From the NCBI GenBank assembly GCA_012521675.1, contig JAAYLU010000104.1:1-35346 (forward strand): 35,346 nucleotides of DNA. Reading direction: 5' to 3'. Position numbers and translations under genes: made by a program. This DNA comes from Synergistaceae bacterium. Lineage in GTDB: Bacteria > Synergistota > Synergistia > Synergistales > Aminobacteriaceae. Shown piece by piece: positions 1 through 35,346 of the stretch. How positions within the stretch are numbered: position 1 is the first letter of the stretch; every line of letters begins with the position of its first letter. The notes under the pieces were generated by a model. It ran no database searches. It was not told the origin of the DNA and saw only the letters and a program-made list of their open reading frames with translations.

Positions 1-180
1 CCGAACGGGCGGTTTTTCCGTTCGTGTCGATCGCTTATCCCGAGGAGTCGGAGACGACGAGGGGCAAGCAGGCGACCGGCGAAGCGAAGCGAGCCTAGTC
101 GATCGTTTATGCGGCATGCCCCTGACCGCGAAGCAGGCGACCGGCGACCGGCGAAGCGAATGGGCGTTTTTTCGTTCGCG
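1..180. repeat. Degenerate GC-rich intergenic repeats
   Basis: No gene is visible here. The string AAGCAGGCGACCGGCGAAGC occurs at 66-85, and again from 131 with an internal tandem duplication of GGCGACC. A second pair is GTCGATCGCTTAT (27-39) and GTCGATCGTTTAT (99-111). The blocks GGGCGGTTTTTCCGTTCG (7-24) and GGGCGTTTTTTCGTTCG (162-178) also resemble each other. Together they look like two to three decayed copies of one unit of roughly 100-150 bases, cut by the window edge. Whether the unit recurs elsewhere in the genome cannot be seen. Confidence 0.5.
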
Positions 181-232
181 TATCTCCGGTCTTGTTCCGA
201 GGGACTGAGCGGTATAAGCCAGTAGAACCAGG

Positions 233-261
233 AGGGACGCCCGTTCGGGCGTCCCTTTTTT
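233..261 (+). terminator. Rho-independent terminator
   Basis: A perfect 10-bp stem (AGGGACGCCC at 233-242 with GGGCGTCCCT at 247-256) has a 4-base GTTC loop and runs into six T residues at 256-261. The T-run is only on the plus strand, so it ends a plus-strand transcript that begins before the window. The stretch 262-394 holds no clear gene. It carries an AT-rich patch around 302-323 (TTGAAA, TAAAAT) that may hold the promoter of the next gene, but no hexamer pair with normal spacing is present. Confidence 0.85.
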
Positions 262-394
262 CTCGGATGGCCGGACGAATGTCAAAAAATGGGCATCGTC
301 CTTGAAAATGAGTTAAAATAATGATCGTCCTCTTGGTTTGAAGGGGGAATATTGCTCCCTCGTTTTTTCGGCTTTCGAGAGAAAGAGAGGTAAT

Positions 395-2197
395 ATGCCG
401 ATGGTGAGCGAGAAGAATTCCGCCTCTGCGGACGTCGAATCATGCCGGTGGGAGAACATGTTCTTTTTCTGCGACGATCCGGTGCGTACTAAGCGCTATA
501 TCCAGATAATCGAGGCCGTCTTCGATAATACGGTCGAAGGCATCGTGATAACGGACGCTGACGGGACCATCCGCATGGTCAACTCGGCTTTCTCGGCCAT
601 CACCGGCTACTCGCCGGAGGAGGCGATTGGGAAGACCCCGAGGATCCTGAAGTCGAACCGCAACCCTCCCGAGTTCTACCAGGAGTTCTGGAGGCGACTG
701 TTGGAGGAGGGGCACTGGGAGGGGGAGATCTGGAACCGGAGGAAGAACGGCGAGGTCTATCCCGAGTGGATGGTGTGCACGGCGGTCTACGACGAGGACG
801 GGACGCCCGGACACTTCGTGTCCGTCTTCAACGACCTGTCGGAGGTGAAGTTCAAGGACGCCCAGATCGAGCTTCGCTCGAACTTCGACTTCCTCACCGG
901 CCTGCCGAACAAGGAGGTCTTCCAGAGCCGCCTCGAGGACGAGATCGCGAGAAGCGCCGACGGCGACAGGCGATTGGCCCTGCTCGTCTTCGATATAAAC
1001 AGATTCAAGAACATCAACGATACCTTGGGGCACTTCGCCGGAGACGTCCTGTTGAAGCAAGTCGGCGATTTTCTGTCGGAGTGCGCCGGGCCGACCGCGA
1101 TGGTCTCGCGCATAGGAGGCGACGATTTTCATATACTGGTGCCGGACGTAGGAGGCCCCGAGGATATCGCCGCCAGGGTGAAGAAGGTTCTCGGCTGCCT
1201 CCGCGAGCCGATGGAAGTCGAGGGGCACAGGCTGTTCATAAGCGCGAGCGTCGGGATCAGCCTCTTCCCGGACGACGGCTCGGACGTAGACGAACTGACC
1301 AAGCGGGCCGACATCGCCATGGGAAAGGCCAAGGAGAGCGGGATCAGCAGCTATAGGTTCTTCACCGACGAACTCGGGGTGAGCGCGTCGCTCAAGCTGA
1401 AGATCGAGAACGCGCTGCGCGAGGGACTGGAGAGGGACGAGTTCTACATGAACTACCAGCCAAAGTACTGCATCAGGCGAGGAGAGCTCTCCGGGGTGGA
1501 GGCGCTGCTGCGATGGGATGCCCCCGACGGACCGCATCCGCCGACGGATTTCATACCGCTGGCCGAGGAGACGGGGCTCATCCTTCCGCTGGGAGATACT
1601 GTTTTTCGCAAGGTGTTCGGCCAGATCGCCGGGTGGAGGAAAGAAGAAGTCTTCCTCGGAGAGGTGGCGGTCAACCTGTCGCCGCGCCAGTTCCACCAGG
1701 CGGGCCTGCTTAATAGAGTCAAGGCCCTGCTTGACGAGTACGGGGTTCCTCCGTCCGCGCTGGGCATAGAGGTAACAGAGTCGGGGATCATGGAGAACCT
1801 TATGGACTCGATCAAGGTCATGTCCGAGCTTAAGGAGCTGGGGATGACTATCTATATCGACGACTTCGGCACGGGATACTCGTCGTTGAACTACCTGAAG
1901 CGACTTCCCATAGATGCCTTGAAGATCGATAAGAGCTTCATCGACAACGTGCTTGAGGATGTCAACGACTCTGCGATCGTGAGAGCGGTCATCGGAATAG
2001 CGCGCTCACTGGGACTCAGGGTAGTGGCGGAGGGAGTCGAGACGAGAGAACAGCTTGAGTTCCTAAGGCAGAACGGGTGCGATGAGATCCAGGGTTACCT
2101 GTTGAGCAAGCCGCTTCCTCCCGAACGATTCGGCACGTTTCTTGAAAATGAAGTGCCCGATTTTTTCAGCCGAGCCGTCGGGAACACATACTGCTGA
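395..2197 (+). CDS. PAS-GGDEF-EAL protein, likely c-di-GMP phosphodiesterase
   Basis: Cytoplasmic c-di-GMP turnover protein of 600 residues with no membrane segment. Order: PAS sensor (about 40-150, ending in a PAC-like VSVFNDLSEVKFKD), GGDEF (about 160-325) and EAL (about 345-585). The cyclase signature reads GGDDF (241-245) instead of GGDEF, and the RxxD inhibitory site that usually precedes it is absent. The GGDEF half may therefore be weak or serve as a GTP-sensing module. The EAL half looks intact: EALLRW from 369, NLSPRQF, EVTES, IDDFGTGYSS, AEGVET and QGYLLSKPL. The net activity is inferred to be c-di-GMP hydrolysis. ATG at 395 was chosen because AGAGAGG sits just upstream; ATG at 401 is an alternative. 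The frame is open from a TTG at 338 that has no ribosome site. An HD-GYP gene follows after 44 bases. Confidence 0.9.
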   Translation: MPMVSEKNSASADVESCRWENMFFFCDDPVRTKRYIQIIEAVFDNTVEGIVITDADGTIRMVNSAFSAITGYSPEEAIGKTPRILKSNRNPPEFYQEFWRRLLEEGHWEGEIWNRRKNGEVYPEWMVCTAVYDEDGTPGHFVSVFNDLSEVKFKDAQIELRSNFDFLTGLPNKEVFQSRLEDEIARSADGDRRLALLVFDINRFKNINDTLGHFAGDVLLKQVGDFLSECAGPTAMVSRIGGDDFHILVPDVGGPEDIAARVKKVLGCLREPMEVEGHRLFISASVGISLFPDDGSDVDELTKRADIAMGKAKESGISSYRFFTDELGVSASLKLKIENALREGLERDEFYMNYQPKYCIRRGELSGVEALLRWDAPDGPHPPTDFIPLAEETGLILPLGDTVFRKVFGQIAGWRKEEVFLGEVAVNLSPRQFHQAGLLNRVKALLDEYGVPPSALGIEVTESGIMENLMDSIKVMSELKELGMTIYIDDFGTGYSSLNYLKRLPIDALKIDKSFIDNVLEDVNDSAIVRAVIGIARSLGLRVVAEGVETREQLEFLRQNGCDEIQGYLLSKPLPPERFGTFLENEVPDFFSRAVGNTYC

Positions 2198-2241
2198 GTT
2201 TTCCTCCGCTCGCGCGGTGGGAGGGCTCAAGGGGGATTTAG

Positions 2242-3405
2242 ATGAGGGTTTTGAAAAATGTGCCTATTTCGGATCTGCATATGTACAGGGGGCATGTCGT
2301 GGAGGACGTGGTATCTCCCTCCGGTTCCCTGCTTTTACCGAGCGGAGGCGACATACGGGAGCTGCTGCATTCAATGCCGTCAGCGGTCAAGAACCTATCC
2401 CAATGGGGTATCGAAACAGTTCTTCTCAGCGTGTCGTACAACATCTCCGAGGAGGACTTCAAGATAATCCTGGAGAACGTGAGGCCGAAGATCCGTGTGC
2501 TGGAGGCGGAGGTTGCGCACAAGACGATCGCCCAGGTCGACGAGGTGTACACGAGGATCACGGAGAACGGCACGCTGGGAGAAGGCGCTTATCACCTGGC
2601 CCAGCAGGCCGCCATTCTGTCGGAGGAGGTGTCCCGCACCCCGCAGATACTGCTGTGCCTGAGCAAAGTCAAGGACAGCGACGAGTACACGTTCGTCCAC
2701 TCTCTGAACGTCGCTCTTTTAAGCGGTTTCCTTGCGAGAAAACTGGAGCCGGACGACGGTGAGCTGGCCGCCGTGGTCACATACGGCGGCCTTCTTCACG
2801 ACCTCGGAAAGGCCAGGGTACCCCAGGGTGTACTGAACAAGCCCGGAAAGCTGACTTCCGAGGAGTACGAGATCATGAAGCAGCACTCGGCGCTCGGTTA
2901 CGAGGTGGCCAGAAACTCCGGCATCTCGGATACGAGAGTGCTTTCCGTCATCAGAAGCCATCACGAGAGGTGGAATGGAAGGGGCTACCCCGACGGCCTG
3001 AAGAGCAGGGATATCCCGCTTTTTGCGCGTTTGACGGCGGTCGCGGACGTCTTCGACGCCCTGACCGCGAAAAGGGTGTACAAGGAGCCCTCCACCAGCC
3101 GGGAGGCAGTGTCGTTGATGCTCAAATCCTCCGAGGGGGACTTCGACTGGGACATCGTTCGGCTGCTGCTGGTGTCAGTGGGGCTGTACCCGCCCGGAAC
3201 GATCGTCGAACTGTCCGACTACAGCACGGGCGTGGTTATCGCCTCGCAGAGCACGGACCTGATGCGACCGACGATCCACGTCTTCGCCGACAGGGAGGGG
3301 AAGAGAGTACCGCCCGAGGGCAGGCTGATAGACCTGTCCGCCCAGACCGAGCTCTACGTTCGCCGTACCCTGGACGACTTGGGCAAGGGGACCTCCTACC
3401 TGTAG
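2242..3405 (+). CDS. HD-GYP domain protein, likely c-di-GMP phosphodiesterase
   Basis: 387-residue protein with an N-terminal region of about 120 residues resembling the DUF3391-type lead domain of HD-GYP enzymes, then an HD-GYP domain (about 135-320). Metal-binding signatures are present: HDLGK (H186, D187), the KPGKLTSEEYEIMKQH helix, and HHERWNGRGYPDGL, which contains the GYP motif. The C-terminal segment (PPGTIVELSDYSTGVV) is the usual small tail of this family. HD-GYP enzymes hydrolyse c-di-GMP to pGpG or GMP. The start has a strong site, AAGGGGG, six bases upstream. No terminator separates it from the PAS-GGDEF-EAL gene, so the two are probably cotranscribed. The gene ends only 19 bases from the converging helicase, with no terminator hairpin between them. 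Confidence 0.9.
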   Translation: MRVLKNVPISDLHMYRGHVVEDVVSPSGSLLLPSGGDIRELLHSMPSAVKNLSQWGIETVLLSVSYNISEEDFKIILENVRPKIRVLEAEVAHKTIAQVDEVYTRITENGTLGEGAYHLAQQAAILSEEVSRTPQILLCLSKVKDSDEYTFVHSLNVALLSGFLARKLEPDDGELAAVVTYGGLLHDLGKARVPQGVLNKPGKLTSEEYEIMKQHSALGYEVARNSGISDTRVLSVIRSHHERWNGRGYPDGLKSRDIPLFARLTAVADVFDALTAKRVYKEPSTSREAVSLMLKSSEGDFDWDIVRLLLVSVGLYPPGTIVELSDYSTGVVIASQSTDLMRPTIHVFADREGKRVPPEGRLIDLSAQTELYVRRTLDDLGKGTSYL

Positions 3406-3424
3406 ATGTGCTGTCTCAGCCGGG

Positions 3425-5011
3425 TCAGGGTCTTCCCGAAGTTCGCTCTATCTCCCCTATTTTCTCCTCGAAGCCGTAGATGGTGGGATCGATCTCCTCG
3501 ACCGTACCGTTCAGCTCTTTCATAGACCTGAAGGAGTAGCCCTTGGGCATCCTGTTGGCGAACCTCTTCACCTTCAGGAGGGCCTGCAGGTAGTTCCGCT
3601 CGAAGGGCAGGATCGCCTGGGCGGCAAGCAGGGCGCTGGGGGTCTGCTCCGTGTGGAAAAGAAGGGCCATCTCGAGGTTCTCCTCGATATCCATCTCGTC
3701 GTACCATAGTGTGGCCAGTATCCTCCTGTAACGTTTTCTCTCCTGCTTTCTGACGATCTTGGATACGGCCCGGTCGATTCGCCTCATTCCGGAGCGGATC
3801 GAGGCAGCAACTGCTTTTTCGCCCTTCGTGGGCAGGGAGTATCGCGCGATGAACTCCGCCTCGACCTGCTCGAGCGTCTCCCTTCTGAGGAGCCTGCCGA
3901 AGGACGGCCTCAGTGAAACTTCCGCCCTCTCCGCAGGTGCCGCAAGAAGACCCCTGAAGACCTCTCCGGTGGAGAAGCCGCGCCTCTCGAAAGGGGAGTT
4001 CGCCAGCCACGTCGCGTAGCCGGGGTCGAAGAGCCCCTTTCTCCCCGCGCGCCCCGCCATTTGGAGAAATTCGTTCTTCGAGATAGGGGAGTCGGAGTGA
4101 TATCTGACCAGCTGGGCGAAAACAGCTGTCTCCGCCGGGAGGTTGACGCCGAGCGCAAGCGCGTTCGTGCCGCAGACGACATCCAGGATCCTCTCGCGGA
4201 AGGCGGCCTCGACCAGGATCTTCTCCTTCGGAAGCATCCCGCCGTGGTATATGCCGACGCCGTTGAACAGCGGCCGTTGAACCTTCGGCACTCCCAGGAT
4301 CCCGGCGAGCTCCTGCAGGCGTCGTTGACCTCGAGACGGTACCCGGTCCCTGCGGGCGGACACCTGGTAAGCCAGCTCGGTCGCGCCTTTTTGCGAGAAG
4401 AGAAAGACCAGCGCGTCCCTGACGGTGTCGATTTGCGCAGGTCGATCGGGGGTGAAAAGAAGCCTGGTCTCCCGTTTTTTATTCTTGAAAAGGAAGAAGT
4501 GGCGTCCTGTCACCATTTCAAGGTACCTTGCGACCGATTGTGCGCCGCCCAGGGTGGCTGACATCACCAGGATCGGGGTGGATTCGTCCGTGTTGCGAAT
4601 GCCGTCGATGTACGTCCGGGCCCGGTCCGGGTCGTCGAAGATGTAGTGAAACTCGTCCACGATAAGCATCTGGCCGGGAACCCGGGCGTACTTCAGCGAG
4701 TAGATCTCCTGGGTGCAGCAGATGATGGGCGCGCCCTCGTGTTTCTTGAAGTCCCCCGTCTCTATCCCGACGTCCAGCCCGAGCTTTCGGAGGTCCAGGT
4801 AACGTTCGTTGCTCAGCGCTTTGATCGGAGCGGTGAAGATAATTCGCCCTCCCCACGGGTGCACCGGGTCGCCGTCCGTGTCCATAATACCGGCCCACAT
4901 GTAAGCGACCAGCGTCTTTCCGGCGCCTGTCGGGGCGGAAAGAACGGCGCTCTTGCCGTTGATCGCCTTGTAAGCCTCCAGTTGCCAAGGGTAGAAGGAT
5001 ATGCGGGACAG
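3425..5011 (-). CDS. Ski2-like DEAD/DEAH-box helicase, start abnormal
   Basis: ATP-dependent superfamily 2 nucleic-acid helicase. Walker A SAPTGAGKT (about 25-33), motif Ia TAPIKALSNERY, a DEFH box (119-122), SAT (motif III), and motif VI QMAGRAGRKG (from 317) are all visible. DEFH and the RAGR motif place it among Ski2/Mtr4-like enzymes, close to the DUF3516-type bacterial group. RNA is the likely substrate by family analogy. The first in-frame ATG (4900) lies after Walker A and cannot be the true start. The frame is open back to a TGA at 5035-5033 but has no ATG, GTG or TTG. A 9-base anti-SD match, GAGGTGATC, precedes a CTG at 5011, used here as the provisional start. Alternatively an ATG at 5060 starts a 13-codon frame offset by one base that stops at 5019, so a single-base indel or frameshift would fuse them. 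Annotated function is safe; the start is not. Confidence 0.8.
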   Translation of the reverse strand: MSRISFYPWQLEAYKAINGKSAVLSAPTGAGKTLVAYMWAGIMDTDGDPVHPWGGRIIFTAPIKALSNERYLDLRKLGLDVGIETGDFKKHEGAPIICCTQEIYSLKYARVPGQMLIVDEFHYIFDDPDRARTYIDGIRNTDESTPILVMSATLGGAQSVARYLEMVTGRHFFLFKNKKRETRLLFTPDRPAQIDTVRDALVFLFSQKGATELAYQVSARRDRVPSRGQRRLQELAGILGVPKVQRPLFNGVGIYHGGMLPKEKILVEAAFRERILDVVCGTNALALGVNLPAETAVFAQLVRYHSDSPISKNEFLQMAGRAGRKGLFDPGYATWLANSPFERRGFSTGEVFRGLLAAPAERAEVSLRPSFGRLLRRETLEQVEAEFIARYSLPTKGEKAVAASIRSGMRRIDRAVSKIVRKQERKRYRRILATLWYDEMDIEENLEMALLFHTEQTPSALLAAQAILPFERNYLQALLKVKRFANRMPKGYSFRSMKELNGTVEEIDPTIYGFEEKIGEIERTSGRP

Positions 5012-5035
5012 GGTTGGATCACCTCTCGAAAGTCA

Positions 5036-5133
5036 GCTGAGCGTTAAATTTCGTTTTCATGATATCATAATCCGCGTTGAATCAACCGCCTCGACGCTCT
5101 TGTGCGACGAGACTGTGAAACGAGGTTGGGTCC
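5036..5133. promoter_or_regulatory. Divergent intergenic region with palindrome
   Basis: This short AT-richer gap separates the minus-strand helicase from the plus-strand phosphate transporter. It contains the perfect 10-bp palindrome ATGATATCAT at 5059-5068. A plus-strand -10-like CATAAT (5066-5071) and a minus-strand -10-like TATGAT overlap it, but neither has a convincing -35 at normal spacing. The gap most likely carries the start signals for both genes; the palindrome could be an operator or simply overlapping -10 elements. Confidence 0.35.
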
Positions 5134-6744
5134 GTGGGTTGGGATAAAGTTTTTCAGCTGTTCGGCGGCTTGGGGTTGTTCCTTTACGGGGTGAAGCTGA
5201 TGAGCGAGGCGCTGCAGAACATCGCGGGCGACAGGATGCGCCTCCTCATAGGGTCCTTGACGGAAACGCCGGTGCTGGGAGTGTTTGTCGGCGCTCTTGT
5301 CGCCATGCTGATCCAGAGCAGCAGCGGTACCACGGTGATGACGGTGAGCTTTGTCCATGCGGGTCTTATGTCGCTGAAACAGGCCGTGGCTGTCATAATG
5401 GGCGCGAATATCGGGACCACCGTGACGGCCCAGATCGTCGCCTTTAAGGTCGAGGGGTTCTCCCTCCCCATCCTCGGGCTCGGGGTTATCCTGCTGTTCT
5501 TCGGAAGGAGCAAGAGGTGGAGGTACGCGGGCAACGGCCTGATAGGATTTGGCCTTCTCTTCATGGGAATGCTGACGATGCAGGACTCGATGTCCTTCCT
5601 GCGGGATCGTGGGGATCTCTTCTCGGCCTTCAATGCCTCTCCGCTGCTGGGATTGTTTGCGGGGACCGCCGTGACGATGATAGTGCAGGCCAGCTCCGCG
5701 ACCATAGGCCTGACGATGGCGATGGCGGCACAAGGATTGCTGACCCTGGAGGCCGCCCTTCCGATCCTGCTGGGGGACAACATAGGCACGACCATCACCG
5801 CGGTGCTGGCCTCGATAGGCTCCAACCGCTCGGCTAAGCAGGCCGCCGCGGCGCATGTACTGTTCAACGTCGTCGGAGCGACGATATTCCTGGCGCTTCT
5901 GCCTGTGTATGGCTCGGTGGTCAGGTCGACCTCCGGCGATATCTCGAGACAGATAGCGAATGCCCACACGATCTTCAACGTGGGCAACACCCTTGTCTTC
6001 CTGCCCTTTGTCCCTCTTTTCGTCCGCATCATAAGACGCATCGTACCCGACAAGAAGGACGCTATGATCACAGGGCCGATCTACCTTGATAAAAAGCTCC
6101 TTGACGCCTCGCCCGCGGCCGCGGTCGGCGCCGTGAAGAAGGAGATATTGCACATGGGGGATATAGCCCGCTCCATGCTCGCGGACGTCCGGGCGGCCTA
6201 CACGGATGATGCCCATAAGATGATCGCGGAGGTCGCTCGCAAGGAGAAGGCCCTGAACGAGATCAACAGGGCCGTCTCCTCCTATGCGTACGAGATCTGG
6301 CAGTACGAGGTCTCCGATGACCTATCGACCGTGCTGGGGTCTTATGTAAACGGCACGGGCGACATAGAGAGGATCGGCGACCACGCCACCAACATGATGG
6401 AGCTGTACGAGTACAAGCGGGACAACGGGCTGGACTTCTCGCCAGTCGCCCGGGAGGAGTTCCGCGGGATGTTCGACCTGGTGGAGAGAGCCGTGCGACT
6501 GAGCCTGGAATCCCTGGATGAAGAGGATGTCTCGAAGGCAGAGGAGGTGGACGCCATCGAGGAGGAGGTCGATCTAAGGGAGAAAATGCTGCGCAAGAAC
6601 CACATCCTTCGCCTGAACAAGGGGGAGTGCACCCCGGCGGGCGGAGTCATATTCATAGATATCCTCAGCAACCTCGAGAGGGTGTGCGACCACGCGCACA
6701 ACATCTCCCTCATCTCTCTGGATATCTCGAGGCTGCACCGGTGA
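5134..6744 (+). CDS. Na+/phosphate cotransporter with PhoU-like domain
   Basis: Sodium-driven inorganic phosphate importer of the NptA/PF02690 family, 536 residues. The membrane half (about 1-310) shows the family's two inverted repeats, each with its substrate-binding signature: QSSSGTT (from 61) and QASSATI (from 185). Each is followed by a conserved stretch (GANIGTTVTA and GDNIGTTITA). The soluble C-terminal half (about 325-536) is PhoU-like, with ERIGDHATNM and a second ERVCDHAHN motif, as in many bacterial members. The GTG start is preceded by GAGGT at a spacing of seven. Some homologues are fed by a PhoB-type regulator, but no Pho box is evident here. It is probably monocistronic: a 137-base gap with its own promoter precedes the next gene. 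Confidence 0.92.
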   Translation: MGWDKVFQLFGGLGLFLYGVKLMSEALQNIAGDRMRLLIGSLTETPVLGVFVGALVAMLIQSSSGTTVMTVSFVHAGLMSLKQAVAVIMGANIGTTVTAQIVAFKVEGFSLPILGLGVILLFFGRSKRWRYAGNGLIGFGLLFMGMLTMQDSMSFLRDRGDLFSAFNASPLLGLFAGTAVTMIVQASSATIGLTMAMAAQGLLTLEAALPILLGDNIGTTITAVLASIGSNRSAKQAAAAHVLFNVVGATIFLALLPVYGSVVRSTSGDISRQIANAHTIFNVGNTLVFLPFVPLFVRIIRRIVPDKKDAMITGPIYLDKKLLDASPAAAVGAVKKEILHMGDIARSMLADVRAAYTDDAHKMIAEVARKEKALNEINRAVSSYAYEIWQYEVSDDLSTVLGSYVNGTGDIERIGDHATNMMELYEYKRDNGLDFSPVAREEFRGMFDLVERAVRLSLESLDEEDVSKAEEVDAIEEEVDLREKMLRKNHILRLNKGECTPAGGVIFIDILSNLERVCDHAHNISLISLDISRLHR

Positions 6745-6820
6745 TTCATCACGGCGTCTGTCTCGGAAATAACTGAAATGACGTAAAATATGTATTTAAA
6801 AGAAACATGGGGGCATGCTC

Positions 6821-6829
6821 TGATATAAT
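6821..6829 (+). promoter_or_regulatory. Extended -10 promoter for signalling operon
   Basis: TGATATAAT at 6821-6829 is a perfect extended -10 (TG, one base, TATAAT) in an AT-rich gap. No good -35 is visible about 17 bases upstream, as is common for extended -10 promoters. Transcription would begin near 6836, about 45 bases before the diguanylate cyclase start. Confidence 0.55.
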
Positions 6830-6881
6830 TAGCGGAAACGTTCACGGTGAACCGCGCCAATGATGACTGGAGGGTGCATTG

Positions 6882-9770
6882 ATGGGCAAAAGACGGTATT
6901 TGGACTCCTCCGAGCATTTGAAAAGCCTGGCGGCGCTCCTCTTTCTGGGGTTTGCGCTGATGGGCGTCTTCTTTTTTACGATGGGCTTCTTCGACGCTCG
7001 TGCGGTCCGCAAGCAGAAACAGAACTACGCCGAAAGTCAGTACCTGCAGACTACCATGGCGCGCCTGGCGCTTGAGGATCGCATCGCGTCCGTGATGACT
7101 CAGCAGCGCCACCTGATGGATCATCTCCTGAAGGAAGAGCCGTTGCCGTTCAACGAAATACAACTGCTGCTGCAGAGCGCCATCTACAATACATCGGACG
7201 TGCTTGGCTTCTCGTTCGTGCCGTGGCCGAATCGCGAGTCGGCTCGCCCCTTCGCGGCCTTCAGGTCGACGCCGTCGGGGAACGACGCCAGGGAGTTCGC
7301 CCGCACCATGGAGAGCAGGTTTGATTTCGCATCAGCGGAGCACAGGGACCCGCAGATGCTTTCGGGAAAGATCATCGCATCCACTCATACGAGGATGATC
7401 GCCCTGGTCGAGGGCGCTACCTCGGGGAAGGACCAGAAGTGGTACTCGATAGCGATTCTCAGCCTCTCTCCCTTCCTCTCCCGCTACATCCTACCCCTTG
7501 CGCAGGGGGTCAGCAGCGATTTCTTCATGATCGATTCGTCGGGGATCGTGATGGAGCACAAGCAGAGCTCCTTCATAGGAAAAAATGTCGCCGACCTTGA
7601 CGACGGGGAGGGACGAGCCCTTTACGAGGTCTGGCTCCGCTTGAAAGAATCGTTCTCGGGGATGGAATGCCTCGAATCGACATTCTCGGACCTGGCGGAG
7701 CCCAGCCGCAGGAGCCTGACGTGGAACTCCGTCAGGGTCGGATCGAACAGATTCTACATAGGCTCGTACGTGCCGGAGCAGGACATCAACCCCTTGCTCA
7801 CGGAGTTGAGGGCTCAAAGGTATATGCTGAGCGGCGGCGTGTTGATCCTGTTCCTTTTCTCCGTGTATGTGCTGTCGAAGATCAAGAGGAGCTCGGCCGC
7901 AAGACGGGCGGAGGAGTCCCTCAAGGCCGTGTTCAACGGTCTGCCGACGGGAATAGCGGTGCTTGACGAAGCGGGTGCCATCCTCGCATGCAACGAAAAA
8001 CTGGAGAGGATGACCGGAAGAACCAAAGAGCAGCTTAAGATGCGCACGATTTACGACCTCGTCGCCCCGTCGTCGCAGGAACAGAAGGAGGAGCTGCGCG
8101 AAGCCCTCGCGGGCGACGGGAATTTTGCGAGCTTCGAGCTTCTGCTCTCCGGAAACGAGGCGGAGATGGACTCCCCCCTCAACTCCAGCTTCTGGACCTC
8201 CGTCAAGGCCTGCAGACTTGATTTCGAGCCGGGGACCAAGCGCTGGGTCGTGGCCTTCACAGATATTTCGGAGTATAAACGTACCGAGCACCATCTGGAG
8301 AGCAGCGTCGAGGAGCTCAAATCGCGCGAGGAGGACCTCTCCCGGCGCGCAAAGGGGCAGGACGCCTTCCTCGAGATGTTCTCCAAATTTGCCGATTGCG
8401 AGTCCGTCGAGGACCTGTTTGAAATTATCTCCGAGCACATGGCCCCCATCATACCCTTCAGGGGACTGACCCTCTACGTAAGGAAATCTCGCGAGGCAAC
8501 GTCCTACGAAGTCATCGATACCATGGGCGACGTGGTCAAGCTCGACCAGACGGATTTCATGGAGAAGAGGAAAGGGGTCCTGGGCAGGGTCGCGGAGACA
8601 GGCCGGCCCTACCTTATGGGAGATGCCTCGATCGACCCTTACTTCATCCCTCACTCTTCCGAGGTGCGCTCCGCTGTATTCGCTCCCGTCCTGCATAAGA
8701 ACTTCCTGTGGGGGGCGATAGTGCTGGACAGCGAGACCAAACACACCTTCGGGGTCCGGGAGAGAGACCTGCTTACGATTGTCGCCTCCTACCTCGCCCT
8801 GCACCTGGAGGAGGCCGCCGCCAGGGAGGAGCTGGGGCGCAAGGCCAAACACCTGAGCTTCCTCCACAGGTTCGTCCAGAAGATAGCCGCCGAGAGAAGC
8901 AACGAGGAGCTTGCGCGCAGGATCGTGGACGTGCTCTCCGACGAACTCGGATTCCCCGGGGCCGCTTTCTACACCCCGCCGAAAAAAGGGGAAAGCTCGC
9001 CGATCCTCCTGGCCGGGCGGTTCGACGATAAACATGGTGCCGGCTCGCCGGGATGCCACTTCGAGGCGGGCGCAGCGATGAGGAGCCGGACTTTCGTCGA
9101 GCGGCGTGAGAACGGAAAGGCGTTTACCCTGGCGATCCCGGTGTCCTTCGAGGGGGAGGTCTTCGGAGCGCTTGCGGCAAGGCATGACAAGGGATTCTCC
9201 GAGTCGGTCCACGAGCTCCTCGAGATCACCGCCGAGCATATGAGCACCTTCTGGGCGCTTAACAACCTGATCGCCCTGCGCCGCCACGAGTCGCTGGTGG
9301 ATCCGCTGACCCAGGTCTGGAACAGGCGCTACATAATTCACAGGCTGGACGAGGAGAACTCCCGCATCAGCAGGACAAAGGGCAAGGGGGCGGTCGTGCT
9401 GGTTGACCTTGGCGACTTCAAGAGGATAAACGACAGGTACGGGCACACCACCGGAGACGAGGTGCTTCGCGTGACCTCGGCCACGATGAGTAAAAAGCTT
9501 AGGGACTATGACATGATAGGCCGATACGGCGGAGACGAGTTCCTCATATACCTTCCGGACGTCACCAGGCAGGAGGCGGAGGCTGTGATGCTCCGAATGG
9601 AGGATATGGTGGGCGAGCAGAGAGTGGAGGGTTACGACGGAAGGGTCATCCTCGATTATGGTATCGCCGTATGCCCTGGAGACGGGGCGAACCTCACGGA
9701 CGCGATCAGGATAGCCGACGAGAGAATGTACAGGAACAAGGAGAGAAGAAAGGCCCGTGCAAGGGGCTGA
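6882..9770 (+). CDS. Membrane diguanylate cyclase with PAS and GAF sensors
   Basis: 962-residue inner-membrane sensor that makes c-di-GMP from two GTP. Order: transmembrane helix (about 17-38), an extracytoplasmic sensor of about 270 residues that is probably Cache-like, a second helix (about 315-333), PAS (about 343-460), coiled-coil linker, GAF (about 500-650), a second more divergent GAF-like region (about 660-800), and GGDEF (about 808-962). The active site is an intact GGDEF (883-887), preceded by RDYD at the position of the RxxD product-inhibition site, so it should be an active, feedback-inhibited cyclase. ATG at 6882 has GGAGGG seven bases upstream; the adjacent TTG at 6879 is less likely. 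It is first in an operon with the REC-HD-GYP gene (28-base gap) and a hybrid kinase, pairing synthesis and degradation of c-di-GMP in one transcript. Confidence 0.9.
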   Translation: MGKRRYLDSSEHLKSLAALLFLGFALMGVFFFTMGFFDARAVRKQKQNYAESQYLQTTMARLALEDRIASVMTQQRHLMDHLLKEEPLPFNEIQLLLQSAIYNTSDVLGFSFVPWPNRESARPFAAFRSTPSGNDAREFARTMESRFDFASAEHRDPQMLSGKIIASTHTRMIALVEGATSGKDQKWYSIAILSLSPFLSRYILPLAQGVSSDFFMIDSSGIVMEHKQSSFIGKNVADLDDGEGRALYEVWLRLKESFSGMECLESTFSDLAEPSRRSLTWNSVRVGSNRFYIGSYVPEQDINPLLTELRAQRYMLSGGVLILFLFSVYVLSKIKRSSAARRAEESLKAVFNGLPTGIAVLDEAGAILACNEKLERMTGRTKEQLKMRTIYDLVAPSSQEQKEELREALAGDGNFASFELLLSGNEAEMDSPLNSSFWTSVKACRLDFEPGTKRWVVAFTDISEYKRTEHHLESSVEELKSREEDLSRRAKGQDAFLEMFSKFADCESVEDLFEIISEHMAPIIPFRGLTLYVRKSREATSYEVIDTMGDVVKLDQTDFMEKRKGVLGRVAETGRPYLMGDASIDPYFIPHSSEVRSAVFAPVLHKNFLWGAIVLDSETKHTFGVRERDLLTIVASYLALHLEEAAAREELGRKAKHLSFLHRFVQKIAAERSNEELARRIVDVLSDELGFPGAAFYTPPKKGESSPILLAGRFDDKHGAGSPGCHFEAGAAMRSRTFVERRENGKAFTLAIPVSFEGEVFGALAARHDKGFSESVHELLEITAEHMSTFWALNNLIALRRHESLVDPLTQVWNRRYIIHRLDEENSRISRTKGKGAVVLVDLGDFKRINDRYGHTTGDEVLRVTSATMSKKLRDYDMIGRYGGDEFLIYLPDVTRQEAEAVMLRMEDMVGEQRVEGYDGRVILDYGIAVCPGDGANLTDAIRIADERMYRNKERRKARARG

Positions 9771-9798
9771 CCAGGTTATTCAGGGAGTGTGACGGCTC

Positions 9799-10815
9799 TT
9801 GCAGCAGATGATTAAACAAAAAATCCTCGTCGCCGAGGACTCCCCGGCGCAGCGCCTGATGCTGGCCCGGCAGCTGAAAAAATGGGAGTACGAAGTCATC
9901 GAGGCCTCGGACGGGGCGGAGGGGCTGACCCGGTTCCAGGTCGAGAGCCCCGCGATAGTAATCACGGATCTCGACATGCCCGTCATGGACGGAATAGCGC
10001 TGATAGAGAGGATTCGGGCCCTCGAGTCCTCGAGGACCTACATAATCGTCCTCAGCGCGTCGGGCGACAAGTCCACCGTGGTCACCGCCCTGGCCCACGG
10101 CGCCGACGACTACCTGGTGAAGCCCTATCATCCGGACGAGCTGCACGTCAGGCTGTCGGGAGCCGAGAGAGTGCTCCGGCTTCAGAACCAGGAACTTCTT
10201 ATCTTCGCCATGGCTCAGCTCGTGGACATTCGCAGCTCGGAGACGGGGGCCCACCTGGAGAGGGTGCAGTTCTTCTGCAGGCGCCTCGCAGAGGAGCTCG
10301 CAGGCGATGACGTCTCGCTGGGCATCTCCGCCTCGTGGATCTCCTCGCTGGTCTCCATGTCCCCCCTTCACGACATAGGAAAGATAGGCATCCCCGACGC
10401 CATCCTCAACAAGCCGGGCAGGCTCGACCCCGACGAGTTCGAGATAATGAAGGATCATGTGAACATCGGAGTCTCCGTCCTGTCGCGGATCTATGAGCGC
10501 ACTCGCTACGCCCCGTTTGGATTCGCCATCGAGTTGATAGCCAGCCATCACGAAAAGTGGGACGGGAGCGGCTATCCGAACGGGCTCTCGGGCAAGGAGA
10601 TTCCGCTGAGCGGAAGGATAGTAGCGCTGGCGGACGTGTACGATGCCATAAGCAGCCAGAGGGTGTACAAACCGGCGTTCCCGAGGGATGAGTGCCGGAG
10701 GATAATACTTGAGGGCTCTGGAAGCCACTTCGACCCGGCGCTGGTAGGTATCTTCGACCGGATCGAGGACGAGCTGTGGTCGGTGGTAGAGAGGCTGCGC
10801 GACTCTCATGACTGA
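9799..10815 (+). CDS. Response regulator with HD-GYP output (RpfG-like)
   Basis: 338-residue response regulator. The receiver domain (about 7-125) has the acidic pair AEDS, the phosphoacceptor in ITDLDMPVMDG (D57), a conserved LSASG and VKPY lysine. The output domain (about 140-330) is a canonical HD-GYP with HDIGKIGIP, NKPGRLDPDEFEIMKDH and HHEKWDGSGYPNGL. By family it is a phosphorylation-controlled c-di-GMP phosphodiesterase like RpfG. The start is uncertain: TTG at 9799 has GGGAG eleven bases upstream, whereas ATG at 9808 lacks a good site; an in-frame TGA at 9790 excludes anything further upstream. The hybrid kinase encoded 30 bases downstream ends in an HPt domain and is the obvious phosphodonor, which is an inference from adjacency. 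Confidence 0.9.
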   Translation: MQQMIKQKILVAEDSPAQRLMLARQLKKWEYEVIEASDGAEGLTRFQVESPAIVITDLDMPVMDGIALIERIRALESSRTYIIVLSASGDKSTVVTALAHGADDYLVKPYHPDELHVRLSGAERVLRLQNQELLIFAMAQLVDIRSSETGAHLERVQFFCRRLAEELAGDDVSLGISASWISSLVSMSPLHDIGKIGIPDAILNKPGRLDPDEFEIMKDHVNIGVSVLSRIYERTRYAPFGFAIELIASHHEKWDGSGYPNGLSGKEIPLSGRIVALADVYDAISSQRVYKPAFPRDECRRIILEGSGSHFDPALVGIFDRIEDELWSVVERLRDSHD

Positions 10816-10845
10816 GCGCCCGCCCGGACTGGATGGGGGTTTTTC

Positions 10846-13722
10846 GTGACGGCATGGCTGCCTCGGCCGATCGGCCGCCTCTCTCTCCGAAAGGTGATCC
10901 TGGCCGTCTCCATCCTCCAGGTGCTTCTCCTGGGCTTGACACTTGGGTATGCGTTCAAGCGGACCTCTCGAAGGGCGGTGGAGTCCTTCGCTCATCGCCT
11001 GGGGAGCGAGGTCGCCGCCCGCATAGAGGAGCATGTCGAGTCGTACATGTCGACGCCTCTCGTGATCAACCGCCTCAACGAAGAGGCGATCCTTTCCGGA
11101 AGGGTGAATCTCGCCAATCCGCGGACCTGGCAGCCCTTCTTTTCCGAGCGAATGCACTCCTTCCCCAGCATAACGGACACCTTCATCGGAACTGTCGACG
11201 GCGAGTTCTACGGCGCCAGGAGGTTTGACGGCGAGATAGAGCTCGTGTTCGCCTGCCCCGAGGCTACAGGTGGCGTATCGGTCTCCTGCAGGTCAGGCCC
11301 GGATGGGCTGGCTGGGGAGCAGACGGCTTCATATCCCGGATTCGACCCCAGGACCAGGCCTTGGTATCTGGCCGGCGCGAAGGCGGAGACCAGCGCGTGG
11401 AGCGAAGTCTTCGTGCACTTCGCGCTCGAGGTGCCCACGATCACCGCTGTGCGCCCCGTTCGCGGGCCGGACGGCGACCTTGTCGCGGTGCTCGGCGTCG
11501 ACGTGACCCTCTCGGAGATAAGCGATTTCCTGGGGTCGCAGAGGTTGGGGGAGGGAGGCAGGGCCTTCATACTCGACGAGGAGGGCTTCATAATCGCCGA
11601 CTCGACCGCCGGTTTACCGTTCGAGATCAAAGGCCGCAAGATCTCCCGAATGACCGGCAAAGAATCCCCCGACCCGGCCATCCGATCGGTCGCGCTCGAG
11701 ATGGAGCGAAAAAGAACGGAGGAAGACCCCTACCCTATGTTCGATGTCCGGATGGATTCGGACGTAACCTCCTACGTTCATACAATTCCCTTCAAATCAC
11801 CGGGGCTCGGCTGGGAGATCGCGGTTGTGGTCCCGGACTCGGAGTTCTCGGCCCCGGCCCGCTTCATGCTGCGGGCGGTGATAGGTGTTACTATGACCAT
11901 CCTGGTGATCACACTGGTAAGCGGACTCATGCTGTCGGCCTGGATCTGCCGCCCCCTGTCGGACCTCCTTCACTTCGCGCAGGCGATAACGAGGGGGGAC
12001 TGGCGTGCTCCTCCCATGCTCGACAGGGAGGACGAGGTGGGCGAGCTGTCCCGGTCGTTCGGGATAATGGCCGATCAGCTCTCCGAGGCCTTCACGGGCC
12101 TGGAGCAGAAGGTCCGCGAGAGGACGGTCGAGCTGGAGGAAAAGAACAGGGAGCTGGCGGTGGCGAAGGCGGAGTCGGAGTCACTGGCGGAGATGACCGC
12201 GGAGGCCAGCCGGGCCAAGAGCGCCTTTCTGGCCTCGATGAGCCACGAGATACGCACGCCCATGAGCGCGGTCCTCGGGCTGAGCGACCTGCTGATGGAT
12301 ACGCAGATGACGGACGAGCAGAGGGAGTACGTCTCACTGGTGCAGTCTTCCGCCGAGTCGTTGCTCGAGATAATCAACGATATCCTTGACCTCGCGAGGG
12401 TGGAGGCGGGCAGGATGTCCATTGAGAGGGCCCCCTTCGGTCTGCGTCCGCTCGTGGAGCAGGTGGCCGCGATAATGAGGGCGCAGGCGGAGAAAAAAGG
12501 GCTGGAGGTCGTCGTTCTCCTGGGCGAGGACCTGCCCGACTCGCTGATCGGGGACTCGGCCAAAATTCGCCAGGTGCTCACCAACCTCGCCGGGAACGCG
12601 GTCAAGTTCACTCACACCGGCCTGGTGGAGATAGACGTGTCCTGCGAAGGGAGGAAAGGCGACGATTTGCTTGTGGCCTTCTCCGTCAGGGACACGGGCG
12701 TTGGCATTCCCGGAGAAGAAATGGATAGGCTCTTCGAGCCCTTCACCCAGCTGGACGACCGGACCGCCCGCAGGTACGGAGGAACCGGGCTCGGCCTGTC
12801 GATATCGATGTCGCTCGCGCGAATGATGGACGGCGGGATATCGGTGGAGAGCGAGGTGGGAAGAGGCAGCCTCTTCAAATTCACGGTCCCTTTATCAAGC
12901 CATCGCGGAGAGATCACGGAGCAGCAGGAGGACGTACCGGAGCGAACCCCGCCAAGGGAGGGAAGTGTCCTGCTGGCCGAGGACAATGTGATAGGCGCCA
13001 AGGTGGCGACCACCATGCTGAAGAAGGCCGGACTCGTAGTAAGACATGCCGAAAACGGGCTGGAGGCTGTCGAACTATGGCGACACGAGAAGTTCGACCT
13101 CATACTGATGGACTGCGAGATGCCCGAGATGGACGGCTTCGAGGCGACGCGCGTCATACGCTCGGAGGAGGGAGAGGGCGAGTCCGTGCCGATTGTGGCA
13201 CTCACCGCCTACGCGATGAAGGGGGACAGGGAGAGGTGCCTGGAGGCCGGCATGACCGACTACATGACGAAGCCGTTGCGATCCGGACGACTGGACGAGA
13301 TCCTGTCGCTCTATCTCGACGAAAGGGCGGAACCGGCCGATGAGACGGGCGACTCCGCCGTTGGCGAAGACGACGATGGTTCCCGGTGGAAGGCCGGTCT
13401 GAAAGGGCTTTTGAGCACCCTTAACGATGACGCCGATGAACTGAAGGAGATTGTGTCCACCTTCCTCGAAGAGATGCGCGATAATCGCGACGAGTTCGAA
13501 CGGGCGTTAGAAAAGGGAAGCCCCACGGATGCCGCGGGGGCGCTTCACAAGATAAAGGGAATTCTCGGCTATGTCGTGGGTGAGACCGACGCCAACCTGG
13601 CCGGGGAGCTCGAACTCCTTGCCAGGAAGTCGTTGCTCGACGCGGACGACCCCGGGCTCGACAAACTGAAAACCATGTTGGACCGCCTCGAGGCCTTCCT
13701 GTGCGAGGAGCTGGAGTTTTAG
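10846..13722 (+). CDS. Hybrid sensor kinase, HK-REC-HPt phosphorelay
   Basis: 958-residue membrane kinase with an unorthodox three-step relay. Order: transmembrane helix (about 17-37), periplasmic Cache-type sensor (about 40-335), second helix (about 345-367), HAMP, coiled coil, HisKA with SHEIRTPM (phospho-His H467), HATPase with the N box LTNLAGNAVKFT and G boxes DTGVGIP and YGGTGLGLS, receiver with LMDCEMPEMDG (D756) and MTKPL, and HPt with ALHKIKG (H901). All phosphotransfer residues are present. The architecture recalls BarA/EvgS/ArcB-type kinases. The terminal HPt could pass phosphate to the adjacent REC-HD-GYP protein and so tie the signal to c-di-GMP breakdown. The GTG start has GGATGGGGG six bases upstream. 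No terminator hairpin is obvious after the stop, and the next gene has its own promoter. Confidence 0.92.
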   Translation: MTAWLPRPIGRLSLRKVILAVSILQVLLLGLTLGYAFKRTSRRAVESFAHRLGSEVAARIEEHVESYMSTPLVINRLNEEAILSGRVNLANPRTWQPFFSERMHSFPSITDTFIGTVDGEFYGARRFDGEIELVFACPEATGGVSVSCRSGPDGLAGEQTASYPGFDPRTRPWYLAGAKAETSAWSEVFVHFALEVPTITAVRPVRGPDGDLVAVLGVDVTLSEISDFLGSQRLGEGGRAFILDEEGFIIADSTAGLPFEIKGRKISRMTGKESPDPAIRSVALEMERKRTEEDPYPMFDVRMDSDVTSYVHTIPFKSPGLGWEIAVVVPDSEFSAPARFMLRAVIGVTMTILVITLVSGLMLSAWICRPLSDLLHFAQAITRGDWRAPPMLDREDEVGELSRSFGIMADQLSEAFTGLEQKVRERTVELEEKNRELAVAKAESESLAEMTAEASRAKSAFLASMSHEIRTPMSAVLGLSDLLMDTQMTDEQREYVSLVQSSAESLLEIINDILDLARVEAGRMSIERAPFGLRPLVEQVAAIMRAQAEKKGLEVVVLLGEDLPDSLIGDSAKIRQVLTNLAGNAVKFTHTGLVEIDVSCEGRKGDDLLVAFSVRDTGVGIPGEEMDRLFEPFTQLDDRTARRYGGTGLGLSISMSLARMMDGGISVESEVGRGSLFKFTVPLSSHRGEITEQQEDVPERTPPREGSVLLAEDNVIGAKVATTMLKKAGLVVRHAENGLEAVELWRHEKFDLILMDCEMPEMDGFEATRVIRSEEGEGESVPIVALTAYAMKGDRERCLEAGMTDYMTKPLRSGRLDEILSLYLDERAEPADETGDSAVGEDDDGSRWKAGLKGLLSTLNDDADELKEIVSTFLEEMRDNRDEFERALEKGSPTDAAGALHKIKGILGYVVGETDANLAGELELLARKSLLDADDPGLDKLKTMLDRLEAFLCEELEF

Positions 13723-13750
13723 TCGAGGGATTCTCGCTTTGCTTTCACGC

Positions 13751-13788
13751 TTCACGTTGTACACATTTCAATGTTATAATGTTCAATG
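13751..13788 (+). promoter_or_regulatory. hut operon promoter with flanking direct repeat
   Basis: A consensus -10 TATAAT lies at 13775-13780 and is extended (TGT before it). A weak -35, TTCACG (13751-13756), sits 18 bases upstream. The heptamer TTCAATG occurs at 13767-13773 and 13782-13788, a 15-base period that brackets the -10. Such placement would suit a repressor or activator of histidine use. The start point would be near 13787, giving a leader of about 35 bases. Confidence 0.65.
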
Positions 13789-13821
13789 CATCGAAATATC
13801 TATCATCAGGAGGTTCTTCCA

Positions 13822-14733
13822 ATGGCCGGCAAGATAATCGAGTGTGTTCCCAATTTCAGTGAAGGGCGTCGCCAGGACGTTATCGAGGCGATAGTCGCTC
13901 CCTTCAAGACGACAAAGGGCTGCGGTCTCCTCGATTACCGGGCGGACGCCGACCACAACAGGCTGGTGGTGAGCCTTGCGGGTGCTCCGGAACCGGTTCA
14001 GGAGGCCCTGCTGAAGGCCGCTTCAATCGCTGTGAAAGAGATAGACATGAATAGCCACCAGGGGGCTCACCCTCGGATCGGAGCGGTGGACGTGATCCCC
14101 TTCACCCCTGTTTCCAATATCGCGATGGACGAGTGCATCGAGCTGTCGCACTCGTTCGGCGAGCGGTTTTTCAAGGAGCTTGGAGTGCCTGTCTACTTCT
14201 ACGAGGACTCGGCGAAGAGGCCGGAGCGCAAACGCCTCGAGGTGATACGCAAGGGGCAGTACGAGGCGCTCAAGACCGAGTCGGTCAACCCGGATCGGAA
14301 CCCCGACATTGGCGGTCCCGCCCTTCACCCGACCGCGGGCGCTACGGTCGTGGGTGCCCGCAGATTCCTCGTCGCGTTCAACGTAAATCTTAACACCGCA
14401 GACGAGGAGATAGCAAAGAGCATAGCCAACTGCGTCCGAGCATCCAGCGGCGGCTTCTGCCACGTCAAGGGAATGGGAGTGGCGCTGCACGAGCGCGGTA
14501 TGGCGCAGGTGAGCATGAACATCGTCGACTTCGAGAAGAACGCAATATACAGGGTGCTGGAGCTGATCAGGTTGGAGGCGCGCCGCTGGGGGGTCGAGGT
14601 TGTAGAGACGGAGATCTACGGCATGATCCCTGCTCTGGCGATGCTGGAGAGCGCAGCCTACTATATGCAGGTGAAGGACTTCGACCCGATGCAGGTGCTG
14701 GAGCTGAAGCTGCTGGCGGGCGGTGACGTCTGA
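13822..14733 (+). CDS. ftcD: Glutamate formimidoyltransferase
   Basis: Transfers the formimino group of N-formimino-L-glutamate to tetrahydrofolate, releasing glutamate: the last step of this version of histidine breakdown. The 303-residue protein spans the N and C subdomains of the formiminotransferase fold (IECVPNFSEGR at the start, LDYRADADHNRLVVSLAG, and HQGAHPRIGAVDVIPF, the active-site region). It lacks the cyclodeaminase domain fused in animals, as in many bacteria. ATG at 13822 has AGGAGG eight bases upstream; the frame is open to an ATG at 13786 that has no ribosome site and lies at the predicted transcript start. Its stop overlaps the hutI start (ATGA), showing tight operon coupling. 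No cyclodeaminase gene is in the window. Confidence 0.93.
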   Translation: MAGKIIECVPNFSEGRRQDVIEAIVAPFKTTKGCGLLDYRADADHNRLVVSLAGAPEPVQEALLKAASIAVKEIDMNSHQGAHPRIGAVDVIPFTPVSNIAMDECIELSHSFGERFFKELGVPVYFYEDSAKRPERKRLEVIRKGQYEALKTESVNPDRNPDIGGPALHPTAGATVVGARRFLVAFNVNLNTADEEIAKSIANCVRASSGGFCHVKGMGVALHERGMAQVSMNIVDFEKNAIYRVLELIRLEARRWGVEVVETEIYGMIPALAMLESAAYYMQVKDFDPMQVLELKLLAGGDV

Positions 14734-15974
14734 TGACGGTGAAGCTGTTCAGAAACGCGCGCATCTACACCCCCGAGGGGAGCGAACCCTCCACGGGCGC
14801 CAAGCAGGGGGAGGTGCGCTTGTTCGAAGGAGGCGCCCTTCTGGTCGATTGCGGCCTGATCGCGGCGATCGGCCCCGAAAGCATTGTGCTGGCGCACCCG
14901 GCCGGCAAGCTGATCGAAGAGGAGGTAGACTGCGAGGGGCGCTGCGTGATACCCGGCTTCGTCGATCCTCACACTCACATGTGCTTCGCCGCAAGGCGCG
15001 AGGAGGAGTTCTCGATGAGGCTCGCCGGCGCGGCCTACCTCGACATACTGAAAAAGGGCGGCGGCATACTCTCGTCCGTCAGACACGTGCGCGAATCGAC
15101 CGAGCAGGAGCTTTTCGAGAGGACTAAAGTCCTGGCCCTGTCGGCTCTCTCATTCGGCACCACCACGGTCGAGATGAAGAGCGGCTATGGGCTGGACACG
15201 GAGAGCGAGCTCAAGATGCTGTCGGTCATCCGCCGAACGGGCAGGGAGACGCCGCTGACCGTCGTGCCGACCTTCATGGGGGGGCACGCGGTCTCCGAGG
15301 AGTTCCAGGGGAACGCCGACGGCTACGTCGATATGGTTGTAAACGAGATGCTGCCCGCAGTTGAGAAGCAGGGTATCTCGGTCTTCAGCGACGTCTTCTG
15401 CGAGGAGGGTGTATTCTCGATCGAACAGACCAGGAGGCTGTTGCTAGCCTCCCGCAAGCATGGGCTGAAGCTCAAGATTCACGCCGACGAGGTGCACGAC
15501 ACGGGTGGCGCGGCTCTTGCGGCGGAACTCGGCGCGATCTCCGCCGAGCATCTGCTCGCTGCCAGCGACGAGGGTATAAAGGCTATGGCGGCCAGAGGAA
15601 CTATAGCCGTCCTGCTGCCCGCGACGGCCTACAGTCTGCGCAAGCCTTACGCAAGGGCCAGGACGATGATAGAGAGCGGCGTCCCGGTGGCCCTCGCGAC
15701 GGACTGCAACCCCGGGTCTTGCTTCACAGAGTCGATGCCCTTCGTCTTCGGGCTGGCCGTCATGGGGATGGGAATGACCGTAGAGGAGGCACTGACGGCT
15801 ACGACGAAGAACAGCGCCCACGCGATAGGCATGGGAGAGGAGTGCGGCACGCTGGAGACGGGTAAGAGCGCCGACCTGCTCGTACTCGACGGGGAATCCC
15901 CCGCCATTTTGGCCTACCATGCAGGGGTATCGCCGGTGACGAGGGTCTACAAGAAGGGAGAAAGAGTGGCATGA
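14733..15974 (+). CDS. hutI: Imidazolonepropionase
   Basis: Hydrolyses 4-imidazolone-5-propionate to N-formimino-L-glutamate, feeding FtcD directly. The 413-residue length is normal for HutI of the amidohydrolase superfamily. Visible ligands include the metal pair in DPHTHMCF, the substrate-binding AARREEEFSMRLAG region, HADEVHDTGG (metal His and catalytic Glu), the AEHL segment, and the terminal metal Asp in ATDCNPGS. The C-terminal GTLETGKSADLLVLDG is typical. It overlaps ftcD by one base and hutH by four (ATGA), so the three genes are translationally coupled. Confidence 0.95.
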   Translation: MTVKLFRNARIYTPEGSEPSTGAKQGEVRLFEGGALLVDCGLIAAIGPESIVLAHPAGKLIEEEVDCEGRCVIPGFVDPHTHMCFAARREEEFSMRLAGAAYLDILKKGGGILSSVRHVRESTEQELFERTKVLALSALSFGTTTVEMKSGYGLDTESELKMLSVIRRTGRETPLTVVPTFMGGHAVSEEFQGNADGYVDMVVNEMLPAVEKQGISVFSDVFCEEGVFSIEQTRRLLLASRKHGLKLKIHADEVHDTGGAALAAELGAISAEHLLAASDEGIKAMAARGTIAVLLPATAYSLRKPYARARTMIESGVPVALATDCNPGSCFTESMPFVFGLAVMGMGMTVEEALTATTKNSAHAIGMGEECGTLETGKSADLLVLDGESPAILAYHAGVSPVTRVYKKGERVA

Positions 15975-17512
15975 ACGGCGCGAACGACGGCGTCCTGCAC
16001 CTGGACGGGCTCTCGCTGACCCTCGAGGACGTGGTGCGGGTGGCCCGTGGAGAGATGAAAGTCGAGCTTGAGGACGAAGCGGCACGAAAGGTCGAGGCCG
16101 CGTCGGCCGTGGTCAGGAGGTGGGAGAACTCCGACGAGGTCGTCTACGGCGTCACCACCGGCTTCGGCGACCTGGCCAACGTGAACATCTCTCGCAAGGA
16201 CAGGAGGCTCCTGCAGGAGAACCTGCTGAAAAGCCACGCCTGCGGTGTGGGAGCCCCATTCCCGGAGGATATCACGAGGGCCATGATGCTTCTGCGGATC
16301 AACAGCCTCATCCGCGGCTTCTCCGGAATAAGCCTGTCCACCCTGAACCAGTACGTGGCCTTCCTCAACCTCGGAATAACCCCGGTGGTGCCGTCGCAGG
16401 GCTCGGTCGGAGCAAGCGGAGACCTCTGCCCCCTGTCTCACCTTGCCCTGCCCCTGCTCGGGCACGGCAAGGTCCGATACAAAGGACGGGTGGTTACGGC
16501 AGCCAAGGCCCTGCAGTCCGCGGGGCTGCGCCCAGTGCAGCTTGGGGCCAAGGAGGGGATTGCCCTCAACAACGGCACGGCCTGCATGGGCGCGATGGGA
16601 GTGATGGCGTTGACGGCGGCAGAGGACCTGGCCAAGACCGCCGACATCGCGGCGGCCCTCTCGATAGAGGCGCTTCACGGCGTGCCTTACGCGTTTGACG
16701 AGCGAACCCACGCCCTTCGCGCCCACAGGGGACAGGGCAGGGTGGCGCAGAATATCAGGCGGCTCATCAAGGGCAGCGAGATTATCGAGAAGTACCGCCG
16801 CGGCAGGGTCCAGGACGCCTATTCGCTCAGGTGCGCGCCGCAGGTCCACGGGGCCTCGCGAGACGCGCTCGATTACGTGCGCAGTACTCTCGAGGTGGAG
16901 ATAAACTCCGTCACCGACAATCCGCTGATCTTCACCGACGTCGAGGAGGCGATCAGCGGGGGCAACTTCCACGGACAGCCTTTGGCACTTGCGATGGACT
17001 TCTTCGGCATAGCCGTGGCCGAGCTGGCGAATATCTCCGAGCGAAGGCAGGCAAGGCTGGTCGACAGCTCCCTGTCCGGCCTGCCCCCCTTCCTGGTGGA
17101 GGAGAGCGGTCTGAACAGCGGGTTCATGATCGCCCAGTACACCTCCGCCGCGCTGGTGTCGGAGAACAAGGTGCTGGCCCACCCGTCGTCGGTCGACTCC
17201 ATCCCGACCTCGGCAAACCAGGAGGACCACGTTTCCATGGGAGCGTACTCGGCGCGCAAGGCGCTCTCTATCCTGGACAATGCCCGGAAGGTGATAGCGA
17301 TCGAGCTGTTCACCGCCTCTCAGGGACTGGACTTCAGCCGGCTCCTGAAGCCGGGAGCGGGGACGGTCGCCGCACACGAATCCGTCAGGAGCGCGGTACC
17401 CTTCCTGAAGCACGACGAGTATCTGCACCCGCTCATAGAGAGGGTGGAGGCGCTGGTGCGCAGAGGCGCGGTAGTAAAGGCCGTGGAGGAGGCAATAGGT
17501 CCGTTGAACTGA
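15971..17512 (+). CDS. hutH: Histidine ammonia-lyase
   Basis: Deaminates L-histidine to urocanate and ammonia, the entry step of histidine catabolism. The protein has 513 residues, the usual length. The MIO prosthetic group forms from A148-S149-G150 in GSVGASGDLCPLSH, and the catalytic tyrosine lies in the early VYGVTTGFGDL motif. FDERTHALRAHRGQ, QDAYSLRCAPQVHGA and SVTDNPLIF are also family hallmarks. It is the last gene of the operon and is followed by a strong terminator. The operon encodes steps 1, 3 and 4 only; urocanate hydratase (step 2) is not in the window, so it must be unlinked or lie elsewhere in the genome. Confidence 0.95.
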   Translation: MNGANDGVLHLDGLSLTLEDVVRVARGEMKVELEDEAARKVEAASAVVRRWENSDEVVYGVTTGFGDLANVNISRKDRRLLQENLLKSHACGVGAPFPEDITRAMMLLRINSLIRGFSGISLSTLNQYVAFLNLGITPVVPSQGSVGASGDLCPLSHLALPLLGHGKVRYKGRVVTAAKALQSAGLRPVQLGAKEGIALNNGTACMGAMGVMALTAAEDLAKTADIAAALSIEALHGVPYAFDERTHALRAHRGQGRVAQNIRRLIKGSEIIEKYRRGRVQDAYSLRCAPQVHGASRDALDYVRSTLEVEINSVTDNPLIFTDVEEAISGGNFHGQPLALAMDFFGIAVAELANISERRQARLVDSSLSGLPPFLVEESGLNSGFMIAQYTSAALVSENKVLAHPSSVDSIPTSANQEDHVSMGAYSARKALSILDNARKVIAIELFTASQGLDFSRLLKPGAGTVAAHESVRSAVPFLKHDEYLHPLIERVEALVRRGAVVKAVEEAIGPLN

Positions 17513-17528
17513 GTTGGTGAAAAATCGG

Positions 17529-17552
17529 GGGGCCCTTTCGGGCCCCTTTTTT
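17529..17552. terminator. Bidirectional terminator between hutH and M20 gene
   Basis: A 7-bp all-GC stem (GGGGCCC at 17529-17535 with GGGCCCC at 17540-17546) has loop TTTC and is followed by six T residues on plus. On the minus strand the hairpin is followed by a shorter T-run (from the AAAA at 17521-17524 plus one more base). It can serve both hutH and the converging M20 gene. The plus-strand T-run overlaps the M20 stop codon. Confidence 0.88.
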
Positions 17553-18738
17553 ACTCCGTAAGCCGCTTCCAGGCGAAGCCCGCGAGGATAGCCGCGCCTG
17601 CGGGCATGGCGTCCTCGTCCAGGTCGAACTTGGGGTGATGGTGGGATACGTCTGTTTTTTCATCTTTTGCGGTGCCCAGGAAGAGGTAAGTTCCCGGGAC
17701 CTTGTCGAGGAAGTAGCTGTAGTCCTCCGAGCCCATGATAAGCTCGCACTCCTTCGTGTTCTCCGCGCCCAGGATCTCCTCGCACACGGCTTTCGCGGTC
17801 ATGGTCGCGTCGTGGTCGTTGATGGTCGCGGGTATGAAGCTCCTGTAGTCGAGGTCGAAGTCACAGCGCCCGGCCTCGCATAGACCGGCCACGACCCTTC
17901 GTATCGCCGCCTCGACCCTGCCCTTGACCTCGGGGTCGAAGGTGCGGACAGTGCCGTTCATGATGACAGTGTCGGGGATTATGTTGAAGGCGGAGTCCCC
18001 AGCCTTTATCACGCCTATGCTGATGACGGCGCTCTCCTTCGCGGCCACCTCCCGGCCGACTATCGACTGCAGGTTGAGCGTCAGGTTGGCGGCCACGATG
18101 GTCGGGTCTACCGTCATCTCCGGAGAGGAGCCGTGTCCACCCCTTCCCTTAATCGTGAGGTACCAGCCGTCGGCCGCCGCCATCATCGGTCCGGAGCGGT
18201 AGAAGGCCTGCCCCGTCGGGCCCTTGGACCAGACGTGCAGCGCGCCCATCGAGTCGACACCGTCCAGGGCGCCCTCCTCGACCATGACCGCCGCGCCCGA
18301 TCTCATGCCGCTCTCCTCGGCCGGCTGGAAGAAAAAGCGCACCGTGCCGGGGATCTCGTCGCGGATCTCGGACAGGACCATAGCGGCACCCAGCAGCATC
18401 GCCGCGTGAGCGTCGTGTCCGCAGGCGTGCATGACGCCCGGGTTCCGCGAGGCATAGGGGACGTCGTTCTCCTCCTGCAGCGGCAGGGCGTCTATGTCCG
18501 CCCTCAGCCCCACGCAGCCACCGGGCTTGCCGCCCTTGAGGTCCGCTACCAGGCCGCTCTCCGTCCCTCCGAAGCCTCTCTTGACTATCTCAATTCCAAG
18601 CCCTTCGAGTACCTCGGCGATCTTGTCAGTCGTCTCGACCTCCTCCCATCCGATCTCCGGGTTGCCGTGGAAATGCCTCCTCAGCTCCGTGATCTCACCT
18701 GAATGAGAGAGTGCCGATTCCTTGATTTTCTTCAGCAT
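17551..18738 (-). CDS. M20D-family amidohydrolase (aminoacylase/hippuricase-like)
   Basis: 395-residue zinc or manganese amidohydrolase that cleaves an N-acyl or peptide-like amide to a free amino acid. The family is the M20D group with hippurate hydrolase and IAA-amino-acid hydrolase. Metal ligands and catalytic residues are visible: ACGHDAH, PAEES (catalytic Glu plus metal Glu), ALHVW, the dimerisation-domain GRGGHGSSPE, and MGSEDYSYF near the end. No signal peptide is present, so it acts in the cytoplasm. The exact acyl group cannot be told from sequence. The ATG has AGGTGAG six to seven bases upstream. It is transcribed alone, divergent from panB. Confidence 0.88.
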   Translation of the reverse strand: MLKKIKESALSHSGEITELRRHFHGNPEIGWEEVETTDKIAEVLEGLGIEIVKRGFGGTESGLVADLKGGKPGGCVGLRADIDALPLQEENDVPYASRNPGVMHACGHDAHAAMLLGAAMVLSEIRDEIPGTVRFFFQPAEESGMRSGAAVMVEEGALDGVDSMGALHVWSKGPTGQAFYRSGPMMAAADGWYLTIKGRGGHGSSPEMTVDPTIVAANLTLNLQSIVGREVAAKESAVISIGVIKAGDSAFNIIPDTVIMNGTVRTFDPEVKGRVEAAIRRVVAGLCEAGRCDFDLDYRSFIPATINDHDATMTAKAVCEEILGAENTKECELIMGSEDYSYFLDKVPGTYLFLGTAKDEKTDVSHHHPKFDLDEDAMPAGAAILAGFAWKRLTE

Positions 18739-18777
18739 GAAAGCTCACCTCTTCAAAAGAATAACTACGGCAGCAGT

Positions 18778-18806
18778 ACAGTATCATCGCCTTTGCGATA
18801 TTACAA
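18778..18806 (-). promoter_or_regulatory. Promoter of M20 gene with internal inverted repeat
   Basis: Reading the minus strand, TTGTAA (-35, 18806-18801) is followed after exactly 17 bases by TACTGT (-10, 18783-18778). The spacer contains a perfect inverted repeat, ATCGC/GCGAT with a 4-base loop (18786-18799), well placed to be an operator. The -10 matches the consensus poorly, so the call is tentative. Confidence 0.4.
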
Positions 18807-18912
18807 GTGCGCGGGAGTCGTATGATCGCGCCCGTAAAAGCCCTTGTATTCGCCGTCCTTTTGGGAGAAAATAAACACGGGCGACCATCACCATGGAAAG
18901 AGGTGAAAGGAA

Positions 18913-19767
18913 ATGGCGAAGAAAAAAGGACGTCTGGATTTCGTCGAGATGAAGAGGAGCGGCGAACAGGTGACCTGGGTGACGGCCTACGATTTCCCCA
19001 TGGCGAGCTTCGCAGAGGCGGCCGGGATGGATATGATCCTCGTCGGGGACTCCCTCGGCATGATCACGCTCGGCTACCGGGACACGATACCGGTGACGAT
19101 GGACGACTGCATAAGCCACTGCCAAGCGGTCAGGAGGGGCGCGCCGAACACCTTCGTCATGGGGGACATGCCCTTCGGCTCGTACCAGGGGTCGGACGAG
19201 GAGGCCGTCGCGAGCGCGGTGCGCTTCCTCAAGGAGGCGGACATGGACTCGATCAAGCTCGAGGGAGGGGTGAGGGTCAAGTCCAGGATTCGCGCCATCG
19301 CGGACGCAGGGGTGCTCGTGTGCGGGCACATCGGGCTTACCCCGCAGAGCTCCGGCCCTCTCGGAGGCTTCAAGGCCCAGGGGCTGGACCCGGAGTCCGC
19401 TCGCTTCGTGATCGAGGACGCTCTTGCGGTGGAGGAGTCCGGCGCCTTCGCGCTGCTGGTCGAGGCCGTGCCGCCCGAGCTGACTCGCTTCCTGACGAAG
19501 AGGCTCTCCATACCGGTCTACTCGATCGGAGGAGGCGGGCCGTGCGACGGGCAGCTCCTGATAAGCGCGGACATGATAGGGCTCTTCCAGGCGTTCACTC
19601 CGAAGTTCGTCAAGGTTTACGCCAACGTGGGCGAGACCATAACGAACGCCTTCAAGGAGTACGTCGACGACGTGCGCGCCGGTAGGTTCCCCGGAGACGA
19701 GCACTGCTACCACGTCCGCAAGGGCATGGAGGAGGAGTACGCCGCGATGCTGAGGGAGTACGAGTAG
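18913..19767 (+). CDS. panB: 3-methyl-2-oxobutanoate hydroxymethyltransferase (PanB-like)
   Basis: Adds a hydroxymethyl group from 5,10-methylene-THF to 2-oxoisovalerate to give ketopantoate, the first committed step to pantothenate and CoA. The 284-residue protein keeps the family's metal and catalytic residues: D46 (VGDSLGM), D85 (GDMPFGS), E117 (KLEGG) and E184 (VEAVPPEL); GHIGLTPQS and PCDGQ are also conserved. The usual IGAGP loop reads IGGGGP. It is about 20 residues longer than typical PanB. No panC, panD or panE lies nearby, so this might be a paralogue with a catabolic role; its active site argues for the standard reaction. SD AGAGGTG lies about nine bases before ATG. A weak -35-like TTGTAT (18844) lies upstream. 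Confidence 0.85.
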   Translation: MAKKKGRLDFVEMKRSGEQVTWVTAYDFPMASFAEAAGMDMILVGDSLGMITLGYRDTIPVTMDDCISHCQAVRRGAPNTFVMGDMPFGSYQGSDEEAVASAVRFLKEADMDSIKLEGGVRVKSRIRAIADAGVLVCGHIGLTPQSSGPLGGFKAQGLDPESARFVIEDALAVEESGAFALLVEAVPPELTRFLTKRLSIPVYSIGGGGPCDGQLLISADMIGLFQAFTPKFVKVYANVGETITNAFKEYVDDVRAGRFPGDEHCYHVRKGMEEEYAAMLREYE

Positions 19768-19844
19768 CGTCGGGCTTGCTTTAGTCCCGCTTTGACCTTA
19801 ACATCGTTCATTACGGCCATCAAGGAAAAATGGAGGGGAATGTG

Positions 19845-20753
19845 TTGAAAAAGTCTTTGCGTGCTGTATTTGCGGTTCTCTTCGTCCTGTCTCTGCTCTC
19901 CGGCGCGGCACTGGCGAGTTCGGCCCTGGTGTTCCAGACGGACTTCGGCCTCAAGGACGGCGCTGTGTCGGCCATGAAGGGTGTCGCGTTCGGCGTGGAC
20001 CCGGGCCTTCCCATGTTCGACCTCACCCACGAGATCCCGGCCTACTCGATCTGGGACGGCGCCTACAGGCTTCATCAGACGATGGAGTATTGGCCCTCGG
20101 GCACTGTGTTCGTCTCGGTCATAGACCCCGGGGTCGGCACGGAGCGCGGTTCCATAGTCGCCCTGACGAAGGACGGCAGGTACGTGGTGACGCCGGACAA
20201 CGGAACGCTCACCTTCATAGCCGAGACGGTCGGCTTCGAGGCGGTCAGGATGATCGACGACGCCAGGCACAGATTGGCGGGCTCGGAGGAATCCTACACC
20301 TTCTTCGGTCGTGATCTTTACGCCTACACGGGCGCCAAGCTGGCATCGGGCGCGATGGCCTTCGAAGAGGTCGGGCCGCTTCTCAAGGGAGACGTGCTTC
20401 TAATCCCCTACAGAAGGGCAGAGTTGACGGACGGGGCGCTTCACGGGAACATCCCGGTGCTTGACGTGCAGTACGGCAATATTTGGAGCAACATACCTAA
20501 GGGATTATTCGACGAGCTGGCACCGGAGATAGGAGACAGGTTCGACGTTGCGATCTTCAGGGAGGGCGAGAAGGTCTACGGCGGGGTCATTCCCTACGTG
20601 AACACGTTCGGCGACGTCCCGGACGGAGAGCCGCTTCTCTACTTCAACAGCCTGATGAACCTGTCGCTTGCGCTTAACATGGACAGCTTCGCCGGTGTCC
20701 ACGGGATAGAGTCGGGGGCGGAGTGGTCCATCTCGGCGAGCCCGGCCAAGTAG
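19845..20753 (+). CDS. Exported SAM hydrolase/adenosyltransferase (DUF62)
   Basis: Member of the DUF62 family (PF01887/PF20257), which uses water or halide to split S-adenosylmethionine; most bacterial members give adenosine and methionine. The N-terminal domain shows FQTDFGLKDGAVSAMKGV, IDPGVGT and VTPDNGTLTF; GRDLYAY and a C-terminal beta domain follow. TTG at 19845 is preferred over ATG at 19830 because GGAGGGG lies six bases before it and gives a clean signal peptide: KK, a hydrophobic core, then ALA cleavage at about residue 24. Export is unusual, since SAM is a cytoplasmic metabolite. An alternative substrate in the envelope, or scavenging of external SAM, is possible. It sits between panB (77-base gap) and an amidohydrolase (30-base gap). 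Confidence 0.82.
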   Translation: MKKSLRAVFAVLFVLSLLSGAALASSALVFQTDFGLKDGAVSAMKGVAFGVDPGLPMFDLTHEIPAYSIWDGAYRLHQTMEYWPSGTVFVSVIDPGVGTERGSIVALTKDGRYVVTPDNGTLTFIAETVGFEAVRMIDDARHRLAGSEESYTFFGRDLYAYTGAKLASGAMAFEEVGPLLKGDVLLIPYRRAELTDGALHGNIPVLDVQYGNIWSNIPKGLFDELAPEIGDRFDVAIFREGEKVYGGVIPYVNTFGDVPDGEPLLYFNSLMNLSLALNMDSFAGVHGIESGAEWSISASPAK

Positions 20754-20783
20754 TCGGGCGGGCCGGCTGACCATGGAGGCATC

Positions 20784-22391
20784 TTGAGAAAGACGGTTCT
20801 GTACAACGGCAAAATAGCCACCCCTGCCGGCTTCGTGGAGGGGATGGTTGCGGATGGGCAGCGAATAGCCTTTCTCGGTGGCTCAGAGGAGGCCCTCGCC
20901 GCCCTTGACGTTCATGAGAGGGTGGATCTTGGGGGAAGACTTGTCCTGCCGGGCTTCATCGACGGGCACATGCACTTCCTGTCGTACGCCCTCTCGCTTG
21001 AGCGGGCGGACTTCAACGGCTGCCGGTCCATAGAGGAGCTGAGATCGAGGCTCAAGAGGTTCATCGACGAGAGCCGTCCTATGCCGGGGGAGTGGATAGC
21101 GGGGCGCGGCTGGAATCACGAGATCCTCTCGGACGGCCGCATGCCGATGAAGGAGGACCTCGACGACATCTCGCCGAGAAATCCCACGGTCCTGCTCAGG
21201 GTCTGCGATCATATCGCGGTCCTGAACAGCTGCGCCCTCTCCGCCCTCGGGCTCCACGGCGACAGTCGCTTCCAGGGCGGAATGGCGGATGTCGACGAGC
21301 AAGGGGGGCTGACCGGGATAGTTCGCGAGTCGGTCGTTGGGCATGTCATTCGCAGCCTTCCGGTGCCCGGGACGACGGAGCTTCGCAGGATGAGCCTGCG
21401 AGCGGCGGGCGACCTCGTGAGAAAGGGTCTCACGTCCGTGCTCTCCGATGACCTCGGCTCGCTTGGCGGGAATTTGACCGTCCTGATGGACCTGTTCCTG
21501 TCGCTCGACGAGGAGGGCATAATGCCGGTCAGGATCACGGAGAAGCTCCTGCTTCCCGACCGGTTGGCCCTCGATGGCTTTCTGTCCACGGGATGGAGGA
21601 CCGGGGACGGGGTCCCCTTCTTTCACATAGGGCCGCTTAAGATACTTTCGGATGGCTCCCTTGGCGCAAGGACCGCGCTGCTCCGGGAGGAGTACTCGGA
21701 CGCGCCGGGCGTTAACGGCGTGGCCGTGCACGACAGGGATGAGCTCGACGACCTGGTCTGGACGGCTCATCACGCGGGTATGCAGGTTGCGGCCCACGCG
21801 ATAGGGGACGGGGCGCTGGACATGTGCCTCGATGCCATTGAGAGAGCGCTCTCCTCGAGTCCTCGCGACTCGCGCCACTACATAATCCACTGCCAGACGG
21901 GGAGCCCCGACCAGTACGGACGGATGGCCAGGCTCGGGGTCGGGGCCGCGATTCAACCGCCGTTCGTGCCGTCCGACCGGGAGATGGCGCTGAAGAGGCT
22001 GGGAGAGGAGAGGGCGCTGTCGGGCTACGCCTGGAGCACCCTGAAGGAGCTGGGCATCTTTTTGTCCGGGGGATCCGATGCACCCGTCGAGAGCTTCGAT
22101 CCACTGTGGGGGATATACACCGCCGTTACCCGCGCGGACGGGGAAGGCTCGCCTCCGGGGGGTTGGAACCCCTCCCAGAGGTTCTCCGTGGCGGAGGCGA
22201 TCGACCTGTACACCCGCGGGGGCGCTTACGCCTCGTTCGACGAGCATCGCAAGGGCTCTCTGCGGGTCGGGATGCTGGCCGACTCTGTGGTTCTCGACAG
22301 GGACATACTCTCGGGCCCGGAGGAGGAGATCAAGGACGCCAAGGTCGTACTGACCATGACTGGAGGACGAATAGTCCATCGAGCCCTGTAG
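20784..22391 (+). CDS. YtcJ-like amidohydrolase (Amidohydro_3)
   Basis: 535-residue metal-dependent hydrolase of the amidohydrolase superfamily, YtcJ group. Signatures: the metal pair GHMHF (H62, H64), a long insertion with GEWIAGRGWNHE, GPLKILSDGSLGARTALL, HAIGDGALDMCLDAIE, HCQTGSPDQ, and the terminal metal Asp in GGSDAPVESFDPLWGIYTAV. Characterised relatives act on N-acyl, formamide or cyclic amide bonds, but the substrate of this one cannot be inferred. No signal peptide is seen. The TTG start has GGAGG four bases upstream. It is probably cotranscribed with the exported SAM hydrolase. Confidence 0.85.
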   Translation: MRKTVLYNGKIATPAGFVEGMVADGQRIAFLGGSEEALAALDVHERVDLGGRLVLPGFIDGHMHFLSYALSLERADFNGCRSIEELRSRLKRFIDESRPMPGEWIAGRGWNHEILSDGRMPMKEDLDDISPRNPTVLLRVCDHIAVLNSCALSALGLHGDSRFQGGMADVDEQGGLTGIVRESVVGHVIRSLPVPGTTELRRMSLRAAGDLVRKGLTSVLSDDLGSLGGNLTVLMDLFLSLDEEGIMPVRITEKLLLPDRLALDGFLSTGWRTGDGVPFFHIGPLKILSDGSLGARTALLREEYSDAPGVNGVAVHDRDELDDLVWTAHHAGMQVAAHAIGDGALDMCLDAIERALSSSPRDSRHYIIHCQTGSPDQYGRMARLGVGAAIQPPFVPSDREMALKRLGEERALSGYAWSTLKELGIFLSGGSDAPVESFDPLWGIYTAVTRADGEGSPPGGWNPSQRFSVAEAIDLYTRGGAYASFDEHRKGSLRVGMLADSVVLDRDILSGPEEEIKDAKVVLTMTGGRIVHRAL

Positions 22392-22430
22392 GGAAGGATC
22401 TTCCCGGGGCTTGAAAAGCGGCCGGACGTC

Positions 22431-22476
22431 GCTCCGAGACTTAAGACGAACGGCGGATCGCGCGAAGCGTCGGAGC
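22431..22476 (+). other. Inverted repeat in leader of FAD oxidoreductase
   Basis: In the 114-base gap before the oxidoreductase, GCTCCGA (22431-22437) pairs with TCGGAGC (22470-22476), and inner GC-rich bases could extend the structure. No T-run follows, so it is not a standard terminator. It ends 16 bases before the ribosome site. It may be an mRNA structure or a protein site. A separate small hairpin, GGGAAG/CTTCCC, lies at 22391-22405. Confidence 0.35.
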
Positions 22477-22505
22477 AAACATCATATTGATCGGGGAGAG
22501 TCTTT

Positions 22506-24752
22506 ATGAGATTGAAAAAAAGCCTGTGTCCACGACTATTTTCCTCCGGGTTCAGTCCGGGACGGCCTGCGGCTATCCTTGTCACGGCGGTCATGTTCGC
22601 GGTGATGTGCTGCACGCCGCTTTTCGCGGAGCGAGAACGACTGGAGTACGACGTCATCGTGATAGGCGGCGGTGCCGGGGGAACAAGCGCCGCTATCTCG
22701 GCTGCGAGGCTCGGGGCCAGGGTGGGACTGTTCGAGGAGACTGACTGGCTGGGAGGGCAGATGACCGCCGGAGGGGTTTCCACGATGGACGACCTGAGCG
22801 GGAACAGGACGGGCATCTACGGCGAGTTCGTCGAGAACGTGACCTACCACTACTTCAAGAAGGAGAAGTCCATCTCCACCTGCTACTGGGACGGCAATAC
22901 CGTGGCCTTCGAGCCTGCGGCGGGCAGAGGCGTTCTTCTCTCGATGATAGAGCGGACCAACGCCCGAGCGGCGGCCCACGAAGGAGGCGGCATTCTGGAG
23001 GTCCACTACGGGGCGGGGCCTGCGTCGGTGCTCCGCCAGGGGAATGTGGTCCGGGGCGCTGCTTTCATCATCGACGACGAGAGGGTGGAGGCATCGGGGA
23101 AGGTCCTGATCGACGCGACCGAGTACGGTGACATCCTCCCGATGGGCAAGGTCCGCTACAGGGCGGGGAACTCTCTGAGCCCCGTCATCGACCCGCGCTC
23201 GCGGATTCAGGACATTACGTGGGTCGCGGTCATGAAGAAGTACCCCGGAGGAGTTCCACAGAACCTGAGGATGAGGACGCCTCCGCCTGGCTATTCCAAG
23301 TACGTGGACTCATTCAGAAAGATCGTCGCCAAGGGAGGCAACTCCTTCCGTGACTACCCGCTCAAGATGCCGGTGGACTTTGTCACCCACAACGCCTACA
23401 GAGGGCTGCCCGACTCGTCTAACCCGTTCGACTACACGGCGGCTACCCCTGAGGGCTGGGAGAAGATCACCAAGACCGGGATCAACTGGGCAAACGACTA
23501 CCCGGGCGAGGAGCTTTGGGAGGGAAAGGGCGGCCTCCCGGTCGCATACCTGCAGGACGAGGCCCTCAGGCGGACCATCAACGCCAGGGCCCTGCTTAAG
23601 ACGCTCAACTTCATATACTACGTTCAGCACGAGCTCGGCGAACCTTGGTCGGTCTCGGACGACGATTTCTACTCCGAGAGGCCGGTGGTCCAGACTCTAG
23701 GCATAGTCCCGGACGAGTACGCGGAGATAGTCAGGCGCTTCCCTCCGATCCCCTACGTTCGCGAGAGCAGGCGCATAGTCGGGATTGACACCCCCACCTC
23801 GGCCACGGTGCGACGCAACTCCGAGAGCTACCGGGACGGCAGGCCCGGCCACGAGATACCGGACTCAATGGCGATAGGCGGGTACATACTGGACCTCCAT
23901 GCCGGGGACAGGGACGAGGACCTGGAGGTCGAGTTCGGCGAGACGTCCGCCTCGGTCCGCACGCACATGCCCATGGGTCCCTTCCAGGTGCCCTTCGGCA
24001 GCTTCATCCCAGAGGAGGTGGACGGTATCGTGGCGGCGGAGAAGAACCTCTCCATGTCGCGCCTCGTGAGCGGTGCGCTGCGCTTGCAGCCCATATGCAT
24101 GCTGACCGGGCAGGCCGCCGGGACGATAGCCGCCATGGCCGCCAAGTACGACAAGCAGCCGAGGGAGCTTGACCCGCGGCTTGTGCAGATGCACCTGTTG
24201 GAGGCAGGCAGCGCCCTCTCCCTGTGCGAGTATCACGACGTGCCCAGGAACCACCTCTTCTGGCCGGGTGTGCAGATGTCGAACCTGTATGGCTGGTTTC
24301 AGCCGCTGGAGCTCCCCTCCTCCCCGTCGGCCAAGATCGACGATCTCTACAACAACAAGGTCGTAATCGCCCGCCTGTTCGGCCTGGACAAGGGCGTCTT
24401 CGGAGTTGACATGCCGGTGACCAGGCGCGAGACGGACGAGCTTCTTTACAAGGCCTTCGGCGAGGACATGGCCGTGGCCATCCTCTCGCTTCCCGAGTTG
24501 AACATCTCCTCGCACATCTCGAGGGGTGACTTCGCTGACGCCCTCGCCAGGATCCTCGGGTACAGGGCGTCCCCTTTAGGTTCGCCTTCCGAGGACGGGC
24601 TCCCCGCAACAGTTCGGTACCTGGTTGAAAAGGGCGTCATGGACAGGGTTATGGCCGCCGGCGATTTCATGCCGGGCGTCCCGTTGACCCGTGGCATGGC
24701 AGCAGATATGACGATGAGGGCTGTGTCGCTGCCCAAAGAAGTCGGGAGGTAG
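22506..24752 (+). CDS. Exported FAD-dependent oxidoreductase
   Basis: 748-residue flavoprotein of the FAD_oxidored group (PF12831). The dinucleotide-binding motif VIGGGAGGTSAA (GxGxxG from 54) is followed by a FEETDWLGGQMTAGG stretch typical of the family, and the FAD domain returns near GIVAAEKNLSMS and QPICMLTGQAAGTIAAM. An N-terminal hydrophobic segment (about 22-41, ending CTPLFA) looks like a signal peptide, so the enzyme acts outside the cytoplasm, perhaps via Tat or after cofactor loading; no clear twin-arginine motif is present. The C-terminal 150 residues (RGDFADALARILGY, then VRYLVEKGVMDR) resemble S-layer-homology-type repeats, suggesting cell-wall attachment. The substrate is unknown. 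ATG has GGGGAGAG five bases upstream. Confidence 0.8.
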   Translation: MRLKKSLCPRLFSSGFSPGRPAAILVTAVMFAVMCCTPLFAERERLEYDVIVIGGGAGGTSAAISAARLGARVGLFEETDWLGGQMTAGGVSTMDDLSGNRTGIYGEFVENVTYHYFKKEKSISTCYWDGNTVAFEPAAGRGVLLSMIERTNARAAAHEGGGILEVHYGAGPASVLRQGNVVRGAAFIIDDERVEASGKVLIDATEYGDILPMGKVRYRAGNSLSPVIDPRSRIQDITWVAVMKKYPGGVPQNLRMRTPPPGYSKYVDSFRKIVAKGGNSFRDYPLKMPVDFVTHNAYRGLPDSSNPFDYTAATPEGWEKITKTGINWANDYPGEELWEGKGGLPVAYLQDEALRRTINARALLKTLNFIYYVQHELGEPWSVSDDDFYSERPVVQTLGIVPDEYAEIVRRFPPIPYVRESRRIVGIDTPTSATVRRNSESYRDGRPGHEIPDSMAIGGYILDLHAGDRDEDLEVEFGETSASVRTHMPMGPFQVPFGSFIPEEVDGIVAAEKNLSMSRLVSGALRLQPICMLTGQAAGTIAAMAAKYDKQPRELDPRLVQMHLLEAGSALSLCEYHDVPRNHLFWPGVQMSNLYGWFQPLELPSSPSAKIDDLYNNKVVIARLFGLDKGVFGVDMPVTRRETDELLYKAFGEDMAVAILSLPELNISSHISRGDFADALARILGYRASPLGSPSEDGLPATVRYLVEKGVMDRVMAAGDFMPGVPLTRGMAADMTMRAVSLPKEVGR

Positions 24753-24776
24753 CCGATAAACCGGTGTGTATTACGG

Positions 24777-24782
24777 TATAAT
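24777..24782 (+). promoter_or_regulatory. -10 element before TRAP operon
   Basis: A consensus TATAAT lies at 24777-24782, 24 bases after the oxidoreductase stop; no good -35 is visible. The resulting leader of about 110 bases contains an imperfect palindrome around 24837-24852 (GCACCCGATTCGGTGC), which I could not match to a known riboswitch. Confidence 0.45.
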
Positions 24783-24898
24783 GATTCAGAAGCATTCGTA
24801 TCCGACGGGGAAAATCGACGCGGCCTTCCCCGGGTCGGCACCCGATTCGGTGCGGCGGCTTGTGCGATAAAAGACCATAATAAAAGGAGGTTGCAAGG

Positions 24899-25945
24899 AT
24901 GTCAGGGTTAAGAAAAGGTTGTTGGTTGCTGTTATTGGCGGTGTTCCTGGTCGGGGTTTTCGCCCCGGTGGCGGGCGCGGACGCGCCCAAGAAGATCATA
25001 TGGCGCTCCTCGGGACACGGGCCGGCCTCGGATCCCTCGCAGATCTACCATGATCTGCTCTGCAAGGCGATCACTGAGGCCTCCGGCGGCAGGCTGGAGA
25101 TCAAGCCGTTCGTCGGCGGCTCGATCGTACCGGCCTACAAGGAGCTCGATGCCGTTCACGAGAACGTGCTGCAGCTCTGCTACACCTGCCCGATGTACAA
25201 CCTCGACAAGTGGTCGGCAGCCGGCCTGATAAGCTCGCGGCCGGGCGTGCTCGCGGGCGAGGCGCTCCGGACGTGGTTCAACTACGGCGGCGGCGCGGAC
25301 CTGATGAACAAGATGATGGAAGGCTACAACGTAATGACCTTCCCAGGCGCCCTCTCCCCCCTTCCCGAGGAGGTCTTCTTCCACTCCAAGAAGAAGATAG
25401 AGAGCGTGGAGGACCTGAAGTCCATCAAGGCACGCTGCATGGGCGACGGCGGAGAGATTCTTCAGAGGATGGGAATGGCCACGGTCATAATACCCGGCGG
25501 AGAGCTCTACGAGGCCATGAAGCGCGGCACGATCGACGCATTCGAGTATTCGACTCTGGCGTCCAACTGGAACATGCACTTCAACGAGGTGGCCGATTAC
25601 GTCTACCTTTCGCCTGTGCGCGCCCCGTGCGACCCGCAGGTCTTCTTCGTCAACAAGGACGCTTGGAACGAGCTGCCTGAGGACCTCCAGCTGCTGGTCC
25701 AGACTTTCGTAGACAAGTACACCCAGGCGCAGCACGAGTTCCTGGTGTACGAGTCCATACTGGCGCTTGAGAAGTTCAAGGAGTACGGCAACAAGGTCGT
25801 CAAGATCCCCGACGAGGTGAACAAGGCGATAGAGGAGGAGGCCGCAAAATTCTACGAGGAGAAGATAGCAAGCGAGCCCCCGATCTTCGGCGAGATCTAC
25901 AACTCGATGAAGAGCTACGGCGAGTCGTACAACTTGATGAGATAA
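24899..25945 (+). CDS. TRAP transporter substrate-binding protein (DctP)
   Basis: Periplasmic solute receptor of a tripartite ATP-independent transporter, 348 residues. The signal peptide runs to about residue 27 (hydrophobic LLLLAVFLVGVFAPVAGA, then DAPKK). The mature protein follows the DctP fold (VGGSIVPAYKELDAV, a central SVEDLKSIKARCMGDGGEIL and the GGELYEAMKRGTIDAFEYSTL signature around residue 200). DctP proteins carry organic acids, amino-acid derivatives or other carboxylates; the ligand here is not identifiable. ATG has a strong AAAGGAGG eight bases upstream. It is the first gene of a dctPQM operon and lies directly downstream of an exported FAD oxidoreductase. Confidence 0.9.
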   Translation: MSGLRKGCWLLLLAVFLVGVFAPVAGADAPKKIIWRSSGHGPASDPSQIYHDLLCKAITEASGGRLEIKPFVGGSIVPAYKELDAVHENVLQLCYTCPMYNLDKWSAAGLISSRPGVLAGEALRTWFNYGGGADLMNKMMEGYNVMTFPGALSPLPEEVFFHSKKKIESVEDLKSIKARCMGDGGEILQRMGMATVIIPGGELYEAMKRGTIDAFEYSTLASNWNMHFNEVADYVYLSPVRAPCDPQVFFVNKDAWNELPEDLQLLVQTFVDKYTQAQHEFLVYESILALEKFKEYGNKVVKIPDEVNKAIEEEAAKFYEEKIASEPPIFGEIYNSMKSYGESYNLMR

Positions 25946-25979
25946 TGCCGTCCCATCCTACGGACGCAAGGAGAAGAGC

Positions 25980-26498
25980 ATGACCTCTTTGAGACGTCTC
26001 TTGAAAGCAATCGACGCGCTAAGTGAACTGTCCGGGGCCGTGGGGAAGTGGTGCGCCCTGATCCTTGTGTTCGCCGGGACCTACGAGGCCGTGGCCAGGC
26101 ATTTCTTTGACGCGCCCACCATCTGGGCGTACGATACCCTCTGCATGGCCGGAGGCGCCCTTTACCTGCTGGGCGCCTCCTACGGCTACCTTTACGACTC
26201 CCATACGCGCGTGGACATGTTCTACAACATGCTGCCCGACAGGGGCAAGGCGTTCATGAACGTGATCTGCTCGCTCCTCCTGTTCTTCCCCCTCATGGGT
26301 GTCATGCTGTGGATGTCTGTCACCTGGGCGGTGCGCGCATGGAGGATAAACGAGGTGTTCTTCAACAGCTTCTGGTATCCTCCCGCAGGCCCGTACCGGA
26401 CGGTGTTCGCTGTCGGACTCCTGCTGCTGATGCTGCAGGCCGTCGCGAACTTCGTCCGGGATCTATACTTCACGGTCAGGGGTGAGACTCTTGATTGA
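25980..26498 (+). CDS. TRAP transporter small permease (DctQ)
   Basis: Small membrane subunit of the TRAP transporter, 172 residues with four predicted helices (about 25-45, 55-75, 92-115 and 135-155). The family's conserved acidic and aromatic pattern is recognisable in YEAVARHFFDAPTIWAYD and SHTRVDMFYNMLPDR. It forms the membrane complex with the large permease and receives substrate from DctP. ATG has AAGGAG five bases upstream. Its last eight bases overlap the dctM start, which points to translational coupling. Confidence 0.9.
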   Translation: MTSLRRLLKAIDALSELSGAVGKWCALILVFAGTYEAVARHFFDAPTIWAYDTLCMAGGALYLLGASYGYLYDSHTRVDMFYNMLPDRGKAFMNVICSLLLFFPLMGVMLWMSVTWAVRAWRINEVFFNSFWYPPAGPYRTVFAVGLLLLMLQAVANFVRDLYFTVRGETLD

Positions 26499-27834
26499 AC
26501 TCAGCGCCGAGGCGATAACCGTCATGATGCTGGGGGGGGTCTTCGTCCTGGTTATGACCGGATTCCCCATTGCCTTTGTCATAGGGAGCGTGGCCTTCCT
26601 CTCGGGTCTCGCGGTCTTCGGCCCGACGGTCACCTTCCATATACTGTACAGCCGCTTCTACGATCTGTCCTTGAACTACCCCTACCTGGCGGTTCCCCTG
26701 TTCACTTTCATGGGGGTGATACTGCAACACTCCGGGGTTACCAAGGACCTGTACCAATCGCTCTACGAGGCCATGGGAAGGCTGAAGGGCGGGCTGGCGG
26801 TTGTCACGATAATCTTCGGGACCATACTCGCAGCATGCCTCGGAGTCATCGCCGCCTCAGTGACAATACTGACCCTCATCGCGCTCGCGCCGATGATAAA
26901 CAGAGGATATGACAAGTCGCTGGCATCCGGCTCGATAATCGCGGCCGGGACGCTCGGAATACTGATCCCCCCGAGCATCATGCTGGTGGTCTATGCGCCC
27001 CAGGCCGGGCTCTCGGTAGGCCAGATGTTCATGGGCGCGGTATTCCCGGGACTGCTGCTGTCGGCGCTCTATATCACCTACGTGGTGATCAGGTGCAGGA
27101 TCAATCCGTCCCTCGGCCCCGCTATACCGGAGGAGCAGATGGAGCCGTTCGACTCCGCAAAGCTGGTACGCCTGCTGAAGTCGCTCGTGCCACCCGTTTT
27201 GCTGATAGTGGCGGTACTGGGGACCATATTCGCGGGGATAGCCCCTCCGACGGAGGCGGCGGCGGTCGGATGCACCGCGGCAATACTGCTCGCGATCGCG
27301 TACAGAAAATTCAGCTGGGGGTTGATGCGCCAGGCGATGCTTGAGACCATGCGCGTCAGCGCCTTCGTGGTAACAATAGCAGCCATGTGCTACGCCTTCG
27401 TCGGGATCTTCATGAACGCAGGCGCTGGGGACGTGGTAGCGGACTTCATCCTGTCCGTTCCGGGCGGCAAGTGGATGTCCTTCTTCGTGATAATGGCGAT
27501 AGTCTTCCTTCTCGGGATGTTCATCGAGTGGATCGGCATTGTCTTCATCGTGGTGCCCGTCTTCTCCCCGATTCTCGAGTCGCTGGGGTTCAACCCCCTG
27601 TGGGCCGGGATGATGATCTGCATAAACATGCAGATGGCCTTCCAGACGCCGCCGATGGCGATGTCGATATTCGTGCTGAAGGGCACGGCGCCGAAGGAGC
27701 TCGGGGTGACCATCGGGGATATCATATGGGGGGTCATCCCGTTCATACTGATCATCATGCTCGTGCTGGTGCTCTGCTCATTCTTCCCCGGCATCATAAC
27801 CTGGCTGCCGGAGATGATGATCGGCAAGGCCTGA
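26491..27834 (+). CDS. TRAP transporter large permease (DctM)
   Basis: Large membrane subunit that uses a sodium or proton gradient to move the carboxylate substrate. It has 447 residues and about a dozen hydrophobic helices. TGFPIAFVIG, the GTLGILIPPSIMLVVYAPQAGLSVGQMFMGAVFPG stretch (read in two parts) and PPTEAAAVG are strong DctM hallmarks. TTG at 26491 is chosen because AGGGG lies eight bases before it; the GTG at 26482 overlaps that site and is less likely. A terminator follows. The long PPSI segment shows no disruption, so the transporter should be complete. Confidence 0.9.
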   Translation: MIELSAEAITVMMLGGVFVLVMTGFPIAFVIGSVAFLSGLAVFGPTVTFHILYSRFYDLSLNYPYLAVPLFTFMGVILQHSGVTKDLYQSLYEAMGRLKGGLAVVTIIFGTILAACLGVIAASVTILTLIALAPMINRGYDKSLASGSIIAAGTLGILIPPSIMLVVYAPQAGLSVGQMFMGAVFPGLLLSALYITYVVIRCRINPSLGPAIPEEQMEPFDSAKLVRLLKSLVPPVLLIVAVLGTIFAGIAPPTEAAAVGCTAAILLAIAYRKFSWGLMRQAMLETMRVSAFVVTIAAMCYAFVGIFMNAGAGDVVADFILSVPGGKWMSFFVIMAIVFLLGMFIEWIGIVFIVVPVFSPILESLGFNPLWAGMMICINMQMAFQTPPMAMSIFVLKGTAPKELGVTIGDIIWGVIPFILIIMLVLVLCSFFPGIITWLPEMMIGKA

Positions 27835-27861
27835 GTTTCTCCAGGGCCTTGACCAAAGAAA

Positions 27862-27900
27862 AAAGCAGGCGGGGATCGCTGGATGCGCCCCGCCTGCTTT
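27862..27900. terminator. Bidirectional terminator between dctM and galT
   Basis: A 13-bp stem (AAAGCAGGCGGGG at 27862-27874 with CCCCGCCTGCTTT at 27888-27900) encloses a 13-base loop. On the minus strand it is followed by six T residues and more beyond, making a good terminator for galE-galT. The plus strand has only TTT after the stem, so it stops dctM transcripts less surely. Confidence 0.82.
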
Positions 27901-27905
27901 GTCGT

Positions 27906-29438
27906 CTAAACCCGCTCCAGAGAAAGCCCCCAGTCGGACGCCCAGGAGTCCAGGAACCTGCGAAGCCCCTCCGCTCCCTCGGATGTCGGCTTGAACACAC
28001 CGCAGTCCTCCAGCACCTCGGCGAAGACGGCTCCTGTCTCCCGCCTCACCGCCTCAGCGGCCTCCTCGGGCGACAACCGCCCGAAGCGCGACAGAAGCTC
28101 CCCGGTCCACTCCCTGTGAGGGAAGTTGTCCGGGAGATCCGCCAACTCCTTAGCTCCGCTCAGCACTGCCTCCACCTCCGCCAGGGAGGATTCGAGCCTC
28201 GGAGGCAGTATCGCGAGCCCCATAGTCTCGATGAGACCGATATTCTCTTTTTTAATATGATGTCTCTCGGTGTGCGCATGGAAGATCCCGTCCGGGCGCA
28301 ACCCGTCGCACCTGTTGTTGCGCAGGACGAGATCCAGCTCGTAGTTTTCTCCCCTGCGCCTGCCTATGACAGTCATGGTGTTGTGGGGCTCGTCGCTCGC
28401 GGGGTCCCGCGACACCACTTCAAGGTAAGGGTCGTCGTAGCCGTGCCAGGACATCAATAACTTCTCCGCCAGGGCTACGAGCTGCGAGGTCTCGGAGCAG
28501 CTTAGGCGAAGCGCGGTCATGGGCCATCGCAGGTGATCCACTGAGACCGCCCCTTCACGCCAGGAGGCGGCCGAGGGCGCGTCGTCCATCGGGAATCTCC
28601 ACGAACCACCTTGGAAGTGGTCGTGACTGAGTATGGAGCCGCCCACTATCGGCAGATCGGCGTTCGAGCCTATGAACATCTGTGGGAAGGCCGTCAGAAA
28701 CTCGCATATTCGGACTAAAGCCGCTCCGTCGACCCTCATGGGGCGGTGCTCCTTGGAGAATACTATACAGTGTTGGTTGTAATAAACGTAAGGCGAGAAC
28801 TGGAGGTACCACCGCTCCCCCGTCAGCCTAAGGGGCACGATGCGGTGGTTGCTGCGCTCAGGGTGCCCCGGCCGCCCCTGGTAGCCCGCGTTCTCCGCGC
28901 AGAGAAGGCATTTCGGGTAGTGCTCCTCGCCCCTCCTCTCGCCCTCGGCCCTGATGTCCCTCGGGTCCTTCTCCGGCTTCGAGCGGTTGATCGTGATCTG
29001 CATCTCGCCCCAACGGGTCTCGGCGGTCCACTTTTTATCCAAGGACACCAGGTCCATCCTGATGTACTTGGTATCCGCCGACAGGGCGTAGAACCAGTCG
29101 ACCGCGGCCTTGGGCCCTTCGTCCTTCAGGAGCGAGCGGAAGCGTGCGGCGACCTCGGAGTTTCGCGGGGTCAGGTGACCCATCACTCGGCTGACGAACT
29201 TCTCCGGCGGCAGGTCAAGGTGCTTCAGCCCTTTCTCCGAGGCGTAGGCACTCAATGTCTCCAGACACTCCATCTCGTCGGCCCCCGCCGAATGGCCGTC
29301 CGGTTCGGGCTCGTCTATTCCGAAGGCGCCTAGAAGGGAGTTCCTGGCGACTATATCGTCGAGCTCTCCGAGAAGGCCGGTTCTCCGTCCGTAGTCGACC
29401 AGCCCGTCTATCGCCCTGACCGCGGAGTGCACGTTCAC
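27906..29438 (-). CDS. galT: Galactose-1-phosphate uridylyltransferase, class II
   Basis: Exchanges UMP between UDP-glucose and galactose-1-phosphate in the Leloir pathway. The protein belongs to the long Firmicutes-type class (GalT_N2/GalT_C2) rather than the short HPHPQ class; the active-site segment is [13 protein letters not shown], and 510 residues is normal for this class. The frame is open further upstream into galE. GTG at 29438 was chosen because GAGGGGG lies nine bases before it, it begins five bases after the galE stop, and the resulting N-terminus ([17 protein letters not shown]) matches where family members start. An upstream ATG at 29471 would overlap galE. It is the second gene of the galE-galT operon. 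Confidence 0.9.
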
Positions 29439-29443
29439 ATCCT

Positions 29444-30427
29444 TCAGCCCCCTCTTCGTTTCTTGTGCCATCTCCAGGAGGTCTCGACGATCGACTCCAG
29501 AGACTGGTAGCGCGGTGTCCATCCGAGCTCCTCAATGGCCCTGTCCGCGGAAGCGACAAGCCTGGCCGGGTCCCCTTCCCTGCGCGGGGCCTTCACGGCC
29601 TTGATCGGCAGGCCGGTGACCGAGCGACACGAGTCGACGACCTCCTTGACGGAGAAGCCGCGCCCGTTTCCGAGGTTGTAGATCCTGCTCCCCTCGCCTC
29701 GCCTGAGCGCGTCCAGCACAAGAAGATGCGCCTGCGCCAGGTCCATGACGTGAACATAGTCGCGGATGCACGTGCCGTCAGGCGTGTCGTAGTCGTCCCC
29801 GAAGACCGAGATGCTCTCGTTCACGCCTATCGCCGCGTCCAGCACAAGAGGGATCAGGTGCGTCTCCGGCTCCTGGACCTCACCCAGGGTCGCGTCCTCT
29901 ATGGCGCCGCAGGCGTTGAAGTAGCGCAGCGCGCCGTAGGTGAATCCGTGGGCCTCGGACGCCCATCGGAGCATCTGTTCTATCGCGAGCTTCGTCTCGC
30001 CGTACGGGTTGGTCGGCCTCAGAGGCATGTCCTCTGTTATCGGCACGGCCTCCGGCTCCCCGTAGACAGCCGCGGAGGAAGAGAAGACGAAGTGCGGGGT
30101 GCCGCAACGGATCATGCTCTCCAGAACACGCAGCGCGCCAACAAGATTGTTCTCGTAATAGACGAGAGGCAGGCTTACACTCTCTCCCACCTTGATAAGT
30201 GAGGCGAACAGGAAGACTGCGTTCACGTCGTGCTGCTTCAGCACTCGGTCTAGCAGTTCCCCGTCTCGCACGTCCCCCTCGACGAAGACGGCCTCCGGGG
30301 GCACGAAGTCCCTGCGGCCTGTCGAGAGATTGTCGTATACTATCACCCTCTCGCCCTGGTCAAGCAGGCCTCTAACCATGTGGCTTCCGATGTACCCTGC
30401 GCCGCCGCATACGAGTGACGTTTTCAT
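29444..30427 (-). CDS. galE: UDP-glucose 4-epimerase
   Basis: Interconverts UDP-galactose and UDP-glucose, closing the Leloir cycle. It is a 327-residue short-chain dehydrogenase-like enzyme. The NAD-binding motif GGAGYIGSH lies at 7-15, [10 protein letters not shown] carries the catalytic Ser, and NPYGETK supplies the Tyr-Lys pair. RYFNACGA is the typical substrate-binding loop. ATG at 30427 has GGAGGAA eight bases upstream; an upstream ATG (30466) lacks a site and overlaps the -10 region. It is first in the minus-strand galE-galT operon, driven by the promoter at 30472-30500. Confidence 0.93.
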
Positions 30428-30471
30428 AAAGGGAATTCCTCCGGCTGATAATGATCTGTCACGCAAGATTC

Positions 30472-30500
30472 AGATTATCCTTCGCGCCGCCAATAGTCAA
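30472..30500 (-). promoter_or_regulatory. galE promoter
   Basis: On the minus strand, TTGACT (-35, 30500-30495) and TAATCT (-10, 30477-30472) are separated by exactly 17 bases, a strong sigma-70-type match. Transcription would begin near 30465, giving a leader of about 38 bases. Confidence 0.72.
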
Positions 30501-30562
30501 GCGCAGGGGAGCTTTTCAACTTTTTCCTCCCGTTTTGCGTCCCTGACAAACGGTGGAGATAA

Positions 30563-30591
30563 TTGACTTTGAGTTCAACCTTGTCTAAACT
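30563..30591 (+). promoter_or_regulatory. mglB promoter with candidate operator
   Basis: TTGACT (30563-30568) and TAAACT (30586-30591) are separated by 17 bases. The -35 shares its hexamer with the divergent galE promoter, 62 bases away. Two imperfect palindromes overlap it: TTGACT-TTG-AGTTCAA (30563-30578), and a CCTTGTC/GACAGG pair (30579-30600). Either could bind a LacI/GalR-type sugar regulator; none is encoded here. A 5-bp hairpin, GGCTG/CAGCC (30599-30614), sits at the predicted 5' end of the message. Confidence 0.7.
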
Positions 30592-30662
30592 TGTGACAGG
30601 CTGTTCCATCAGCCGTCGTGTCTCGACATGACGAAGATCATTGCAGAGGGGGTTTTCAGGAA

Positions 30663-31670
30663 GTGAAAAAGACGGTTGGACTTGCAGTGCTCATGGTGTT
30701 TTGCGGTTTACTGGTGCTCGCGGTCGCGGCTTTTGCGGCCGACGTCGAGATTGGGTGCGCGATATACAAGTTCGACGACACGTTCATGACCGGGGTCAGG
30801 AACGCTATCGCCGAGGCGGCCAAGGACAAGGCCAAGGTCGACATAGTGGACAGCCAGAACTCCCAGTCCACACAGAACGACAGGGTTGACATGTTCATAA
30901 CCAAGAGGATGAACGCGATGGCGATCAACCCGGTCGACCGCACCGCCGCCGGGGTCATCATCGACAAGGCCAAGGCGGAGGATATCCCGGTCGTCTTCTT
31001 CAACCGCGAACCCCTGCCCGAGGACATGCAGAAGTGGGACAAGGTCTACTACGTCGGCGCAAGGGCGGAGGAGTCCGGGACCATGTCCGGACAGATCATA
31101 GCGGACTACTGGAAGAGCAATCCGGAGGCCGATAGGAACGGGGACGGGGTGCTCCAGTACGTCATGCTCAAGGGAGAGCCCGGACACCAGGACGCCGAGC
31201 TTCGCACCGAATACTCGATGAAGGCGGTGGCCGACGCCGGCATCAAGGTCGAGAGGCTGGCGGAGGACACGGGGCTTTGGGACAGGGTCAGAGGGCAGGA
31301 GAAGATGGCCGCGTTCCTCGCCGCGCACGGCGACAAGATCGAGGCGGTCTTCGCGAACAACGACGATATGGCTCTCGGCGCCATAGAGGCGCTTAAGGCC
31401 GCAGGATACTTCAAGGACGGCAAGTACATGCCGGTGGTCGGCGTGGACGCCACCGCGCCTGCTATACAGGCCCTGGAGGATGGCACCCTTCTGGGAACGG
31501 TCTTGAACGACGCGGTCAACCAGGGGATAGCCACCTTCAATCTCTCCTACGTACTGGCGCAGGGAGAGACGCCGACGCAGGAGAACAGCGGCTACGAGAT
31601 CACAGACGGCCAGTACGTCTGGGTTCCCTACAAGAAGGTGACGCTCGAGAACGTGGCGGAGTTCAAGTAG
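30663..31670 (+). CDS. mglB: Galactose/glucose-binding periplasmic protein
   Basis: Captures galactose (and probably glucose) outside the membrane for the MglAC transporter. The 335-residue protein has a signal peptide cleaved near residue 25 (KK, hydrophobic core, AFA then ADVEIG). The periplasmic binding fold is clear: CAIYKFDDTFMTGVR, INPVDRTAAGVIIDKA, VFFNREPL and VFANNDDMALGAIEAL. An EF-hand-like calcium loop, DRNGDGVLQ (from 157), followed by LKGEPGH, is the signature that separates MglB from ribose-binding proteins. GTG at 30663 fits both the signal peptide and a GAGGGGG site ten bases upstream. A hairpin-plus-T stretch separates it from mglA, which would allow more binding protein than transporter. 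Confidence 0.93.
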   Translation: MKKTVGLAVLMVFCGLLVLAVAAFAADVEIGCAIYKFDDTFMTGVRNAIAEAAKDKAKVDIVDSQNSQSTQNDRVDMFITKRMNAMAINPVDRTAAGVIIDKAKAEDIPVVFFNREPLPEDMQKWDKVYYVGARAEESGTMSGQIIADYWKSNPEADRNGDGVLQYVMLKGEPGHQDAELRTEYSMKAVADAGIKVERLAEDTGLWDRVRGQEKMAAFLAAHGDKIEAVFANNDDMALGAIEALKAAGYFKDGKYMPVVGVDATAPAIQALEDGTLLGTVLNDAVNQGIATFNLSYVLAQGETPTQENSGYEITDGQYVWVPYKKVTLENVAEFK

Positions 31671-31690
31671 GAGACTTGCGAACTTGAGGG

Positions 31691-31717
31691 AAGGGGGGCT
31701 TTCGCCTCCCTTTCTTT
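31691..31717 (+). terminator. Intercistronic attenuating hairpin mglB-mglA
   Basis: Stem AAGGGGGGC (31691-31699) pairs with GCCTCCCTT (31704-31712), including one G-T wobble, around a TTTC loop. The tail TTCTTT is interrupted by a C, so termination is probably partial. Such sites downstream of binding-protein genes stabilise the upstream message and reduce read-through. A further small hairpin, TGCAC/GTGCA, lies at 31744-31757. The 138-base gap holds no gene. Confidence 0.72.
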
Positions 31718-31808
31718 GTATCGGAGGGCCATCCGTGGGCAGATGCACTTCTGTGCAGTGCTCTCGGCCGAAGGATCGACCGCAATTTGAAGAAGGTAGG
31801 TGCATTGA

Positions 31809-33332
31809 GTGGAGCAGAAGAAAGATTTCGTCCTCGAGATGCAAAAAGTCTCCAAGGCCTTCCCAGGCGTGCAGGCCCTGAAAGACGTGACATTGCAGGT
31901 GCGCCCGGGGACAGTTCACGCGCTGATGGGGGAGAACGGCGCTGGGAAATCGACCCTGATGAAGTGCCTCTTCGGCCTCTACACCGCGGACGAGGGCAGG
32001 GTCTTTCTCGATGGCGCGCCGGTGTCGATCAACAGCACTCGCGAGGCGCTGGACCTCGGCATCTCCATGATCCACCAGGAGCTTCACCCCATCCCGGCCC
32101 GCTCCGTGATGGAGAACATCTGGCTGGGACGCGCCCCGCTGAGAAAGGTCGGAGGCGTCAACTTCGTCGACAGGAGGGCCATGGAGAGGATGACCAGGGA
32201 GCTGATGGACGAGCTGGGGCTCGACATCAACCCGAGAAGCCAGGTTCGAAGCCTCTCCGTGTCCAGGATCCAGTCGATGGAGATCGCCAAGGCGGTGTCT
32301 TACAACTCCCGGATCATAGTAATGGACGAGCCCACCTCGTCCCTCACGGGGCACGAGGTGAGCCGCCTTTTCGAGATCATCCGCGGGCTCAGGGCGCGCG
32401 GGATCTCCGTGATATACATCTCGCACAAGATAGAGGAGATACTGGAGATAGCCGACGAGGTCACCATCATGAGGGACGGCCGCAAGGTCGGCACATGGCC
32501 CGCGTCCGAGCTCACCACCGACATGATCATCTCCAGGATGGTCGGGCGGGAGATCACCAATCGCTTCCCCCCGAGGAAGAACAGGCCGACGGACGAGCCA
32601 GTGCTGGAGGCCCGCGGGCTCACGTCTCCCTTTCCGAAGTCTTTCAGGGACGTCTCCTTTTCCCTGCGCCGGGGGGAGATACTGGGAGTCGGCGGCCTCG
32701 TGGGGGCTCAGAGGACGGAGGTCATGGAGGCCCTGTTCGGGCTTCGCTCTCTGGCGTCCGGCAGCGTCCTGCTCGACGGCAGGGAGGCGGACCTGTCGTC
32801 CCCGATCAAGGCCAAGAGGAGAGGCATGGCGCTTCTGACGGAGGAGCGGCGAGTCACCGGCATCTTCCCGGTATTGTCGGTGCAGTTCAACCTGCTGGTC
32901 GCGCATCTGGCGAGATACGCGGGGCGAATGAAGCTGCTGGAACACGGGTGCATGTGCAGGGACGCACGTGAAAGCATAGAGAAACTGTCGGTGAAGACCC
33001 CTTCTCCAAGGAGCCTGATACGAGACCTCTCAGGCGGCAACCAGCAGAAGGTGTTGTTCGCCAGGTGGCTTCTTATCGACCCGGACATCCTGATCCTCGA
33101 CGAGCCCACTCGCGGCATAGACGTAGGCGCCAAGTACGAGATCTACTCCATAATGGCGGACCTGGCCGAGCAGGGGAAAAGCATCATAATGATATCGTCG
33201 GAGATGCCCGAGCTGCTGGGGATGACCGACAGGATAATGGTCATGAGCGAGGGGCGCCTCGCCGGAGTCGTGAACACCGAGGAGGCGTCCGAGGAGTCTA
33301 TAATGAGGCTGGCCACCAAGTACGTGGCGTAG
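31809..33332 (+). CDS. mglA: Galactose ABC transporter ATP-binding protein
   Basis: Double ATPase subunit that drives galactose import, 507 residues. The first nucleotide-binding domain has Walker A GENGAGKST (41-49) and Walker B with DEPTSSL, while its signature (LSVSRIQSMEIAKA) is degenerate, as in this family. The second has a degenerate Walker A (GGLVGAQRTEV) but a canonical LSGGNQQ signature (from 407) and LDEPTRGID. This mirror-image asymmetry is normal for carbohydrate uptake transporter 2 family ATPases. The GTG start has GTAGGTG eight bases upstream; a TTG at 31805 opens a different frame that is not coding. mglC follows after 30 bases. Confidence 0.93.
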   Translation: MEQKKDFVLEMQKVSKAFPGVQALKDVTLQVRPGTVHALMGENGAGKSTLMKCLFGLYTADEGRVFLDGAPVSINSTREALDLGISMIHQELHPIPARSVMENIWLGRAPLRKVGGVNFVDRRAMERMTRELMDELGLDINPRSQVRSLSVSRIQSMEIAKAVSYNSRIIVMDEPTSSLTGHEVSRLFEIIRGLRARGISVIYISHKIEEILEIADEVTIMRDGRKVGTWPASELTTDMIISRMVGREITNRFPPRKNRPTDEPVLEARGLTSPFPKSFRDVSFSLRRGEILGVGGLVGAQRTEVMEALFGLRSLASGSVLLDGREADLSSPIKAKRRGMALLTEERRVTGIFPVLSVQFNLLVAHLARYAGRMKLLEHGCMCRDARESIEKLSVKTPSPRSLIRDLSGGNQQKVLFARWLLIDPDILILDEPTRGIDVGAKYEIYSIMADLAEQGKSIIMISSEMPELLGMTDRIMVMSEGRLAGVVNTEEASEESIMRLATKYVA

Positions 33333-33362
33333 AAGAAACCTTTAGGGAGGAAGGACAATTCG

Positions 33363-34373
33363 ATGGAGCAAAATAAGTCGATAATCGGATCTTCTCTGTA
33401 TTTCATATCTCAGAACGCGATCTTCGTCGTCCTGGTGCTGCTCGTCCTCGTGATAGCCATGGTGGACCCGCGATTCCTGTCCTTCGCCATCCTCAGGGAC
33501 GTGCTGATGCAGAGCTCCACCAGGGCGATAATGGCCCTCGGCGTCGCCTTTATCCTTATCACGGGAGGGGTCGACCTCTCGTCAGGCAGGATGGTTGGGT
33601 TCGCCGCGGTGATATCGGGCTCCATGATGCAGATCCCGGAGTACGCGCGAAGGTTCTATCCCGATCTTCCGCACCTTCCGGTCTTTCTGCCGATAGTGCT
33701 TGCTGTGGTGGCCTGCATGCTCTTCGGGCTGATGAACGGACTGATCGTGGCCAAGCTCCAGGTGCCGCCCTTCATCACCACGTTGGGGACAATGGTGGTG
33801 GTCTACGGAATAAACTCGATCTACTTCGACATGGCCCCGAACAACTCTCAGCCGATCGGAGGTCTGCGGCCGGATTTCACCTTCCTGGGGTCGGGGCGGG
33901 TGATGAACGTCCCGATCATCATCGTCATAGCCTTGGCGGTGGCTGTCATCGTATGGGTTCTGTTCAACAAGACCCAGCTCGGCATGAACATGTACGCCAT
34001 CGGCGGAAACAGGGACGCGGCCATAGTATCCGGAGTCAACGTGGTGCTTACCATCGTGGTGCTGTACGCCATCGCCGGGGCGCTCTACGGAGTGGCCGGC
34101 GTGCTCGAGGCCGCTCGCACGGGGGGCGCGACCAACAACTACGGGAACATGTACGAGCTTGACGCCATCGCGGCGTGCGTCGTCGGAGGAGTGTCCAGCG
34201 CCGGGGGAGTGGGGACAGTGCCAGGCGTGCTGGCCGGGGTGCTGATCTTCGGCGTCATCAACTACGGCCTCACATTCATCGGGGTCAACCCCTACTGGCA
34301 GCTCATAGTCAAGGGGCTGATCATAGTCGCGGCCGTCTCCTTCGACATCAGGAAGTACATAGCCAAGAAGTGA
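33363..34373 (+). CDS. mglC: Galactose ABC transporter permease
   Basis: Membrane subunit of the galactose importer, 336 residues and eight to ten helices. Family signatures are present: ALGVAFILITGGVDLSSGRMVGF, MNGLIVAKLQVPPFITTLGTM (a permease loop), YAIGGNRDAA and GVSSAGGVGTV. It forms a homodimer docked on MglA. The start has a GGGAGGAAGGA-rich site just upstream. galK begins nine bases after its stop, so uptake and phosphorylation of galactose are cotranscribed. Confidence 0.93.
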   Translation: MEQNKSIIGSSLYFISQNAIFVVLVLLVLVIAMVDPRFLSFAILRDVLMQSSTRAIMALGVAFILITGGVDLSSGRMVGFAAVISGSMMQIPEYARRFYPDLPHLPVFLPIVLAVVACMLFGLMNGLIVAKLQVPPFITTLGTMVVVYGINSIYFDMAPNNSQPIGGLRPDFTFLGSGRVMNVPIIIVIALAVAVIVWVLFNKTQLGMNMYAIGGNRDAAIVSGVNVVLTIVVLYAIAGALYGVAGVLEAARTGGATNNYGNMYELDAIAACVVGGVSSAGGVGTVPGVLAGVLIFGVINYGLTFIGVNPYWQLIVKGLIIVAAVSFDIRKYIAKK

Positions 34374-34382
34374 TGCAGGACG

Positions 34383-35346
34383 ATGAACCGTGACAGAGCA
34401 CTTGCCCTCTTCGAGGAAGTATACGGCGACCATTCCGGTTGCTCGGTCTTCTTCGCACCCGGCAGGGTCAACCTGATCGGAGAACACACGGACTACAACG
34501 GGGGACACGTGCTGCCGTGCGCCCTCTCGATCGGCACATATGCAGCCGCCCGCAGGCGGGACGACGACCTGGTGCGCCTCTTTTCGGCGGACTTCCCCGA
34601 AGCGGGCGTGTTCGACTGTCGCCTTGAGGGCATCGAATATGACCCGTCCCACGGCTGGGCGAACTACCCGAAGGGAGTCGTCAGCGTCTTCCGCGACGAG
34701 GGACTACCGGTGGATTCAGGGTTCGAGATGGCGGTGACGGGGGACATGCCGGTGAGCGCCGGACTCTCCTCGTCCGCGTCCCTTGAGATGGCGGTCGCGG
34801 TTGCACTTTCAGGGCTCTTCTTGCTTGGCCTGGAGGGCGACGAGGGTCGCACCAGGATGGCGAGCCTTGGTCAGAGGGTTGAGAACTCCTACATCGGGGT
34901 GAGTTCCGGCATCATGGACCAGTTCGCGATAGCCCTGGGCAGGGCGGGGACTGCCCTCTTTCTCGACTGCGCCACGCTCGAGCGGCGTTTCATCCCGCTC
35001 GACACGGGGGAGCACGAGATAGTCCTAATCAACACCAACAAGAGGCGGACACTCGCCGAGTCGAACTACAACCTCAGGCGAGAGGAGTGCGAGAGAGCGC
35101 TGGCCGACGTGCGCGCCGCCGGGGCAGATATCGCGGCACTGTGCGACATTACACCGGCGGACTTCGACCGCTGGTCGGACGCGATAAGAGACCCCGTGTC
35201 AATGAGGCGGGCCCGCCATGCGGTCTATGAGAACGCGCGAGTGCTGGAGGCCGCGGATGCGCTGGAGGAGGGAAGGCTCGAAAGGTTCGGAGAGCTGCTT
35301 AACGAGTCTCACCTGTCGCTGCAGTTCGACTACGAGAGCACCGGCA
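34383..35346 (+). CDS. galK: Galactokinase, truncated by window end
   Basis: Phosphorylates galactose to galactose-1-phosphate, the first Leloir step. Only the first 321 codons are visible out of the usual 380-390, and the reading frame is open to the window edge. GHMP-kinase signatures are intact: the galactose-binding PGRVNLIGEHTDYNGG, the ATP-binding MPVSAGLSSSASLEMA, and the catalytic Asp in SSGIMDQFA. ATG at 34383 has AGGA only two bases upstream, a cramped site, but no better start fits the conserved N-terminus. It is the fourth gene of the mglBAC-galK operon. Confidence 0.92.
   Translation, partial: MNRDRALALFEEVYGDHSGCSVFFAPGRVNLIGEHTDYNGGHVLPCALSIGTYAAARRRDDDLVRLFSADFPEAGVFDCRLEGIEYDPSHGWANYPKGVVSVFRDEGLPVDSGFEMAVTGDMPVSAGLSSSASLEMAVAVALSGLFLLGLEGDEGRTRMASLGQRVENSYIGVSSGIMDQFAIALGRAGTALFLDCATLERRFIPLDTGEHEIVLINTNKRRTLAESNYNLRREECERALADVRAAGADIAALCDITPADFDRWSDAIRDPVSMRRARHAVYENARVLEAADALEEGRLERFGELLNESHLSLQFDYESTG

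Follow-up and report, generated by a model that had tools for sequence, protein, structure and literature searches.

The window analysed here is the whole 35,346-nucleotide stretch of contig JAAYLU010000104.1 from a Synergistaceae bacterium. A gene on its forward strand was found to encode a homologue of the SAM hydroxide adenosyltransferases (DUF62). The following features were assigned at this locus:

19832–19838, + strand: ribosome-binding site GGAGGGG for the TTG start; the upstream ATGGAGGGGA is identical in the nearest relative (L012)
19845–20753, + strand: gene with a TTG start for a 302-aa homologue of SAM hydroxide adenosyltransferases (DUF62), predicted to be exported
19845–19916, + strand: Sec-type signal peptide of 24 residues, with cleavage predicted after ALA (between A24 and S25) from the AXA motif
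19929–20375, + strand: SAM_HAT_N domain (PF01887), Pfam match
20124–20126, + strand: Asp94, triad Asp (D68 of PH0463), kept
20145–20147, + strand: Arg101, triad Arg (R75 of PH0463), kept
20304–20306, + strand: Phe154, at the position of the triad His (H127 of PH0463); the window protein reads TFFGRD, most relatives TFHGRD
20445–20726, + strand: SAM_HAT_C domain (PF20257), Pfam match, with conserved Asp207, Asn212, Trp214 and Ser269

The translation of 19845–20753 begins, with the initial Leu read as Met, with MKKSLRAVFAVLFVLSLLSGAALA followed by SS. The first-pass annotation had selected this TTG by its ribosome-binding site and had described a textbook signal peptide ending in ALA, and both assignments held. 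An in-frame ATG was also present upstream at 19830. Because L012 shares the upstream ATGGAGGGGA and has an ATG exactly at the position of the TTG, the start at 19845 was favoured, and the signal is present whichever of the two starts is used. The 24 N-terminal residues comprise basic residues, then a long hydrophobic core, and ALA at the end. The peak hydropathy of this segment over 12 residues was 3.02, compared with 3.22 for the DctP binding protein encoded in the window and 0.02–1.50 for six other genes in which neither a membrane nor an export segment would be expected. Among relatives, the residues of the N-terminal extension vary and its hydrophobicity is kept. These features indicate a strong Sec-type signal peptide, and export of the DUF62 homologue is well supported by them. 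A promoter and terminator scan found no sites.

Both domains were recognised by Pfam, PF01887 with an E value of 8.2e-47 (159.1 bits, cut-off 26.3) and PF20257 with an E value of 2.1e-19 (70 bits, cut-off 25.5), which confirmed the DUF62 identity proposed earlier. A second PF01887 gene was not found in the genome of 2.2 Mb. The protein remained below the cut-offs of the NCBIfam (R)-SAM hydrolase equivalogs NF058624 (114.9 of 350 bits) and NF053629 (107.5 of 470 bits) and of the fluorinase model (75.8 of 400 bits). "SAM hydrolase" is a family name, applied here to a protein without the triad His. A monomer predicted from a 36-row alignment had a mean pLDDT of 92 and a pTM of 0.85, and it matched the Thermotoga maritima protein 2zbu (Z 31.9, rmsd 2.1, 263 aligned residues), the chlorinase SalL with SAM, 6ryz (Z 29.5, rmsd 2.4, 265 aligned), and PH0463 with SAH, 2wr8 (Z 27.4, rmsd 2.4, 256 aligned). 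The two-domain fold of PH0463 and SalL was thus recovered in the predicted monomer.

Among 185 Synergistota genomes, PF01887 was found in 21, with 12 proteins carrying an N-terminal extension and 9 starting near the domain. In species-representative genomes, the best 80 of at least 574 confirmed relatives were used, and all 80 had a signal-like N-terminus; since the query contained exported proteins, this count describes near relatives and not DUF62 as a whole. Of the 79 relatives parsed by script, 77 contain ten consecutive residues with a hydrophobicity of 1.6 or more and 75 have a basic residue among the first ten; the N-termini of L066, L092 and L077 were judged signal-like by eye. A loose lipobox pattern matched 12 of the 79, so some exported relatives may be lipoproteins. 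By record title, the best 80 comprised 34 Bacteroidota, 22 Pseudomonadota, 12 Verrucomicrobiota, 5 Bacillota and 2 KSB1, and one each from Synergistota, Coprothermobacterota, Thermotogota, Spirochaetota and Fusobacteriota, that is, nine named phyla plus KSB1. In the Fervidobacterium relative (L039:6001–7923), a signal-like N-terminus is combined with SAM_HAT_N, two stretches of SAM_HAT_C and a domain resembling tyrosine phosphatases (PF13350).

PF01887 proteins of the cytosolic type (n = 40) start 2–16 residues before the domain core; 29 of these 40 came from a Bacteroidota survey, in which PF01887 was present in 148 of 198 genomes and the 29 proteins measured, from the 30 best-scoring loci fetched, were all of the cytosolic type. 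In three of the three Bacteroidota genomes tested (G185, G191 and G195) a second PF01887 gene was found besides the exported one, and nine other genomes in the same comparison had one PF01887 gene each. Two of these three additional copies were read, L131, whose start adjoins the domain core, and L132, which is ambiguous upstream of the nearest start. Both have a degenerate triad (Asp-His-Pro and Asn-Arg-Ser, respectively).

On both trees, whose support is SH-aLRT only and whose branches are long, the exported or cytosolic label required only two changes, and the window protein, with its signal peptide, grouped with exported relatives. Proteins of Listeria and Enterococcus without a signal also grouped with the exported proteins and have perhaps lost it. 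Judged from sequences and trees, exported DUF62 proteins form a subfamily, and the signal is not general in DUF62. The signal peptide, regarded at first as an isolated oddity, therefore proves to be a regular feature of one subfamily, present in 12 of the 21 Synergistota proteins and in the best 80 of at least 574 relatives. The first-pass annotation had asked whether such signals would prove routine in members with a known role; the former was found for this subfamily, and a known role for it was not found in print. Among the literature titles searched, which leave most subscription journals outside their coverage, none named an exported DUF62 protein or a role for the exported subfamily. That the start or the signal was misread and the protein is cytoplasmic is extremely unlikely: the ATG at 19830 and the signal-less Listeria and Enterococcus relatives might be read in this way, but the hydrophobic N-terminal extension is present in 12 of 12 Synergistota proteins of the exported type and in the 80 nearest relatives.

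In the alignment with solved structures, the window protein reads TFFGRD where the Thermotoga protein reads TFHGRD. The catalytic triad is named D68-R75-H127 in PMC4859513, and in PMC10491745 the Asp-Arg-His triad is described as strictly conserved in DUF62 and water-activating. The triad of the hydrolases was incomplete in the window protein, with Asp94 and Arg101 present and His changed to Phe154. The halide site that replaces the triad Asp and Arg in halogenases was likewise absent, both residues being kept. In the exported clade (93 rows), Asp was kept in 93, Arg in 92 and His in 80; the other 13 rows had Phe (8), Tyr (3) or Leu (2), corresponding to five changes on the tree. With two Bacilli relatives added, His was present in 82 of 95 aligned rows. 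The 12 exported Synergistota proteins comprised 3 with His, 7 with Phe and 2 with Leu. Of the 43 cytosolic relatives in the first tree, 20 were used in the second, where the two Bacilli proteins were counted as cytosolic; 15 of these 20 had His and the rest Asp, Gln, Pro or Ser. An exported DUF62 protein of Coprothermobacterota (L030:3248–4180) has Phe for the triad His, Glu for Arg, and a possible lipobox (LSGC).

The pocket is otherwise well kept. Asp207, Asn212, Trp214 and Ser269 align with the same residues of SalL, and the pocket roles of the SalL-aligned residues are in part those described in PMC4859513. The pocket-aligned D33, D207 and S269 were present in 95 of 95 rows, and N212 and W214 in 94. 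Residue 270 was Leu in 91 of 95 rows, at a position where SalL has Arg after an Asn-Ser pair. Besides 154, no alignment column combined a residue shared by at least 90% of the 82 His-type rows with the absence of that residue from all 9 Phe/Leu Synergistota rows; the groups were set by residue 154 itself. From the predicted fold and these residues it follows that the window protein would bind an adenosyl compound. Cleavage of SAM by it is doubtful because Phe154 replaces the triad His; as the triad is described as strictly conserved and water-activating in PMC10491745 and PMC4859513, hydrolysis of SAM may be lost where the His is missing.

Compared with three relatives of its genus, all of the Phe form, the window gene gave dN/dS values of 0.075–0.085 by the Nei-Gojobori method (0.076 against L012; 0.037–0.180 for other pairs), and these are rough, since dS was 0.9–1.5 in the window pairs. 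A pseudogene, or relaxed selection after loss of the His, was rejected on these values. Judging by the low ratios, purifying selection appears to maintain the Phe form.

The neighbouring genes gave little functional context in Synergistota. The first-pass annotation had pointed to a PanB-like gene and further hydrolase or oxidoreductase genes beside the DUF62 gene. The adjacency exists, but it is a weak clue, with panB adjoining in only 1 of 11 other exported Synergistota loci. These 11 loci, two of them on short contigs, were searched directly for the neighbours by tblastn. Of these loci, only that of the nearest species (L106) had panB and the FAD oxidoreductase. The M20 peptidase was present there and in L107 and L108, and the amidohydrolase in L106, L107, L114, L115 and L116, directly adjacent only in L106. 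The TRAP genes at 24899–27834 of the window recurred only in L107. The adjacent panB is the only PanB gene of the genome. In view of the single-copy panB and the poor recurrence, an operon of PanB, amidohydrolase and FAD oxidoreductase was rejected as functional context. The FAD-dependent oxidoreductase (PF12831; 22506–24752, + strand), two genes downstream, has a hydrophobic, export-like N-terminus of its own (peak hydropathy 2.74). Elsewhere in the window lies a histidine-degradation cluster (13786–17512, + strand), with hutI and hutH above the NCBIfam cut-offs and, ahead of them, an ORF (13786–14733) read by eye as formiminotransferase.

Of 34 Bacteroidota loci, 9 have a TonB-dependent receptor of one type near the gene. 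The receptor takes one of three positions: directly upstream (L044, L052, L068, L070 and L076), directly downstream (L050 and L065), or upstream with a permease between (L082 and L093). The intervening gene of L082 encodes an amino-acid permease, and that of L093 was assigned by its near-identical start. Two of these receptors served as the queries by which the set was identified (E 1e-3), and TonB domains were confirmed by Pfam in the three tested (L044, L050 and L065). TonB receptors are abundant in Bacteroidota, and some adjacency is therefore expected by chance. When three genomes were searched with the L044 receptor, the receptor linked to DUF62 came 2nd among 84 matching stretches, 2nd among 50 and 1st among 17, respectively. 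These ranks favour a specific pairing of DUF62 protein and receptor, despite top matches unlinked to a DUF62 gene in two of the three genomes and 25 of 34 loci without such a receptor within the sequence stretch examined. Compared with solved TonB receptors, the L050 receptor matched only N-terminal stretches, which indicated no substrate. Outside Bacteroidota, a recurrent partner was not seen among the 84 loci, 11 of which, none from Bacteroidota, had neighbour lists that missed the target. In Sebaldella (L073), a gene for a class-II cAMP phosphodiesterase (PF02112) with an apparent signal sequence adjoins.

A search with the exported E. coli homologue found it in 2374 of 5426 complete E. coli genomes, and the DNA of the window itself, used as query against E. 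coli genomes, gave no match. In one annotated example the E. coli gene lies between yigE and uvrD. A plasmid or mobile origin was considered and dropped as unsupported: the closest matches in a "plasmids" collection (E. coli, Aeromonas and one Listeria) were records of 2.9–4.9 Mb; another Listeria record measured 0.59 Mb. One Enterococcus faecium match was on a 37-kb plasmid beside ECF transporter genes. There (L023:481–4446), a signal-less DUF62 gene appears to share an operon with the genes for the S (PF07155), ATP-binding and T components of an ECF transporter, which may point to an imported substrate.

Periplasmic salvage or clearance of an adenosyl-sulfonium is the most economical reading of these observations. 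We put at about even the chance that the window protein is a periplasmic adenosyl-sulfonium (SAM) salvage protein of the exported SAM hydroxide adenosyltransferase subfamily, with chemistry slowed or changed in this lineage. The exported subfamily would cleave SAM, its (R,S) epimer or another adenosyl-sulfonium reaching the periplasm, and the products, adenosine plus methionine or the corresponding thioether, would be taken up; cleavage of SAM is inferred for the His-type members. In some Bacteroidota, the linked TonB-dependent receptor would carry the substrate across the outer membrane. In the window lineage, Phe154 would remove one water-activating group, and hydrolysis might proceed slowly by Asp-Arg alone, or a related substrate might be used instead. 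The TonB receptor, the permease and the cAMP phosphodiesterase were counted as hints of salvage. The earlier proposal that a secreted DUF62 protein implies a ligand outside the cytoplasm or a changed function was supported, and a changed function gained further support because the catalytic His is Phe154. PMC12120602 doubts (R,S)-SAM hydrolysis as the physiological role even of a characterised DUF62 protein, and argues that some DUF62 enzymes may have another function. Among the titles listed in a search for literature on extracellular SAM, none was usable.

Other explanations were weighed against salvage. The protein of this Synergistota lineage could have given up catalysis and act in the periplasm as a binding protein or a sensor, with SAM, SAH or adenosine as ligand; hydrolysis would then be off, and the pocket would still hold the ligand. 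Loss of the His with the other checked pocket positions kept would fit this, as would purifying selection and the lack of a second column separating the His-type from the 9 Phe/Leu Synergistota rows, groups that residue 154 itself defines; but the remaining triad residues Asp94 and Arg101 are kept and no conserved partner gene was found, the TRAP genes recurring in just one of 11 other loci, and we consider such a role unlikely. A substrate other than SAM for the whole exported subfamily, namely another adenosyl or nucleoside compound, for example one imported by the linked receptor in Bacteroidota, is possible at a similarly low level of confidence. It would account for the one receptor type beside the gene, for the additional PF01887 copy in each of the three tested Bacteroidota genomes, and for Leu270 in place of the SalL Arg; the conservation of Asp207, Asn212, Trp214 and Ser269, which match SalL residues, argues against it.

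Loss of the His might also admit attack of a halide, thiolate or phosphate on C5', making the protein an exported adenosyltransferase akin to the chlorinase and fluorinase. The halogenases of this superfamily lack the triad, according to PMC10491745 and PMC4859513, and in SalL the residue aligned with Phe154 is Tyr. However, SalL departs from the triad at the Asp position (Tyr70) and at the Arg position as well, and both residues are kept here; StDUF62 made no chloroadenosine, as stated in PMC12120602; and the window genes searched against Pfam included no halometabolite gene. This chemistry was therefore considered very unlikely. Returning to salvage, its broadest form is speculative and rather improbable: that many phyla, and more than two-fifths of complete E. 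coli genomes, would capture and cleave an extracellular adenosyl-sulfonium such as SAM in the periplasm, some Bacteroidota with a dedicated TonB receptor, and that the His-less form of Synergistota would perform new chemistry or pure binding. The spread of the subfamily across many phyla and its frequency in E. coli, where knock-outs are easy, make extracytoplasmic SAM-cleaving chemistry directly testable, and the His-to-Phe lineage provides a natural experiment on the need for the water-activating triad.

Compared with known systems, the window protein shares with the DUF62 hydrolases PH0463, MJ1651 and StDUF62 both domains, the predicted fold (Z 24–32), the triad Asp and Arg and the pocket residues. 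It differs from them by its signal peptide, by Phe154 in place of the triad His and by scores below both NCBIfam hydrolase cut-offs. With SalL and FlA it has in common the fold and the FGN/YGN-x-W motif, and, like the Tyr of SalL, its residue at the triad His position is aromatic; in contrast to these halogenases, it keeps the Asp and Arg that are changed in SalL, it is predicted to be exported, and no halogenation context was seen. A further parallel was E. coli WP_000751627.1, annotated as "SAM hydrolase/SAM-dependent halogenase family protein", which is 57% identical and likewise has a signal peptide and the triad Asp and Arg, but retains the triad His.
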